In this document: positions 1 to 64,000 of the stretch, in pieces
How positions within the stretch are numbered: position 1 is the first letter of the stretch
Layout of the letters: each line of letters starts with the position of its first letter
NCBI RefSeq assembly: GCF_946902905.1
Contig: NZ_OX336385.1
Span: 1,360,501-1,424,500, forward strand
DNA length: 64,000 nt
From: Streptococcus sp. Marseille-Q6470
GTDB taxonomy: Bacteria; Bacillota; Bacilli; Lactobacillales; Streptococcaceae
Direction: 5' to 3'
Notes under the pieces: generated by a model
Told to the model about the DNA's origin: nothing
Seen by the model: only the letters and a program-made list of their open reading frames with translations
The model's database searches: none
Translations under genes and position numbers: made by a program

Positions 1-1
1 G

Positions 2-85
2 ACTGTTCAACTTTACTTCTCCCTCTCTCAACACCCTTGGATAAAAGAAGGTAAGAAAATCGTAGCAGCCGGCGGGAAATCCTAG
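2..85 (+). CDS. Possible 3' end of an upstream gene (partial)
   Basis: One frame is open from the window edge to a TAG at 83-85 and encodes about 27 residues ending in KIVAAGGKS. It could be the C-terminus of a gene lying mostly outside the window. I do not recognise the family, and a second frame is also open as far as position 54, so the reading frame is not secure. Confidence 0.3.
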   Translation, partial: TVQLYFSLSQHPWIKEGKKIVAAGGKS

Positions 86-140
86 CTTGCTTTACAAAAG
101 AAAATCCATTTCCTCTAGTGAAAATCTACTAGACTTGTGT

Positions 141-146
141 TATAAT
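141..146 (+). promoter_or_regulatory. Extended -10 promoter of yebC
   Basis: TATAAT preceded by TG one base upstream (TGTTATAAT). No good -35 is seen at 17 bp. A ribosome site (AAGGAG at about 169-174) precedes the ATG at 182. Confidence 0.6.
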
Positions 147-181
147 AAGAAAGATTAAAATGTGAAAAAAGGAGATTCCTA

Positions 182-898
182 ATGGGACGTAAATGGGCCA
201 ATATCGTAGCCAAGAAAACGGCTAAAGATGGAGCTAACTCTAAAGTATATGCAAAATTTGGTGTAGAAATCTATGTAGCAGCTAAAAAAGGTGAACCAGA
301 TCCAGAACTAAATACTGCTTTGAAATTTGTTATCGATCGTGCCAAACAAGCGCAAGTGCCAAAACACGTGATTGATAAGGCTATTGATAAGGCGAAAGGA
401 AACACGGACGAAACCTTTACAGAAGGTCGTTACGAAGGATTTGGACCAAATGGTTCTATGTTGATTGTTGATACCTTGACTTCAAACGTTAACCGTACAG
501 CTGCCAATGTCCGTGCGGCTTTTGGTAAAAACGGCGGAAACATGGGAGCTTCAGGTTCTGTGTCTTACCTCTTTGACAACAAGGGTGTTATCGTATTTGC
601 AGGTGACGATGCGGATGCTATCTTTGAACTCTTGCTTGAAGCAGATGTCGATGTAGATGATGTAGAAGCAGAAGAAGGAACAATCACTGTCTACACAGCT
701 CCAACTGACCTTCACAAGGCTATCGTTGCTTTGCGTGAGTCTGGTATCGAAGAATTCCAAGTGACAGAACTTGAGATGATTCCTCAATCAGAAGTTGAGT
801 TGTCAGGTGATGACCTTGAAACATTTGAAAAACTCTACAGCGTTCTTGAAGACGACGAAGACGTACAAAAAATCTACACCAACGTTGATGGATTCTAA
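182..898 (+). CDS. yebC: YebC/PmpR-family DNA-binding regulator
   Basis: 238 residues, the normal length for the YebC/TACO1 family. The N-terminus [16 protein letters not shown] and the [15 protein letters not shown] stretch are family hallmarks. Family members are cytoplasmic; some act as transcription regulators and others help ribosomes translate proline-rich stretches, so the exact role here is open. The Streptococcus form reads GRKWANI where the E. coli type has GHSKWANI. It is transcribed alone from its own extended -10 promoter, with a strong ribosome site before the ATG, and ends at a bidirectional terminator shared with the convergent gene at 943-1641. Confidence 0.93.
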
Positions 899-900
899 TA

Positions 901-935
901 AAAAAACGAACAGCTTTAATAGCTGTTCGTTTTTT
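901..935. terminator. Bidirectional terminator between yebC and the 943 gene
   Basis: A perfect hairpin: AAAAAACGAACAGC, a 7-nt loop, then GCTGTTCGTTTTTT. Flanking A and T runs let it work for both convergent genes. Confidence 0.9.
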
Positions 936-942
936 AGTTATT

Positions 943-1641
943 TTAGACTTTTACTCCATCGTCAGTTTGATCTTTACTATCCAATCCTAGGGCAAATTTA
1001 CGGATGAGAAGAAACTGGCCGTTTTCCTGCTTTGCGAAAGTGAGTACCACTGTCTTGGTGTTTGAACCAAGGGAAAGATAGGTGATTTTTTTAATCTCGT
1101 AGCCACCTGAGGTTGACTCGATTTCAGAATCCGGTAGTCCATGCTTGCTGATAATATCTTTGTAGTTGGTGCCACCTTTTCCTCTATTTGTGGTGTCGCC
1201 TTCTATCAAAGCGTCAAATTGTTCCTGGGTCCAAGCGAAGGAATCGGTATCTTCCGTATCCTCTTGATCATTATCCTCATCTGATCTATAATCTGGCAAA
1301 TTTCCAAATTCCTCATCTTCTGTTATAGAGGCTAGACTTCTGTATGGGTGACGAAAGTTTTTAGCTAAATCAGTAAAGACACCAGAAGGTAATACTTGCG
1401 TCATTAAAACAAGAAAGATGGATAAAACACCTAGGGTCGTTCCGATGATAGCCAATATTTTACGATTTTTGAGATTAAGGCCGATACCAAAAACTCCTAA
1501 GGCTATAGCAACAATAGCGAAGAAAAACGCTAGTATGCTAATGATTGGTAGCCAAGAACCAAGAAGTGCCAGGGCTCCAAAGATAATAGCCAAGATTCCT
1601 AAGATTTTCTCTTCTTTTTGTTTCATTTGTGATGTTCTCAT
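943..1641 (-). CDS. DUF4190-like membrane protein
   Basis: 232 residues. The N-terminal third has two hydrophobic segments (about residues 13-45 and 60-90) rich in Gly, Ala and Ile, in the style of DUF4190-type membrane proteins. An acidic linker (EDEEFGNLPDYRSDEDNDQEDTEDTD) leads to an extracytoplasmic domain of about 85 residues resembling the small DUF4950/YobA-like lipoprotein domains of streptococci. The function is unknown. A TATAAT at 1657-1662 on this strand sits only 15 bases before the ATG with no clear ribosome site, so the mRNA leader would be about 9 nt. ATG at 1626 is an alternative start. Confidence 0.7.
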   Translation of the reverse strand: MRTSQMKQKEEKILGILAIIFGALALLGSWLPIISILAFFFAIVAIALGVFGIGLNLKNRKILAIIGTTLGVLSIFLVLMTQVLPSGVFTDLAKNFRHPYRSLASITEDEEFGNLPDYRSDEDNDQEDTEDTDSFAWTQEQFDALIEGDTTNRGKGGTNYKDIISKHGLPDSEIESTSGGYEIKKITYLSLGSNTKTVVLTFAKQENGQFLLIRKFALGLDSKDQTDDGVKV

Positions 1642-1736
1642 TTCTAATTAGGGTGTATTATAATACGTGTGAGATAGTGTTTATTATAGTGTTTATTATA
1701 GATAAAATAAGAGCTGATGTCAATTTTTACTTAAAT

Positions 1737-1821
1737 AGTTCTCAAGGAAACTTTTTCTTGACATCTTTTCTAAAAATGATAAAATAGTTCTCATGAAAAC
1801 TTAATTGTTCCCAAGAGAACT
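1737..1821 (+). promoter_or_regulatory. MarR promoter with three operator copies
   Basis: TTGACA (1758-1763), 16 bp, TAAAAT (1780-1785). Three related 16-bp partial palindromes follow the pattern AGTTCTCnnGnnAACT: 1737-1752 upstream of the -35, 1786-1801 just after the -10, and 1806-1821 in inverted orientation. The last two bring AAAATAGTTCTC and GAGAACTATTTT together as a perfect 12-bp inverted repeat. This is the layout expected of an autoregulated MarR repressor. Confidence 0.8.
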
Positions 1822-1845
1822 ATTTTACATTAGAAGGGAGAAAGC

Positions 1846-2307
1846 ATGGATAAACCGATGTTGGTCTTTAAACGTTTTGGGCACCAGATACACCTCATGG
1901 TGCAAAAGGAAGCCAAACGTTGTGGTATTGAATTTATGGGTGGACCGCAAGGGCAGGTCCTTCGTTTTTTAGATCACCGTGAACATGAACAAGAACTGAC
2001 GCTCATCAAGGATATTGAACAAGAGCTCAATATTACCAAGTCAGTTGCTAGTAATTTAGTCAAGCGCATGGTGCAAAATGGTTTGGTGGAATTGGAGGCG
2101 AGCCCAAGTGATAAACGGGCGAAATTTGTTCATTTGACCGAAAAATCACGTTCTCAAATGCAGCAAATCAAATCTTTCTTTGATCGAATTGATAGGAGTT
2201 TACTCGATGGCGTATCCGAGGAAAAACTAGCTATTTTTGAGGAAGTCATGGGTCAACTACAAGCCAATATAGAAAAAATAGGAGGAGCAGATGAAGAAAC
2301 TCGCTAA
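1846..2307 (+). CDS. MarR-family transcription regulator
   Basis: 153 residues, typical MarR size, with a winged-helix core at about residues 35-110 (IEQELNITKSVASNLVKRMVQNGLVE, then the wing SPSDKRAKFVHLT). It overlaps the first ABC exporter gene by 17 bases, so the three genes form one operon. By analogy with other MarR-ABC pairs it probably represses the operon through the three palindromes upstream and is released by a substrate of the exporter. The substrate is not known. The ATG has a good GAAGGGAG ribosome site. Confidence 0.9.
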   Translation: MDKPMLVFKRFGHQIHLMVQKEAKRCGIEFMGGPQGQVLRFLDHREHEQELTLIKDIEQELNITKSVASNLVKRMVQNGLVELEASPSDKRAKFVHLTEKSRSQMQQIKSFFDRIDRSLLDGVSEEKLAIFEEVMGQLQANIEKIGGADEETR

Positions 2308-4060
2308 GCGTATCACAGGAAAAGAGTGGGGCATGATTCTCTTGACAATTCTTTTTACCTGTTTCTCGGTCTATCTCGAATTAGAAGTGCCGACTTACAT
2401 TTCAGAAATTACTGCATTAATAGGAACACCAGGAACGCAGTTGGATGCACTTTGGTCACCAGCTATTAAGATGATGGGTTTGTCGCTTTTGGCTTTTCTA
2501 TCATCCGTAATAGTTGGCTTCTTCGCTTCTCGAGTCGCAGCATCTTACACAACTCACCTGCGAAGCGATATTTTTAATCGTATCTTGGATTACTCTCAGA
2601 CAGAGATTAAACGTTTCTCTATTCCCAGTCTTTTGACTAGGACGACTAATGATATCACGCAGATTCAGATGCTCTTTACCATGGGACTTCAGGTGGTCAC
2701 TCGTGGGCCTATCATGGCTATCTGGGCTATTGGGAAAATCCTTGGCAAGTCAGAATACTGGCTCTGGGCAGTAGTAGTAGCCGTCATTGTCAATGTTTTA
2801 ATGACAACCGTTCTCATGACTCTAGCCTTTCCAAAACAATCTGTCATTCAAAAATTGACAGATAAACTCAATAGCATCACTCGTGAAAGTTTGACAGGGA
2901 TTCGAGTGGTTCGTGCCTACAATGCAGAGAATTACCAAGATAAGAAATTTGAAGCAGCTAACGACGAAGTAACTCGTCTTAATCTCTTTGTCAACCGTTT
3001 GATGGCCATTATGAATCCCATTATGATGGCGATTTCGAGTGGCTTGAGTTTAGCGATTTACTGGATTGGTGCTTATATTATCAACGATGCTAGTCTGACT
3101 GAACGTTTACCTCTCTTTAGTGATATGGTGGTCTTCATGTCATATGCCATGCAGGTCGTGATGGGCTTCTTGCTCATGGGAGCTCTCTTTATCGTCCTTC
3201 CTCGTACCTTGGTTTCTGCAGGGCGTATCAATCAAGTACTGGATCTTCATTCCTCTATTGAGAATCCTAGTGACCCACAGACGGCAAATTCTTCTGTGAA
3301 AGGTCAAGTGGAATACCGCGACGTGACTTTCCGCTACTCTAAAAACTCAGAAGCAATTGTGGAACATGTCAGCTTCAAGGCAGAAGCGGGGCAAACCATT
3401 GCCTTTATCGGCTCAACTGGTTCTGGTAAATCAACGCTTGTGAACCTCTTGCCTCGTTTTTATGATGTTTCAGATGGGGAAATCCTAGTCGACGGTGTCA
3501 ATGTGCAAGATTATGACTTGGAAGACTTGCGAAATAAAGTCGGTTATATTCCTCAAAAAGCAGTCCTCTTCTCTGGAGATGTTAAGGGCAATCTCGACTT
3601 TGGTAAGAGCCAAGAAAGTCCTCTAAGCGAGACAGATATGTGGGAAGCTCTAGAGTTGGCTCAATCTAAAAACTTTATCGAGGATAAGGAAGCGGGTCTT
3701 GACTCAGAAGTGGCTCAAGGTGGTACTAACTTCTCAGGAGGTCAAAGACAACGTTTGGCCATTGCACGCGCCTTGGCTCGTAAGCCAGAGATTCTCATTT
3801 TTGATGATTCGTTCTCAGCCTTGGACTACAAGACAGACCGTATCTTGCGCCAAGAATTAGCTGAAAAAACACAATCCATGACCAAGTTGATCGTTGCCCA
3901 ACGCATCTCAACCATCATGGATGCAGACCTAATCTTAGTCTTGGATCAGGGTAAAGTCGTGGGACAAGGCACCCACAAGGAACTTCTTGCAAGCAATGAA
4001 GTTTACCAAGAAATTGCCTATTCACAACTATCGAAGGAGGAATTGGAACATGGAAAATAA
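2291..4060 (+). CDS. ABC exporter half, degenerate-site subunit
   Basis: 589 residues. A six-helix transmembrane domain (about 1-310) is fused to a nucleotide-binding domain. Walker A is GSTGSGKST (374-382) and the signature is FSGGQ (481-485). Walker B ends in DD (505-506), so Asp506 stands where the catalytic Glu is expected, and the H-loop has Gln537 instead of His. This is the non-catalytic half of a heterodimeric exporter of the LmrCD/TM287-288 type. It overlaps the MarR gene and the next ABC gene, which supplies the complementary residues. Likely multidrug or peptide export; substrate unknown. Confidence 0.92.
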   Translation: MKKLAKRITGKEWGMILLTILFTCFSVYLELEVPTYISEITALIGTPGTQLDALWSPAIKMMGLSLLAFLSSVIVGFFASRVAASYTTHLRSDIFNRILDYSQTEIKRFSIPSLLTRTTNDITQIQMLFTMGLQVVTRGPIMAIWAIGKILGKSEYWLWAVVVAVIVNVLMTTVLMTLAFPKQSVIQKLTDKLNSITRESLTGIRVVRAYNAENYQDKKFEAANDEVTRLNLFVNRLMAIMNPIMMAISSGLSLAIYWIGAYIINDASLTERLPLFSDMVVFMSYAMQVVMGFLLMGALFIVLPRTLVSAGRINQVLDLHSSIENPSDPQTANSSVKGQVEYRDVTFRYSKNSEAIVEHVSFKAEAGQTIAFIGSTGSGKSTLVNLLPRFYDVSDGEILVDGVNVQDYDLEDLRNKVGYIPQKAVLFSGDVKGNLDFGKSQESPLSETDMWEALELAQSKNFIEDKEAGLDSEVAQGGTNFSGGQRQRLAIARALARKPEILIFDDSFSALDYKTDRILRQELAEKTQSMTKLIVAQRISTIMDADLILVLDQGKVVGQGTHKELLASNEVYQEIAYSQLSKEELEHGK

Positions 4061-5810
4061 GAAAACGTCCTTATGGAAACAGTGTAGACCTTTTCTAGCA
4101 GGTCTCCAACTTCCTCTACTAGTCGCAGTTGTGGCTGCTGTATGTTCAAGTATTATCACGGTGTATGGACCAACTAAAATCAAAGAAATCACCAACTTAA
4201 TCTCAGATGGGTTGATGACTGGAATTGACCTAGAGGCTGTGTCAAGTATTGCTAGCTTTTTGGTTATCCTCTATGTGATTGGTATTATCCTTAACTATAC
4301 ACAAGCCTACATTTTTTCAACTAGTATCCAACATTTCTCAAAACGTTTGCGGACAGCTATTGCTGAGAAAATCAATCGTTTGCCTCTTGCTTATTTCGAC
4401 CGTCATTCTCAAGGGGACACCCTTTCTCGTGTGACTAATGACGTGGATACAGCAGCTCAATCTCTCAACCAAAGTCTTGGGACAGTTCTTTCAGCTAGCT
4501 TTTTACTGATTGCTGTTTTGATTACCATGTTTGGGATGAACTGGATTTTGGCCATGGTAACCGTTGTTTCAACCTTTGTTGGATTTGCGGCGGTTTCAGT
4601 GATTATGGCTAAATCTCAAGGTTACTTTAAAGCTCAACAAAACAACCTAGCGGCTGTAAATGGCTATGTGGAAGAAATGTACACTGGCCACAATGTGGTG
4701 AGCAGCTATAATGCTGTGGAACCAACAAAAGAAACATTCGCAGGCTTGAATCAGAATCTACATGATAGTATCTGGAAATCTCAGTTTATTTCTGGAATCA
4801 TGATGCCAGCCATGATCTTTGTTGGAAACTTTAGCTATGTTCTAGTCATTATCGTCGGTGCCGCCTTAGCTCTTGAAGGCCATATCAGTATCGGGATTAT
4901 TGTAGCCTTCATGGTTTATGTTCGTACCTTCTCACAACCCTTGTCACAGATTGCTCAAGGGGTTACGAGCTTACAACAGGCTAGTGCAGCCATGACTCGT
5001 GTCTTTGAGTTTCTAGGCGAAGCTGAGATGGAAGACGAATCTCATAAGGGAAGACAATTGACCAGCATGAAGGGCCAAGTGGTCTTTGATCGAGTTTCAT
5101 TTGGCTATACACCTGAGCGGACTATCATCCACGACTTTTCGGCGACGGCTCGTGCAGGGCAGAAGGTTGCCATTGTTGGGCCGACTGGAGCTGGGAAGAC
5201 GACTATTGTTAACCTCTTGATGAAATTCTATGAGATTGATAAGGGAAGTATTCGCATTGACGGTGTAGATACCAAGGATATGACGCGTTCAGAAGTTCAT
5301 GACGCCTTTTCAATGGTCTTGCAGGATACCTGGCTCTTTGAGGGAACCATTCGAGAAAATCTCATCTATAATCAAACTGGTATTAGTGATGAACGTGTGA
5401 TTGAGGCTGCCAAAGCAGTAGGAATCCACCACTTTATCACAACCTTACCAGATGGATACGATACCGTCTTGGATGATACAGTGACCTTGTCAGTAGGACA
5501 AAAACAACTCTTGACCATTGCTCGTGCCCTGCTCAAGGATGCTCCACTCTTGATTCTGGACGAAGCGACATCCTCAGTAGACACACGTACAGAGGAGTTG
5601 ATTCAAAAGGCTATGGACCGTTTGATGGAAGGACGCACATCCTTTGTCATCGCCCATCGCTTGTCAACGATCCGTAATGCTGACTTGATCCTGGTCATGA
5701 AAGATGGTAATATCATTGAACAAGGCAATCATGAAGAACTCATGGCTCAAGGTGGTTTCTATGCAGACCTCTACAATAGTCAATTTACAGAAGACCAAGC
5801 AGAAGAATAA
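4050..5810 (+). CDS. ABC exporter half, catalytic subunit
   Basis: 586 residues from the ATG at 4050. This start is preferred over the in-frame upstream ATG at 3987 because AAGGAGG lies 8 bases before it. Six transmembrane helices precede a nucleotide-binding domain with Walker A GPTGAGKT (377-384), a weak signature LSVGQ (480-484), Walker B LILDE (501-505) and switch His536. The intact Glu and His combined with the poor signature mirror the defects of the partner, as in known heterodimers where only one of two ATP sites turns over. It overlaps its partner by 11 bases and is followed by a terminator. Confidence 0.92.
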   Translation: MENKKTSLWKQCRPFLAGLQLPLLVAVVAAVCSSIITVYGPTKIKEITNLISDGLMTGIDLEAVSSIASFLVILYVIGIILNYTQAYIFSTSIQHFSKRLRTAIAEKINRLPLAYFDRHSQGDTLSRVTNDVDTAAQSLNQSLGTVLSASFLLIAVLITMFGMNWILAMVTVVSTFVGFAAVSVIMAKSQGYFKAQQNNLAAVNGYVEEMYTGHNVVSSYNAVEPTKETFAGLNQNLHDSIWKSQFISGIMMPAMIFVGNFSYVLVIIVGAALALEGHISIGIIVAFMVYVRTFSQPLSQIAQGVTSLQQASAAMTRVFEFLGEAEMEDESHKGRQLTSMKGQVVFDRVSFGYTPERTIIHDFSATARAGQKVAIVGPTGAGKTTIVNLLMKFYEIDKGSIRIDGVDTKDMTRSEVHDAFSMVLQDTWLFEGTIRENLIYNQTGISDERVIEAAKAVGIHHFITTLPDGYDTVLDDTVTLSVGQKQLLTIARALLKDAPLLILDEATSSVDTRTEELIQKAMDRLMEGRTSFVIAHRLSTIRNADLILVMKDGNIIEQGNHEELMAQGGFYADLYNSQFTEDQAEE

Positions 5811-5813
5811 ATC

Positions 5814-5840
5814 AAAAGAAGGCTTGACGGCCTTCTTTTT
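5814..5840 (+). terminator. Terminator of the MarR-ABC operon
   Basis: AGAAGGC, a short loop, GCCTTCT and a T run directly after the stop codon of the second ABC gene. Confidence 0.85.
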
Positions 5841-5922
5841 CTGCACTATACTAGAATAGGAGAGGCTAGCAGGCTTATTCTGTCAGGCTTCTTGTGTAAA
5901 ATCTAGAAACAACGAGAAATAT

Positions 5923-6426
5923 ATGAAAAACTATCAAGAGTGGTACAATCAGAGGAAATCAAGCCTCCTTGGACATCCACAACTTTTGAAACTGATGCGA
6001 GTCTTTAATCGCATGATGACAGTTCTGATGCCCTTAGCATACTTGACCTTGTTGGGGACAAGTTTTATAAGTAAGGGAATAGGGAACGACCTTTATGCTT
6101 ATATCTTAGTGCCAGCTTCTGGCTTTATCCTATTGACGCTTGTTCGTAAGTGGATCAATCAACCACGTCCCTATGAAACTTGGGGAATTGTCCCACTACT
6201 TGAAAAGGACAGTTCTGGTAATTCAATGCCCAGTCGCCATGTCTTTTCAGCGACCATCATTTCCATGGCTTGCTTGCACGCAAATTTGTCTGCGGGGTTG
6301 ATTTTGTTGGTCTTGTCAGCTCTTCTCGGTCTGGTCCGAGTCTTGGGTGGCGTTCATTATCCCAAGGATGTTCTAGTAGGTTATGCCTGTGGACTCCTCT
6401 GGGGAATTCTTTTCTTTATGTTGTAA
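5923..6426 (+). CDS. PAP2-family membrane phosphatase
   Basis: 167 residues with about five hydrophobic segments. The three phosphatase motifs of the type 2 phosphatidic acid phosphatase superfamily are visible: RKWINQPRP (75-83), PSRH (103-106; many members have PSGH) and RVLGGVHYPKD (139-149, catalytic His145). Likely substrates are membrane lipid phosphates such as undecaprenyl diphosphate or phosphatidylglycerol phosphate; the sequence does not decide which. Single gene with a weak ribosome site (GAGAA) and its own terminator. Confidence 0.85.
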   Translation: MKNYQEWYNQRKSSLLGHPQLLKLMRVFNRMMTVLMPLAYLTLLGTSFISKGIGNDLYAYILVPASGFILLTLVRKWINQPRPYETWGIVPLLEKDSSGNSMPSRHVFSATIISMACLHANLSAGLILLVLSALLGLVRVLGGVHYPKDVLVGYACGLLWGILFFML

Positions 6427-6431
6427 AAATC

Positions 6432-6492
6432 AAAGCAAGTGGGTTTGGCCTCGTAACCACTTACGGGTCAAAAATGACCACTTGCTTTTTTG
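6432..6492 (+). terminator. Terminator after the PAP2 gene
   Basis: AAAGCAAGTGG and CCACTTGCTTTTTTG pair perfectly across an intervening 35-nt segment that can form smaller hairpins of its own. Confidence 0.75.
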
Positions 6493-6495
6493 CCC

Positions 6496-6524
6496 TTGTA
6501 AAGTCTTATGGGCTTTGGTATAGT
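6496..6524 (+). promoter_or_regulatory. Promoter of the LytTR operon
   Basis: TTGTAA (6496-6501), 17 bp, TATAGT (6519-6524), followed by AGAAAGGAG before the ATG at 6545. Confidence 0.7.
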
Positions 6525-6544
6525 AGATGCAGAAAGGAGATAGG

Positions 6545-6991
6545 ATGAAGTTACGAATCGAGATTGATAGTGAATTAACTGAGACAGAGATTGTCATCAA
6601 GGCTGCAGCCCTGACAGATGAAATAGCTGATTTGCAACGACTCTTGCAAGAAACCAAGGCTCCTAGGTTGATTTTTTATAAGGGGACGGGGGAGTATTAC
6701 TTAGACTTGTCAGAAATTCTCTTTTTTGAGACGGAAGGCAACAAAATCTATGCTCATACCCAGAAAGAAGCCTATGAAGTGAGACTCAAGCTTTATGAGT
6801 TAGAGGCTATCCTGCCTCGCTATTTCAGTCGGGTATCCAAGTCAACCATTGCCAATCTTCGGCAGGTCTACTCAGTGGACAAATCCTTCTCAGGTACAGG
6901 GACTATTTCCTTTTATCAGACCCACAAGGAGGTTCACGTGTCACGGCACTACCAATCCCTCCTAAAAGAAAATCTAAGAAACATGAGGTAA
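6545..6991 (+). CDS. LytTR-domain transcription regulator
   Basis: 148 residues from the ATG at 6545, chosen for the AAAGGAG just upstream. The C-terminal two thirds is a LytTR DNA-binding domain (DLSEILFFETEGNKIYAHT, then FSRVSKSTIANLRQV and VHVSRHYQSLLKENL). There is no receiver domain, so it is not phosphorylated by a kinase. It is followed four bases later by a membrane protein gene. Regulator plus membrane partner is the arrangement of the streptococcal LytTR regulatory systems (HdrRM and BrsRM type), where the membrane protein restrains the regulator. That role is inferred from the arrangement only. Confidence 0.88.
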   Translation: MKLRIEIDSELTETEIVIKAAALTDEIADLQRLLQETKAPRLIFYKGTGEYYLDLSEILFFETEGNKIYAHTQKEAYEVRLKLYELEAILPRYFSRVSKSTIANLRQVYSVDKSFSGTGTISFYQTHKEVHVSRHYQSLLKENLRNMR

Positions 6992-6995
6992 GAAG

Positions 6996-7670
6996 ATGAA
7001 AAAGAAAGTATTTGGTATTGTGTTGCTAGTATTGGCAGCCTTAGTATTGTTGCAGGGGAATTTTGGGATTCCTTCACTTGCAGGGGAAATTTGGCCCTTG
7101 ATTGGTATTGGATTTTTTGCCTACCAATCAGTTGATGCCTTGCTTCGCCGCCATTATACAGTAGCAGTATTGATGGGTTTACTAGCAGTATGGATTACAA
7201 ATCATGTCTATGCTATTCTACCGATTTCAAATCAGTCTTTATTTTGGGCTGGTATTCTCATCGTGCTTGGGGTTAGTATGCTGACTCATACCAACAGAAC
7301 TTGGAATGGGAAAAAATGGTGGCATGATGATGAAAAGACCATTCTTACAGACAAGGAAGTTGCTTTTGGAAGTGGGACTTTCTACAAGCAAGACCAAGAA
7401 TTGGTAGAAGACGAGTTTGAAGTCGGATTTGGGAATGCCAAAATCTATTATGATAATGCAGAGATGTTAGGAGATAGCGCAACCTTGAAGATAGAAGTCG
7501 GATTTGGGAATGCAGTTATCTATGTGCCCCAACACTGGAGAGTGGATCTTAAGGTGGAGACTTTCTGTGGTGCAGCCAAGGCAGAAGCTCCTCTAGCACC
7601 AACCAGCAAAACCTTGATTATCCGTGGAGACGTAGCTTTTGGGAAACTTGGTGTCATCTACGTTAAATAA
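6996..7670 (+). CDS. Membrane protein with LiaF-like C-terminal domain
   Basis: 224 residues. Four hydrophobic segments fill roughly residues 5-95. The rest is a beta-rich domain with repeated glycine turns (DKEVAFGSGTF, EVGFGNAKIYY, EVGFGNAVIYV, GDVAFGKLGVIYV) like the toast-rack domain of LiaF and related cell-envelope stress proteins. It is in an operon with the LytTR regulator and probably acts as its membrane-bound partner or inhibitor. Clear ribosome site (GGTAAGAAG overlap region). No terminator is obvious after it. Confidence 0.8.
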   Translation: MKKKVFGIVLLVLAALVLLQGNFGIPSLAGEIWPLIGIGFFAYQSVDALLRRHYTVAVLMGLLAVWITNHVYAILPISNQSLFWAGILIVLGVSMLTHTNRTWNGKKWWHDDEKTILTDKEVAFGSGTFYKQDQELVEDEFEVGFGNAKIYYDNAEMLGDSATLKIEVGFGNAVIYVPQHWRVDLKVETFCGAAKAEAPLAPTSKTLIIRGDVAFGKLGVIYVK

Positions 7671-7689
7671 AAAAAGTCTTCCAATTCCC

Positions 7690-7718
7690 TTGCCAAAAAT
7701 AAGAAAGTGTGATAACAT
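7690..7718 (+). promoter_or_regulatory. Promoter of rpmB
   Basis: TTGCCA (7690-7695), 17 bp, TAACAT (7713-7718). The leader carries a short palindrome (GTGCTAGCAC) before the AGGAGG ribosome site. Confidence 0.75.
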
Positions 7719-7776
7719 AGTACGGTATGTGGTGCTAGCACATCCGCTATATTAGATCTAATAGGAGGAAAACACA

Positions 7777-7965
7777 ATGGCTAAAGTATGTTACTTTACA
7801 GGTCGTAAGACTGTATCAGGAAACAACCGTTCACACGCGATGAACCAAACTAAACGTGCCGTAAAACCAAACCTTCAAAAAGTTACTGTTCTTATCGATG
7901 GTAAACCTAAAAAAGTTTGGGCTTCAGCTCGTGCTTTGAAATCAGGAAAAGTAGAACGCGTTTAA
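7777..7965 (+). CDS. rpmB: Ribosomal protein bL28
   Basis: 62 residues, the usual Firmicutes size. The sequence starts [27 protein letters not shown], the conserved L28 signature. It is a basic component of the large ribosomal subunit. Single gene with its own promoter, an AGGAGG ribosome site and a terminator. In streptococci it commonly lies divergent from or next to the Asp23-fakA pair, as here. The leader is about 50 nt. Confidence 0.97.
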
Positions 7966-7973
7966 TAAACATG

Positions 7974-7995
7974 AAAAGACCTAAGTGGTCTTTTT
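7974..7995 (+). terminator. Terminator of rpmB
   Basis: AAAAGACC, a short loop, GGTCTTTTT. Confidence 0.8.
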
Positions 7996-8060
7996 CTTTT
8001 GCTCGAAAGCTGAAATCATTTGAAAAATCAAGCAAATATCCGATGATACATCATTCTGCT

Positions 8061-8089
8061 TTTACAGTTGGGCTGAAATATGATAAAAT
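8061..8089 (+). promoter_or_regulatory. Promoter of the Asp23-fakA operon
   Basis: TTTACA (8061-8066), 17 bp, TAAAAT (8084-8089). Confidence 0.65.
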
Positions 8090-8117
8090 AGAGTATCAAC
8101 TATTTGAGGTAAAAAAA

Positions 8118-8483
8118 ATGACTGTAAAAATTAATACAAAAGATGGTCAAGTCGAACTGACAGATGATGTAATCGCTACTGTCGTAGGTGGTGCAGCAAC
8201 TGAAATTTTTGGTGTAGTCGGTATGGCTAGTAAAAATGCCCTCAAAGATAATTTCCAAGCCCTTCTTGGTAAGGAAAATTATTCAAAAGGTGTAGTCGTT
8301 AAAGCAGCTGAAGACGGTAGTATTGCAGTTGATGTATATACTGTATTGAGCTACGGTACAAAAATCAGTGAAGTTTCAAAAAACATCCAAGAACGTGTTC
8401 GCTTTAGCCTAGAGAACCAACTTGGAATCACTGCTCAAACTGTGAATGTCTACATTCAAAATATCAAAGTTGTAGGAGAATAA
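8118..8483 (+). CDS. Asp23/Gls24-family envelope stress protein
   Basis: 121 residues from the ATG at 8118; the longer upstream frame runs through the rpmB end and promoter, so it is not used. Asp23/Gls24 (YloU-like) family: VELTDDVIATVVGGAATEIFGVVGM, then VYTVLSYGTKISEVSKNIQERV and the C-terminal TVNVYIQNIKVV. The role is poorly defined; these small proteins associate with the cell envelope. It is directly followed by fakA two bases later, a conserved pair in Firmicutes, which suggests a function related to the membrane or fatty acids. Confidence 0.9.
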   Translation: MTVKINTKDGQVELTDDVIATVVGGAATEIFGVVGMASKNALKDNFQALLGKENYSKGVVVKAAEDGSIAVDVYTVLSYGTKISEVSKNIQERVRFSLENQLGITAQTVNVYIQNIKVVGE

Positions 8484-8485
8484 TC

Positions 8486-10153
8486 GTGTCAAATATTACT
8501 ACAAGCTTATTTCAAGAAATGGTACAGGCTGCTTCAACTCGTTTGAACAAGCAAGCCGAATATGTCAATTCATTGAACGTCTTCCCAGTTCCAGACGGAG
8601 ATACAGGAACAAACATGGGAATGACGATCGAAAATGGTGCTAAAGAAGTAGCAGACAAACCAGCTTCAACTGTTGGTGAGGCTGCAAGTATCTTGGCTAA
8701 AGGTCTTTTGATGGGTGCGCGTGGGAACTCAGGAGTTATTACTTCTCAGCTTTTCCGTGGATTTTCACAAGCTATCAAAACAAAAGAAGAGCTAACAGGA
8801 AAAGATCTAGCTCTTGCTTTCCAATCAGGTGTTGAGGTTGCCTACAAGGCTGTTATGAAGCCTGTTGAAGGAACAATCTTGACTGTATCACGTGGAGCTG
8901 CTATCGGTGCTAAGAAAAAAGCAGAGCAGACAGATGACGCAGTTGAAGTTATGCGTGCAGCCTTGGAAGGAGCTAAAGCAGCCCTTGCTAAAACTCCAGA
9001 AATGCTTCCAGTATTGAAGGAAGTTGGAGTTGTGGACTCAGGTGGTCAAGGTTTGGTCTTCATCTATGAAGGATTCCTTTCAGCTCTTACTGGTGAATAC
9101 AGTGCATCTGAAGACTTTGTTGCTACTCCAGCCAATATGGGTGAGATGATCAATGCAGAACACCACAAATCTGTAGCCGGACATGTAGCAACTGAAGACA
9201 TTACCTTTGGTTACTGTACTGAAATCATGGTTGCCCTTAAACAAGGCCCAACTTATGCTAAAGAGTTTGACTACGAAGAATTCCGTAACTACTTGAACGA
9301 ACTTGGGGATTCTCTACTTGTTGTCAATGACGACGAAATCGTTAAAGTTCACGTCCATACAGAAGATCCAGGACTTGTTATGCAAGAAGGTCTCAAATAT
9401 GGTAGCTTGGTCAAGGTTAAAGTCGACAACATGCGTAACCAACACGAAGCGCAGGTAGAAAAAGAAGAAGCTCAAGTCAGCAAGCCAGTTGAAGAAAAAG
9501 AATATGCCCTTATCGCAGTAGTAGCTGGACAAGGTTTGGCAGACATCTTCCGTGCACAAGGTGTGGACTATGTCATCGAGGGCGGACAAACCATGAACCC
9601 TTCGACAGAAGACTTTGTCAAGGCTGTTGAGAAAGTTAATGCCCGTAACATCATCTTCTTGCCAAACAACAAAAACATCTTCATGGCAGCTCAATCTGCA
9701 GCTGAAGTATTGGAACAACCAGCTGTTGTAGTAGAAGCTCGTACAATTCCTCAAGGATTGACTAGCCTTCTAGCATTTGACCCAAGCAAGTCTATCGAAG
9801 AAAACCAAGAACGCATGACTGCGGCTCTTGGGGACGTTGTCAGCGGTAGCGTAACAACAGCTGTTCGTGACACGACTATCGATGGTCTAGAAATTCATGA
9901 AAATGACAATCTTGGTATGGTGGATGGTAAGATTCTCGTATCAAACCCTGATATGCACCAAACCCTGACTGAAACCTTGAAACATATGTTGGACGAAGAC
10001 AGTGAAATCGTAACCTTCTATGTTGGAGAAGACGGAAGCGAAGAATTGGCAAATGAAATTGCTCAAGAAATCGCAGAAGAATTCGAAGATGTCGAAGTAG
10101 AAATTCACCAAGGTCAACAACCGGTTTATCCATATCTTTTCAGTGTGGAATAA
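8486..10153 (+). CDS. fakA: Fatty acid kinase subunit FakA (DAK2 domain)
   Basis: 555 residues, full length for the YloV/FakA family. The N-terminal DhaL-type ATP-binding domain (about 1-200) shows FPVPDGDTGTNM with metal-binding Asp37 and Asp39, followed by GARGNSGVITSQ and DSGGQGL. A middle and C-terminal DegV-like region follows. With a FakB fatty-acid-binding partner encoded elsewhere, it phosphorylates exogenous fatty acids to acyl phosphates for phospholipid synthesis. Start is GTG at 8486, with GTAGGAGA upstream overlapping the end of the Asp23-like gene. A strong terminator follows. Confidence 0.93.
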   Translation: MSNITTSLFQEMVQAASTRLNKQAEYVNSLNVFPVPDGDTGTNMGMTIENGAKEVADKPASTVGEAASILAKGLLMGARGNSGVITSQLFRGFSQAIKTKEELTGKDLALAFQSGVEVAYKAVMKPVEGTILTVSRGAAIGAKKKAEQTDDAVEVMRAALEGAKAALAKTPEMLPVLKEVGVVDSGGQGLVFIYEGFLSALTGEYSASEDFVATPANMGEMINAEHHKSVAGHVATEDITFGYCTEIMVALKQGPTYAKEFDYEEFRNYLNELGDSLLVVNDDEIVKVHVHTEDPGLVMQEGLKYGSLVKVKVDNMRNQHEAQVEKEEAQVSKPVEEKEYALIAVVAGQGLADIFRAQGVDYVIEGGQTMNPSTEDFVKAVEKVNARNIIFLPNNKNIFMAAQSAAEVLEQPAVVVEARTIPQGLTSLLAFDPSKSIEENQERMTAALGDVVSGSVTTAVRDTTIDGLEIHENDNLGMVDGKILVSNPDMHQTLTETLKHMLDEDSEIVTFYVGEDGSEELANEIAQEIAEEFEDVEVEIHQGQQPVYPYLFSVE

Positions 10154-10167
10154 AGATTAAATAATAG

Positions 10168-10203
10168 AAAAAAAGAAAGTTGAGGAATCAACTTTCTTTT
10201 TTT
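10168..10203 (+). terminator. Terminator of the Asp23-fakA operon
   Basis: AAAGAAAGTTGA, loop GGAA, TCAACTTTCTTTTTTT: a long perfect stem with a T run. Confidence 0.92.
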
Positions 10204-10268
10204 GTGACATTTGTCATATTTCCTCATGACAGAAGCTTCTAGTGATTCTACCTTCAAAGAATTATACT
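10204..10268 (+). promoter_or_regulatory. Promoter and candidate regulator site of the ABC-kinase operon
   Basis: GTGACA (10204-10209), 2 bp, TGTCAT (10212-10217), 8 bp, ATGACA (10226-10231) form an ordered set of half sites. A TATACT at 10263-10268 is the likely -10; no good -35 is visible, which fits a promoter that needs an activator. The natural candidate is the LuxR-type response regulator encoded last in the operon. Confidence 0.55.
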
Positions 10269-10295
10269 AGATGTATCAAATGGAGGAAGAAAAAA

Positions 10296-10487
10296 ATGAA
10301 ACATAAAGTAATTGTCGCAATGAGTTTAGTAGCAGCAGGAGTCATGACTTATCTCATGTTCTCAGGATTGGATGAAGGCTTCTATCATTTTCCTTGGGAA
10401 CTATTTGCAGGATTTGGCATGATCTCTTGGTTGATCCGAGAAGGTTTGAAATTGGTCTCAGATGTGAAAAAGGAGTTTGAAAAATGA
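10296..10487 (+). CDS. Small membrane protein, unknown
   Basis: 63 residues from the ATG at 10296, which has GGAGGAAG upstream. One hydrophobic helix near the N-terminus (VIVAMSLVAAGVMTYLMF) and a second weaker one (FAGFGMISWLI), ending in a charged tail KKEFEK. No family recognised. It opens the operon of two small proteins, an ABC exporter and a two-component system and overlaps the next gene by 4 bases. It could be an accessory or sensing subunit of the exporter; that is inference. Confidence 0.75.
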   Translation: MKHKVIVAMSLVAAGVMTYLMFSGLDEGFYHFPWELFAGFGMISWLIREGLKLVSDVKKEFEK

Positions 10488-10678
10488 AAAAAGCGATTCT
10501 CTATCTTTTTATTGGACTATCACTAGTGGTATGGTTGGTAGAAATGTTTACAGGTTGGTTTGATCAAGCCTTCCTTCATCAAGTTATCCGTGGTGCCTGG
10601 GGATTAGGATTTATGATTTTTATCGCCTTTCCGATGGGAAAGGAGTTGTTGAAAGGAGAATATCATGAACATGATTAA
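10484..10678 (+). CDS. Second small membrane protein, unknown
   Basis: 64 residues with two hydrophobic segments (ILYLFIGLSLVVWLVEMF and VIRGAWGLGFMIFIAFPM). Its layout resembles the gene before it, so the two may be distant duplicates. ATGA overlaps couple it to its upstream neighbour, and its end overlaps the ABC ATPase start by 14 bases. Function unknown. Confidence 0.75.
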   Translation: MKKAILYLFIGLSLVVWLVEMFTGWFDQAFLHQVIRGAWGLGFMIFIAFPMGKELLKGEYHEHD

Positions 10679-11549
10679 GGTAGAAAGCCTAAATAAAAAC
10701 ATCAAGGGCAAGGCTATTTTGAAGGATATTTCTTTTGAGGTAGCTGAAGGTGAATGCGTCGCCTTGATTGGGCCCAATGGTGCTGGAAAGACCACACTCT
10801 TGGACTGTTTGCTTGGAGATAAACTGGTCACCAGCGGTCAAGTATCCATCCAAGGTTTGCCAGTGACGAGCTCTCAGTTAGACTATATTAGAGGTTACCT
10901 CCCTCAAGAAAATGTCATCGTTCAGAAATTAAAGGTCAAAGAGTTGATTGCTTTTTTTCAAAGCATTTATCCAAATCCCTTGAACAATCAGGAGATCGAT
11001 CAACTATTGCAGTTTGACCAGCAACAAAAAGAGCAATTGGCAGAAAAATTGTCAGGTGGGCAAAAGCGTCTCTTTTCATTTGTCTTGACATTGATTGGCC
11101 GACCAAAACTTGTCTTTTTGGATGAGCCAACTGCGGCCATGGATACCTCAACTCGTCAACGTTTTTGGGAAATTGTCCAGGAGCTAAAAGCGCAGGGAGT
11201 CACCATTCTCTATTCATCCCATTATATCGAAGAAGTAGAGCATACAGCTGACCGGATTTTGGTCTTAAATAAGGGAGAGTTGATTCGTGATACGACGCCT
11301 CTAGCCATGCGCAGTGAGGAGATTGAAAAGCACTTCATCCTACCTCTGGCTTACAAGAAAGTCATTGAGCAGTCTAACTTGGTTGAAAACTGGTCACAAA
11401 AACAAGATGCTTTGCAAGTAGTCACACGTGAAGCGGATGCTTTTTGGCAACTGTTAGTGCAAGCAGGGTGTAGGATTCAAGAAATTGAAGTCAATAATCG
11501 TAGCTTGTTGGATACAATCTTTGAAGAAACACAAAAGGGAGATGACTAA
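10665..11549 (+). CDS. ABC transporter ATP-binding protein
   Basis: 294 residues. Walker A GPNGAGKTT (36-44), signature LSGGQKR, Walker B LVFLDEP, and the switch His in YSSHYIEEVEHTADRI. The C-terminal extension after about residue 215 is typical of ATPases serving ABC-2 type exporters. It pairs with the permease immediately downstream. A second ATG at 10671 is an equally possible start; GAAAGGAG lies upstream of both. The cluster of ABC, kinase and LuxR-type regulator is like B. subtilis YvfRSTU and the pneumococcal TCS11 locus. Confidence 0.92.
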   Translation: MNMIKVESLNKNIKGKAILKDISFEVAEGECVALIGPNGAGKTTLLDCLLGDKLVTSGQVSIQGLPVTSSQLDYIRGYLPQENVIVQKLKVKELIAFFQSIYPNPLNNQEIDQLLQFDQQQKEQLAEKLSGGQKRLFSFVLTLIGRPKLVFLDEPTAAMDTSTRQRFWEIVQELKAQGVTILYSSHYIEEVEHTADRILVLNKGELIRDTTPLAMRSEEIEKHFILPLAYKKVIEQSNLVENWSQKQDALQVVTREADAFWQLLVQAGCRIQEIEVNNRSLLDTIFEETQKGDD

Positions 11550-11550
11550 G

Positions 11551-12288
11551 ATGAAACGATGGATTGCACTAAACAAGATAGAATTTCTATTGACCAAACG
11601 TCAATTAGTCTATTATCTATTATCCGTAGGGATGCCGACGGCCTTCTATTTATTCTTTTCAGGCATGTACCAGGACACACCAGATGGGCCAGCAAATTTT
11701 ATGCGCGACTACCTCATCTCTATGACAGCTTTTTCTATGATGTCAACAGCTATGTTTTCATTCCCAGCTGTTTTACATACCGATAAAATCAACAACTGGC
11801 AGAAAACATTGCGCCATACTCCAGTAAATATGGTAGAATATTATCTATCAAAGATAACAAGTATGATGGTTGATTATTTGGTCTCAATCCTGGTTGTTTT
11901 CTCAGTTGGGCACTTGGTCAGAGGTGTGGATATGCCTCTAGGAAACTGGATTGGGGCTGCGTTCTTACTGATTGCGGGAAGTATTGCCTTTGTAGCGCTT
12001 GGCTTGACCTTGACACTCTTGCCTTCTAGTCAGCTGATGTCTGTCGTGGGCAATCTTCTCTATCTAGGCTTGGCTGTTTTAGGCGGACTCTGGATGCCCA
12101 TCTCTTTATTTCCAGACTGGATGCAAGCAATCGGGAAGTGCCTACCAACCTATCAGTTGATGGAGTTGCTCAAGACCTTCTTAAACGAGGGTGGCATCAA
12201 TCTATCAGCCACAGTTTATCTACTTGTTTTTTCAGCAGTTTTATTTGGTTTGACCATTTACCTTCAAGGTCATAAGGAGAATGCTTAA
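11551..12288 (+). CDS. ABC-2 type permease
   Basis: 245 residues from the ATG at 11551, directly after the ATPase stop. Six hydrophobic segments and the PISLFPDWMQAIGKCLPTYQLMELLK motif typical of ABC-2 membrane proteins. It forms the membrane part of the exporter whose ATPase is encoded upstream. The substrate is unknown; related systems move drugs, peptides or lipids. Its stop overlaps the kinase start by one base, which suggests translational coupling. Confidence 0.9.
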   Translation: MKRWIALNKIEFLLTKRQLVYYLLSVGMPTAFYLFFSGMYQDTPDGPANFMRDYLISMTAFSMMSTAMFSFPAVLHTDKINNWQKTLRHTPVNMVEYYLSKITSMMVDYLVSILVVFSVGHLVRGVDMPLGNWIGAAFLLIAGSIAFVALGLTLTLLPSSQLMSVVGNLLYLGLAVLGGLWMPISLFPDWMQAIGKCLPTYQLMELLKTFLNEGGINLSATVYLLVFSAVLFGLTIYLQGHKENA

Positions 12289-13385
12289 TGCTTGAAAGAC
12301 TGAAAAGCATACACTATATGTTTTGGGCCAGTTTGATTTTTATGGTTTTCCCTATCCTCTCTGCAGTAGTTGGGGAAATTCCTAGCTGGCATTTACTAGT
12401 TGATATTCTATTTGTGGTGGCTTATTTAGGCGTTTTAACCACCAAGAGTCAGCGCTTATCCTGGCTCTTTTGGTTCATCATGTTAGCTTATGTGGCTGGA
12501 AATACCGTCTTCATTTATGGCAACTATGTCTGGTTCTTCTTTTTCCTTGCCAATCTCTTGATTTATCATTTTAGAGTTCGTAGCCTACGTTCACTTCATG
12601 TCTGGACTTTTCTCCTTGCTCAAGTTCTTGTTGTTGGTCAACTCATGATGTTTCAGTCAGTCGAAACTGAGGTTGTAGCCTTTGAGCTTGGGATTCTTAC
12701 TTTTGTGGATTTGATGACATTGGGCTTGGTTCGGATTCGCATTGTGGAGGATTTGAAAGAAGCTCAGGCTAAGCAAAATGCTCAGATAAATCTATTGCTT
12801 GCTGAAAATGAACGTAGTCGTATCGGTCAGGATTTGCATGATAGTCTGGGACATACTTTTGCTATGCTGAGTGTCAAGACAGATTTAGCCTTGCAGTTAT
12901 TTCAGATGGAGGCTTATCCACAGGTGGAGAAGGAATTAAAAGAAATTCACCAGATAAGTAAGGATTCGATGAATGAAGTGCGAACTATCGTGGAAAATCT
13001 AAAATCACGGACCCTAGCTTCAGAACTTGAAACTGTCAAGAAGATGCTTGAGATTGCTGGGATTGAGGTTGAGGTTGATAATCAGTTGGACAAGGCTAGC
13101 CTGACCCAGGATGTGGAGTCGACAGCCGCTATGATTTTGTTAGAACTTGCGACCAATATCATCAAGCATGCCAGCGCTGAAAAAGCCTATCTAAAACTGG
13201 AACGTACAGATCAGGAATTGGTCCTGACAGTTAGAGATGACGGGAAAGGATTTGCAACTGTAAAAGGAAATGAACTCCATACAGTCCGAGATCGTGCTGC
13301 AGCCTTCTCAGGGCAAGTAGAGCTGGTCAGTTTGAAACAACCAACAGAGGTGCGCGTGCATCTGCCTTATAAGGAGAGAAAGTAG
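12288..13385 (+). CDS. Sensor histidine kinase (HisKA_3/DesK type)
   Basis: 365 residues. Five or six transmembrane segments in residues 10-150 without a large extracellular loop, so it probably senses within the membrane or through the exporter. The dimerisation motif ERSRIGQDLHDSLGH carries phospho-acceptor His184. The ATPase domain has the N-box ELATNIIKHA (Asn290) and the G-box DDGKGF (317-322). It is the NarL/DesK-class partner of the response regulator that starts right after its stop codon. Confidence 0.93.
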   Translation: MLERLKSIHYMFWASLIFMVFPILSAVVGEIPSWHLLVDILFVVAYLGVLTTKSQRLSWLFWFIMLAYVAGNTVFIYGNYVWFFFFLANLLIYHFRVRSLRSLHVWTFLLAQVLVVGQLMMFQSVETEVVAFELGILTFVDLMTLGLVRIRIVEDLKEAQAKQNAQINLLLAENERSRIGQDLHDSLGHTFAMLSVKTDLALQLFQMEAYPQVEKELKEIHQISKDSMNEVRTIVENLKSRTLASELETVKKMLEIAGIEVEVDNQLDKASLTQDVESTAAMILLELATNIIKHASAEKAYLKLERTDQELVLTVRDDGKGFATVKGNELHTVRDRAAAFSGQVELVSLKQPTEVRVHLPYKERK

Positions 13386-13985
13386 ATGAAAGTATTAGTC
13401 GCAGAAGATCAAAGTATGCTTAGAGATGCCATGTGTCAGCTCTTAAGCTTTCAGCCAGATGTGGAGACTGTTCTGCAGGCGAAAAATGGAGCCGAAGCTA
13501 TCGAGGTTTTGGAGAAAGAAGCAGTAGATATTGCCATCCTTGACGTCGAAATGCCAGTCAAGACTGGACTCGAAGCACTCGAGTGGATCAAACAAGAAGT
13601 GCCTGAAACCAAGGTGGTTATCGTTACGACCTTTAAACGCCCAGGTTATTTTGAACGTGCGGTCAAAGCAGGAGTCGATGCCTATGTCTTGAAAGAACGA
13701 AGCATCGCTGAGCTCATGCAAACCCTACATACGGTGTTAGAGGGACGTAAGGAATATTCCCCAGAGCTCATGGAAGTCATGATGACCCATCCCAATCCCT
13801 TGACCGAGCAAGAAGTCGCTGTTCTACATGGAGTTGCCCAGGGCCTGTCCAACCAAGAAATTGCGGACAAGCTCTACCTCTCAAACGGGACTGTCCGTAA
13901 TTACATGACCAATATCCTCTCCAAACTAGGCGCAAACAACCGAACCGAAGCAGCCAAAACTGCCGAAGAAGAAGGTTGGTTGTGA
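13386..13985 (+). CDS. LuxR-type response regulator
   Basis: 199 residues. Receiver domain with acidic pocket Glu7-Asp8, phospho-acceptor Asp53 (ILDVEMP), Thr81/82 and Lys103. C-terminal LuxR helix-turn-helix ([36 protein letters not shown]) at about 138-175. It probably autoregulates the six-gene operon through the TGACA/TGTCA half sites at 10204-10231. It starts one base after the kinase ends and is followed by a terminator. Confidence 0.95.
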
Positions 13986-13996
13986 GGGGGAAGAAA

Positions 13997-14033
13997 GAAA
14001 AAATCTCTTAGAAATGAATCTAAGAGATTTTTT
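13997..14033. terminator. Bidirectional terminator between the response regulator and valS
   Basis: AAAAAATCTCTTAGA, a 6-nt loop, TCTAAGAGATTTTTT; serves the two convergent operons. Confidence 0.9.
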
Positions 14034-14038
14034 AATGT

Positions 14039-16690
14039 TTATTTCACCAACTTCTTCATCTCATCAATACGTGCGACTGTCGCATCGTATTTCGCTTGGT
14101 AGTCGGCTTGTTTGTCGCGTTCTTTTTGGACGACTTCTGGTTTGGCATTGGCTACGAAGCGTTCGTTAGAGAGCTTCTTACCGACCATATCCAGTTCTTT
14201 TTGCCATTTAGCCAGTTCCTTGTCGAGGCGAGCCAATTCTTCTTCTACATTGAGAAGGTCAGCGAGTGGCAAGTAGATTTCTGCTCCTGTGATGACACTT
14301 GACATAGCGAGTTCAGGTGCAGGAATAGTTGATGCGATTTCCAAGTGTTCTGGATTTGTGAAGCGTTTGATGTAGTTGACATTGCTGTTAAAGAAGGCTT
14401 CTAAGTCGCTATCGCTTGTCTTAACAAGAATGGTGATAGGCTTGCTTGGAGCAACGTTTACTTCCGCACGCGCATTACGAACAGCGCGGATCAAGTCTTT
14501 GAGGCTTTCGACACCAGTGTGAGCCGCAAGGTCTTCAAAGGCTGGGTTGACAGTTGGGTATGCTGCTGTAACGATAGAACCTTCTGAGATTTGTCCAAAG
14601 ATTTCCTCTGTCACGAATGGCATGATTGGGTGAAGGAGACGAAGGATCTTGTCCAAAGTGTAAAGGAGAACAGAACGTGTGATGACTTTCTCTTCTTCGT
14701 TATCGCTATAAAGGACTTCCTTGGTCAACTCAACGTACCAGTCCGCAAACTCATCCCAGATGAAGTTGTATAGGATGTGTCCAGCTACACCAAATTCAAA
14801 CTTATCAAAGTTTTCAGTGACTTTTCCGATGGTTTCATTGAGGTTGTGGAGAATCCAGCGGTCAGTAACATTTCCAGCTTCCTTGTTAACAACTTTTTCC
14901 ACATTAGCAGTTGCTTGCTCAAGGGTCAAGCCTTCATTGTTCATGAGGATGTAGCGAGAGATGTTCCAGATCTTGTTAATGAAGTTCCATGAAGCATCCA
15001 TTTTCTCATAAGAGAAGCGCACGTCTTGACCTGGTGCAGAACCGTTTGAAAGGAACCAACGAAGGGCATCGGCACCGTATTTCTCAATGACATCCATTGG
15101 GTCGATACCGTTACCGAGTGACTTAGACATTTTGCGTCCTTGTTCGTCACGAATGAGACCGTGGATAAGGACGTTTTGGAATGGTTGACGGCCAGTGAAT
15201 TCCAAGGATTGGAAGATCATACGAGACACCCAGAAGAAGATGATGTCGTAACCAGTAACCAAGGTTGAAGTTGGGAAGTAACGTTTGAAGTCTTCTGAGT
15301 CGACATCCGGCCAGCCCATAGTTGAGAATGGCCAAAGGGCAGAACTGAACCAAGTGTCTAAGACATCTTCGTCCTGAGTCCATCCGTCACCTTCAGGAGC
15401 TTCTTCACCGACGTACATTTCACCCTCGGCATTGTACCAAGCAGGGATTTGGTGACCCCACCAGAGCTGACGTGAGATTACCCAGTCGTGGACATTTTCC
15501 ATCCATTGGAGGAAGGTATCGTTGAAACGAGGTGGGTAGAATTCTACCTTATCGTCTGTATCTTGATTGGCAATAGCATTTTTAGCCAATTGGTCCATCT
15601 TGACGAACCATTGAGTAGACAAGCGTGGCTCAACTACAACACCTGTACGTTCTGAGTGACCAACACTGTGGACACGTTTTTCGATTTTGACGAGGGCACC
15701 GATTTCTTCCAACTTGGCAACGACTGCCTTACGAGCTTCAAAACGGTCCATGCCTGCAAATTCGAAGGCCAAGTCATTCATGGTTCCGTCATCGTTCATG
15801 ACATTGACTTGTGGTAAGTTGTGGCGTTGACCAACCAAAAAGTCGTTTGGATCGTGGGCAGGTGTGATTTTCACGACACCTGTACCAAACTCAGGATCCG
15901 CGTGTTCGTCCGCAACGATTGGGATCAATTTATTCGCGATAGGAAGAACGACGTTTTTACCGATCAAGTCCTTGTAGCGTGGGTCTTCTGGATTGACCGC
16001 AACAGCAACGTCCCCAAACATGGTCTCAGGACGAGTAGTCGCCACTTCAAGGGCACGTGAACCATCTTCTAACATGTAGTTCATGTGGTAGAAGGCACCC
16101 TCGACGTCCTTATGAATCACCTCGATATCAGAAAGGGCTGTACGAGCTGCTGGGTCCCAGTTGATGATAAACTCACCACGGTAGATCCAGCCTTTCTTGT
16201 AAAGGTCCACAAAGACCTTACGAACCGCTTTTGATAAACCTTCGTCAAGGGTGAAACGCTCACGAGAGTAGTCTACAGAGAGCCCCATCTTGCCCCATTG
16301 TTCTTTGATAGTCGTCGCATATTCATCTTTCCATTCCCAGACTTTCTCAAGGAATTTTTCACGACCGAGGTCATAACGACTGATGCCCTCACCACGCAAG
16401 CGCTCCTCAACCTTAGCCTGAGTCGCAATCCCTGCGTGGTCCATCCCTGGAAGCCAAAGTGTATCAAAACCTTGCATGCGTTTTTGACGGATGATGATAT
16501 CTTGCAAAGTTGTATCCCAAGCGTGACCAAGGTGGAGTTTCCCAGTCACGTTTGGTGGTGGAATGACGATCGAATAAGGCTTAGCCTTTTTATCTCCTGA
16601 AGGCTTGAAAACATCTTCATCAAGCCATTTTTGGTAACGACCAGCCTCAACCTCGGCTGGATTGTATTTAGGTGAAAGTTCTTTAGACAT
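14039..16690 (-). CDS. valS: Valyl-tRNA synthetase
   Basis: 883 residues, full length for a class I ValRS. The HIGH motif reads HLGHA (in [15 protein letters not shown]) and the KMSKS motif is intact ([14 protein letters not shown]). The connective editing domain lies between them, and the C-terminal coiled coil ([25 protein letters not shown]) is present. It charges tRNA-Val. The ATG has AAAGGAG upstream. It is the last gene of a minus-strand run that begins with a T-box leader whose specifier appears to be GUU (Val). A 68-bp gap separates it from the RES-like gene, with no terminator visible. Confidence 0.98.
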
Positions 16691-16758
16691 GTGTGTTCTC
16701 CTTTACTGTTTCCAAGATAAGTATTTTGATATCTTTAAAATATTACGTATCATAAGAT

Positions 16759-17958
16759 TCAATGATAATTTTTAATTATCTTACCATCCCAACTCAACTC
16801 AATTTTGTTCTGAACATAGGAATCGTCACAAAATTTAAGATGTTTCTTTTCATAATCACCACAATTTACCATACAACAACTTACATTATCTAAATCTAGA
16901 ACTTTTTCATAATAGTTCTCTGGGAATGCAAAGCATCTATGTTCTATGTTTAATGAATCTGAATTAGTGATTTGGCTAATAAATTTTGTTGTCTTTGTTG
17001 AAATATAAGTCCATCCTACCACTTGGTTATCAATTTCATTATTGTTTTCATGCTCAATTTTATTATTGTTTTCACGTTCAATATTATAGAACTCATCTTT
17101 TATAAAATTAGACAACTCATACACTAGACTTTCATTCAGTTCGGGAGAAATTTTTATTGAAAATAAGGGCTCAAGGATTTGTCCAATATATTCACCATAT
17201 CTTTTAAAACTATCATCGTACTCTGGATTGGTAAACATTTTTCCATCTATAGGGAGAAGTTGAATATCATCCTTTACTCTATATACAAAAACTGCCATTT
17301 TTTCATATGTATCTTCCGCATCAACTTCGTAAAAAACTGAATTAAAATCTGGAGAGACATAAAGAACAGGTTGTTCTCCTCCCCCTTTATTTAATCGCAT
17401 TAATGCTTGATGTTTATTAATAAATCTCCACTCAATTGGATTAAAATCCTCTTTAAGATTATCACCATCATATAACTTTATCGCTCGATACACATAGGAA
17501 TCTTTTTTTACAATGAATCTTGGATTAGATCTTAAGAAAGAGCCATATTTATCTAAATATATTATTTCTTTTACTATTTCTGTTAATTGTTCTAATTTAG
17601 CATCAGTTTCTTTCTTTAGAAGATATTGCAATTCACTTTGTAACTGTTTTATTTTATTAGAATCTTTTAAAAACATACAACTCTGAACATATCTAACGAT
17701 TTCATTATTTGACTTAAATTTTGGGAAACAGAATTTATTTGTATCAGAATCAGATTGTAAATTGTTGTATAGTGTAGCACCCCCAAAAATTTTTCTAGAG
17801 ATCAATAAAGATAGCGTTTGGGGTTTAACGATCTGATCCCAAAAATCTTTTTGAAAAGAAAATTCTTCTAGATCAATCCCGTTAATAAACTCTCGATGTT
17901 TCCTTCTAAGGTTACACAGGTATGATTTTTTTGATTTATTACTATTTTTTTTTGACAT
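16759..17958 (-). CDS. RES-domain-like protein (accessory, AT-rich)
   Basis: 399 residues from the ATG at 17958 (TAGGAAAA upstream); an in-frame GTG at 17982 lacks a ribosome site. The N-terminal 150 residues are Lys-rich and unrecognised. From about 150 the pattern resembles RES-family NAD-consuming toxins: YRAI (Arg158), RLNKGGGEQPVLYVSPDFNSVFYEV (Glu211) and GWTYIST (Ser320) could supply the Arg-Glu-Ser triad. A short internal repeat (RENNNKIE/HENNNEID) lies at about 295-310. It is clearly more AT-rich than its neighbours, and looks inserted between GNAT and valS. No Xre-type antitoxin gene adjoins it. Confidence 0.6.
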   Translation of the reverse strand: MSKKNSNKSKKSYLCNLRRKHREFINGIDLEEFSFQKDFWDQIVKPQTLSLLISRKIFGGATLYNNLQSDSDTNKFCFPKFKSNNEIVRYVQSCMFLKDSNKIKQLQSELQYLLKKETDAKLEQLTEIVKEIIYLDKYGSFLRSNPRFIVKKDSYVYRAIKLYDGDNLKEDFNPIEWRFINKHQALMRLNKGGGEQPVLYVSPDFNSVFYEVDAEDTYEKMAVFVYRVKDDIQLLPIDGKMFTNPEYDDSFKRYGEYIGQILEPLFSIKISPELNESLVYELSNFIKDEFYNIERENNNKIEHENNNEIDNQVVGWTYISTKTTKFISQITNSDSLNIEHRCFAFPENYYEKVLDLDNVSCCMVNCGDYEKKHLKFCDDSYVQNKIELSWDGKIIKNYH

Positions 17959-17969
17959 GATAAATTTTC

Positions 17970-18527
17970 CTACTCCCCCCACTCACTCTTCAGCAAGCCA
18001 TATATGAGACTGTCACAACGACTGCCTTGGGCATCTTTGCGGTCTCGAATGCGAGCTTCAAGAGTGAAACCAAGCTTTTCTGCGACTCGTTGACTTTGGA
18101 CATTGTAGCCAAAGCAGACCAGTTCAATCTTGTGAAGGCCTAAATCTTTAAAACCTAGGTCAATCAAGGCTCGCGCTGCTTCTGGTACATAACCACGACC
18201 CCAATAGTCTGGGTGCAAGGTATAGCCAATCTCCAGCACATCGTCTTCGTGGCGGTGGTTGAAATCAACAGAGCCGATGATGGTATCGGTTCCTTTGACC
18301 ACAATGCCGTAACCAGCTGGGAGATTGTCCTTTTGATTGCGCTCGGGAAGGATATGCTCTAGATAGTAAATCTCATCATCCAAGGTCTTGACGGGTGGAA
18401 ATCCTGCTGGATAAGAGACTTCTGGGAGACTAGCGTAGGCATAGATTTCCTCCGCATCCGCCACTGTACGGACTCGTAAGACCAGACGCTCCGTCTCGAT
18501 TCGTTCAGGTAACTCAGCTCTTGTCAT
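17970..18527 (-). CDS. GNAT acetyltransferase (RimJ/RimL type)
   Basis: 185 residues from the ATG at 18527, which has GAGGAAA upstream; the ATG overlaps the end of the flavin reductase gene by 14 bases. RimJ/L-like start (ERIETERLVLRVR) and the acetyl-CoA loop in EIGYTLHPDYWGRGYVPEAARALIDLGF, followed by VAEKLGFTLEARIRDR. It transfers an acetyl group to a protein N-terminus or small amine; substrate unknown. It is the second gene behind the T-box leader. Confidence 0.88.
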   Translation of the reverse strand: MTRAELPERIETERLVLRVRTVADAEEIYAYASLPEVSYPAGFPPVKTLDDEIYYLEHILPERNQKDNLPAGYGIVVKGTDTIIGSVDFNHRHEDDVLEIGYTLHPDYWGRGYVPEAARALIDLGFKDLGLHKIELVCFGYNVQSQRVAEKLGFTLEARIRDRKDAQGSRCDSLIYGLLKSEWGE

Positions 18528-19092
18528 CTTTTTTCCTCGCTTTCTTGATAAAGCTTCCCATGGGGTCAACTCTATCATCTAGATAACGGTAAACACGCTG
18601 ATGGCCGTCCCCCATAAAGTAAGTCGGTGCAAAGCAGTCATTTTTAAAATGGCCTTTATCGTCCAAGAGTTCCGGATCAACCAGTCGTTCAAGGATCTTA
18701 GCAAAGATATGGCAGATGCCATCTTCCTCGATGATCCGATCCACCTGACAGTCCAATACGACGGGGCAAGCCTCTAAAATAGGTGCTTGTGTCAGTTTAG
18801 AAGGTTGAAAATCTAAGCCGAGTTTGGCAATCTTTTCACGGTGACTAATAAAACCAGCCTGCTCCATCTCGATCATGAGGTTTTCATCAGGAATGTTCAC
18901 GGTGAATTGTTGATAATACTTAATCTGATCTGCTACATTTTCCTCAGCACCAACTCCAATAACTAACCAATCTCCCAGACTATAAGAGGAACTGCAGGTC
19001 GTGATATTGTGCCCAAAGTTCTGGTCCTGATAGCCCAAGATGAAGATAGGAAAACCGTAGTAGAGTTTGCTGGTTTTGAAAGATTGTTTCAT
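18514..19092 (-). CDS. Flavin reductase-like FMN-binding protein
   Basis: 192 residues. The fold family is suggested by the N-terminal PIFILGYQDQNFGHNITTCSSSYSLGDWLVIGV and by the central region EACPVVLDCQVDRIIEEDGICHIFAKILE, both typical of flavin-reductase-like domain proteins. It probably binds FMN and takes part in an unknown reduction. It is the first gene after the T-box leader, with AGGAGGTT before the ATG. Why it shares an operon with valS is not apparent from the sequence. Confidence 0.82.
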   Translation of the reverse strand: MKQSFKTSKLYYGFPIFILGYQDQNFGHNITTCSSSYSLGDWLVIGVGAEENVADQIKYYQQFTVNIPDENLMIEMEQAGFISHREKIAKLGLDFQPSKLTQAPILEACPVVLDCQVDRIIEEDGICHIFAKILERLVDPELLDDKGHFKNDCFAPTYFMGDGHQRVYRYLDDRVDPMGSFIKKARKKDDKS

Positions 19093-19109
19093 GACAACCT
19101 CCTTTTGCT

Positions 19110-19310
19110 AGGCCGCAACAAAAAAATCGCCCCTGTCATTAATTTGACAGGGACGAATGTGTTTATCCGCGGTACCACCCAATTTCGGGCAGAGCCCGCA
19201 ACTTTGTTTATTTCATTTTCATCCATTAGCAACCAGTTTTGACACATTTGTGGACTTCTCAGCACCGCCACTTTCTGTAAAATGTGGGATTCAAAACACC
19301 TCTAATGGCT
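19110..19310 (-). ncRNA. T-box leader, probable tRNA-Val sensor
   Basis: On the minus strand the T-box core GGGTGGTACCGCG lies at 19168-19180. A terminator hairpin follows (CGTCCCTGTCA, loop, TGACAGGGGCG and a T run, about 19111-19155). The base of stem I is CCATTAG pairing with CTAATGG. The triplet just before the 3' arm is GUU followed by G, the position and context expected of a specifier codon, so valine. Downstream come flavin reductase, GNAT, the RES-like gene and valS. Confidence 0.9.
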
Positions 19311-19312
19311 TT

Positions 19313-19341
19313 ATTTTAACAAGTTTTTCACGGAAATGCAA
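19313..19341 (-). promoter_or_regulatory. Promoter of the T-box transcript
   Basis: On the minus strand TTGCAT (19341-19336), 17 bp, TAAAAT (19318-19313). Transcription should start near 19306. Confidence 0.75.
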
Positions 19342-19354
19342 GGGACAAGAAAGA

Positions 19355-19750
19355 TTACTTGAACTTGATGCCGTTTTCTTTTAATTTCTTGATTGTAGCT
19401 GGACCGATTCCTTTCAAAGCAAGGAGTTCTTTTTCTGTCCAGTTTTTGAAGTCAGCAGCAGACTTGATTCCTTCATCGTAGAAAGTTTTAGCACGGTCAA
19501 GTGGAAGTCCGCCTAAGTTAGCTGCGAAATCTTCAACAGAAGTTGTAACCTTTTGGGCTTGCTCTTTAGTTGCTTCTACAGCTTTTTCTACTTGCTTAGA
19601 GACAGCTTTTCCAGCCTCGCTTGCTGCTTTTTCAGCATGCTTCACAACTTTTTTTGTTTCTTCGACAACCTTGTTTACTGCGTTTGAAAGTGCGCCTGAG
19701 CGACGAAGACTGTTTCTTAATTGTTTTTTACGTTGTAGTTTTTTTGACAT
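19355..19750 (-). CDS. Helix-hairpin-helix protein with basic coiled N-terminus
   Basis: 131 residues. A basic start (MSKKLQRKKQLRNSLRRS) leads to a long Ala/Lys/Glu helix (about 25-70) and a C-terminal domain ending in LLALKGIGPATIKKLKENGI, a helix-hairpin-helix DNA-binding motif of the type in RuvA or RNA polymerase alpha. It may be a small DNA-binding or nucleoid protein; function unknown. Single gene on the minus strand, divergent from uppS, with GAAAGGAT before the ATG. No clear terminator separates it from the T-box promoter. Confidence 0.78.
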   Translation of the reverse strand: MSKKLQRKKQLRNSLRRSGALSNAVNKVVEETKKVVKHAEKAASEAGKAVSKQVEKAVEATKEQAQKVTTSVEDFAANLGGLPLDRAKTFYDEGIKSAADFKNWTEKELLALKGIGPATIKKLKENGIKFK

Positions 19751-19809
19751 GATAAGATCCTTTCAATAAAAAACCCCTGTGACTGAACAAGGATAAATCT
19801 TTATGTTTT

Positions 19810-19838
19810 ATTGTACCAACTTTCTCCGTGAAATGCAA
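19810..19838 (-). promoter_or_regulatory. Promoter of the helix-hairpin-helix gene
   Basis: On the minus strand TTGCAT (19838-19833), 17 bp, TACAAT (19815-19810). Its -35 region (CCTTGCATTTC) is the same as in the T-box promoter at 19313-19341. Confidence 0.7.
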
Positions 19839-19925
19839 GGCTTGTTAGTTTAGAAAGATAGGAGTTCTATAGGGAATTCCGACTTAGAATAAGAGAATAT
19901 GATAGAAGAAAAGCGAAAAATATGG

Positions 19926-19931
19926 TATAAT
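19926..19931 (+). promoter_or_regulatory. Extended -10 promoter of the uppS operon
   Basis: TGGTATAAT with no clear -35; the uppS ATG lies 32 bases downstream. Confidence 0.6.
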
Positions 19932-19963
19932 GAAACGATAGATTTTTGAATAGGAATACAATC

Positions 19964-20716
19964 ATGTTTGGATTTTTAAAAAAAGATAAAGTAACAGAAA
20001 CACCAGCAGTGGTGCCAGCACATATCGGAGTTATCATGGATGGGAATGGTCGTTGGGCTAAAAAACGGATGCAGCCACGTGTCTTTGGGCATAAGGCTGG
20101 GATGGATGCTCTGAGAACGGTAGCCATTGCTGCTAGTGATATGGGTGTCAAGGCTATGACTGTTTATGCCTTCTCTACTGAAAATTGGACACGTCCAGAC
20201 CAGGAAGTCAAGTTTATCATGAACTTGCCTGTTGAATTTTATGATAAGTATGTCCCCGAATTGCACCAAAAGAACATGAAGATCCAAATGATTGGGGAAA
20301 CCGATCGCTTGCCAAAACAAACTTTTGAATCTTTGAAAAAAGCGGAAGAGTTGACCAAGTTAAACACAGGTTTGATTCTCAACTTTGCCCTTAATTACGG
20401 TGGACGAGCTGAGATTACACAAGCGGTCAAGTTGATTGCACAGGATGTTTTGGATGCTAAGGTGAATCCAGGCGATATTACAGAAGAGTTGATTGGGGAA
20501 TACCTCTTTACAGGGCATTTGCCTAAGGTCTTGCGCGACCCGGACTTAATCATTCGAACGAGTGGAGAGCTTCGCTTGAGCAATTTCTTGCCTTGGCAAG
20601 CAGCTTATAGTGAACTTTATTTCACAGATGTTTTGTGGCCTGACTTTGATGAGGAAGCTTTGAAAGAAGCTATTGCAGAGTATAATCGCCGCAATCGTCG
20701 ATTTGGAGGAGTATAG
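19964..20716 (+). CDS. uppS: Undecaprenyl diphosphate synthase
   Basis: 250 residues from the ATG at 19964 (AGGAATAC upstream); a TTG at 19946 is less likely. The cis-prenyltransferase motif HIGVIMDGNGRWAKKR has catalytic Asp26, and the C-terminal RTSGELRLSNFLPWQAAYSE motif is complete. It builds the C55 lipid carrier for peptidoglycan and teichoic acid synthesis from farnesyl diphosphate. First gene of uppS-cdsA-rseP-proS, a conserved streptococcal operon. Confidence 0.97.
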   Translation: MFGFLKKDKVTETPAVVPAHIGVIMDGNGRWAKKRMQPRVFGHKAGMDALRTVAIAASDMGVKAMTVYAFSTENWTRPDQEVKFIMNLPVEFYDKYVPELHQKNMKIQMIGETDRLPKQTFESLKKAEELTKLNTGLILNFALNYGGRAEITQAVKLIAQDVLDAKVNPGDITEELIGEYLFTGHLPKVLRDPDLIIRTSGELRLSNFLPWQAAYSELYFTDVLWPDFDEEALKEAIAEYNRRNRRFGGV

Positions 20717-20723
20717 GAACATT

Positions 20724-21527
20724 ATGAAAAAGGACTTATTAAAGAGGACCATATTTGCCGCTCTGGCATTAGCAATCTTTATCCCACTCTTGGTGATTGG
20801 TGGGCTTTGGTTACAGATTGCTATGGGACTTCTAGCTATGCTAGGGGTGAACGAGTTGCTTCAGATGAAAGGGTTAAACACCATGACTCCTGAGGGGTTG
20901 CTGACCTTGTTAGCGACTTTCGCACTGACAATCCCCCTAGAAAACTACTTGACATTTTTACCTGTAGATGGGAATGTTGTCGCATATGGTGTTGTGATTT
21001 TTACCATGTTAGGTTGCACTGTTTTTAGCAAGAATTATACCATTGAAGATGCTGTATACCCGATTGCTATGAGTTTCTATGTTGGTTTTGGATTCAATGC
21101 TTTAGTGGATGCTCGAATCGCAGGTTTGGATAAAGCTCTCTTGGCCCTCTGTATCGTATGGGCAACTGATAGTGGTGCTTACTTGGTCGGAATGAATTTC
21201 GGTAAGAGAAGATTGGCTCCGAGAGTCTCTCCGAACAAATCAATCGAGGGAGCCTTTGGTGGAATTTTAGCTGCCATGCTTGTCACTCTTATCTTTATGT
21301 TAGTGGATAGTACGGTTGCCCTTCCTTATGGCATTTACAAAATGATGCTCTTTGCCATTTTCTTTAGTATTGCAGGTCAATTGGGTGACTTGATTGAGAG
21401 TGCCATGAAACGCCATTTTGGAGTCAAGGATTCAGGCTTCTTTATCCCAGGCCATGGTGGAGTACTGGATCGCTTTGATTCTATGTTGGCTGTTTTCCCT
21501 ATTATGCACCTCTTTGGCTTATTTTAA
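20724..21527 (+). CDS. cdsA: Phosphatidate cytidylyltransferase
   Basis: 267 residues from the ATG at 20724, seven bases after uppS. About eight transmembrane helices. The CDP-diglyceride synthase signature is at the C-terminus: SPNKSIEGAFGG, then VKDSGFFIPGHGGVLDRFDS. It makes CDP-diacylglycerol from phosphatidate and CTP, the entry to phosphatidylglycerol and cardiolipin. Its position between uppS and rseP is conserved in streptococci. Confidence 0.96.
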   Translation: MKKDLLKRTIFAALALAIFIPLLVIGGLWLQIAMGLLAMLGVNELLQMKGLNTMTPEGLLTLLATFALTIPLENYLTFLPVDGNVVAYGVVIFTMLGCTVFSKNYTIEDAVYPIAMSFYVGFGFNALVDARIAGLDKALLALCIVWATDSGAYLVGMNFGKRRLAPRVSPNKSIEGAFGGILAAMLVTLIFMLVDSTVALPYGIYKMMLFAIFFSIAGQLGDLIESAMKRHFGVKDSGFFIPGHGGVLDRFDSMLAVFPIMHLFGLF

Positions 21528-21548
21528 GGAAAGGTGAATAGATATTAA

Positions 21549-22805
21549 ATGTTAGGATTATTAACCTTTATCCTTGTTTTTGGAATTATCGTGGTGGTTC
21601 ACGAGTTCGGACATTTTTACTTTGCTAAGAAGTCTGGCATTTTCGTTCGTGAATTTGCCATCGGAATGGGTCCAAAAATCTTTGCCCATATCGGGAAAGA
21701 TGGGACAGCTTACACGATTCGTCTCCTACCGCTTGGTGGGTATGTCCGCATGGCAGGTTGGGGCGAGGATACCACAGAGATTAAGACAGGAACTCCTGTT
21801 AGTTTAACTTTGGCTGAAGATGGCAAGGTGAAGCGCATCAATCTTTCTGGTAAGAAGGTCGACCAAACGGCTCTTCCGATGCAGGTAACCCAATATGACT
21901 TTGAGGATAAACTCTTTATCACAGGTCTGGTTTTGGAAGAGGAGAAGACCTTCTCTGTAGACCATGATGCAACTATCGTGGAAGCTGACGGAACGGAAGT
22001 TCGTATCGCTCCGCTAGATGTTCAGTATCAAAATGCGACTGTCTGGGGCAAGTTGATTACCAACTTTGCAGGTCCTATGAATAACTTTATTCTAGGAGTT
22101 ATCGTCTTTTGGATTTTGATTTTCATGCAGGGTGGCGTTCGTGATACGCAAAGCAATAACTTTAGTATCATCCCTGATAGCGCGATTGCTAAGGCCGGTG
22201 TTGAAAATACTGCCCAAATCACTAAAGTCGGTTCACACGAAATTAGTAACTGGCAAGATTTGATTCAGGCTGTTGAAGCAGAGACCAAGGACAAAACAGC
22301 ACCTGTATTGGATGTAACAGTCTCTGAAAATGGAACTGAGAAGCAAGTCAGTGTGACCCCTGAGGAAAACCAAGGTCGCTATATTCTAGGTGTTCAACCG
22401 AGACTCAAATCAGATATCTGGTCTATGTTTGTAGGTGGATTTACTAGTGCGGCTGACTCAGCCTTGCGCATTCTCAATGCATTGAAGAGCTTGATTTTCC
22501 AGCCTGATTTGAATAAATTGGGTGGACCTGTTGCTATCTTTAAGGCAAGTAGTGATGCTGCTAAAAATGGTCTTGAGAATGTTTTGTTCTTCTTGGCTAT
22601 GATTTCCATCAATATCGGTATTTTCAACTTGATTCCTATCCCGGCACTAGACGGTGGTAAAATCGTGCTCAACATCATCGAAGCCATTCGCCGTAAACCG
22701 CTGAAACAAGAAATTGAAACCTATGTTACTCTAGTTGGAGTTGTGATTATGGTTGTCTTGATGATCGCCGTGACTTGGAACGACATCATGCGTACCTTCT
22801 TTTAA
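21549..22805 (+). CDS. rseP: Site-2 intramembrane metalloprotease RseP/Eep
   Basis: 418 residues. Zinc-binding HEFGH at 18-22 in the first transmembrane helix and the [13 protein letters not shown] motif near residue 375 in a later helix, with a PDZ-like domain between them (about 190-280). Members cut signal peptides or regulators inside the membrane; in streptococci and enterococci (Eep) they process lipoprotein signal peptides and peptide pheromones. AGGAAAGGTG precedes the ATG. Third gene of the operon. Confidence 0.95.
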
Positions 22806-22812
22806 GAATTAG

Positions 22813-24675
<1,863 letters not shown>

Positions 24676-24691
24676 AATCTATAATCAGAAG

Positions 24692-24734
24692 AAAAACAAG
24701 ACAAAAATGTAACTAGTTTTTGCCTTGTTTTTTC
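24692..24734 (+). terminator. Terminator of the uppS-proS operon
   Basis: AAACAAGACAAAAA pairs with TTTTTGCCTTGTTT apart from one mismatch, followed by a T run. Confidence 0.8.
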
Positions 24735-24783
24735 TTTATAATGAGAGAAAGTAAACATTAAAATCGTAAAAAGAGGTAGTGCT

Positions 24784-26163
24784 ATGCTAAAATTTCCAAA
24801 GGATTTTGTCTGGGGTTCCTCAACTTCTGGGCCACAGACAGAGGGGCGAGTGCCTGGTGACGGAAAGGGAGATAATCTCTGGGATTATTGGTACCAAGTA
24901 GAACCAAATCGCTACTACAATGGGATTGGACCAGACAAAACATCGACCTTTTATGAAAATTGGGAAAAAGATATCGAACTATTGTTAGAATCAGGTCATA
25001 CAGCCTTTCGGACTTCAATCCAGTGGTCTCGTATTTTCCCACAGGGTCGTGGTGAAGTCAATCCTCAAGGTGTGGCTTTCTACCGTCAGGTCTTTGAAGC
25101 TATTAAGGCCAAGGGAATCCGTCTCTTAGTCAATCTTTATCACTTTGATCTGCCTTTTGCCCTTCAAGAAGATGGCGATGGTTGGGAAAATAAGGCGACC
25201 ATCAAGGCTTATGAAGACTATGCGCGTTTCTGTTTTGAAACTTATGGAGGCTTGGTAGACCAATGGATTACCTTCAATGAGCCTATCGTTCCTGTAGAGT
25301 TTGGCTATTTCTATGATGCCCATTATCCTCATAAGGTAGATGCCAAAGCAGCGGTTCAGGTAGCCTATAACACTCAACTGGCCAGCACTCTTGCAGTGAA
25401 GACTTGTCACGAAATTCTGCCAAATTCTAAGATTGGGATTGTCCTCAACTTGACACCAGCTTATCCACGTAGTCAACATCCTGCGGATGTGAAAGCTGCT
25501 CGTATAGCAGATCTCTTTCAAGCGCAATCTTTCTTAGATCCATCAGTCTTGGGAACTTATCCAGAAGAACTAGTGGAAATTTTAGCTGAGCATAATTTGC
25601 TGCCAGATTCTACAGCTGAGGAGTTGGAACTTATTCGTGAGTACACAGTAGATTTTCTTGGAGTCAACTACTACCAGCCTTTGCGTGTCATGGCGCCGCG
25701 TTTTGCTAAGCATCCTGACAGCCCGCTTTTGCCAGAGCATTTCTATGAACCTTACGTCATGCCCGGTCGTAAGATCAATCCGCACCGTGGTTGGGAAATC
25801 TACGAGCAAGGAATTTATGACATTGCCCAAAACATCAAGGAAAACTATGGCAATATTGAGTGGATGTTGACAGAGAATGGGATGGGCGTTGAAGGTGAAG
25901 ATAAATTCCGCGAAAATGGAATGATTCAGGATGATTACCGTATTGACTTTGTCAAAGGTCACCTTCGTGAGCTTCATCGTGCCATCGAAGACGGTGCCAA
26001 CTGTAAAGGCTACTTGATCTGGACCTTCATCGATTGCTGGTCATGGCTCAATAGCTATAAAAACCGTTATGGTTTAGTCGAGCTTGACCTTGAAACGCAA
26101 GAACGACGATTGAAAAAATCAGGCCACTGGTTCAAAGAACTCAGTGACAATAATGGATTTTAA
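24784..26163 (+). CDS. Glycoside hydrolase family 1 beta-glucosidase (probably 6-phospho)
   Basis: 459 residues, full GH1 length. The acid/base Glu166 is in TFNEP and the nucleophile Glu364 in TENG. The N-terminus FPKDFVWGSSTSGPQTEG is the substrate-binding signature. Streptococcal GH1 enzymes of this subtype usually hydrolyse 6-phospho-beta-glucosides delivered by a PTS, but no PTS gene adjoins it here. A TATAAT lies at about 24736-24741. The proS-GH1 neighbourhood is also found in pneumococcus. Strong terminator after it. Confidence 0.9.
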   Translation: MLKFPKDFVWGSSTSGPQTEGRVPGDGKGDNLWDYWYQVEPNRYYNGIGPDKTSTFYENWEKDIELLLESGHTAFRTSIQWSRIFPQGRGEVNPQGVAFYRQVFEAIKAKGIRLLVNLYHFDLPFALQEDGDGWENKATIKAYEDYARFCFETYGGLVDQWITFNEPIVPVEFGYFYDAHYPHKVDAKAAVQVAYNTQLASTLAVKTCHEILPNSKIGIVLNLTPAYPRSQHPADVKAARIADLFQAQSFLDPSVLGTYPEELVEILAEHNLLPDSTAEELELIREYTVDFLGVNYYQPLRVMAPRFAKHPDSPLLPEHFYEPYVMPGRKINPHRGWEIYEQGIYDIAQNIKENYGNIEWMLTENGMGVEGEDKFRENGMIQDDYRIDFVKGHLRELHRAIEDGANCKGYLIWTFIDCWSWLNSYKNRYGLVELDLETQERRLKKSGHWFKELSDNNGF

Positions 26164-26183
26164 GCAACTTTTTATATAGATTC

Positions 26184-26233
26184 AAAAAACCATTGGAAAT
26201 AAAGCTCTCTGAGAGAGTTTCCAATGGTTTTTC
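26184..26233. terminator. Bidirectional terminator between the GH1 and rhomboid genes
   Basis: AAAAAACCATTGGAAA and TTTCCAATGGTTTTT form a perfect stem around an 18-nt segment with its own small hairpin (CTCTCTGAGAGAG). Confidence 0.9.
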
Positions 26234-26239
26234 TTGTTC

Positions 26240-26914
26240 TTAGAATAGTCCGATAAAAAGTAGTAGAGCTGATAAAGCAATAAAGGCTAGGGTTGCTAGA
26301 CCACGTTGGCCTGGGCTGTATATTTTTCGTTCTCCTCGGACTGGGAAGACGATAGCCAGTAATGCACCCCCGACAGCACCCCCGACATGCCCAGCAAGGC
26401 TGATACCAGGCATTAAAATACTACCCACTAGGTTGATGACTAAGAGGGAGAGGTAGGATTGACCAAGTTGTTGGAGATAGGGATTGCGTGAAGCATATCG
26501 GAGAACAACAATAGAGGCAAACATACCGTAGAGGGCAGTTGAAGCACCTGCAGTAATAGCATTGGGACTAAAAACTAGGACAAAGAGATTTCCCATCATA
26601 CCTGATAGAAGGTAGATAAAGAAAAACTGTTTGGAGCCAAAGATTTGCTCCATCTGGCGTCCCAAAAAGTAGAGGGATAGCATATTGACTAAAAAGTGCT
26701 GCAAGCCAATGTGGACAAAGGTTGCGGAGAATAAGCGCCAGATTTGTTCAGGCATGGCCTTGATAGCAGGGGGATACACAGCTCCGAATTTATACAAGGT
26801 GGCTGCGCTGGTATAGTTGAAACCACTGGTTAGAAACATGAGTACAAAAACCAGGGTTGTCACGAGTAGAAAGAAGCTCGTGACAGGATACCGACGATCA
26901 AAAATTTCTTTCAT
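26240..26914 (-). CDS. Rhomboid-family intramembrane serine protease
   Basis: 224 residues from the ATG at 26914 (GAGGAGGT upstream), overlapping the cyclo-ligase gene by 17 bases. Seven hydrophobic segments. The catalytic Ser is in AGASTALYGM and the His in SLAGHVGGAVGG; the family motif usually reads GxSG, so Thr replaces Gly after the Ser. The Asn side chain motif is in HFLVNMLSLY. It cleaves membrane proteins within the bilayer; natural substrate not known. Confidence 0.9.
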   Translation of the reverse strand: MKEIFDRRYPVTSFFLLVTTLVFVLMFLTSGFNYTSAATLYKFGAVYPPAIKAMPEQIWRLFSATFVHIGLQHFLVNMLSLYFLGRQMEQIFGSKQFFFIYLLSGMMGNLFVLVFSPNAITAGASTALYGMFASIVVLRYASRNPYLQQLGQSYLSLLVINLVGSILMPGISLAGHVGGAVGGALLAIVFPVRGERKIYSPGQRGLATLAFIALSALLLFIGLF

Positions 26915-27437
26915 AGATGAGTACCTCCTCAACAGGAATATCGTAGTGCTCAGGTTGAAAATTCTGAATCTGACATGGATAAATCGTACTAATAGTATGA
27001 CCTGGGAAACGCTCTAAGTAGCGGTCGTAATAGCCACCTCCATAGCCAACCCGATAGCCAGAAGTGTTGAAAGCCAAACCAGGAACATGAATCAGGTCAA
27101 TCTGAGAGGGTTCAAGGATTGTGAAGTCTCCTTGAGGTTCAAGAAGTCCAAAAGAATTTCTTTCGAGTTTCTCTGGTTCATATAGAACAAAGTCCATTTT
27201 TCCATGTGGATAGGTTTTGGGAATGAGGAGTGTCTTCCCATCTTTTTGAGCCTGTTCAATGAGTCTAGCTGTCTGAAATTCATGAGGGAAAGACAGGTAA
27301 GTGGCGATGGTTTTTGCTTCCTTGTAGAAGGGATGTAGAAGTAGTTGCTCATTCAACCAAGCGTCCATGACTTCCTTTTCTTCGGCTGATAGAGATTTGA
27401 GTTCTTGCAAGACCTGCTTGCGTAGGGCTTTTTTCAT
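26898..27437 (-). CDS. 5-formyltetrahydrofolate cyclo-ligase
   Basis: 179 residues. The signature GYRVGYGGGYYDRYLERF near residue 130-145 and the N-terminal KKALRKQVLQEL typify the family (YgfA/MTHFS). It converts 5-formyl-THF to 5,10-methenyl-THF with ATP, returning stored folate to the one-carbon pool. It lies three bases after the M20 deacetylase gene and overlaps the rhomboid gene, so the three are co-transcribed. Confidence 0.93.
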   Translation of the reverse strand: MKKALRKQVLQELKSLSAEEKEVMDAWLNEQLLLHPFYKEAKTIATYLSFPHEFQTARLIEQAQKDGKTLLIPKTYPHGKMDFVLYEPEKLERNSFGLLEPQGDFTILEPSQIDLIHVPGLAFNTSGYRVGYGGGYYDRYLERFPGHTISTIYPCQIQNFQPEHYDIPVEEVLIYERNF

Positions 27438-27440
27438 TGT

Positions 27441-28574
27441 TTACTCCGCAGCTTTCTTTGCTAAAAAGCTTGATACAGCCTCGACTCCAATTGCCAGAGC
27501 TTCTTCCTTATTAGGACTCATCTTTGGATGGTGAAGAGCATAGGGACTATCAATTCCAAGCCAGAACATGACACCGGGAACCTTGGAGAGAAGATAACCA
27601 AAGTCTTCTCCTGTCATGGCAGGTTCGATGTCGATTAGTTCAATTCCCTCTTTTTCATCAAAGAAGGTCATCAATTCTCGAGCTAATTCAGGGTTGTTTT
27701 CGACAGGTAGGTAACCTCCCTGCTTGAGTTCAACTTCCACATCCATATCAAAAGCAGCTGCGACACCTTCAGCGATGGCTTTGACACGTTTTTGAACTAA
27801 GAGGCTCATGCTATGTGTGAGAGCTCGAATGGTTCCATGCAAGAAAGCTGTATCAGCGATGACATTATTGGTTGTTCCAGCTTGAAAGACACCGAAAGTG
27901 ACGACAGCTCCCTCGATAGGATCAACATTACGGCTAACGACTGACTGAACTTGAGTGACAAAATAGCTAGCTGCAACCAGAGCGTCGTTTGCTTGATGTG
28001 GAAAGGCTGCGTGACCACCTTTACCCTTGAAGCGAATCTTGACTTCGCAAGTTCCTGCAAAGAGTGTATGGGTATTGGTCGCAATCTGTCCAACTTTTAG
28101 GTCTGGACGAACATGAAGCCCATAGAATTGGTCAGGCAACCAGTCGTCAAAGGCCCCGTCTTCATACATGAGCATGCCACCTGCTTCGTTTTCCTCGGCA
28201 GGTTGGAAGAGAAAGAGAAGGTTATTTTTTGGTTGTTTTTCTAAGGCACGCTCCAAGCTTCCGAGAGCAATTGTCATGTGGAAATCATGTCCGCAGGCAT
28301 GCATTCTTCCTTGGTGTTGAGAGGCAAAGGCAAGACCTGTTTGTTCAACGATTGGGAGTCCATCGATATCTGTCCGCCAACCGATGGTACGTTCTGGCTG
28401 ACTTCCCTGTAAATACACTAGAATACCTGTTTGCCAAGTACGAATCTGAACAAAATCCTTACCATCTGTTAATTTCTCAATGACATTGAGCAAATAAGCT
28501 TGAGTCTTGACTTCTTCTAAACCGATCTCAGGAATTTGGTGAAGATCGCGTCGAGTTTGAATCAAATCTAACAT
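27441..28574 (-). CDS. dapL: M20 amidohydrolase, N-acetyl-diaminopimelate deacetylase
   Basis: 377 residues of the M20D amidohydrolase family. The metal-binding region is [14 protein letters not shown] and [18 protein letters not shown], with the terminal [17 protein letters not shown]. The adjacent gene encodes tetrahydrodipicolinate N-acetyltransferase, which places this enzyme in the acetylase branch of lysine/diaminopimelate synthesis, removing acetate from N-acetyl-L,L-DAP. In streptococci the pathway supplies lysine for peptidoglycan. The assignment to DAP rests on context plus family. Confidence 0.88.
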
Positions 28575-28597
28575 ATCTAATTTCCTTCTATTGATAC

Positions 28598-28628
28598 GAT
28601 AAAGAGGCTGGAAAAGTTTCCGCCTCTG
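28598..28628 (-). terminator. Hairpin between dapH and the deacetylase gene
   Basis: On the minus strand AGAGGCGGAAA, short loop, TTTCCAGCCTCTTTAT. The T run is short, so it may only attenuate transcription into the deacetylase. Confidence 0.6.
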
Positions 28629-28635
28629 TTACTAT

Positions 28636-29334
28636 TTACAAGGTGCGAAGCGCATCTTCTAGCGCTGTTTTTTGTTGGGTTTGGCTATCGATTTCTTTGA
28701 TAACACGAGCTGGAACACCTGCCACCACAACATTTTCTGGAACATCTTGAGTGACGATGGCACCTGCTGCAACAACAGATCCGCTACCGATTTGAACACC
28801 TTCGATAACCACAGCGTTAGCACCGATAAGTACATTATCACCGACACGGACAGGCTCTGCACTAGCTGGTTCGATAACACCTGCAAGAACAGCACCAGCA
28901 CCTACGTGACTATTTTTACCGACAATAGCACGTCCGCCTAGAATAGCACCCATGTCAATCATAGTGCCAGCACCGATTTCAGCACCAATATTGATCACAG
29001 CTCCCATCATGATAACAGCGTTGTCGCCAATCTCAACCTGGTCACGGATGATAGCCCCTGGTTCGATACGAGCATTGATGTCGCGTTTATCAAGGAGAGG
29101 TACAGCTGAGTTGCGAGCGTCTTGCTCAACAACATAATCTTTATTTTCTGTTAGTCCTTCAAGAAGAGGTGCGATATACTTCCAGTCTCCAAAGAGAACA
29201 TTTCCAAGCTTGGTAACAGAAGCAGGGATAGATCCAGTAAGTTGCCCCTCAAAGGTCACTTTTACACTTGTCTTTTTCTCAGCATTTGCGATAAATTGGA
29301 TAATTTCTTGTGCATTCATTTTTGTAGCAGTCAT
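28636..29334 (-). CDS. dapH: Tetrahydrodipicolinate N-acetyltransferase
   Basis: 232 residues. From about residue 85 it consists of left-handed beta-helix hexapeptide repeats ([65 protein letters not shown]). The DapH family makes N-acetyl-2-amino-6-oxopimelate from tetrahydrodipicolinate and acetyl-CoA. Its partner deacetylase is the next gene. It starts with a GTCTCC-complementary GGAGACAT ribosome site and a predicted promoter overlapping the preceding terminator region. Confidence 0.93.
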
Positions 29335-29373
29335 AGATGTCTCCTCACTCTTTGTAATGCTTACTATTCTACC

Positions 29374-29401
29374 AAAAAAGGCTTTAAAATTGAAGCCTTA
29401 A
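29374..29401 (-). terminator. Terminator of the pbp1b-EamA operon
   Basis: On the minus strand TAAGGCTTCA, loop, TAAAGCCTTTTTTGG. The stem begins inside the stop codon of the EamA gene. Confidence 0.8.
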
Positions 29402-30330
29402 GTGTTAAAAGAAGATTCTTTTAGTTTGTCCTTTGATTCTTCGATGGATAAGAAGATCATGGGAATAATAATCAAAATCATAGCTAATAGCAGGTAGCCG
29501 TCCAAGACAAGACCTAGAAATAGAACGCTTAGAATAGCAGAGGATAGCGGTTCACTTGCACTGACCACTGACACCACCAATGGGGATACGAGTGATACAG
29601 CCTTCATAGATAGGAAAAAGGCAAAAGCTGTTCCCAAAAAGGCAATGGTCAAACAAATCAAGATGCTCACCCAATCCAGCTGAAAACTAATTCTATAAAC
29701 AGGATAGAGAAAATTACTAAAGAGTCCAGCCAGCATCATTCCCCAACCAACAGTAGGAACAAAACCATATTTTCGAGCAAATGTCTGGGGTAAGACGACA
29801 TTAAACATGACGCCCAGCGCACTGAGAAGTCCAGTTAATAAAGCGATAGGAGTGATGGATAACTTAGAAAGATCGCCTTTGGTAGCCATCAAAAAGACCC
29901 CAAGCATAGCAGTTAAAACATAGAAGATTGCTTTTTTAGAAGCTTTTTTCTTGTAGATGATGCGGTTGTATATGAGAATGAAGACAGGGCTGATAAATTG
30001 TAGGATGGTTGCAGTTGTCGCATTAGAGTATTCTACACAGAGATAGAAGAAATACTGAACAGAGAAAATTCCTAAGATGGCATAAGCCAGAAAAGGCAGG
30101 TAGTTTTTGCGCTTTCTCCAGATATCGAATAGCTGTGAGCGAAACTTAAAGCTAGACAAGATGAGCACGAAACCACCTGCAAGGCTTAGTCGCATGGAAG
30201 TAATCCAACCGGATGATACTTGATAATGCGTAAAGAAGAATTCTCCTAAAATGCCACAAATGCCCCATATTAGTCCAGATAGGAGGGAGTAGATGGTCCC
30301 CTTAAAAATATTCTTTTGATACTGATTCAT
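29398..30330 (-). CDS. EamA-family (DMT) transporter
   Basis: 310 residues with ten hydrophobic segments arranged as two EamA repeats (about 10-140 and 155-290), the drug/metabolite transporter superfamily. The second repeat ends SASEPLSSAILSVLFLGLVLDGY, a typical motif. Substrate unknown; possible amino acid or metabolite exporter. It starts nine bases after pbp1b with a poor ribosome site, so it is probably translated by coupling from pbp1b. Confidence 0.88.
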   Translation of the reverse strand: MNQYQKNIFKGTIYSLLSGLIWGICGILGEFFFTHYQVSSGWITSMRLSLAGGFVLILSSFKFRSQLFDIWRKRKNYLPFLAYAILGIFSVQYFFYLCVEYSNATTATILQFISPVFILIYNRIIYKKKASKKAIFYVLTAMLGVFLMATKGDLSKLSITPIALLTGLLSALGVMFNVVLPQTFARKYGFVPTVGWGMMLAGLFSNFLYPVYRISFQLDWVSILICLTIAFLGTAFAFFLSMKAVSLVSPLVVSVVSASEPLSSAILSVLFLGLVLDGYLLLAMILIIIPMIFLSIEESKDKLKESSFNT

Positions 30331-30339
30331 ATAGAAAGG

Positions 30340-32901
30340 TTAACGTTGTAGTCTATTTGAAGATGAGTCGTTGCTATCACTTGTAGTATTATTGTTATTA
30401 TTACCGTTATTACTGTTGTTGCTATTATTATTGTTGTTGCTATTATTATTGTTGTTATTATTTCGATTATTGTTATTATTGCTATTGTTGTTTGAGTTAT
30501 TATTGTTGGAATTAGATGATTTTGGTAGACTTCCCAAAATCGTATTCCAAGCTTTTTGGTAATCAGAGTCACTTCCACCGATGGCAAATTTGTAGGTAGT
30601 AGTTGGAGCACCAGCTTGGTTCGCCCAATAACTGGTTACAGTTTCTCCAGTTACTTCAATCTCTTTACCGTTGATAGTGACCTTACCAGGTTTCTGCCCA
30701 GTCGACTTAAGGACTTGAGAAGAAGTGACACTTGAATCAAGGGTAAAGCGTTCAGAACCCCAAGCGGAAGGAGAAGCTTGTTGAATAGCGTTTACGAGGT
30801 GAGCCATATACTTAGCATTACGATAGTATGCGCCTTTGGCTAACGAACTGTTATCATCGTGACCAACCCAGCCACCAAGGGTCAACCGTGGAGTTGAAAG
30901 CATGAGCCACATATCGGCTTCTTCATTTGTTGTACCAGTTTTCCCAATCCAATCAGCACTTGCTAGACTGGGATTTATGCCATAAAGATCACTTTGGAAG
31001 CTTGTCGTGACTCGGGATGAAAGTACATCTCTCAGTAGGCTCTGCATAATGGTTGCGGTCGCTTTAGAGTAGACCTGCACAGGTTCGTCTTTATGCTCGT
31101 AGATAACCTCACCGTTGGTTTTTTCGATTTTCGAAATCATGTATTTTTTATGGTAGACACCATTATTAGCTAAGGTCTGATATCCGTTAGTATGCTGAGC
31201 TACAGTGACTTCAATTCCTCCTCCCATAGGAAGACTTTCAATACCGTATTCTGGGATTTCATAACCCATTTTTTCCATGTAGGAGCGGACATCGACTCCT
31301 TTTTCACGAAGCATACGATAAGTCCAGTAGGCTGGGATATTCCAGGAATAATTTAGAGCTTCCTTAAGGTTTACCATAGCTGTCCCTGGACTGTTGACGT
31401 GCATGATTGGAGTTCCGTTGGCAAAGTTAGTTGGATAGTTTGATAGGATGCTAGCACTTCCCATTAATCCTTGGTCAATAGCAATACCATAGGCTAAGAT
31501 AGGTTTGGTAGTCGAAGCTGGAGATCGTTTTGTATCAAAGGCGTGGTTATTTTGATTGCTTTGGTAATCGCGACCACCTACAAATCCTAAGATAGCTCCC
31601 GTTTGGTTATCCATCAAGACATTCCCGACTTCAGGTTGACCACTACTATCATTTAAAAGGTAGCCATAATTTGCTACAGCATTTTGCATAGCTGTATAGA
31701 TAGCTTTGTCGATTGTAGTTGTGATACGGTAACCACCATTTTGAATTTCTTTTTCAGCTAATTCACGATAGGATTTCTGGATAGATTCGTTCTTGAGTTC
31801 TTGAGCGGAAACATTATCTTTTTTCACCAAGTAATCATACATGAGATTCGTTGCTTCATCAAGTGCAGTAAAGTAGAGATAACCTTTAGAAGTTAGGTTT
31901 ACACTTTCTGCTGGCAAGAAATCTTGCTTAATGTCGTATGCTTTATAGGTTTCGTAGTCTTCTTGGCTGAGGACTCCTGTTCTGTACATATTGTAAAGAA
32001 CATCTTTGGAACGCTTGATACCCAGTTCCATATCCTCTTCGCTCTTCATCTCTCCAGTAGATTCATAAGGTGAGTAGGAGATAGGACTTTGTGGCAAGCC
32101 TGCTAAGAATGCTGCTTGTGGAATCGTTAGCTGATTGGCATCAACACCGAAAATACCCTTAGCTGCTTGTTGAGCTCCTGCGATATTTTGCCCCTTATTG
32201 TTACGACCAAATGGAGCGACGTTGAGATAGGTGGTCAAGATTTCGTCCTTACTCATTGCTCTCTCTAAGGCCAAGGCATCTACGATTTCAGTAGCTTTAC
32301 GAGTTAGTGTAGGAGCATCCCCAACCACTTGTTGCTTGATGAGCTGCTGGGTTAGTGTCGATCCACCACTAGAAGAACCAAGTCCGATAAAATTTCCTAG
32401 ACTGGCACGAATAACTGCTTTAGGAACGACCCCATTATGTTCGGCGAAATGTTCATCCTCGGTCGCAACGATAGCTTGTTTGAGATTTTCTGAAATAGCA
32501 TCTGATGCGACAGATGTCCGAAGAAGGTCACTTTCGATAGCACCAATCATAGTTCCGTCAGCATAGCGAATCTCAGAGATGGATGAAATATCGTTCACTT
32601 GTTTGAGCAAATCTTCTGTTTGAGGAACGGTCACTTTGTCAAATAGAGATACAGCATAACCGAAAACAACCCCAGTTCCTAAAAGTCCACCAAGGAAGGC
32701 GATGATGAATAGGGTATTAAAGGTTGCCTTGATTCCTAGTAAGATATTAGCAAAGATAGTCCAAATATTCGTTTTGGTTTGCTTTTTCTTTTTAGACTTT
32801 TTAGGGCCACCTTTACCTAAATGTATATTTTTTAGTTTTGATTTTAGGGACTGAAGGAAAGCCAGTCCTTTTTCTTTCATAGATAATAATGTATTTTTCA
32901 T
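30340..32901 (-). CDS. pbp1b: Class A penicillin-binding protein 1b
   Basis: 853 residues from the ATG at 32901 (GAGGAAAG upstream); the GTG at 32913 sits on the ribosome site and is unlikely. A Lys-rich cytoplasmic head is followed by one membrane helix (about 55-85), then a GT51 glycosyltransferase domain ([12 protein letters not shown], catalytic Glu near 148; [10 protein letters not shown]) and a transpeptidase domain (STTK near 461, SWN, KTGTT near 650). The last 60 residues are almost only Asn and Ser. It polymerises and cross-links peptidoglycan. The neighbours gpsA, galU, dapH and the deacetylase are near pbp1b in pneumococcus too. Confidence 0.93.
30360..30520 (-). repeat. AAT/AAC trinucleotide microsatellite in pbp1b
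   Basis: About 160 bases of imperfect AAT/AAC/AGC codons (TTATTATTGTTGTT on the plus strand) encode the Asn/Ser tail of PBP1b. The unit is three bases, so length changes by slippage would alter the tail without shifting the frame. Confidence 0.85.
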
Positions 32902-32990
32902 TTCTTTCCTCACTCCTTATTATTATACCATAAAAGCAATGATTGCAAGAAATTAGTCTTGGACTAGCTTTAGAGCTGTTTAGGCAATAA

Positions 32991-33018
32991 AAAAACCAGG
33001 TATACTCAACCTGGTTTT
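32991..33018 (-). terminator. Terminator of gpsA-galU
   Basis: On the minus strand AAAACCAGGTTGAG, short loop, ACCTGGTTTTTTT. Confidence 0.88.
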
Positions 33019-33024
33019 AAGGGT

Positions 33025-33924
33025 TTATTTTTCTCCTGAAAGTTCTTTACCGAGATCAATCAAGTAGTCTTTCAAGTGGTCTTTAACTTGAGGATGTTTA
33101 AGGGCGTATTCGATGGAAGTTTTCATAAAGCCAAACTTGTCTCCAACGTCATAACGTGAACCTTTAAATTCGCGAGCGAATACACGTTGAGTTTTGTTAA
33201 GTGTATCGATAGCATCTGTTAGCTGGATTTCATTTCCGGCACCAGGTTTTTGATTTTCAAGAATACCAAAAATCTCAGGTGTGAGTAGGTAACGACCGAT
33301 GATGGCAAGATCACTTGGAGCATCCTCAGGCGCTGGTTTTTCAACGAAAGTTTCAACACTGTAAAGTCCGTCTTTTCCTTCTCCTTGAGGAGCAATAACA
33401 CCATAAGCAGAGACTTCTTCGTGTGGTACAGGCATTACAGCGATGGTAGAAGCATGAGTCTCTTCATAATCATTCATGAGCTGCTTGGTCAATGGGACAG
33501 CATTGTCATCAGTGATATCCATGAGGTCATCTCCGAGCATCACCACAAATGGTTCGTTTCCGACGAAAGCTTTGGCTTGTAAAACAGCATCTCCGAGTCC
33601 GCGTGGGTGTGTTTGACGGATGAAGTGAAGGCGCATGCCAGTCGTTTCATCCACTAATCTTAAGAGATCTGTTTTCCCTTTTTCCTTGAGGTTGTATTCT
33701 AGTTCAAAGTTTGAGTCAAAGTGGTCTTCAATCGAACGTTTTGACTTCCCTGTTACGACAAGAATATCCTCAATTCCAGACTTAAGAGCTTCTTCAACGA
33801 TGAATTGAATGGTTGGTTTATCCACAATTGGCAACATTTCTTTGGCCAAGGCTTTGGTTGCTGGAAGGAAACGAGTTCCAAGCCCCGCGGCAGGGATAAC
33901 AGCTTTTCTAACTTTTTGCTTCAT
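33025..33924 (-). CDS. galU: UTP-glucose-1-phosphate uridylyltransferase
   Basis: 299 residues. The nucleotidyltransferase signature [26 protein letters not shown] is at the N-terminus, followed by the conserved [11 protein letters not shown] and [11 protein letters not shown]. It makes UDP-glucose for capsule, glycolipid and galactose metabolism. It is encoded 21 bases after gpsA and ends at a strong terminator. The gpsA-galU pair is conserved in streptococci. Confidence 0.97.
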
Positions 33925-33945
33925 GAGCTTCCTTTCTAACGGTGA

Positions 33946-34962
33946 TTATGACCACTCGTTCTCTGCCTTGAACTCGTTACTCATGAGTTCAGAAACAGCA
34001 TCTTTAATATTAACATTTTCATAAATAACTTGGTAGATAGCCTGAGTAATAGGCATATAAACTCCAAGCTCTTGCGCCAATTCGTAAGCGGCTTTGGTTG
34101 TTGAAATTCCTTCGATGACCATTCCCATGTTGGCTTCGATATCTGCCAAGGCTTCACCACGCCCAAGAGCATCACCTGCTCGCCAGTTGCGTGAGTGGAC
34201 AGAAGTTCCGGTGACGATTAAATCCCCAACTCCAGAAAGACCACTGTAAGTTAATGGATTTGCTCCAAGCTTGACTCCTAGACGAGTGATTTCCGCAAGC
34301 CCGCGCGTGATAATAGCAGCCTTGGCATTGTCTCCAAATCCAAGTCCATGAAGGGCACCTGCACCAACAGCAATGATATTTTTAAGAGCACCAGCAGTTT
34401 CCACTCCAATCACATCTGTATTGGTATAAAGACGGAAGTAGTGGTTGCTAAAGAGTTTTTGGACATATTGAGCAGTTTGTAAATCTTTCGAAGCAGCAGT
34501 GATCAAGGTGATGTCGCGGACGATCGTTTCTTCCGCATGACTAGGACCAGATACAACCACAATTTCACTGCGTAACTCTTCAGGAATTTCTTCTTCAAGA
34601 ATGGTTGAAAGACGTTTGTGACTATTTGGTTCAAGACCTTTCGAAGCATGCATGATGACGACTTTATGGTCAAGAACAGCAGCCACTTGTTGAGCTACCA
34701 GTCTGGTCACCTTAGTTGGGACTACGAACAAAACAGCGTCAACACCTTTCAAAACTTCTGCCAAATCATGATAGGCAACAATCTTTTCGTCTAATACAGT
34801 ATCCTTAAAATAGCGTTTGTTGGTATGTTGTGTATTGATTTCGTCAATTTGGTCAGGAATATTTCCCCAGATACGTACTTCATGTCCATTGTCATTTAAA
34901 ACTTGTGACAGAGCAGTACCCCAAGAACCAGGCCCTAAAACAGCGATGGTTTGTTTGTTCAT
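33946..34962 (-). CDS. gpsA: Glycerol-3-phosphate dehydrogenase [NAD(P)+]
   Basis: 338 residues from the ATG at 34962 (AGGAGGGA upstream; the longer reading from 35004 has no such site). NAD-binding motif [13 protein letters not shown], then [12 protein letters not shown] and the substrate domain [31 protein letters not shown] with its catalytic Lys. It reduces dihydroxyacetone phosphate to sn-glycerol-3-phosphate for phospholipid synthesis. First gene of gpsA-galU. Confidence 0.97.
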
Positions 34963-35166
34963 TTTTCCCTCCTTCTGAGAAAGCACTTTCCTATATTCTA
35001 CCATAAAAAGCCCTATCTTGCATCTATATTATTTATGAAGAGTTAATTGAATGGTAAATTATATATATTGGAGAATTTTTAGAATTTATTTGTAAAATAG
35101 TTTAGTGTTTAAAGGGCGAAACGATAAAAAACACGAAAAGAGAAACAATATTTTTTCTAAAAATGG

Positions 35167-35172
35167 TATAAT
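35167..35172 (+). promoter_or_regulatory. Extended -10 promoter of leuS
   Basis: TGGTATAAT in the AT-rich 200-bp gap between divergent gpsA and leuS. No T-box core is present in this leader, unlike the valS operon. Confidence 0.6.
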
Positions 35173-35201
35173 AGGAGCATCACGAAAATTGGAGAGACAG
35201 C

Positions 35202-37703
35202 ATGAGTTTTTACAATCATAAAGAAATCGAGCCTAAGTGGCAAAAGTACTGGGCTGACCATCACACTTTTAAGACAGGAACAGATGCTTCAAAACCTAAG
35301 TTTTATGCGCTTGACATGTTCCCTTACCCATCTGGAGCGGGTCTTCACGTAGGACACCCAGAAGGCTACACAGCGACGGATATCCTCAGCCGTTTCAAAC
35401 GTGCCCAAGGTTACAATGTCCTTCACCCAATGGGATGGGATGCTTTTGGTTTGCCTGCTGAGCAATACGCTATGGATACAGGGAATGACCCAGCGGAATT
35501 CACAGCAGAAAACATTGCCAACTTCAAACGCCAAATCAATGCGCTTGGATTCTCTTACGACTGGGATCGTGAAGTCAACACAACAGATCCAAACTATTAC
35601 AAGTGGACACAATGGATCTTCACCAAGCTTTACGAAAAAGGCTTGGCTTATGAAGCTGAAGTGCCAGTAAACTGGGTTGAAGAATTGGGAACAGCCATTG
35701 CCAACGAAGAAGTTCTTCCAGATGGAACCTCTGAGCGTGGTGGCTATCCAGTTGTCCGCAAACCAATGCGCCAATGGATGCTTAAAATTACTGCCTATGC
35801 AGAGCGCTTGCTCAATGACTTGGATGACCTGGACTGGCCAGAGTCTATCAAGGACATGCAACGCAACTGGATTGGTAAATCAACTGGTGCCAATGTCACT
35901 TTCAAAGTGAAAGGAACAGACAAGGAATTCACCGTCTTTACGACACGACCAGACACCCTTTTCGGTGCGACCTTCACTGTTTTGGCACCTGAGCATGAAC
36001 TAGTAGATGCCATCACAAGTCCTGAACAAGCTGAGGCTGTTGCTGCCTACAAACACCAAGCTAGCCTCAAGTCAGACTTGGCTCGTACCGACCTTGCCAA
36101 GGAAAAAACTGGGGTTTGGACTGGAGCTTATGCTATCAACCCTGTTAACGGTAAAGAAATCCCAATTTGGATTGCGGACTACGTTTTGTCTAGCTATGGA
36201 ACAGGTGCTGTTATGGCCGTGCCTGCCCACGACCAACGTGACTGGGAATTTGCCAAACAATTTGGCCTTCCAATCGTAGAAGTACTGGAAGGTGGAAACG
36301 TTGAAGAAGAAGCTTACACAGAAGATGGTCTTCACATCAACTCAGACTTCTTGAACGGACTAAACAAAGAAGAAGCCATTGCTAAAATTGTTGCTTGGTT
36401 GGAAGAAAAAGGCTGTGGTCAAGAGAAGGTTACCTACCGTCTTCGTGACTGGCTCTTTAGCCGTCAACGTTACTGGGGTGAACCAATCCCAATCATTCAT
36501 TGGGAAGATGGGACTTCAACGGTTGTTCCTGAAAATGAATTGCCACTTGTCTTGCCTGTAACCAAGGATATCCGTCCTTCAGGTACTGGGGAGAGTCCAC
36601 TAGCTAACTTGACTGACTGGCTTGAAGTGACTCGTGAAGATGGCGTGAAAGGTCGTCGCGAGACCAACACGATGCCACAATGGGCAGGTTCAAGCTGGTA
36701 CTACCTTCGCTATATTGATCCACATAACACTGAGAAATTGGCCGATGAGGACCTCCTCAAACAATGGTTGCCAGTGGATATCTACGTGGGTGGTGCAGAA
36801 CACGCCGTTCTTCACTTGCTTTACGCTCGCTTCTGGCATAAATTCCTCTATGATCTCGGTGTCGTTCCAACCAAAGAGCCATTCCAAAAACTCTTTAACC
36901 AAGGAATGATCTTGGGAACAAGTTACCGTGACCATCGTGGGGCTCTTGTGGCAACTGATAAGGTTGAAAAACGTGACGGTTCCTTCTTCCATGTGGAAAC
37001 AGGAGAAGAATTGGAGCAAGCGCCAGCCAAGATGTCTAAATCCCTCAAGAACGTGGTTAACCCAGACGATGTGGTGGAACAATACGGTGCCGATACCCTT
37101 CGTGTCTATGAAATGTTCATGGGACCACTTGATGCTTCTATCGCTTGGTCAGAAGAAGGTCTGGAAGGAAGTCGTAAGTTCCTTGATCGTGTTTACCGTT
37201 TGATCACAAGTAAAGAAATCGTTGCAGAAAACAATGGCACTCTTGATAAGGTTTATAACGAAACCGTTAAAGCTGTCACAGAGCAAATTGAGTCTATGAA
37301 ATTCAACACAGCCATTGCCCAACTCATGGTCTTTGTCAATGCGGCGAACAAGGAAGAAAAACTCTATGTGGACTATGCTAAAGGCTTTATCCAATTGATT
37401 GCCCCATTTGCCCCTCACTTGGCAGAAGAACTCTGGCAAACTGTTGCAGCAACTGGTGAGTCCATCTCTTACGTCACTTGGCCAACATGGGACGAAAGCA
37501 AATTGGTCGAAAACGAAATCGAAATCGTCGTCCAAATCAAAGGTAAAGTCCGTGCGAAACTCATGGTAGCCAAAGACCTGTCACGCGAAGAATTGCAAGA
37601 AATCGCTCTGGCTGACGAAAAAGTCAAAGCAGAAATTGACGGTAAGGAAATCGTGAAAGTGATCGCAGTACCAAATAAGCTTGTCAACATTGTTGTGAAA
37701 TAA
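35202..37703 (+). CDS. leuS: Leucyl-tRNA synthetase
   Basis: 833 residues, full length. Class I HIGH motif as HVGHPEGY in [27 protein letters not shown] in [19 protein letters not shown], and the CP1 editing domain between them ([12 protein letters not shown], then [15 protein letters not shown]). The C-terminal tRNA-binding domain ends [14 protein letters not shown]. It charges tRNA-Leu. TTGGAGAG precedes the ATG. Single gene with its own terminator. Confidence 0.98.
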
Positions 37704-37708
37704 AAATG

Positions 37709-37740
37709 AATCCTTCAGAGCTAAGTTCTGGAGGATTTTT
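37709..37740 (+). terminator. Terminator of leuS
   Basis: AATCCTTCAGA, loop, TTCTGGAGGATTTTT; one bulge in an otherwise good stem. Confidence 0.8.
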
Positions 37741-37754
37741 GTATTGCTATATGC

Positions 37755-37876
37755 TATAATATTTCCAACTAAGATAAAAACACAGTTCTGGTTGGTAGTC
37801 CAGACGTAGGCAAGCCTATCAGTAACCTTCCTCCTTGGTTGTCCATTCTTAGGGATAGATTTAAGGAGGTGCTGTC
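37755..37876 (+). ncRNA. yjdF riboswitch with its promoter
   Basis: An extended -10 (TGCTATAAT, -10 box at 37755-37760) is followed by a leader of about 110 nt. The leader holds the recognisable blocks of the yjdF motif: TTCTGGTTGGTAGTCCAGACG, GCCTATCAG, CTTCCTCCTTGG and the pre-start stem GTCCATTCTTAGGGATAGAT, ending in TTAAGGAGGTG, where the ribosome site is embedded in a hairpin. The riboswitch class is known to bind azaaromatic compounds. The downstream gene is a YjdF-family protein, which supports the call. Confidence 0.88.
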
Positions 37877-38290
37877 GTGGAAACAATTTCAATTGGATTG
37901 ACAGTTTATTTTGAAGATGGATTTTGGCATGGTTTGTTCGAACAAGTGTATCGAGAAACTTATCAAGTTTGTCGTGTGACATTTGGTCAGGAGCCAAAAG
38001 ATGATGAAATTCTAGAGATCTTACAGACTCAGTTTACTCAATTATCTTTTAGTCCAGAAGCTACAGTTAAGCAGCATGTAAAAATCAAGAATCCTAAACG
38101 ATTACAGCGAGCTGTGAAGAAACAAGTAAAGCAGAAAGTTTCTTCCAAGTCGAAAGAATTATTGCAGTTGCAGTATGAGGAAAGGAAAAAGATTTCAAAA
38201 CATCAATCTAGTGTCCAAAAACAATTGCTCAAACAAGAGAAATTCGAACGCAAACAGCAAAAACGTAGAGAGAAGCACAAGGGGCATTAA
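37877..38290 (+). CDS. yjdF: YjdF-family protein (DUF2992)
   Basis: 137 residues starting with GTG at 37877, placed 10 bases after AAGGAGGT. The N-terminal 70 residues (TISIGLTVYFEDGFWHGLFEQV, CRVTFGQEPKDDEILEILQ) are the DUF2992 domain, and the C-terminus is a long Lys/Gln/Glu helix. Its biochemical role is unknown; the gene is classically controlled by the yjdF riboswitch, seen just upstream. A terminator follows, so it forms a stand-alone unit. Confidence 0.9.
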   Translation: METISIGLTVYFEDGFWHGLFEQVYRETYQVCRVTFGQEPKDDEILEILQTQFTQLSFSPEATVKQHVKIKNPKRLQRAVKKQVKQKVSSKSKELLQLQYEERKKISKHQSSVQKQLLKQEKFERKQQKRREKHKGH

Positions 38291-38313
38291 CTCACTCGTT
38301 TCCATATTTGATC

Positions 38314-38341
38314 AATCCTCCATAATCTGGAGGATTTTTTG
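38314..38341 (+). terminator. Terminator of yjdF
   Basis: AATCCTCCA, loop, TGGAGGATTTTTT. Confidence 0.9.
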
Positions 38342-38368
38342 TAGATTACCTGTGAGATGTGATATACT
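38339..38368 (+). promoter_or_regulatory. Promoter of the two-GNAT operon
   Basis: TTGTAG (38339-38344), 18 bp, TATACT (38363-38368) with TG before it. Confidence 0.6.
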
Positions 38369-38411
38369 ATTCACATCTTTAAACTTATAAGAGTGAGATA
38401 AGGAGAAAACT

Positions 38412-39104
38412 ATGCCAGTAAATGAATACGGTCAGATGATTGGTGAACCTGTAGATGATACACCTGGAGTTTTGCCTTCACTTGTACGGATAGAAGGGCG
38501 ATATACGATTATAGAAGCTCTATCGGTGGAAAAGCATGCAGAGGATTTATTAGCTGTATATGGCCCAGATAGTCCTCGTGAGATGTGGACCTACCTTTTT
38601 CAACCACCAGTAGAAAATTTCGAAGAATTAATAGTTGCTTTAAAGCAGATGCTTGAGCGAAAGGATCGCTTTTACTACGCGATTATCGATAAAGCAACTG
38701 GTAAAGCTTTAGGGACTTTTTCTCTGATGCGCATTGACCAAACCAATCGCGTCATTGAAGTGGGTGCTGTGACCTTTTCTCCGGCCCTCAAGCACACAAG
38801 AATGGGGACAGAAGCCCAGTTTTTATTAGCCCGTTATGTTTTTGAAGAGCTCAATTATCGACGTTATGAGTGGAAGTGTGATGCTCTTAATCTTCCATCT
38901 AGAAAAGCAGCAGAACGTTTGGGCTTTATCTATGAGGGAACCTTCCGCCAAGCTGTTATCTATAAAGGTCGCACCAGAGATACGGATTGGTTGTCCATGA
39001 TCGATAAGGACTGGCCAAGGGTTAAAGCACGTTTTGAAGCGTGGTTGCATCCTGAAAATTTTGATAAAAATGGCCATCAGTTGAAATCTCTTAGAGAATG
39101 TTAG
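38412..39104 (+). CDS. GNAT acetyltransferase (RimJ/RimL-like)
   Basis: 230 residues. RimL-type GNAT: a central IIDKATGKALGTFSLMRIDQTNRVIEVGAVTFSP, an acetyl-CoA loop region near TRMGTEAQFLLARYVFEELNYRRYEWKCDALNLPSRKAAERLGFIYEGTFRQAVIYKGRTRDTDWLSMID. The ERLGF and RDTDW motifs are typical of this subgroup. Substrate unknown. AAGGAGAAAA precedes the ATG. It is followed by a second, smaller GNAT gene 11 bases later. Confidence 0.88.
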   Translation: MPVNEYGQMIGEPVDDTPGVLPSLVRIEGRYTIIEALSVEKHAEDLLAVYGPDSPREMWTYLFQPPVENFEELIVALKQMLERKDRFYYAIIDKATGKALGTFSLMRIDQTNRVIEVGAVTFSPALKHTRMGTEAQFLLARYVFEELNYRRYEWKCDALNLPSRKAAERLGFIYEGTFRQAVIYKGRTRDTDWLSMIDKDWPRVKARFEAWLHPENFDKNGHQLKSLREC

Positions 39105-39115
39105 AAAGGTTTGCT

Positions 39116-39532
39116 ATGATTAAGATTACAAAAGAAACATCTGTTTCAATCGATGACGTTTTGCATCTCTATCAGGCAGTTGGTTGGACAAACTATACAA
39201 ATCAACCCCAAATGTTGTCCCAGTCTCTGACTCATTCACTAGCCATTTATCTTGCTCGTGATGGTGAGAAAATCGTTGGTTTAGTGCGTTTGGTTGGAGA
39301 CGGATTTTCATCCGTTTTTGTCCAGGATTTGATTGTTTTGCCTAGCTATCAGCGCCAAGGGATTGGAAGTTCTATGATGAAAGAAGCCTTAGCTGACTAT
39401 AAGGGTGCCTACCAAGTACAACTAGCGACTGAACAGACAGAAAAAACATTGGGGTTTTACCGTTCTCTGGGGTTTGAAACCTTATCTACTTATGATTGTA
39501 CAGGAATGATTTGGGTAGATCGAAAAAAATAA
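39116..39532 (+). CDS. GNAT acetyltransferase (small)
   Basis: 138 residues from the ATG at 39116 (GAAAGG upstream); an ATG at 39098 lies inside the previous gene. Compact GNAT fold with the acetyl-CoA motif VLPSYQRQGIGSSMMKEAL (R/QxxGxG/A) and YRSLGFE. It resembles small N-acetyltransferases such as aminoglycoside or peptide acetylators; substrate unknown. Second gene of a two-GNAT operon. Confidence 0.85.
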   Translation: MIKITKETSVSIDDVLHLYQAVGWTNYTNQPQMLSQSLTHSLAIYLARDGEKIVGLVRLVGDGFSSVFVQDLIVLPSYQRQGIGSSMMKEALADYKGAYQVQLATEQTEKTLGFYRSLGFETLSTYDCTGMIWVDRKK

Positions 39533-39546
39533 AATAATTCTTTTAT

Positions 39547-39579
39547 CTTAAGATAACTTTAAGTCTTCTCTTGTATCAT
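39547..39579 (+). promoter_or_regulatory. CiaR-dependent promoter of small RNA 1
   Basis: CTTAAG (39547-39552), 5 bp, TTTAAG (39558-39563) is the CiaR direct repeat (consensus TTTAAG-N5-TTTAAG) with one mismatch. Ten bases later TATCAT (39574-39579) serves as -10. Confidence 0.82.
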
Positions 39580-39585
39580 ATAATC

Positions 39586-39686
39586 GTTAAGTAAAGACCT
39601 CCTAACTTTATTTAATAAAAATCCTAAACTTTTCTTTTTCATAATAATCTCCCTAAAGAAGCCACCAAATTCGGTGGCTTTTTTGT
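39586..39686 (+). ncRNA. Cia-dependent small RNA 1 (csRNA type)
   Basis: About 100 nt from the CiaR promoter to the terminator AGCCACCAAATTCGGTGGCTTTTTT. A 5' hairpin (TTAAGTAAAG with CTTTATTTAA) presents CCTCC in its loop, and the single-stranded middle contains ATAATCTCCCTA; both can pair with Shine-Dalgarno sequences. The same ATAATCTCCCTA occurs in the second RNA at 41304. This is the architecture of the streptococcal csRNAs, which repress comC and other mRNAs. There is no coding potential. Confidence 0.85.
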
Positions 39687-39702
39687 TTGTAGGCTGGATT
39701 TT

Positions 39703-39720
39703 TGCTATAATAGGAACATG
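39703..39720 (+). promoter_or_regulatory. Extended -10 at the ruvB start, probably leaderless
   Basis: TGCTATAAT, six bases, ATG (39718). The expected transcription start coincides with the A of the ATG. Confidence 0.6.
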
Positions 39721-40716
39721 AGTAGAATTTTAGATAATGAAATCATGGGTGATGAGGAGTTGGTAGAACGTACCCTCCGTCCCCAATATTTACGTGAATA
39801 TATCGGACAAGATAAGGTCAAGGATCAGCTTCAAATCTTTATCGAAGCAGCAAAAATGCGTGATGAGGCGCTGGACCATGTTCTTTTGTTTGGCCCTCCA
39901 GGTCTCGGGAAAACAACCATGGCTTTTGTCATTGCCAATGAACTGGGAGTCAATCTCAAACAAACGTCAGGTCCTGTTATCGAAAAAGCTGGTGATCTGG
40001 TAGCGATTTTGAATGACTTGGAGCCAGGAGATGTGCTCTTTATCGACGAGATTCATCGCTTGCCCATGTCAGTAGAAGAGGTACTTTACAGTGCTATGGA
40101 AGATTTCTACATCGACATCATGATTGGTGCAGGGGAAGCTAGCCGTAGTGTCCATCTAGACTTGCCACCTTTTACCTTGATTGGTGCGACGACACGAGCA
40201 GGGATGCTCTCAAATCCTCTTCGTGCCCGTTTTGGAATCACTGGTCACATGGAATACTATACCCATGACGACTTGACAGAGATTGTCGAGCGGACGGCAG
40301 ATATTTTTGAGATGGAAATTACTCATGAAGCAGCTTCGGAGTTAGCTTTACGTAGTCGTGGGACTCCTCGTATCGCCAATCGTCTTCTCAAGCGCGTGCG
40401 CGACTTTGCGCAGATTATGGGCGATGGCTTGATTGATGATGTGATTACTGATAAGGCTTTAACTATGCTGGATGTAGACCATGAAGGTTTGGACTATGTA
40501 GACCAGAAAATTCTTCGCACTATGATTGAGATGTACGGTGGTGGTCCTGTCGGTCTAGGAACTCTTTCGGTTAATATCGCGGAAGAGCGTGAGACGGTAG
40601 AGGATATGTACGAACCTTACCTGATCCAGAAAGGCTTTATCATGCGAACTCGTTCAGGACGGGTCGCGACAGCTAAGGCTTATGAACATTTAGGGTATGA
40701 ATACATTGAAAAATAA
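39718..40716 (+). CDS. ruvB: Holliday junction helicase subunit RuvB
   Basis: 332 residues. Walker [10 protein letters not shown] (59-67), Walker B as LFIDEIHRL, sensor 1 in [20 protein letters not shown] and sensor 2 region [17 protein letters not shown]; the C-terminal winged helix ends [19 protein letters not shown]+ motor that drives branch migration with RuvA in recombination and repair. It lies between two Cia-type small RNA genes and overlaps the following gene by 20 bases. Confidence 0.98.
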
Positions 40717-41269
40717 GTCTGAAATCTTAGACTCTTTCAGAGAAAATCCTGATATTATGGCTATTCTGACCATCATCCGTGACTTAGAGTTGAAAGATTC
40801 CTGGTTGGCGGCTGGCTCGGTCCGAAATTTTATCTGGAATCTCTTGTCAGATAAGCCAGCCTTTGACCGTGAAACGGATGTGGATGTGATTTTCTTTGAC
40901 CCAGATGTGAGTTACGAAGAAACGCTGGCTATAGAAAACAAGTTGAGAGAGGACTTTCCCCAGTATCAGTGGGAGCTGAAAAATCAAGTCTTTATGCATC
41001 AGCATAGTCCCCATACGCCTCCGTATAGAAATTCCTGCGATGCCATGAGTAAATATCCTGAACGTTGTACGGCAGTAGGACTTCGCTTGCATGCTGACGC
41101 AACTTTAGAGCTCTTTGCTCCTTATGGTTTAGAGGATATTTTGAATTTTCAGGTTTCTCCAACTCCCCATTTTTTAGAAAATGACGACCGGATGAAGCTT
41201 TATCAACAGCGTTTATCTAAGAAAAACTGGCAAGTAAAATGGAAAAATCTCACATTTAAAAATACTTAA
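40697..41269 (+). CDS. Nucleotidyltransferase-like protein (COG3575)
   Basis: 190 residues. The [11 protein letters not shown] motif followed by [14 protein letters not shown] carries the acidic residues of a minimal nucleotidyltransferase fold. The middle [47 protein letters not shown] is the hallmark of the COG3575/DUF925 family. Substrate unknown. It overlaps the end of ruvB by 20 bases, and this pairing is also found in other streptococci. The second small RNA promoter starts inside its last codons. Confidence 0.85.
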
Positions 41270-41297
41270 GGAAACTTTAAGATAGGAGCTGTATACT
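41265..41297 (+). promoter_or_regulatory. CiaR-dependent promoter of small RNA 2
   Basis: CTTAAG (41265-41270), 5 bp, TTTAAG (41276-41281), 10 bp, TATACT (41292-41297): the same spacing as at 39547. The first half site overlaps the stop region of the upstream gene. Confidence 0.83.
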
Positions 41298-41303
41298 TAT
41301 CTC

Positions 41304-41398
41304 ATAAGTTAAGAAGAACTTAACTTATACTCCTAAAACTTTTTCATAATAATCTCCCTATAAAAAAATTAAGTCGCCCAATCAGGCGGCTTTTTTTG
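41304..41398 (+). ncRNA. Cia-dependent small RNA 2 (csRNA type)
   Basis: About 95 nt. A perfect 5' hairpin (AAGTTAAG, loop AAGAA, CTTAACTT) is followed by an unpaired segment with ACTCCTAAAAC and ATAATCTCCCTA, then the terminator AAGTCGCC, loop, GGCGGCTTTTTTT. The promoter is a CiaR box. It is a paralogue of the RNA at 39586 and shares its CU-rich anti-Shine-Dalgarno block. Confidence 0.85.
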
Positions 41399-41452
41399 TT
41401 GCGAACTCGATGTGAGAATGGTTGCTAATCAAGGACAAACACCGGCGAAATG

Positions 41453-41481
41453 TTGACAAAGGGGAAAGATTTCTCTAGTAT
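41453..41481 (+). promoter_or_regulatory. Promoter of the 41554 gene
   Basis: TTGACA (41453-41458), 17 bp, TAGTAT (41476-41481). The TCTAGTATAAGAAGT sequence here recurs at 52917-52931. Confidence 0.75.
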
Positions 41482-41553
41482 AAGAAGTGAGCTAGAGATT
41501 TTCTGAGATTAGAGTAAATGGAAGTCCATGGTTTGAGAAAGAGATGTTGAACA

Positions 41554-42114
41554 ATGACTGAAAGAATGAAAAACAATAGGAAACTAGTTAATCTAGGATT
41601 GTATAAAAACAAAATAGTCTATTATGACTTAAAAGAAAAGAGACTTTACTTTTCAATTCTCGAAAGAACATCTAAGAATCACCATTACTACACTCTTGGA
41701 CTCACTTTGCTATCTCTCCCCATTATTCGATTGCTGAATGGTTTAACCGTTTTTGATATCCCTACTATCAAATACTCTAGCTTCATTCTATGTACTTGTC
41801 TTTCCTTGCTCATAGGGAAATTTGTAGTGGACTACTCTAACAAAGACTTGGACTTATATCCTGCATTATTTACAGATATTGAGTACTCAGAGTTCTTAGA
41901 AATAGCAAAGAAAAATGGAACTCTTGCTTTCGTATTTAATAGTATTAGTAGCGTCAGTTTGATAGGCTCCTTGATAGTTTACCTGGTCTATGCAAAGTTT
42001 TTAGGATTGCTGATTTATTCTGTTTTCTTGTTCATTCTTTACATCTGTGTGGTCAATAATGTCCATAGGAGGAATAAAGTGATTAAAAAACTAATTTGGT
42101 TAACGAATATCTAG
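41554..42114 (+). CDS. Membrane protein, unknown
   Basis: 186 residues with four hydrophobic segments in two pairs (about 50-65 and 75-90; 130-150 and 155-170). The N-terminus is basic and Lys/Tyr-rich. No family recognised; streptococci carry many small membrane proteins of this kind, some linked to bacteriocin or Tandem-type loci, but nothing here supports such a link. Its own consensus promoter lies 73 bases upstream. The ribosome site before the ATG at 41554 is weak (GAGATG), and ATG at 41566 is an alternative. Confidence 0.65.
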   Translation: MTERMKNNRKLVNLGLYKNKIVYYDLKEKRLYFSILERTSKNHHYYTLGLTLLSLPIIRLLNGLTVFDIPTIKYSSFILCTCLSLLIGKFVVDYSNKDLDLYPALFTDIEYSEFLEIAKKNGTLAFVFNSISSVSLIGSLIVYLVYAKFLGLLIYSVFLFILYICVVNNVHRRNKVIKKLIWLTNI

Positions 42115-42238
42115 TGAAGAACTTTCATATTTTCCATATGATTTGGTTGCGGAAGACGCGAAAGTATAGGATGAGATTGTATAAATTCATAGGATAAAAA
42201 GTATGATTAAAAAGTAAATTGGAGAAAGATAATTCGAG

Positions 42239-42268
42239 AAAAAGAGAGCGAAAACCGCTCTCTTTTTA
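42239..42268 (+). terminator. Terminator ahead of rsuA
   Basis: AAAAAGAGAGCG, loop, CGCTCTCTTTTT. It directly abuts the rsuA extended -10 promoter. Confidence 0.9.
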
Positions 42269-42286
42269 TGATATAATAGCCCTATG
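42269..42286 (+). promoter_or_regulatory. Extended -10 at the rsuA start, probably leaderless
   Basis: TGATATAAT, six bases (AGCCCT), ATG at 42284. No ribosome site is present. Confidence 0.65.
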
Positions 42287-43006
42287 AGATTAGATAAATT
42301 TTTAGTAGCCTGTGCTATCGGGAGTCGGACTGAGGTCAAAAATCTTCTCAAGGCTGGGCGCGTGACGGTCAATGGCAAGAAAGAAAAATCTGCCAAGCTA
42401 CAAATCAATGAAGATACGGACGAGATCTGTTTTGACGGTAAAAAATTAGAGTACGAAGAGTTTGTCTACTATATGATGAACAAACCTCAAGGAGTTATCT
42501 CAGCGACTGAAGATCCTAAACACAAGACTGTTTTGGATTTGTTGGATGACTTGGCTCGTTCAAAGGAAGTTTTCCCAGTGGGACGTTTGGACATCGATAC
42601 GCATGGACTCTTGCTCTTGACCAATGATGGCAAGCTGGCTCATGCTCTTCTTTCACCAAAACGCCATGTGGATAAGACTTATCTGGCGCAAGTCAATGGA
42701 ATCATGACGGATGAAGACATTGAGACATTTGCCAAGGGCATTCCGCTCAAGGACTTTACCTGTCAGTCTGCCAAGCTGGAGCTTGTATCGATTGATACGG
42801 AAAAGGAAGAAAGCCTGGTCCGAGTGACTATTGCAGAAGGGAAATTCCACCAGGTCAAACGGATGGTGGCCTACTGTGGTAAGGAAGTGGTGGATTTGCA
42901 ACGTTTAACCATGGGAACTTTGACCTTGGATGAGGATTTGAAACGTGGAGAATGGCGTCGCCTAAGCAAGGAAGAACTAGAAGGCTTGCTTGAGAGCATC
43001 AACTAG
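42284..43006 (+). CDS. rsuA: 16S rRNA pseudouridine(516) synthase
   Basis: 240 residues. N-terminal S4 RNA-binding domain (MRLDKFLVACAIGSRTEVKNLLKAGRVTVNG) and the catalytic motif GRLDIDTHGLLLLTNDG with its Asp, followed by GKFHQVKRM. It forms pseudouridine 516 in 16S rRNA; distinguishing RsuA from RluB/E-type paralogues rests on length and motif. It starts without a Shine-Dalgarno sequence six bases after the -10 box. A weak terminator follows. Confidence 0.92.
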   Translation: MRLDKFLVACAIGSRTEVKNLLKAGRVTVNGKKEKSAKLQINEDTDEICFDGKKLEYEEFVYYMMNKPQGVISATEDPKHKTVLDLLDDLARSKEVFPVGRLDIDTHGLLLLTNDGKLAHALLSPKRHVDKTYLAQVNGIMTDEDIETFAKGIPLKDFTCQSAKLELVSIDTEKEESLVRVTIAEGKFHQVKRMVAYCGKEVVDLQRLTMGTLTLDEDLKRGEWRRLSKEELEGLLESIN

Positions 43007-43037
43007 TGACAGCTAAAAGATGAAACATTAGGAAAAT

Positions 43038-43062
43038 GCGAGGAAAATAACCTTGCCTTTTT
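43038..43062 (+). terminator. Probable terminator of rsuA
   Basis: GCGAGG, 7-nt loop, CCTTGC and a T run; one G-U pair. Confidence 0.6.
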
Positions 43063-43072
43063 CAGTTTTTGG

Positions 43073-43100
43073 TTGCTTCCTTTTTGAAAAGCGTTATAAT
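43073..43100 (+). promoter_or_regulatory. Promoter of pepC
   Basis: TTGCTT (43073-43078), 16 bp, TATAAT (43095-43100). Confidence 0.75.
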
Positions 43101-43127
43101 AGACTGTAGAGTAAAAAGGAGGATTTT

Positions 43128-44462
43128 ATGAACGCGATTCAAGAATCATTTACAGATAAATTATTTGCTAACTATGAAGCAAATGTAAAATACCAAGCTA
43201 TCGAAAATGCTGCTAGCCATAACGGTATTTTTGCAGCCCTAGAGCGTCGTCAAAGCCATGTCGACAACACACCAGTTTTCTCACTTGATTTGACAAAGGA
43301 TAAGGTTACTAACCAGAAAGCTTCTGGTAGATGCTGGATGTTTGCGGCTCTCAACACTTTCCGTCACAAACTCATCTCTCAATACAAACTTGAAAACTTT
43401 GAATTGTCACAAGCACATACCTTCTTCTGGGACAAGTATGAAAAATCTAACTGGTTCTTGGAGCAAGTGATTGCGACTGCGGACCAAGAATTGACGAGCC
43501 GTAAGGTTAGCTTCCTACTTCAAACTCCACAACAAGATGGTGGACAATGGGATATGGTTGTAGCTCTCTTTGAAAAATACGGTGTCGTTCCTAAGTCTGT
43601 TTATCCAGAGTCTGTTTCATCTAGCAGCAGTCGTGAGCTCAATGCAATCCTTAATAAATTGCTTCGTCAAGATGCTCAAATCTTGCGTGACCTCTTGGCT
43701 TCTGGCGAAGACCAAGCGACTGTTCAAGCTAAGAAAGAAGACCTCTTGCAAGAGATTTTTAACTTCCTTGCTATGTCACTAGGACTTCCACCACGTCAGT
43801 TTGACTTTGCTTATCGCGATAAGGATAACAACTACCAAAGCGAAAAAGGCATCACACCACAAGAGTTTTACAAGAAATATGTCGACCTTCCACTAGAAGA
43901 CTATGTTTCTGTGATCAATGCTCCAACTGCTGATAAACCTTACGGTAAATCTTACACAGTTGAGATGTTGGGAAATGTTGTTGGTAGCCGTGCAGTTCGT
44001 TACATTAACGTACCGATGGAGCGCTTGAAAGAATTAGCGATTGCTCAAATGCAAACAGGTGAAACTGTTTGGTTTGGTTCAGATGTCGGTCAGCTCAGCA
44101 ACCGTAAAGCAGGAATCCTTGCGACAGATGTTTATGACTTTGAATCAAGCATGGACATTAAACTCACTCAAGACAAGGCTGGACGTTTGGATTACAGCGA
44201 AAGCTTGATGACTCACGCCATGGTCTTGACAGGTGTTGATTTGGACGAAAACGGTAAATCAGTCAAGTGGAAAGTTGAAAACTCATGGGGAGACAAGGTC
44301 GGAACAGATGGTTACTTTGTTGCTTCAGATGCTTGGATGGACGAATATACTTACCAAATCGTTGTCCGTAAAGAATTACTGACAGCAGAAGAACGAGCTG
44401 CTTATGAAGCAGAACCAATCGTCCTTGCACCATGGGATCCAATGGGTGCCTTGGCAGAATAA
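43128..44462 (+). CDS. pepC: Aminopeptidase C (C1B cysteine peptidase)
   Basis: 444 residues, bleomycin-hydrolase family. Catalytic Cys69 in NQKASGRCWMFAALN, His in ESLMTHAMVLTGVD and Asn in WKVENSWGDKVGTDGYF. A cytoplasmic hexameric aminopeptidase that trims imported peptides. AAGGAGG precedes the ATG. The C-terminal end lies 20 bases before the left end of the ISL3 element. Confidence 0.96.
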   Translation: MNAIQESFTDKLFANYEANVKYQAIENAASHNGIFAALERRQSHVDNTPVFSLDLTKDKVTNQKASGRCWMFAALNTFRHKLISQYKLENFELSQAHTFFWDKYEKSNWFLEQVIATADQELTSRKVSFLLQTPQQDGGQWDMVVALFEKYGVVPKSVYPESVSSSSSRELNAILNKLLRQDAQILRDLLASGEDQATVQAKKEDLLQEIFNFLAMSLGLPPRQFDFAYRDKDNNYQSEKGITPQEFYKKYVDLPLEDYVSVINAPTADKPYGKSYTVEMLGNVVGSRAVRYINVPMERLKELAIAQMQTGETVWFGSDVGQLSNRKAGILATDVYDFESSMDIKLTQDKAGRLDYSESLMTHAMVLTGVDLDENGKSVKWKVENSWGDKVGTDGYFVASDAWMDEYTYQIVVRKELLTAEERAAYEAEPIVLAPWDPMGALAE

Positions 44463-44481
44463 ATGAGATATAAAAAGAATG

Positions 44482-45961
44482 TTTCTATAATTTTTAGGGT
44501 TGGTGGAAATTTTCCACCAACCCTATTTTAGTGTATACAAAAAGGCCAACATCCATTATATTAAAAGCGCCTAAACCTAAAACAAAAGAATGATGACCAT
44601 ATGAACAATATACTAGAAGCTACACTACAAATCAAAGATAAAAACATTATTTGGGATAATAATGTTCAAGAGAAGATATTAAAAAATAGAAAATCTTTAT
44701 TTTATTCAGCTACATATACGCATAAACCAGAATTTTGTGCCGTTTGTGGGTGCGTTAGCCAAAATAACAATATAGTTAAAAACGGGACGAAAACTTCTCG
44801 TATCACTCTCTGTTCTGTTTCAGGCCTTCCAGCCTACTTAAATCTACGAAATCAGAGATTTCTCTGTAGAGAATGTGGTTCTTCATTTACTGCAGATACT
44901 AGTCGAATTGTAGAAAAATACTGTCATATCTCGAAACGATTAAAAAATGAAATTAAGGCAAAAATAAGTGAAACAGTATCTGAAACATATATTGCCAAAG
45001 AAACAAATGTTTCAATTCATACCGTTAGACGTATCATAGATGATACAGCACGATTATTAACGATTAAACCATTACATGATTTACCCGAGCATTTGTGTTT
45101 TGATGAATTTAAATCTGTTAAATCTTCCGATAGTAATATGAGCTTCATTATTTGTGATAGCACTACACACAAGTTGGTCGATGTTGTACGAGATAGAAAA
45201 TCTTACAGTTTGAAACAATATTTTTATCGTTTTGAGCCTAAGACTAGATTAAAGGTGAAAACTATCTCCATCGATATGTACTTGCCATACATTCAATTAA
45301 TAAAAGAAATGTTTCTTAACGCAAAAATTATCATTGATCCTTTTCACATTGTACAAGCCTTGAATAGAGAACTAAATCGAACTCGGGTACGTATCATGAA
45401 TCAGCATCGTTATAAAAATCCTAAATTATATCGAAAGTTAAAACATTATTGGAAGTTAATTTTAAAGAACCCTAATGAACTTCAGAACTATAAATATAAT
45501 CGTTATAAGCTTTTTGAAAGCTTCATAACAAGTAAAGGAATCGTAGATTATATCTTAGAAAACAATCCATCTCTAAAAAATGATTATGAGGTTGTACATT
45601 CACCTCGTGAATGTATACAGGATAGAGATTATATAGAATTCAAGGAAACGATTGAAGCAGCTACGCAATTAGACCTATCTCCTGGTTTAAAAAGAGTATT
45701 AAAGACTCTTATGACTTACTTGCCATATATTCAAAATACTTGTGAGTATCCAACTAGAACAAATGGCCCTATTGAAGGAATAAACAATAAAATAAAAGTG
45801 CTTAAAAGAAATGCCTACGGCTTTAGAAACTATTACTATTTTAGAAATAGGATTATTTTAATAACAAAAATGTTTGGCCCAAAACAAAAAGGAATTAAGC
45901 AACAATTAGTTGCTTAATCCCTTCCTAAATTTCTTCATCAACACTATTTGACAAAGAGCCC
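44482..45961 (+). mobile_element. Complete ISL3-family insertion sequence
   Basis: About 1480 bp. The right end, read outward-in, is GGCTCTTTGTCAAATAG; the left end, GTTTCTATAATTTTTAG, is a degenerate inverted copy and then continues GGTTGGTGGAA against GTGTTGATGAA on the right. Inside the left end is a near-perfect 27-bp palindrome (GGGTTGGTGG and CCACCAACCC arms) that may act as a terminator guarding the transposase. One intact transposase gene is present. No 8-bp target duplication is visible at the flanks. Confidence 0.85.
44601..45917 (+). CDS. ISL3-family transposase, intact
   Basis: 438 residues. N-terminal zinc finger (CAVCGCVSQN and CRECGSSF), a helix-turn-helix (AKETNVSIHTVRRIIDDTARLL) and the DDE catalytic core (LCFDEFKSV, KTISIDMYLPYIQLIKEMFLNAKIIIDPFHIVQALN, and GPIEGINNKIKVLKRNAYGFRNYYYFRNRI). 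No frameshift, so the element may be active. It is AT-rich relative to its neighbours. The first codons are duplicated at 46924, where a second left end lies. Confidence 0.95.
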   Translation: MNNILEATLQIKDKNIIWDNNVQEKILKNRKSLFYSATYTHKPEFCAVCGCVSQNNNIVKNGTKTSRITLCSVSGLPAYLNLRNQRFLCRECGSSFTADTSRIVEKYCHISKRLKNEIKAKISETVSETYIAKETNVSIHTVRRIIDDTARLLTIKPLHDLPEHLCFDEFKSVKSSDSNMSFIICDSTTHKLVDVVRDRKSYSLKQYFYRFEPKTRLKVKTISIDMYLPYIQLIKEMFLNAKIIIDPFHIVQALNRELNRTRVRIMNQHRYKNPKLYRKLKHYWKLILKNPNELQNYKYNRYKLFESFITSKGIVDYILENNPSLKNDYEVVHSPRECIQDRDYIEFKETIEAATQLDLSPGLKRVLKTLMTYLPYIQNTCEYPTRTNGPIEGINNKIKVLKRNAYGFRNYYYFRNRIILITKMFGPKQKGIKQQLVA

Positions 45962-46088
45962 TTTTTTAGTGCTCAAAATAGCACTCAATTTTAAATGGAT
46001 TTGGTGTTCAAAAAATATAATCAAATGCAACAAACTAATTTCATTTTTAATAGGCACAATTAATTTTAGAAGATAGTACGAAAAAATA

Positions 46089-46117
46089 TTGACTGTTTTC
46101 TTTAGAATGTGTAAAAT
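46089..46117 (+). promoter_or_regulatory. Promoter of the DUF4230 gene
   Basis: TTGACT (46089-46094), 17 bp, TAAAAT (46112-46117). The 190 bases between the IS and this promoter are AT-rich and otherwise featureless. Confidence 0.75.
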
Positions 46118-46151
46118 TTAGATAGATTATTTAAAGTGAGGTTTTTTTATC

Positions 46152-46757
46152 TTGTCTATATTAAAGAAGAAATTTAATAAGTTTAGTGTTCTATTGAATC
46201 TGGTATTAATAGCTATTATAGCTATTGGAGTGCTATTTTTCTTACCTAAGGAACATAAATCAGAAGTCAAATCGTCAATTAATATCGAAAGTATTGAAAA
46301 AGTGAATGAAGTTGTATTTTTGAATGCGGGAATTAATGAAATTATTTCTGAAACAAAAACAACTCAAGTTTTTGGGTTTGATGTGCCGTTCTCTAAAAAA
46401 GCAGCATTAGTAATTTTAAATTATAACGCTAAATTTGGAATTAAAAGTAGTGTAAAGGTTGAACAAATAAGCGAAAAAGAATATAAGGTTATTGTTCCAA
46501 AATTGGAAGTAATTGGTGTTGAACTTTCAAAAGATGATCCTTATGATTTATATGATAGTCATGGAGAGTTATTAAGTGGGACTACAGAAGATGTTGATAC
46601 TGGGAAATTGGTCACAAACCAACTTTCTAGTGATAAACAAGCAGAGTATTTAGATAAATTTAAGAGTGAAATTAAAGAATCTGCAATCAATTATTATAAA
46701 ACAATATTTTCTTCAATGGATTCTGAAGTAAAAGTAACTATAGAATTTACAGAATAA
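46152..46757 (+). CDS. DUF4230-family membrane-anchored protein
   Basis: 201 residues starting with TTG at 46152 (GTGAGG upstream). One transmembrane helix (about 12-34), then an extracytoplasmic domain resembling DUF4230 (VVFLNAGINEIISETKTTQVFGFDVPFSKKAALVILNYNAKFGIKSSVKVEQISEKEYKVIVPKLEVIGVEL). Function unknown. It is AT-rich and sits alone between two IS fragments with its own promoter and terminator, so it was probably acquired. Confidence 0.7.
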   Translation: MSILKKKFNKFSVLLNLVLIAIIAIGVLFFLPKEHKSEVKSSINIESIEKVNEVVFLNAGINEIISETKTTQVFGFDVPFSKKAALVILNYNAKFGIKSSVKVEQISEKEYKVIVPKLEVIGVELSKDDPYDLYDSHGELLSGTTEDVDTGKLVTNQLSSDKQAEYLDKFKSEIKESAINYYKTIFSSMDSEVKVTIEFTE

Positions 46758-46770
46758 TTTTTGAAATACA

Positions 46771-46802
46771 AAACCCTGACCATCTCTGGTCAGGGTTTTG
46801 TG
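46771..46802 (+). terminator. Terminator of the DUF4230 gene
   Basis: AAACCCTGACC, loop ATCTCT, GGTCAGGGTTTT. Confidence 0.9.
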
Positions 46803-46803
46803 T

Positions 46804-46962
46804 GGTTCTATAATTTTTAGGGTTGATGGAAATTTTCCACCAACCCTATTTTAGTGTATACAAAAAGGCCAACATCCATTATATTAAAAGCGCCTAAACC
46901 TAAAACAAAAGGATGATGACCATATGAACAATATACTAGAAGCTATACTACAAATCAAAGAT
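46804..46962 (+). mobile_element. Partial second ISL3 left end
   Basis: About 159 bases matching 44482-44640 with only four mismatches: the left inverted repeat, the palindrome (one mismatch) and the first 13 transposase codons. The match stops abruptly at AAATCAAAGAT, where unrelated sequence begins. Confidence 0.92.
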
Positions 46963-47344
46963 GCACACAATGAAGGTGTTACATTCCATTTCTTAGAGAA
47001 TATTAAAGAAGTATTGCGTGATGAGAGTGGGAAAGTAACTGGTGTAAAGGTTATTACAATGGAACTTGGTGAATCAGATGAAAGTGGAAGAAGATTAACG
47101 CATGAAGTGGCAGGTAGTGAACATATTATTCCATGTGATCTTGTCGTTGCAGCAATTGAACAAAAGTAGACTTTAGTGTTCTAGATGAAAGGTAAAAATT
47201 TGACTTTCGGTCAACATCAGAATACAATAGAAATAAATAATAACAGGTGATGCATATTTAGGTCCTCAATCTATCGCAACCGCAATTAAAGACGGGCGAG
47301 AAGTTGCGACAGAAGTACATGAATCGTTTAAAGAAAACATATAA
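46924..47344 (+). pseudogene. Broken GltD-like oxidoreductase fused to an IS start
   Basis: The ORF 46924-47169 begins with 13 codons of the ISL3 transposase, then reads in frame into 68 residues like the NAD-binding half of a glutamate synthase small subunit (VTGVKVITMELGESDESGRRL and CDLVVAAIEQK, where the family has AIGQ). A second piece in another frame, 47243-47344, encodes GDAYLGPQSIATAIKDGRE, the family C-terminus. The frames differ and about 70 bases between them are unrelated, so the gene is dead. Confidence 0.75.
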
Positions 47345-47436
47345 ATAACTTGTGGTGCCTTTCGTTTTTTACTGGGAAAATTAAGGAACTATAGTTATAA
47401 ATACTTAAAGATATTAATATATTAGGAGGAGAAATA

Positions 47437-48129
47437 ATGAACAAGAAACTATTATCAGGCTTATGTGCAGCAGTACTCTTATCAGGTTTAGTAGGATGCG
47501 GACCTAAGGAGTCAAAACAAAATACCACAACAAGTACTTCTACAATAGAAACAAAAAATACCACAACAAACAACTCTGAAGTAACTGAGAAGAACTTCAA
47601 AGACTTCCCAGAGACAGATGAAAAGTACTTCACATATGATGAATGGCAAGAAGGTTATGTTATCTATAGTTGTACATCTGACGATAAGGTTGTTCGTGTA
47701 CCAAAGGAAATTAAAGGAAAACCTGTTATCGCAATTGGAGAACGTGGTCTAGCAAACCTAAAGAACTGTGAGGCAATCGTTCTACCAGATACAGTACGTT
47801 ATCTATCGAAAGCTGCATTTGCGATTGATGGTGCTCTAAAGTATGTATACTTAGGTAAGTCAATAGAAACAGTAGAAGATGATATCTTCAATGGATGTAG
47901 TTCTCTTGAAGAAGTAACTTTCCCAGAAGGCACAAAGAGTATTGGAACATTAGTATTCTGGGGCACAAAGTCAATTAAATCCATTACAATTCCAGCAAGT
48001 GTAACAGAAATTACAGACATATTCTATTTTGTAGATAACTGTAACCCAGATGTAGAAATTCATACACCTAAGGGATCAAAAGCAGAAGAAGTAGCTAAAA
48101 CAATGGGACTTAAAGTAGTAAATGACTAA
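47437..48129 (+). CDS. Leucine-rich repeat lipoprotein (BspA-like)
   Basis: 230 residues. Signal peptide with lipobox LVGC (Cys21), then a Thr/Ser/Asn-rich linker and LRR_5-type repeats (IGERGLANLKNCEAIVLPDTVRYLSKAAFAIDGALKYVYLGKSIETVEDDIFNGCSSLEEVTFPEGTKSIG and further units). Such BspA-like proteins bind host or bacterial surfaces; this one is small and probably membrane anchored. Ribosome site AGGAGGAG. AT-rich, in the IS island, and the start of a second copy follows it. Confidence 0.85.
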   Translation: MNKKLLSGLCAAVLLSGLVGCGPKESKQNTTTSTSTIETKNTTTNNSEVTEKNFKDFPETDEKYFTYDEWQEGYVIYSCTSDDKVVRVPKEIKGKPVIAIGERGLANLKNCEAIVLPDTVRYLSKAAFAIDGALKYVYLGKSIETVEDDIFNGCSSLEEVTFPEGTKSIGTLVFWGTKSIKSITIPASVTEITDIFYFVDNCNPDVEIHTPKGSKAEEVAKTMGLKVVND

Positions 48130-48140
48130 AGGGGAATAGT

Positions 48141-48168
48141 ATGAACAAGAAACTACTATCAGGCTTAG
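48141..48168 (+). pseudogene. Nine-codon stub of a second LRR lipoprotein copy
   Basis: ATGAACAAGAAACTACTATC and the next codons repeat the start of the gene at 47437 with one silent base change, preceded by AGGGGAATAGT as a ribosome site. The copy is cut at the IS3-family end that follows (ACTGACCCC). Confidence 0.85.
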
Positions 48169-48278
48169 GGACTGACCCCAAAAAGTGAGAATTTAATAAA
48201 AACACCCTAGGGCTACCGTCTTCGGTATTCAACCGGAGACAGGTAGTCCAATTTTTGTTGGATTCTTTTTTCATTAGG
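48168..48278 (-). mobile_element. IS3-family relic
   Basis: The outer end carries GGACTGACCCCAAAAAGT, typical of IS3/IS150-group ends. On the minus strand 48278-48213 encodes NEKRIQQKLDYLSPVEYRRR and a stop, the C-terminus of an IS3-family OrfB transposase. Only the last 22 codons remain. Confidence 0.82.
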
Positions 48279-48308
48279 TTCTTCATCAACACTATTTGAC
48301 AAAGAGCC
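48279..48308. mobile_element. Orphan ISL3 right end
   Basis: Thirty bases identical to the right end of the complete element (45932-45961). It abuts the IS3 relic without any transposase sequence. Confidence 0.9.
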
Positions 48309-48343
48309 AAAAGAATCAGGTGATAAACCTGATTCTTTTTTGT
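48309..48343. terminator. Hairpin between the IS relics and manN
   Basis: AAAAGAATCAGGT, short loop, ACCTGATTCTTTTTT; the manLMN operon converges on it from the right. The T run on the minus strand is only four bases. Confidence 0.75.
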
Positions 48344-48362
48344 TTGTATATTCTCACCGAGA

Positions 48363-49274
48363 TTACATGATACCGAAGTAACGAGCTGCGATACCAACTG
48401 CAAAGAGTGCAAGGATGATTGTGATTGGAGATACTTTTTTCTTAAGCAACCACATGCAAAGGAAAGTAAGGAGAAGTCCCATCAATCCTGGAATCAATGA
48501 GTTCAACTGACCTTGAAGCGTTTGTGGTTGAACGCTATCCAAGCTCATACCACTAAGTGCTTGACCAAGAATACCCTTCAATTCTCCACCTGTAACAGCA
48601 CCTTCTGGGAAGTTGATGTAGGCACCTTCTGATAATTGTTTACCTGGAAGGTTGATAGTGAAGTTGATGGATACCCAACGTTGTACAAGAACGGCAAGGA
48701 TGAACATACCAAGGATAGAAGCTCCTTTAGTGATGTCTTTCAAGATACCACCTGACATGTCTTTAGTGATTTCAGATCCAGCCTTGTAACCAAACTCTTG
48801 TGTGTACCATAGGAAAGACATACGGATTGCATTCCATCCAAAGAAGAAGAGAAGCGGTCCAACGATGTTACCAGTTGCAGCAAGTGAAGCACCAAGGGCA
48901 CCAAGGATCGGACGAACTGTAAACCAGAAGACTGGGTCACCGATACCAGCAAGAGGTCCCATCATACCAATCTTAACACCTTGGATAGCAGCGTCATCGA
49001 TTTCAGTACCGTTAGCGCGTTCTTCTTCAAGTGCAAGAGTAACCCCCATGATTGGAGCAGCTACGTATGGGTGAGTGTTGAAGAATTCAAGGTGACGCTC
49101 AAGAGCAGCAGCTTGGTCTTCTTTTTTAGTGTAAAGTTTCTTGATAGCTGGGATCAAAGAGTAAGCCCAACCCAAGTTTTGCATACGTTCGTAGTTCCAA
49201 GAACCTTGAAGGAATTGTGAACGCCACCAAACTTTTTGGCGATCTGATTTTGATAATTGAATTTTTTCAGCCAT
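48363..49274 (-). CDS. manN: Mannose PTS EIID component
   Basis: 303 residues of the EIID (ManZ) family. N-terminus LSKSDRQKVWWRSQFLQGSWNYERMQNLGWAYSLIPAIKKLY and the GPLAGIGDPVFWFTVRPILGALGASLA motif are family hallmarks. With EIIC it forms the membrane channel that imports mannose, glucose and amino sugars. Last gene of manLMN. In streptococci this complex is also the receptor for class IIa bacteriocins. Confidence 0.97.
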   Translation of the reverse strand: MAEKIQLSKSDRQKVWWRSQFLQGSWNYERMQNLGWAYSLIPAIKKLYTKKEDQAAALERHLEFFNTHPYVAAPIMGVTLALEEERANGTEIDDAAIQGVKIGMMGPLAGIGDPVFWFTVRPILGALGASLAATGNIVGPLLFFFGWNAIRMSFLWYTQEFGYKAGSEITKDMSGGILKDITKGASILGMFILAVLVQRWVSINFTINLPGKQLSEGAYINFPEGAVTGGELKGILGQALSGMSLDSVQPQTLQGQLNSLIPGLMGLLLTFLCMWLLKKKVSPITIILALFAVGIAARYFGIM

Positions 49275-49288
49275 GATTGTTCCCCTTT

Positions 49289-50101
49289 CTAGTAGTCTTC
49301 TAGGATATCACCGATTGGATCGTTAGAAGTTGCAGCTCCTCCGCCACCGTTTCCACCTTGTTTAGAAAGGTTGAGGTAGATGAAGGCAAGGGCAACACCG
49401 ATGACACCAAGGGCAATCAAAGTCAATTGAGAGATTGCTGCAAGAGCAAAACCGATAGCGAAGAATGGCCATACTTCACGAGTAGCCATCATGTTGATAA
49501 CCAAAGCGTAACCAACGGCAACGACCATGGCACCACCGACAGCCATACCACCGTTCAACCAGTCTGGCATTAAACCAAGAGCGTCTTGAACAGCAGAAGC
49601 TGGGATAGCGATAAGGAAGGCTGCAGGAACAGCGATACGAAGACCTTGAAGAATAAGGGCAAAGTAGTGAGCGCGTTCAACAGCTGCAATGTTTCCTTCT
49701 TTAGCAGCAGCATCTGCAGTGTGAACCAAACCAACTGAGATTGTACGAACAATCATAGTCAAGAAAAGTCCAGCTACGGCAAGAGGGATTGCAGTTGCAG
49801 TTGCGACTGCGATACCTTCAGTAGTAAAGTTACCACCTTTAATCATGATAATTGCAGCAGCAACAGAAGCAAGAGCAGCGTCAGGAGCTACGGCTGCTCC
49901 GATGTTAGCCCAACCAAGGGCAATCATTTGAAGTGATCCACCAAGCATAACCCCTGCTTCGAGGTTACCAGTTACAAGACCGATGAGGGTACATGCTACG
50001 ATTGGTTGATGGAATTGGAATTGGTCGAGGATACCTTCAAGACCTGCGAAGAAGGCAACAACTACAACCAAGATAGCAGAAATGATTGAAATATCTGACA
50101 T
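49289..50101 (-). CDS. manM: Mannose PTS EIIC component
   Basis: 270 residues with eight or more hydrophobic segments. EIIC (ManY) family motif FHQPIVACTLIGLVTGNLEAGVMLGGSLQMIALGWANIGAAVAPD. It provides most of the sugar translocation path together with EIID. The C-terminus is Gly-rich (SKQGGNGGGGAATSNDPIGDILEDY). Middle gene of manLMN, 14 bases before manN. Confidence 0.97.
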   Translation of the reverse strand: MSDISIISAILVVVVAFFAGLEGILDQFQFHQPIVACTLIGLVTGNLEAGVMLGGSLQMIALGWANIGAAVAPDAALASVAAAIIMIKGGNFTTEGIAVATATAIPLAVAGLFLTMIVRTISVGLVHTADAAAKEGNIAAVERAHYFALILQGLRIAVPAAFLIAIPASAVQDALGLMPDWLNGGMAVGGAMVVAVGYALVINMMATREVWPFFAIGFALAAISQLTLIALGVIGVALAFIYLNLSKQGGNGGGGAATSNDPIGDILEDY

Positions 50102-50130
50102 GGTTTTATTCCTTTTCTATTTAATGTTAA

Positions 50131-51120
50131 TTATTGAACGTTAGCTTTGCTAATCAAGTCAAACAAATCTTTTTTAGTGTCGTTTGGTACTTTACGTACG
50201 TCAAATTCAACACCAAGGTCACGCATTTTTTCAAATGTAGCAACGTCGTCTTTGTCCATTGACAATACGTTGTTGATCATTGTTTTACCAGTTGAGTGAG
50301 CCATTGATCCAACGTTAAGAGTCTTGATTGGTACACCGCCTTCGATAGCACGAAGGGCATCTTGAGGTGTTTCAAACAAGATAAGGGCGTGTGTGTTACC
50401 AAAACGAGGGTCTTTTGAAACCTCAATCAATTTTTTGATTGGCACAACGTTAGCTTTTACTCCGTTAGGAGCAGCTTGTTTAATCAACTCTTTACGCAAT
50501 TCGTCGTTTGCAACGTTATCTGAAGCAACGATGATACGGTCTGCTTTTGAATCTGGTGTCCAAGCAGTTGCGACTTGTCCGTGAAGAAGACGTGTGTCAA
50601 GACGAGCAAGATTGATTTTCAATTTACCGTCTCCGATAACTGTTCCTTCTGGGATAGCAGCTTGGGCTACAGGAGCAGCTGCAGCAGGTGCAACTTCTTC
50701 AGCTGGGTTTAGCTCTTCTGGAAGAGCCTTGATGCCATCTTTTGCTTCTTTAATGATGTTCGCAGCGACTTTATCCACTCCAGCATTAGCATCCATGAGG
50801 CGCTCTGTGTAGGTTTGGATCAACATCGGCAAGTTAAGTCCAGTGATGATGGCAAATTTACGCTCAGGATTTTCTCCCATTACGCGGCTAGCTTGGTTAA
50901 ATGGAGAACCACTCCAAAGGTCAGCCAAGACTAGAACCTCATCTTCTGCGTCAAATGCAGCCACAGCATTGTTGAATTTGGCGTATAAATCGTCTGGACC
51001 TTCGTTTGGCATAAAGGTTACAACTTGAACCTTTTCTTGTTCACCAAAGATCATAGATCCTGACTGATGAATACCTGCGGCAAATTCACCGTGGCTCGCA
51101 ATAATGATTCCGATACTCAT
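50131..51120 (-). CDS. manL: Mannose PTS EIIAB component
   Basis: 329 residues from the ATG at 51120 (AAGGAGG upstream; the ATG at 51129 is only two bases from it). The EIIA domain ([21 protein letters not shown], phospho-His in SHGEF) is joined by an Ala/Pro linker to EIIB ([17 protein letters not shown], phospho-His in LLHGQ). It passes phosphate from HPr to the sugar. First gene of manLMN, controlled by the promoter, cre and CiaR sites at 51158-51210. Confidence 0.97.
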
Positions 51121-51157
51121 TATTGTCATTCCTCCTTATAAAATGTTTGACTTGTAG

Positions 51158-51174
51158 TTTAAGAAAACTTTAAG
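51158..51174 (+). promoter_or_regulatory. CiaR box in the manL leader
   Basis: TTTAAG-AAAAC-TTTAAG is a perfect CiaR direct repeat, on the strand opposite to manL and just after its predicted start point (about 51176). This placement suits repression; manLMN is reported as a CiaR-repressed operon in pneumococcus. Confidence 0.85.
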
Positions 51175-51182
51175 ACTAACTA

Positions 51183-51210
51183 AGTATAAACCGTTTTCAT
51201 AAAAAATCAA
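51183..51210 (-). promoter_or_regulatory. manLMN promoter with overlapping cre
   Basis: On the minus strand TTGATT (51210-51205), 16 bp, TATACT (51188-51183). ATGAAAACGGTTTATA (51200-51185) lies between the boxes and matches the catabolite-responsive consensus at all but one position, so CcpA probably represses here. Confidence 0.8.
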
Positions 51211-51556
51211 CTACTTATAATAAATCCTAAAAAGCAGCGTAACAAACCTGTCATTCCAAACATTGATATATCAATATCTTTAGATAAGATTTTGAAGGTA
51301 AGTATGGGAAATTTAATATAAAAAAGTCATAGTACAGAAATCGACGAAGCAAATCGGTATCTTATTTCTAGCCCTATACTTCAACCGTTGGATGCTTAAA
51401 GAATGTGGATAGTAAAATGACGTTTTGTCAATAGTGTTCTTGAGCGTAAAAAAAAAAAGAACTTTAAGTTCAATAAATTGCTATATCAAAATTTTATTGC
51501 TAAAAAACGAGGTGGGGTCTTTTGTCCCTACCTCGTTTTGGAATTTATTATCTATC
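51211..51556. other. Non-coding gap with a degraded ISL3 end
   Basis: No gene is visible between the manL promoter and adhP. TTTTGTCAATAGTGTTCTTG at 51423-51442 resembles the ISL3 terminal repeat (TTTGTCAAATAGTGTTGATG), so an old element end may lie here. The rest is AT-rich and unassigned apart from the adhP terminator at 51504-51540. Confidence 0.5.
51504..51540 (-). terminator. Terminator of adhP
   Basis: AAAAACGAGGT, loop, ACCTCGTTTTGG with an internal GGGG/CCCT pairing. Confidence 0.85.
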
Positions 51557-52576
51557 TTAATGAGTAAAGTCTAGAACCATGCGACCTTGGATGGTACCAG
51601 CAGCCATTTCATCAAAGACAGCAATGGCATCTTCGACAGGCCGTTTTTGAACAACTGGAACAACGAGACCTTCAGCACCAAATTGGAAAGCTTCTTCCAA
51701 ATCTTTACGTGTACCAACAAGGGAACCGATGACCTGAATACCGTCAAGAACTGTTTTGACGATGCTAAGGTCCATCATTTCAGATGGGAGACCGACAGCT
51801 ACTACACGACCGCCTGCACGAACAGAGTCAACTGCTTGGTTGAAGGCAACTTTTGATACAGCTGTTACGACAGCTGAGTGAGCACCACCGTTTGTTTTTT
51901 CCTTGATAAGGCCTGGAACATCTTCGACTTCAAGACCATTAATCACGATATCAGCACCGACTTCTTTAGCTAGAGCAAGTTTATCGTTGTTAATATCTAC
52001 TGCGATAACGTGAGCGTTGAATACTTTTTTAGCGTATTGAACAGCTAAGTTACCAAGTCCTCCAGCACCATAGAGTACAACCCATTGGCCTGGCTCAACT
52101 TTTGCCTCTTTGATAGCCTTGTAGGTAGTAACACCGGCACAAGTGATTGAAGAAGCTTGGGCTGGATCGAGACCTTCTGGAACCTTAACGGCATAATCTG
52201 CAGTTACGATACATTGTTCTGCCATACCACCATCAACTGAGTAGCCAGCATTTTTTACTGTACGGCAAAGGGTTTCGCGTCCGGTTGTACAATATTCACA
52301 TATGCCACAGCCTTCAAAGAACCAAGCTACGCTGACACGGTCACCAACTTTTAGACTCTTAACATCAGGAGCGATTTCTTTTACGATACCAATCCCTTCG
52401 TGACCGAGAACACGTCCTGGAACTTTTCCAAAGTCACCATGGGCAACGTGGAGGTCTGTATGGCAAACACCACAGTACTCAACTTCAACAAGTGCTTCGC
52501 CATTTTCGAGCGGACGGAGCACTTTTTCTTCAATAGCAACACCAGTGCTTTCTGGATTTACAACAACAGCTTTCAT
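51557..52576 (-). CDS. adhP: Zinc-dependent alcohol dehydrogenase
   Basis: 339 residues of the medium-chain dehydrogenase family. Catalytic zinc ligands Cys38, His59 and Glu60 ([15 protein letters not shown]), structural zinc cysteines in [16 protein letters not shown], and the NAD-binding loop [15 protein letters not shown]. It reduces acetaldehyde to ethanol in mixed-acid fermentation. In pneumococcus adhP also follows manLMN. AAGGAGGATAG precedes the ATG. A candidate Rex site overlaps its promoter. Confidence 0.96.
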
Positions 52577-52680
52577 AGCTATCCTCCTTGGTTAGTAGTT
52601 GAGGTGCAGAGGAAAAGGGGCTTGCCTTAAATCGTGATTCAAGTGAAGTCAAATTTGAACTGCCCTCTTTTTTTGTTTAT

Positions 52681-52715
52681 ATGTGAATTATATCACTATA
52701 TTTAATATAATGCAA
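52681..52715 (-). promoter_or_regulatory. adhP promoter with Rex-like operator
   Basis: On the minus strand TTGCAT (52715-52710), 17 bp, TATAAT (52692-52687). ATGTGAATTATATCACTA (52681-52698) matches the Rex consensus TTGTGAANNNNTTCACAA at 11 of 14 fixed positions and covers the -10, so redox control through NADH/NAD is likely. Confidence 0.65.
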
Positions 52716-52735
52716 GGAGATTTATGCAAAAATAT

Positions 52736-52750
52736 ATGAAATCGCTTAAC
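52736..52750 (-). promoter_or_regulatory. Possible cre upstream of adhP
   Basis: ATGAAATCGCTTAAC matches the cre core with two mismatches at its 3' end. It lies 20 to 35 bases upstream of the -35 box. The remaining 200 bases up to 52947 hold the divergent promoter (TGGTATAAT at about 52893) and no gene. Confidence 0.35.
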
Positions 52751-52947
52751 CGGTTGATGATACTGTGAAATTTGCACAATAATATCTAACGTATTCATGT
52801 AAAATTTCATATAAAGAGGAACTTATTTGGTCTCAAATATAGGGAGTGAGCTTACAAACAGATTTTCTAAGATTCATCTCTAGGAGTTTTTGGTATAATA
52901 GAGAGTAATTTATTTTCTAGTATAAGAAGTTAGAGTGAGAGGTATGT

Positions 52948-54225
52948 ATGTCCCCTTCAATTCAGTTATTAAAAGACCGCTATTTAAAAAATATCAAAGA
53001 TAATCCAGATCTCTACATCGGTATTGAGTTGGAGTTTCCTATCGTCCATACGAAAGGCCAACCTACAGATATTGAAGTCAGCAAGGACTTGATGCATTTT
53101 TTGGTCGATGCTCTCAGTCTGGAAGTCGAAAAGGTAGACCAGGAGGGCAATCCGATTCAACTTGTAGAACCGTTGAGTCAAGATCGGATTTTGTTTGAAG
53201 TTTCTTATACAACCTTGGAATTTGCCTTTGGTAGGGCTCAGACTATCCAAGAGGTTGAAGGACGTTTTCAGGCCTATATGAAGGTAATCCAAGAAAAGCT
53301 AGGTGAAAAGGAACATGCTATCCAAGGTTGGGGGATTCACCCAAACTGGAATCAAAATGACAATCGACCTGTGGCTTATCCACGCTATCAGATGCTGATG
53401 GATTATCTGAGTATGGGGAGTCACCAAGAAAGTGCGCATTTACATGACTTTCCACAATACGGAGCCTTCATCTGCGGGAGTCAAGTCCAGTTGGATGTTT
53501 CGACCGCTAACTACCTAAGTGTCATCAATGCTTTCACACAGATAGAGGCAGCCAAAGCTTACCTGTTTGCCAATTCTGAGTTTTCTGGAGCAGACTGGGA
53601 CACCCAGATTTCACGAGATATTTTTTGGGAAGAATCCATGCATGGAATTTATCCAGAGAATGTCGGTGTCAATGCAAAACTCTTCAAAGATGAGGATGAT
53701 TTCTTTGATTATCTAGACTGCTCTGCGATTTTTACAGCAGAACGAGATGGGGAAACCTACTATTTTTCTCCAATTCGGGCTAGAGATTACCTAGCTACTG
53801 ATGAAATTCCTGCCTATACTCTAAATGGAAAAGAAACTCTTCTGGTTCCTCAAGAGAAGGATTTCCAGACGCACCGTAGTTACCAATATCAAGACTTAAC
53901 AACTCGAGGGACGATTGAATTCCGTAGTGTTTGTACGCAACCGCTAGACCGTACCTTTGCTTCAGCAGCCTTTCATCTAGGTTTGTTGGTAAATCTAGAC
54001 AAGTTTGAAACTTATCTCGAAACCGCTCCTTTCTTTGAGAACTTTGGCCGTGACTACAAGTCTTTGAGACGACAGTTTTCTAAGAAACAACTCACAGATG
54101 AGGAAAAAGCTGGTGTTGTCCAGTTCTCCAAAGACTTGCTGGCTATAGCAGAGCAAGGACTTGAGAGTAGAGGTCTGAGAGAAATGACTTATTTAGAGCC
54201 TTTAAAAGAAGAATTGACTCTATAA
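52948..54225 (+). CDS. Glutamate-cysteine ligase-like enzyme (GCS2 family)
   Basis: 425 residues. The IGIELEFPIV motif near residue 23 and the later TTRGTIEFRSVCTQPLDR are the ATP- and glutamate-binding hallmarks of the gamma-glutamylcysteine synthetase-2 superfamily; GWGIHPNWNQ and YGAFICGSQVQLDVS lie between. It lacks the ATP-grasp half found in the fused streptococcal GshAB, so it would make gamma-glutamylcysteine at most, or ligate another amino compound. Single gene with its own promoter; thrC follows with a separate one. Confidence 0.8.
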   Translation: MSPSIQLLKDRYLKNIKDNPDLYIGIELEFPIVHTKGQPTDIEVSKDLMHFLVDALSLEVEKVDQEGNPIQLVEPLSQDRILFEVSYTTLEFAFGRAQTIQEVEGRFQAYMKVIQEKLGEKEHAIQGWGIHPNWNQNDNRPVAYPRYQMLMDYLSMGSHQESAHLHDFPQYGAFICGSQVQLDVSTANYLSVINAFTQIEAAKAYLFANSEFSGADWDTQISRDIFWEESMHGIYPENVGVNAKLFKDEDDFFDYLDCSAIFTAERDGETYYFSPIRARDYLATDEIPAYTLNGKETLLVPQEKDFQTHRSYQYQDLTTRGTIEFRSVCTQPLDRTFASAAFHLGLLVNLDKFETYLETAPFFENFGRDYKSLRRQFSKKQLTDEEKAGVVQFSKDLLAIAEQGLESRGLREMTYLEPLKEELTL

Positions 54226-54299
54226 TTTTCTTATAAAGGGAGAATTTTCTGAAAAATCATGTTATAATGGATGAGACTATAGATAAAGGATAGAGATTT

Positions 54300-55784
54300 A
54301 TGACATTAGTTTATCAATCAACGCGTGATGCGAAAAATACCGTAACAGCCAGCCAAGCGATTTTGCAAGGTTTGGCAACAGATGGAGGTTTGTTTACTCC
54401 GGTTAGTTATCCAAAGGTAGATTTGGATTTTGACACATTAAAAGATGCTTCTTACCAAGAAGTGGCCAAACTTGTCTTGTCAGCCTTCTTGGATGACTTT
54501 ACAGCAGAAGAGTTGGACTACTGTATCAACAATGCCTACGATAGCAAGTTTGATACTCCAGCTATTGCTCCTCTTGTCAAACTTGATGGTCAATACAACT
54601 TGGAACTCTTCCATGGATCAACCATTGCCTTTAAAGACATGGCCTTGTCTATCTTGCCATACTTTATGACGACAGCTGCTAAGAAACATGGCTTGGAAAA
54701 CAAGATTGTCATCTTGACAGCAACATCTGGAGACACTGGAAAAGCTGCCATGGCTGGATTTGCGGATGTTCCTGGAACTGAAATTATCGTCTTTTATCCA
54801 AAAGACGGTGTCAGCAAAGTACAAGAGTTGCAAATGACCACTCAAACTGGAGATAACACTCATGTCATCGCCATTGATGGAAACTTTGACGATGCTCAAA
54901 CCAACGTCAAGCATATGTTCAACGATGTGGCTCTTCGTGAAAAATTAGCAGCTAACAAGTTGCAATTTTCATCAGCCAACTCTATGAATATCGGCCGTTT
55001 GGTGCCCCAGATTGTTTATTATGTTTATGCCTACGCTCAGTTGGTAAAAACTGGTGAGATTAAAGCTGGTGACAAGGTTAACTTCACTGTACCGACAGGA
55101 AACTTTGGAAATATCCTAGCTGCCTTTTACGCTAAGCAAATCGGTTTGCCAGTTGGTAAGCTAATCTGTGCTTCAAATGACAACAATGTTTTGACAGACT
55201 TCTTTAAAACTCGTGTCTACGACAAGAAGCGTGAGTTTAAGGTAACCACTAGCCCGTCTATGGATATCTTGGTCTCTTCAAACTTGGAGCGTTTGATTTT
55301 CCACCTTTTGGGAAATGATGCTAAAAAGACCGCTGAACTTATGAATGCCTTGAATAACCAAGGTCAGTATGAATTGACAGATTTTGATGCAGAGATTCTG
55401 GATCTCTTTGCAGCAGAGTATGCGACTGAAGCGGAAACAGCAGCAGAAATCAAGCGTGTTTATCAAACAGATGCCTACATTGAGGATCCACATACAGCGG
55501 TTGCCTCAGCTGTTTATAAAAAACACCAAGCTGCTACAGGTGATGTGACTAAGACCGTGATTGCATCAACTGCTAGTCCATACAAGTTCCCAGTGGTTGC
55601 AGTAGAAGCTGTAACTGGGCAATCAGGTTTGAGCGATTTTGAAGCCTTGGCTCAACTACATGAAATTTCAGGAGTAGCAGTGCCACCTGCAGTTGATGGC
55701 CTCGAAACAGCTCCCGTTCGTCACAAGACAACGGTTGCGGCGGCAGAGATGCAGACTGCAGTAGAAACTTATCTAGGACTTTAA
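54300..55784 (+). CDS. thrC: Threonine synthase
   Basis: 494 residues, the long form. PLP Lys112 is in HGSTIAFKDMALS and the phosphate loop in TATSGDTGKAAMAGF. N-terminal YQSTRDAKNTVTASQAILQGLATDGGLF is a family signature. It converts O-phosphohomoserine to threonine. A TGTTATAAT promoter lies about 35 bases upstream with AAAGGATAGAG before the ATG. The neighbouring MATE and HAD genes are also found downstream of thrC in related streptococci. Confidence 0.97.
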   Translation: MTLVYQSTRDAKNTVTASQAILQGLATDGGLFTPVSYPKVDLDFDTLKDASYQEVAKLVLSAFLDDFTAEELDYCINNAYDSKFDTPAIAPLVKLDGQYNLELFHGSTIAFKDMALSILPYFMTTAAKKHGLENKIVILTATSGDTGKAAMAGFADVPGTEIIVFYPKDGVSKVQELQMTTQTGDNTHVIAIDGNFDDAQTNVKHMFNDVALREKLAANKLQFSSANSMNIGRLVPQIVYYVYAYAQLVKTGEIKAGDKVNFTVPTGNFGNILAAFYAKQIGLPVGKLICASNDNNVLTDFFKTRVYDKKREFKVTTSPSMDILVSSNLERLIFHLLGNDAKKTAELMNALNNQGQYELTDFDAEILDLFAAEYATEAETAAEIKRVYQTDAYIEDPHTAVASAVYKKHQAATGDVTKTVIASTASPYKFPVVAVEAVTGQSGLSDFEALAQLHEISGVAVPPAVDGLETAPVRHKTTVAAAEMQTAVETYLGL

Positions 55785-55795
55785 AAGAGAGGAAG

Positions 55796-55830
55796 TAAAC
55801 TCGGTTGGGAAACTAACTGAGTTTCTTTTC
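55796..55830 (+). terminator. Terminator of thrC
   Basis: AAACTCGGTT, loop, AACTGAGTTTCTTTTC, with one mismatch. The MATE gene begins 15 bases later. Confidence 0.7.
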
Positions 55831-55844
55831 ATCAGGAGGAAGGA

Positions 55845-57125
55845 TTGTTTAAGAAAAATAAGGATATTCTCAACGTTGCTCTGCCAGCCATGGGTGAAAA
55901 TTTCTTGCAGATGCTCATGGGGATGGTAGATAGCTACTTGGTGGCACACTTGGGTTTGATCGCTATTTCGGGTGTGTCTATAGCTGGAAATATTATCACT
56001 ATTTATCAGGCTATTTTTATTGCCTTGGGAGCAGCAATTTCTAGTGTCATTTCCAAAAGTTTGGGGCAGAAGAACCAATCTAGGCTAGCCTACCACGTAA
56101 CAGAAGCACTCAAGATCACTCTGCTACTGAGTTTAATTTTAGGGGCCTTATCCATCTTTGCAGGTCAAGAGATGATCGGTCTTTTGGGGACAGAAGCGTC
56201 TGTAGCTGAGAGTGGTGGACTTTACCTATCATTGGTGGGTGGTTCAATTGTTCTCTTGGGCTTGATGACTAGTTTGGGGGCTTTGATTCGCGCTACCCAC
56301 AATCCTCGACTGCCGCTATATGTTAGTTTTTTATCCAATGCTTTAAATATCCTTTTCTCAAGTGTTGCCATTTTTATTTTTGATATGGGAATAGCTGGGG
56401 TAGCTTGGGGGACTATTTTGTCTCGTTTGGTTGGGGTTGTAATCTTGTGGTCACAATTAAAACTTCCATATGCAAGGCCAAGTTTGGGGTTGGATAAAGA
56501 CCTGCTGACCTTGGCTTTACCTGCTGCTGGAGAACGTCTCATGATGAGGGCTGGTGATGTCGTCATTATTGCCTTGGTTGTTTCCTTTGGGACGGAAGCC
56601 GTCGCGGGAAATGCTATTGGTGAAGTTTTGACACAGTTTAATTACATGCCTGCCTTTGGTGTTGCTACAGCAACAGTCATGCAGGTAGCTCGAGCGGTTG
56701 GAGAGAATAATTGGGCAAGGGTGGACAAGCTAAGTAAGCAAACTTTTTGGTTGTCTTTCTTTCTCATGTTGCCCTTGACGCTTAGTATCTATGCTCTCGG
56801 GACACCACTAAGCTATCTCTACACCAGCGATCCTGTGGCTATTAAGGCCAGTGTTTTAGTGACTCTTTTTTCACTTTTAGGAACTCCTATGACAACGGGA
56901 ACGGTCATTTATACAGCTGTCTGGCAAGGTTTGGGAAATGCCCGACTTCCCTTTTATGCAACAAGTATTGGTATGTGGTGTATCCGTATTGGAACAGGCT
57001 ATCTGATGGGAATTGTTCTTGGTTGGGGATTGCCTGGTATCTGGGCTGGAACGCTTTTGGATAATGGTTTTCGCTGGTTCTTCCTGCGCTATCGTTATAA
57101 GCAATATATCTCTTTGAAAGGATGA
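55845..57125 (+). CDS. MATE-family efflux transporter
   Basis: 426 residues with twelve hydrophobic segments in two similar halves (LNVALPAMGENFLQMLMGMVDSYLV and DLLTLALPAAGERLMMRAGDVVIIALV), the multidrug and toxic compound extrusion family. Sodium- or proton-driven drug export; substrates unknown. Start is TTG at 55845 with CAGGAGGAAGG six bases upstream. It is followed three bases later by a HAD hydrolase gene. Confidence 0.9.
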   Translation: MFKKNKDILNVALPAMGENFLQMLMGMVDSYLVAHLGLIAISGVSIAGNIITIYQAIFIALGAAISSVISKSLGQKNQSRLAYHVTEALKITLLLSLILGALSIFAGQEMIGLLGTEASVAESGGLYLSLVGGSIVLLGLMTSLGALIRATHNPRLPLYVSFLSNALNILFSSVAIFIFDMGIAGVAWGTILSRLVGVVILWSQLKLPYARPSLGLDKDLLTLALPAAGERLMMRAGDVVIIALVVSFGTEAVAGNAIGEVLTQFNYMPAFGVATATVMQVARAVGENNWARVDKLSKQTFWLSFFLMLPLTLSIYALGTPLSYLYTSDPVAIKASVLVTLFSLLGTPMTTGTVIYTAVWQGLGNARLPFYATSIGMWCIRIGTGYLMGIVLGWGLPGIWAGTLLDNGFRWFFLRYRYKQYISLKG

Positions 57126-57128
57126 CAT

Positions 57129-57743
57129 ATGAAAAAAATTGGATTTATCTGGGATTTAGATGGGACCTTACTGGATTCTTATGAAGCGATTTTAGCAGGA
57201 ATCGAGGAAACCTATCGTCAGTTTTCTCTTCCTTATGATAAGAAAGAAGTTCGAGAGTTTATCTTGAAATATTCTGTCCAGGATTTATTGGAGCAAGTGG
57301 CAAAAGAGCGAGGACTAGATGTAGGACTTCTCAATCAAGTTCGTGCTCAGAGCTTGGCTGAAAAAAATGCTCAAGTGGTTCTGATGCCAGGGGCACGTGA
57401 GGTTCTAGCTTGGGCAGATCAGCAAGGAATTCAGCAATTTGTCTATACTCATAAAGGAGACAATGCCTTTACCATTTTACGTGATCTAGGATTGGATGCT
57501 TATTTTACAGAAATTTTGACAAGCCAGAGCGGTTTTGCTCGTAAACCAAGTCCAGAAGCAGCTACCTACCTTATCAATAAATACCATTTAAATCCAGAAC
57601 AGACCTATTATATAGGCGACAGAACCTTGGATATCGAATTTGCTCAGAATAGTGCCATTCAGAGTATCAATTTCCTTGCCTCTCCCGCAGCTTGTAATCA
57701 ACAGATAGAGCAATTAGAAGATATTAGCTCGCTTTCTTTCTAG
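57129..57743 (+). CDS. HAD-superfamily hydrolase
   Basis: 204 residues. Motif 1 DLDGTLLDS (nucleophile Asp9, acid/base Asp11), motif 2 in FVYTHKGDNA, motif 3 Lys in FARKPSPEAATYLI, motif 4 in YYIGDRTLDIEFAQN. A phosphoglycolate-phosphatase-like subgroup with a cap domain after motif 1. The substrate is unknown. Co-transcribed with the MATE transporter. The start ATG overlaps the upstream AAGGATGAC ribosome site. Confidence 0.9.
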   Translation: MKKIGFIWDLDGTLLDSYEAILAGIEETYRQFSLPYDKKEVREFILKYSVQDLLEQVAKERGLDVGLLNQVRAQSLAEKNAQVVLMPGAREVLAWADQQGIQQFVYTHKGDNAFTILRDLGLDAYFTEILTSQSGFARKPSPEAATYLINKYHLNPEQTYYIGDRTLDIEFAQNSAIQSINFLASPAACNQQIEQLEDISSLSF

Positions 57744-57838
57744 AGTTTTTTAGGAAGAATGTGTCAGCTTGATGACAAGAAACTAACAAACTATTTCAAG
57801 TAATGTGATTTGTTACAACGAATGTACAGTTCTGTTAA

Positions 57839-57862
57839 ATAGCCCCAAAAGGGCTTTTTTAA
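57839..57862 (+). terminator. Terminator after the HAD gene
   Basis: AGCCCC, loop, GGGGCTTTTTT-type stem (AGCCCCAAAAGGGCTTTTTT). Confidence 0.85.
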
Positions 57863-57918
57863 TTTTTTCTTTGTGTTATGATAGACAGGTACTACATTTG
57901 AAAAGGAGTTTGAATAGT

Positions 57919-59019
57919 ATGAAGAAAAGAATTATTTTAGCATCAACAGTAGCATTATCTTTTGCCCCTGCCTTGGCAACTCAAGCACAAGAAGTAGCAT
58001 GGGCTCCACGTACCGTTGAGCAAATTCAAAACGATATTTCTAAAAGTGAAAACAAAACAAGTTATACAGTCAAGTATGGGGATACTTTAAGCACAATTGC
58101 AGAAGCTTTGGGAGTAGACTTAAATGTCCTTGCTAACTTGAACAAGATCAGCAATATTGATTTGATTTTCCCTGAGACAGTTCTTACTACAACTGTTAAC
58201 GAAGATGAAGAAGTAACAGAAGTTGAAGTATACACACCTCAAGAAAACGGTGGTGAAGGAACAACTGCAACAGCAGATTTGACAAATAACCAAGTCACTG
58301 TTGATGACCAAACTGTACAAGTCGAAGATTTGACACAACCAGTTGAAGAAACTACAGTATCTTCAGAAGAAACAACAGAAGCAACAACTACCACAGTTGA
58401 AGAAGCAACGACTGAAGCTGTAACAGAAGCACCTGTAGTGGAAGAAACAACAACTACAACTGCTGAAACAACAACGGTCGCTGAACCAACTACAACAGTT
58501 GAAGAACCAACGACTACTGTTGAGGAAACAACTACAACAGAAGCTACTACTGAAGAAGTAACAGAAGCTCAATCAGCTCCAGCAACTTACCAAGCTGAAG
58601 CTAGCCAAGGTGCATCAGCAACCTATGCAGCACCAGCCGCTCCTGATTATGCAAGCATTGCAGCTTCAAAATCAGAAAATGCAGGTCTACAACCACAAAC
58701 GGCTGCCTTTAAAGAAGAAGTAGCTAACTTGTTCGGTATCACATCATTTAGTGGGTACCGCCCAGGAGATAGTGGGGATCACGGAAAAGGTCTTGCTATT
58801 GACTTTATGGTTCCAGTAAGTTCAGCTCTTGGAGACCAAATTGCAGATTATGCTATCCAAAATATGGCTAGCCGTGGCATTAGCTACATCATCTGGAAAC
58901 AACGTTTCTACGCACCGTACGATAGCAAATACGGACCAGCCTACACTTGGAATCCAATGCCAGATCGTGGTAGCGTCACAGAAAACCACTATGACCACGT
59001 TCACGTATCTATGAACTAA
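57919..59019 (+). CDS. Secreted LysM protein with M15-like domain
   Basis: 366 residues from the ATG at 57919 (AAAAGGAG upstream; the longer frame from 57805 runs through the terminator). Signal peptide cut near ATQAQ (about 24), one LysM domain (about 48-92, YTVKYGDTLSTIAEALGV), a long Thr/Glu-rich spacer (about 110-250) and a C-terminal domain with HGKGLAIDF and YDHVHVS, which resembles zinc-dependent D,D-peptidases of the M15 type. It probably binds and trims peptidoglycan. Pneumococcal homologues belong to the WalRK regulon. Confidence 0.85.
   Translation: MKKRIILASTVALSFAPALATQAQEVAWAPRTVEQIQNDISKSENKTSYTVKYGDTLSTIAEALGVDLNVLANLNKISNIDLIFPETVLTTTVNEDEEVTEVEVYTPQENGGEGTTATADLTNNQVTVDDQTVQVEDLTQPVEETTVSSEETTEATTTTVEEATTEAVTEAPVVEETTTTTAETTTVAEPTTTVEEPTTTVEETTTTEATTEEVTEAQSAPATYQAEASQGASATYAAPAAPDYASIAASKSENAGLQPQTAAFKEEVANLFGITSFSGYRPGDSGDHGKGLAIDFMVPVSSALGDQIADYAIQNMASRGISYIIWKQRFYAPYDSKYGPAYTWNPMPDRGSVTENHYDHVHVSMN
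58340..58570 (+). repeat. ACA/GAA-rich coding repeat of the LysM protein
   Basis: Imperfect repeats of codons for Thr, Glu, Val and Pro (units like VEETTTT and EATTT) encode the disordered spacer that crosses the cell wall. The repeat number is likely to vary between strains. Confidence 0.75.
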
Positions 59020-59025
59020 GAATAA

Positions 59026-59066
59026 TGAGAAGTTGGGAACTGATTCAGTTTCCACTTCTTTTTTGT
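59026..59066 (+). terminator. Terminator of the LysM gene
   Basis: GAGAAGTTGGGAAC, loop, GTTTCCACTTCTTTTTT. Confidence 0.85.
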
Positions 59067-59169
59067 AAAAATAGTATTTATAAGTGAAATAAAATCTAAA
59101 ACATGATAAAATGTAAGCGGATACAAAATAATACTAGGGCATTAAAATCAGAGAGAAAGGATGATAAAG

Positions 59170-60033
59170 ATGACAAACCGATTAAAAACTCCATTTGAGA
59201 AAACAAGAGATGATTTTGAACAGGAATTTTGCGGAGAAATTGTTGAGCTCTTGATTTTTACCTTCCAAAATGTAAGTGGAGCAATCTCCTTAAAAGATGG
59301 ATGCAAGGTACCGTCAGTAAATTTTAAAGCTAGTGTCAATGCCGCAACCCAGGAATTCTCTGAACGTGAAGGACGTTTGGAATGGCTCCTGACTCCAGAA
59401 GAATTTGAAGAAAAGCGATGGGGATTTAGTTTTGAACCCTACAAAATTCATCGGATCAAATGTCAAAAACGCCCCTTTATGGAGCTAGAGCCATATATGT
59501 CGGAAGTAGCTAACAACTGCTATCGTTTGCTGGAATATTTAGATGACCAATCCACAGATGCTAGATTAGAGACCTTGATTGAAGCTTACCAAAAACCAGT
59601 CATCATTCAAGACGATATTGGTGAATTCACCTTAAATAGAGCCTATTCTTGGTTTGAAGGCTTCATCACTTATGAGGGCGGTAAGATTCATGCTATCTTT
59701 GTTGCGGATGCAGATGAAAGTCTTCCTCCAAGTTCTTTCGATGATCTAAAGAAATTTATGGAAACCTTCCAAGTCCAAGATGCTCGGATTAAAGACTATA
59801 TTGTCAAAGAACTGTGGGAAGCAGCTCAAGACTGGATAGATTCGGATGAAAATGATGTGGAGTTAACAGAAGAGTATTTCACCAACTCTCTTTCCTTGAG
59901 TGAACTATCGATCAACGAAGATGGGGAATTGACCCTCTACTATGATGATAGCGAGGAAATTTTTGCAGGCCATGCCATTGAAGTCGTCATTGATAAAGAG
60001 GGAGAAATCCTTCGAGCAGATTTGGTAGGTTAG
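59170..60033 (+). CDS. DUF2262-domain protein
   Basis: 287 residues from the ATG at 59170 (GAAAGG 9 bases upstream; the ATG at 59161 touches that site). The C-terminal half (EYFTNSLSLSELSINEDGELTLYYDDSEEIFAGHAIEVVIDKEGEI) resembles the DUF2262 domain. The N-terminal half (ETRDDFEQEFC, EWLLTPEEFEEKRWGFSFEP) is not recognised. Strongly acidic, no membrane segment. Function unknown; DUF2262 proteins often occur singly in streptococci and bacilli. Followed by a terminator. Confidence 0.8.
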   Translation: MTNRLKTPFEKTRDDFEQEFCGEIVELLIFTFQNVSGAISLKDGCKVPSVNFKASVNAATQEFSEREGRLEWLLTPEEFEEKRWGFSFEPYKIHRIKCQKRPFMELEPYMSEVANNCYRLLEYLDDQSTDARLETLIEAYQKPVIIQDDIGEFTLNRAYSWFEGFITYEGGKIHAIFVADADESLPPSSFDDLKKFMETFQVQDARIKDYIVKELWEAAQDWIDSDENDVELTEEYFTNSLSLSELSINEDGELTLYYDDSEEIFAGHAIEVVIDKEGEILRADLVG

Positions 60034-60056
60034 TGCTGGGTTTTATCTAGAATATA

Positions 60057-60100
60057 AAAAAACATAGCCTTTTGGGATTAAAACCAAGAGGCTATTTTTT
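60057..60100 (+). terminator. Terminator of the DUF2262 gene
   Basis: AACATAGCCTTTTGG, loop, CCAAGAGGCTATTTTTT. Confidence 0.85.
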
Positions 60101-60117
60101 CGGAGTGAGCAAAATAG

Positions 60118-60165
60118 TTGCATTTTTAATCTGCTTGTATTATACTTGATAAGTCAATAGTTGAC
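60118..60165 (+). promoter_or_regulatory. Promoter and operator of the MarR-DUF1304 pair
   Basis: TTGCAT (60118-60123), 17 bp, TATACT (60141-60146). A perfect palindrome GTCAATAGTTGAC (60153-60165) sits at the start point, with a related GTTAAC at 60175-60180. Confidence 0.7.
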
Positions 60166-60192
60166 AAATCAAATGTTAACAAGGGAATAGAA

Positions 60193-60618
60193 ATGTCAGA
60201 AATCAATGAATTACTGTACCAGCTCCATTTAACAGATCAGACCATCACTCAACTTTTTGAGAAACAATTGGGAATTAGTTTGACCCGCTATCAAATCCTG
60301 CAGTTTTTACTGCAAAAATCACCATGTAACCAAATTGCCGTTCAGGAGAAATTACAAATCGATCAGGCGGCCTTGACTCGTCATTTTAAGATACTGGAGT
60401 CAGAAGGCTATGTCAAACGTAATCGTAATCCTATTAATCAGCGAGAAGTCCTAGTTGAATTAACCCAAGAAGCTAAGAATCAACTCTTGGTCAATCCGCC
60501 TAAACATCACTTGAAAGTGAAGGAGCAGATGGAGAACATCTTATCGACTGGTGAGCAGCAGGAGCTGATAACTTTACTGACTAAACTAGTGTCAGGCTTA
60601 GAAAAAATAGAATTTTAA
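60193..60618 (+). CDS. MarR-family transcription regulator
   Basis: 141 residues. Winged helix with LQKSPCNQIAVQEKLQIDQAALTRHFKILESEGYVKRNRNPINQREVLVELT at about 35-90, then a dimerisation helix. It is followed 10 bases later by a DUF1304 membrane gene, which it probably controls together with itself through the GTCAATAGTTGAC palindrome. The ligand is unknown. Start ATG with AAGGGAATAG upstream. Confidence 0.9.
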   Translation: MSEINELLYQLHLTDQTITQLFEKQLGISLTRYQILQFLLQKSPCNQIAVQEKLQIDQAALTRHFKILESEGYVKRNRNPINQREVLVELTQEAKNQLLVNPPKHHLKVKEQMENILSTGEQQELITLLTKLVSGLEKIEF

Positions 60619-60628
60619 GGAGAAAACC

Positions 60629-60991
60629 ATGTCACTCATTACGACTATTTTAGCAACGATTGTTGCTCTCGAACATTTTTATATCTTTTATTTGGAGAGT
60701 ATGGTAACTCAATCAGACGCAACCAGCCGAGTCTTTAATATGGAAAAGGCAGAGTTGACTCGACCCTCAGTCACCTCACTGTTTAAAAACCAAGGGATTT
60801 ATAATGCCTTGATAGGGGTATTTCTTATCTATGGGATTTATTTCTCACATAGCTTAGAAATCGTAACAATCTTTGTTTTATTTGTCATAGGAGCAGCGAC
60901 TTATGGTGCTTTAACAGCAGACAAAAAAATCATTCTAAAGCAAGGTGGTCCAGCGATCATAACTCTTTTGAGTATCCTCTTATTAAAATAA
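60629..60991 (+). CDS. DUF1304 membrane protein
   Basis: 120 residues, four hydrophobic segments, with ATIVALEHFYIFYLESM and the FKNQGIYNALIGVFLIYGIYF region typical of DUF1304. The function is not known; such genes are often paired with a MarR regulator and linked to stress tolerance. Ends at a strong terminator shared with the convergent DUF975 gene. AAGGAGAAAA precedes the ATG. Confidence 0.88.
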   Translation: MSLITTILATIVALEHFYIFYLESMVTQSDATSRVFNMEKAELTRPSVTSLFKNQGIYNALIGVFLIYGIYFSHSLEIVTIFVLFVIGAATYGALTADKKIILKQGGPAIITLLSILLLK

Positions 60992-61027
60992 AAACAACCA
61001 GCACTTTCTATGAAGGTGCTGGTTTTT
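60990..61027. terminator. Bidirectional terminator between DUF1304 and DUF975 genes
   Basis: AAACAACCAGCAC, loop, GGTGCTGGTTTTTAATAAC. Confidence 0.88.
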
Positions 61028-61038
61028 AATAACTGATC

Positions 61039-61896
61039 TTAAACTTTTCTACGTTTGATTTCAAGTAGTCTCTGATAGAAGAAGATTTGGCTACTATAGA
61101 TATAAGGGAAGATAGAGATACTTGCGATTCCAAAGCTAATCCAGATAAGGATATACCAAGGAAGTAGCTGTAAATCAAGGACAAAGCGTTGGAATTTATA
61201 GCCTTTCATGAGAAAGCGGCTGGTATGCAGCACGCGACTCGGTTTGGCAATTCCGATTGCAAGGGTATCGCATAGGAGTAGTTCAACTTGGGAATAGGCA
61301 TAATATTGTGGCAGATAGATAATGGTTCCCAAAATCATGATTAGGATGCTACCAAAGAAGTAGAGTGCAAAAGTAAGTAGGAAGTGTTCGATATCTGGAT
61401 TTGTCACGTCGACAGATGGAAATTCGGGATGAAGTTCCACAAATTTACGAGCCATTGCACTGCTATAAAAGAGCAAGTAGACTCCAAAAAGATTAGGGAT
61501 GCTCCATAAAAAGAGATAGAAACGCTTGAGTAAGAGAGTTAGAAAAGTCTGGGTAAAGAAGCGATTATCAAGTAAGGACAAGCTATCTTTAAAGGAAAGC
61601 TCTATCTCAGAAATTCTGTAAAGATTAATCGTAGTAAAGAGAGCACCAGCTAGGATGATGGAACTTGTAAATCCAACAGCTATTGGAAAGAGAGCAGACT
61701 GAATCGTGGTCCCTAGAAAGTTCAAGAAGGACTGTTCAAGAATGCCTTCATCAAGTAGGGATAAAGGTCTAATAAAGCTAGAAAGAATCAAGAGGATACT
61801 TGGCAATAAGAAGACAAGCAACAAGCGAGGGTGCTCGGCTTGAAATTGTCTAGCCTGTAGGTGAACTTCTTTTAAATTAATTTTTGGGTACTTCAT
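61039..61896 (-). CDS. DUF975-family membrane protein
   Basis: 285 residues from the ATG at 61896, six hydrophobic segments. The N-terminal basic segment followed by RLLLVFLLPSILLILSSF and the EIELSFKDSLSLLDNRFFTQTFLTLLLKRFYLFLWSIP region are DUF975 features. Function unknown. On this strand TGGTATAAT (-10 box at 61908-61903) lies six bases before the ATG, so the mRNA is probably leaderless. The longer frame reaching 62028 would overlap the tgt start and is not supported. Confidence 0.82.
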   Translation of the reverse strand: MKYPKINLKEVHLQARQFQAEHPRLLLVFLLPSILLILSSFIRPLSLLDEGILEQSFLNFLGTTIQSALFPIAVGFTSSIILAGALFTTINLYRISEIELSFKDSLSLLDNRFFTQTFLTLLLKRFYLFLWSIPNLFGVYLLFYSSAMARKFVELHPEFPSVDVTNPDIEHFLLTFALYFFGSILIMILGTIIYLPQYYAYSQVELLLCDTLAIGIAKPSRVLHTSRFLMKGYKFQRFVLDLQLLPWYILIWISFGIASISIFPYIYSSQIFFYQRLLEIKRRKV

Positions 61897-61911
61897 TCTT
61901 TCATTATACCA
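61894..61911 (-). promoter_or_regulatory. Extended -10 at the DUF975 start, probably leaderless
   Basis: TGGTATAAT, then GAAAGA and the ATG. The start point falls on the first base of the gene. Confidence 0.6.
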
Positions 61912-62009
61912 TAGTTCGTGACAGTTCCTGTTTTTTTTGATAGAATCATACAGTATGCCACTGGGCACAAAGTAAGAACTGGGACTGTCTTTCCCAGCTT
62001 CGGAGGTAA

Positions 62010-63155
<1,146 letters not shown>

Positions 63156-63177
63156 ATGTAGCTTGCTATCCACTATA

Positions 63178-63209
63178 AATCCTAAGTTTTATCTTAGGAT
63201 TTTTCTGTT
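63178..63209 (+). terminator. Terminator of tgt
   Basis: AAATCCTAAG, loop TTTTAT, CTTAGGATTTTTCTG. Confidence 0.88.
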
Positions 63210-63289
63210 TTTTTTGATAAAATAAAGGTACTATGAATGAAAGTTAGATGCCTTTTTTGCCAATCTAACGAATGGAGAATAAACTCGTA

Positions 63290-64000
63290 TGCGTATTAAA
63301 TGGTTTTCCTTAATTAGGATTACAGGCTTGCTTTTGGTACTCTTGTACCATTTTTTTCAGACGCTTTTCCCAGGAGGTTTCTTTGGGGTTGACGTCTTCT
63401 TCACATTTTCAGGTTTTTTAATTACTTCACTATTATTAGAAGAATTTGGACAAAAAGGTAAGATTGATGTCCTAGGATTTTTTAGACGACGCTTCTATCG
63501 AATTTTTCCGCCGGTTGTTTTGATGGTCCTCGTCGTTATGCCCTTCACGTTCTTGGTTCGTCAGGATTATGTGGCAGGAATCGGCGGTCAAATTGCCGGT
63601 GTTCTTGGATTTATGACTAACTTCTATGAAATGTTGACAGGAGGAAGTTATGAATCTCAGTTTATCCCTCACCTCTTTGTTCACAACTGGAGCTTAGCTG
63701 TTGAAGTTCATTACTATATCTTGTGGGGCTTAGCAGTCTGGTTCTTGTCCAAACGAGCAAAAACAAGTGGACAACTACGAGGAATGATTTTCCTACTTTC
63801 CTCAGCAACCTTTATGATTAGCTTCCTTTCTATGTTTATTGGTAGCTTTATCGTTAGTTCCTACTCAACACTCTACTTCTCAACTTTGACTCATGTATTT
63901 CCGTTCTTCTTAGGAAGTGTGCTTGCGACCCTAGTAGGTGTTCGCCATGTAACGCCTCTTCTCAAACGCTTGAATAGAAGCTTGGATTTGAGACAAACCT
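63290..64000 (+). CDS. Acyltransferase-3 family (OatA-like), 5' part only
   Basis: The frame from ATG 63290 is open to the window end, about 237 residues. It starts MRIKWFSLIRITGLLLVLLYHFFQTLFPGGFFGVDVFFTFSGFLITSLLL, the acyltransferase-3 membrane domain with catalytic His in YHFF and the RRFYRIFPP motif. Full proteins of this type (about 600 residues) have an extracellular SGNH domain and O-acetylate peptidoglycan muramic acid, giving lysozyme resistance. TGGAGAATAA precedes the ATG and an inverted repeat (GTTAGAT/ATCTAAC) lies in the leader. Confidence 0.88.

Follow-up and report, generated by a model that had tools for sequence, protein, structure and literature searches.

Two csRNA genes at the ends of the ruvB unit

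The window, that is, the whole stretch of 64,000 nucleotides analysed here, carries on its forward strand ruvB (39718..40716, +), which encodes the Holliday junction helicase (Pfam RuvB_N, AAA_lid_4 and RuvB_C), followed by a gene of the nucleotidyltransferase family (40697..41269, +; Pfam NTP_transf_6, 193.2 bits), called the COG3575 gene in an earlier note on this DNA. At both ends of this unit the note had placed a CiaR direct repeat, CTTAAG-N5-TTTAAG, with a –10 box exactly 10 bases later, and both placements are correct to the base. In front of ruvB, sequence and pattern search give the repeat CTTAAG-ATAAC-TTTAAG at 39547..39563 (+) and the –10 box TATCAT at 39574..39579 (+); behind the nucleotidyltransferase gene they give CTTAAG-GAAAC-TTTAAG at 41265..41281 (+) and TATACT at 41292..41297 (+). 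Both promoters also fit the form expected of csRNA genes, an intergenic NTTAAG-N5-WTTAAG 10 bases before a –10 box. The second repeat overlaps the final five bases of the nucleotidyltransferase gene (stop codon TAA, 41267-41269), while the transcript itself is intergenic.

The first RNA, of the csRNA2 type, has its predicted start at 39586, the seventh base after the –10 box, and would be about 99-100 nt long (39586..39685, +); the second, of the csRNA4 type, is predicted to start at 41304 and would measure about 93-94 nt (41304..41397, +). In the predicted folds both consist of a 5' hairpin, an unpaired anti-Shine-Dalgarno linker and an intrinsic terminator, as expected from the claim that each end of the unit has a transcript of about 100 nt closed by a strong hairpin. 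The first RNA has its 5' hairpin at 39586-39616, its open linker with ATAATCTCCCTA, and its terminator hairpin at 39654-39685; in the second, the 5' hairpin (41304-41328) is followed by an open linker with ATAATCTCCCTATAA and by a terminator hairpin at 41371-41392. The linker sequence said to be common to the two RNAs, ATAATCTCCCTA, was found in each. The 5' hairpins do differ, that of the first RNA exposing CCUCC in a 9-nt loop and that of the second having a 5-nt loop without CCUCC, again as described before. The folding z-scores are –6.8 for the first RNA and –5.0 for the second, and none of 200 shuffles folded as well for either.

Some features of the surroundings deserve mention. An extended –10 box, TGCTATAAT (39703-39711), ends 6 bases before the ATG of ruvB, so that the ruvB mRNA may be nearly leaderless. 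The 186-aa ORF behind the second RNA has no Pfam match, and a transposase gene of the ISL3 family (44601-45917; Pfam DDE_Tnp_ISL3) follows the second csRNA gene at a distance of about 3 kb. On the other side, about 19 kb ahead of the first csRNA gene, an ORF (19946-20716) reads like uppS. By comparison with the ruvB-uppS region of pneumococcus, where csRNA1, 2 and 4 have been located (Marx et al., 2010; PMC3091779), the region (39586-42114 and the ORF at 19946-20716) therefore appears rearranged. A third exact CiaR repeat, TTTAAG-N5-TTTAAG (51158-51174), lies just upstream of a manL-like PTS gene (50131-51129, –; Pfam EIIA-man and PTSIIB_sorb) in the orientation opposite to the gene; manLMN is the one operon reported as CiaR-repressed in pneumococcus (PMC8317062).

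Family membership and identity as csRNA2 and csRNA4

The covariance model search that the earlier note had called for places both RNAs in the Rfam family csRNA (RF02379; gathering cut-off 57 bits), with 96.5 bits for 39586-39684 and 64.4 bits for 41303-41396. Three RNAs exceed the Rfam cut-off in the window, the third being a yjdF (azaaromatic) riboswitch (37764-37862; RF01764, 85.3 bits), which is followed by a DUF2992 gene (37877-38290). In a sample of the genus, a csRNA match above cut-off was present in 57 of 98 genomes, or in 66 of the 98 at E values up to 0.001, and in none of 14 control genomes.

The bare CiaR repeat, searched in the window with at most one mismatch, is found at a near-chance level (five matches against 3.3 expected, with 25 of 100 shuffles reaching five); three of the five are exact, namely the two csRNA sites and the one before the manL-like gene. 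The repeat joined to a –10 box at the fixed distance, by contrast with the bare repeat, occurs six times in the whole genome of 1.715 Mb, against zero for the reversed pattern, while the pattern ATAGGGAGA by itself is not enriched in the genome (12 matches, 12 reversed). Four of these six promoters precede the four RF02379 matches of the genome, which thus holds four csRNA genes, the other two about 153 and 275 kb from the pair at ruvB. The remaining two stand before genes that we take, from their N-termini, to be htrA-like and tarI-like. The reading frame of CiaR is intact (223 aa) and contains VVEVYVSKVRKKL, listed as the CiaR recognition helix in Table 1 of Marx et al. (PMC3091779).

To assign types, the rule of Marx et al. 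was applied, which asks for at least 80% identity to a northern-validated member with consecutive gaps of fewer than 3 bases. The reference positions of S. mitis B6 were those of their Table 2 (PMC3091779), and a genome having csRNAs at these positions (G094) was therefore read as S. mitis B6; the comparison ranked two of the four csRNAs of the present genome and was made without the four reference rows of S. oralis Uo5. A genome whose csRNA3 position nearly fits that of Uo5 in Table 2 (G032) has no csRNA at the other four Uo5 positions, and its reading as Uo5 was rejected for that of another strain. The first RNA is 87.0% identical to csRNA2 of S. mitis B6 over 100 columns (largest gap 2) and the second 94.7% identical to csRNA4 over 95 columns (largest gap 1), both within the rule. 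For the first RNA, however, csRNA3 of S. mitis B6 is nearly as similar (85.3%), so that identity alone does not separate the types and the name csRNA2 leans on position. The two starts lie 1,718 bases apart (41304 minus 39586), the same distance that the Table 2 coordinates give for csRNA2 and csRNA4 in S. oralis Uo5 (PMC3091779). Synteny and sequence agree, and the pair is thus read as csRNA2 and csRNA4.

The resemblance to the known systems is close. Like csRNA2/CcnB of S. pneumoniae, S. mitis and S. oralis, the first RNA stands before ruvB, behind a CiaR promoter of fixed spacing, and is built of a 5' hairpin with a CCUCC loop, a linker and a terminator; unlike csRNA2 it begins with G instead of A, its terminator hairpin is nearer that of csRNA3, and a second CiaR promoter is absent from the stretch before it, the place of csRNA1 or csRNA6 in pneumococcus and S. 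oralis. The second RNA shares with csRNA4/CcnD its place behind the nucleotidyltransferase gene and a promoter overlapping the end of that gene, but shows minor differences in the loop of the 5' hairpin and in the A-run, and the gene that follows it is not uppS. Both RNAs thus match the csRNA design of pneumococcus, as first supposed, in Rfam score, promoter architecture, structure and synteny.

These RNAs have been described at the same place in related streptococci, and the pair is therefore a local copy of a known RNA family at a known position: csRNA2 and csRNA4 were placed at ruvB in relatives (Marx et al., 2010; PMC3091779), four csRNAs were reported in S. infantis (Denapaite et al., 2016; PMC4863584), and csRNA2, 3, 4 and 6 are named for another S. 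infantis strain in an inventory of 2021 (PMC8186281). Northern blots have been published for csRNAs of S. mitis, S. oralis and S. sanguinis, and the signal was lost in a ciaR mutant of S. oralis (PMC3091779). As to the non-identical target sets that the earlier note supposed from the different 5' hairpins, the csRNAs of pneumococcus repress comC additively (Laux et al., 2015; PMC4507080). Other reports concern a role in zinc tolerance (PMC10659304) and a link between a prophage-altered csRNA3 and competence (PMC9764711). From what was found in pneumococcus, S. mitis, S. oralis and S. sanguinis, the two RNAs may be expected to be transcribed here as well, to depend on CiaR and to repress translation. 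Active CiaR would bind the direct repeat, which replaces the –35 region, and turn the promoter on; an RNA of 93-100 nt would be made and end at the intrinsic terminator, and its unpaired linker AUAAUCUCCCUA would lower the translation of mRNAs by pairing with their Shine-Dalgarno and start regions.

It is very improbable that both elements instead act in cis, the first as a ruvB leader or attenuator and the second as an element at the 3' end of the operon: the first RNA does end 32 bases before the start of ruvB and the second promoter does overlap the end of the nucleotidyltransferase gene, but in the fold each RNA is closed by its own terminator ahead of the next gene, the box at 39703-39711 is likely to be a separate ruvB promoter, members of the same family lie dispersed at the two other places of the genome, and on northern blots for S. 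mitis and S. oralis both csRNA2 and csRNA4 appear at their predicted sizes of 93-98 nt (PMC3091779); the cis-acting reading was rejected on these grounds.

The anatomy of the two elements, their membership in the family, the four copies in the genome, the intact CiaR frame and the conservation in the same place are direct observations. With a probability of about 95%, the pair represents the genes of csRNA2 and csRNA4 (in the pneumococcal naming ccnB and ccnD) in a strain of the S. infantis/peroris type and would encode CiaR-activated, terminator-ended RNAs that repress the translation of mRNAs.

Conservation in relatives and RNAs of the csRNA6 type

A total of 72 related loci were fetched, of which 70 continue for 250 bases or more behind the nucleotidyltransferase gene and 67 are usable upstream of ruvB. 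Over ruvB and its neighbour the closest are those of S. peroris ATCC 700780 (L008) and S. infantis SY98 (L019), both at 95.2%, and by sequence the genome is close to S. infantis/S. peroris. In 64 of the 70 loci a CiaR promoter is present at the csRNA4 slot, seven of these loci being from S. sanguinis, where the slot has another RNA; the promoter was not seen in the other six (L027, L028, L029, L061, L065 and L072). Upstream of ruvB at least one CiaR promoter is present in 55 of the 67 loci and was not seen in 12, counts made with a promoter pattern that misses some cases, such as L056, where Rfam finds a csRNA ahead of ruvB; exactly the spacing of the window recurs upstream of ruvB in 21 of the 72. 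None of eight S. sanguinis loci has an RNA above the Rfam cut-off behind the nucleotidyltransferase gene, in agreement with the replacement of csRNA4 by csRNA7 reported in that species (PMC3091779). Covariation in the csRNA4 helices is thin, with two pairs changed on both sides, a number reached by 22 of 500 shuffles, in an alignment of 28 sequences (that of the window and 27 of the 66 slot sequences), where the three rows from S. sanguinis hold another type of RNA and misalign.

In six relatives the RNA carries about 100 extra bases within the loop of the 5' hairpin, after CCTCCTAA or a close variant (from L008:1787, L011:1586, L018:1787, L024:1776, L061:985 and L064:627 on). One end of the insert is multi-copy, with 8, 6, 21 and 5 copies in four genomes (at most one mismatch) and none for the reversed pattern, and seems to resemble the pneumococcal BOX repeat. 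Judged from length and place, these RNAs are probably csRNA6, an RNA of 200 nt from S. oralis and S. infantis that has the kind of promoter, the 5' stem, the linker and the terminator of csRNA2; csRNA6-type RNAs thus look like csRNA2-type RNAs with an insert of about 100 bases in the loop, and the csRNA2-type copy of the window lacks this insert. One of the six loci, L011, belongs to S. infantis DD18, for which csRNA6 genes have been reported (PMC4863584).

Predicted pairing with comC and comD

Pairing with the start regions of mRNAs was predicted by a windowed scheme. As a positive control, comC of a genome called S. mitis-type from its ComC leader (L093) gives –13.5 to –14.1 with all four csRNAs of the present genome, across the Shine-Dalgarno sequence and the start codon. 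For comC of the present genome the predicted pairing is about –9.8 to –9.9, so that the csRNAs are predicted to find a weaker partner in comC here than in genomes of the S. mitis and S. oralis types. The start region of comD, by contrast, contains TTATAGGGAGACATAATG, an 11-base match to TCTCCCTATAA of csRNA4, and reaches –12.25, against –9.78 for comC.

The relatives bear on this in several ways. Among the 39 comD loci compared, no comC was assigned at seven, two of which are not counted as lacking the gene, L188 because its start was wrongly chosen and L192 because its genome (G061) has a ComC match. The genomes of the other five (G002, G003, G286, G067 and G313, with loci L146, L147, L177, L178 and L185, respectively) have no ComC-family match anywhere, while five other genomes in the same search have one; there comD lies directly behind the com promoter. 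By their sequences, these five genomes appear to have lost the signal and kept the receptor; no report of the loss of comC in S. infantis was found in those parts of the open-licence literature that were looked at.

It is conceivable, if rather unlikely, that competence in this lineage is controlled by way of comD and not of comC, csRNA4 and csRNA3 pairing with the ribosome binding site of comD and so keeping CiaR control where the pairing with comC is weak or comC has been lost. The stronger pairing of comD than of comC, which three close relatives (L174-L176) share, speaks for it. So does the start of comD in the five comC-less genomes, which carries ATTATAGGGAGATATAATG, keeps a 12-base match and gives –11.3 to –15.1 with csRNA4 of the present genome; for G002, probably S. 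infantis SO, pairing with the csRNA4 of the strain itself (L012) likewise comes to –15.1. Those genomes of the S. mitis and S. oralis types that were compared show the converse, with strong pairing at comC (about –11.8 to –18.5) and weak pairing at comD (about –2 to –11 for the best of four own RNAs).

Against this stand several results. L152 is an exception in that it pairs strongly at both genes, and comD pairing is weak in L186 and L195, which have the comC type of the present genome (comC about –9.7 and –10.1, comD about –8), as well as in L145 (–11.1 and –6.6, with a comD frame of only 240 aa). The loss of comC may also be a single event. When 269 genes of the window and of a 220-kb sample of the genome were ranked (ORFs of 80 codons or more, crudely called, with comC not among them), comD came only fifth with csRNA4, so that many genes pair as well: 26 of the 269 reach –9.8 and seven reach –12.2. 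The best predicted target of the sample, an uncharacterised gene of 475 aa (L142), pairs more strongly than comD, and for the first RNA a gene that we presume from its start sequence to be FtsY-like (L137) is also among the stronger ones. Of 300 shuffles that keep GGGAG and the ATG, 23, 16, 22 and 86 pair at least as well (for the present genome, L146, L177 and L185, respectively), or 5-29%, and the match at comD is therefore suggestive only. In pneumococcus, moreover, three target-prediction programs put no known csRNA target first, and for some csRNAs one target among the top five (PMC12323649).

A role of comD as the main point at which the csRNAs govern competence in the S. infantis/peroris lineage, through its ribosome binding site in place of comC, and as the remaining CiaR brake on a listen-only circuit in strains without comC, thus appears unlikely. 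As a possible new csRNA target suggested by modelled pairing, comD is a lead, not a result. The open-licence literature, as far as it was looked at, contains no proposal that csRNAs control comD; the comD-directed RNA mentioned there is srn206 (PMC4387999).

The csRNA2 and csRNA4 genes at ruvB add a checked genome of the S. infantis/peroris type to the described csRNA family. At stake is how the CiaRH stress response is linked to competence: since the predicted pairing of comC is weaker here and five relatives have no comC, it becomes testable whether this link has moved to another mRNA or was lost.
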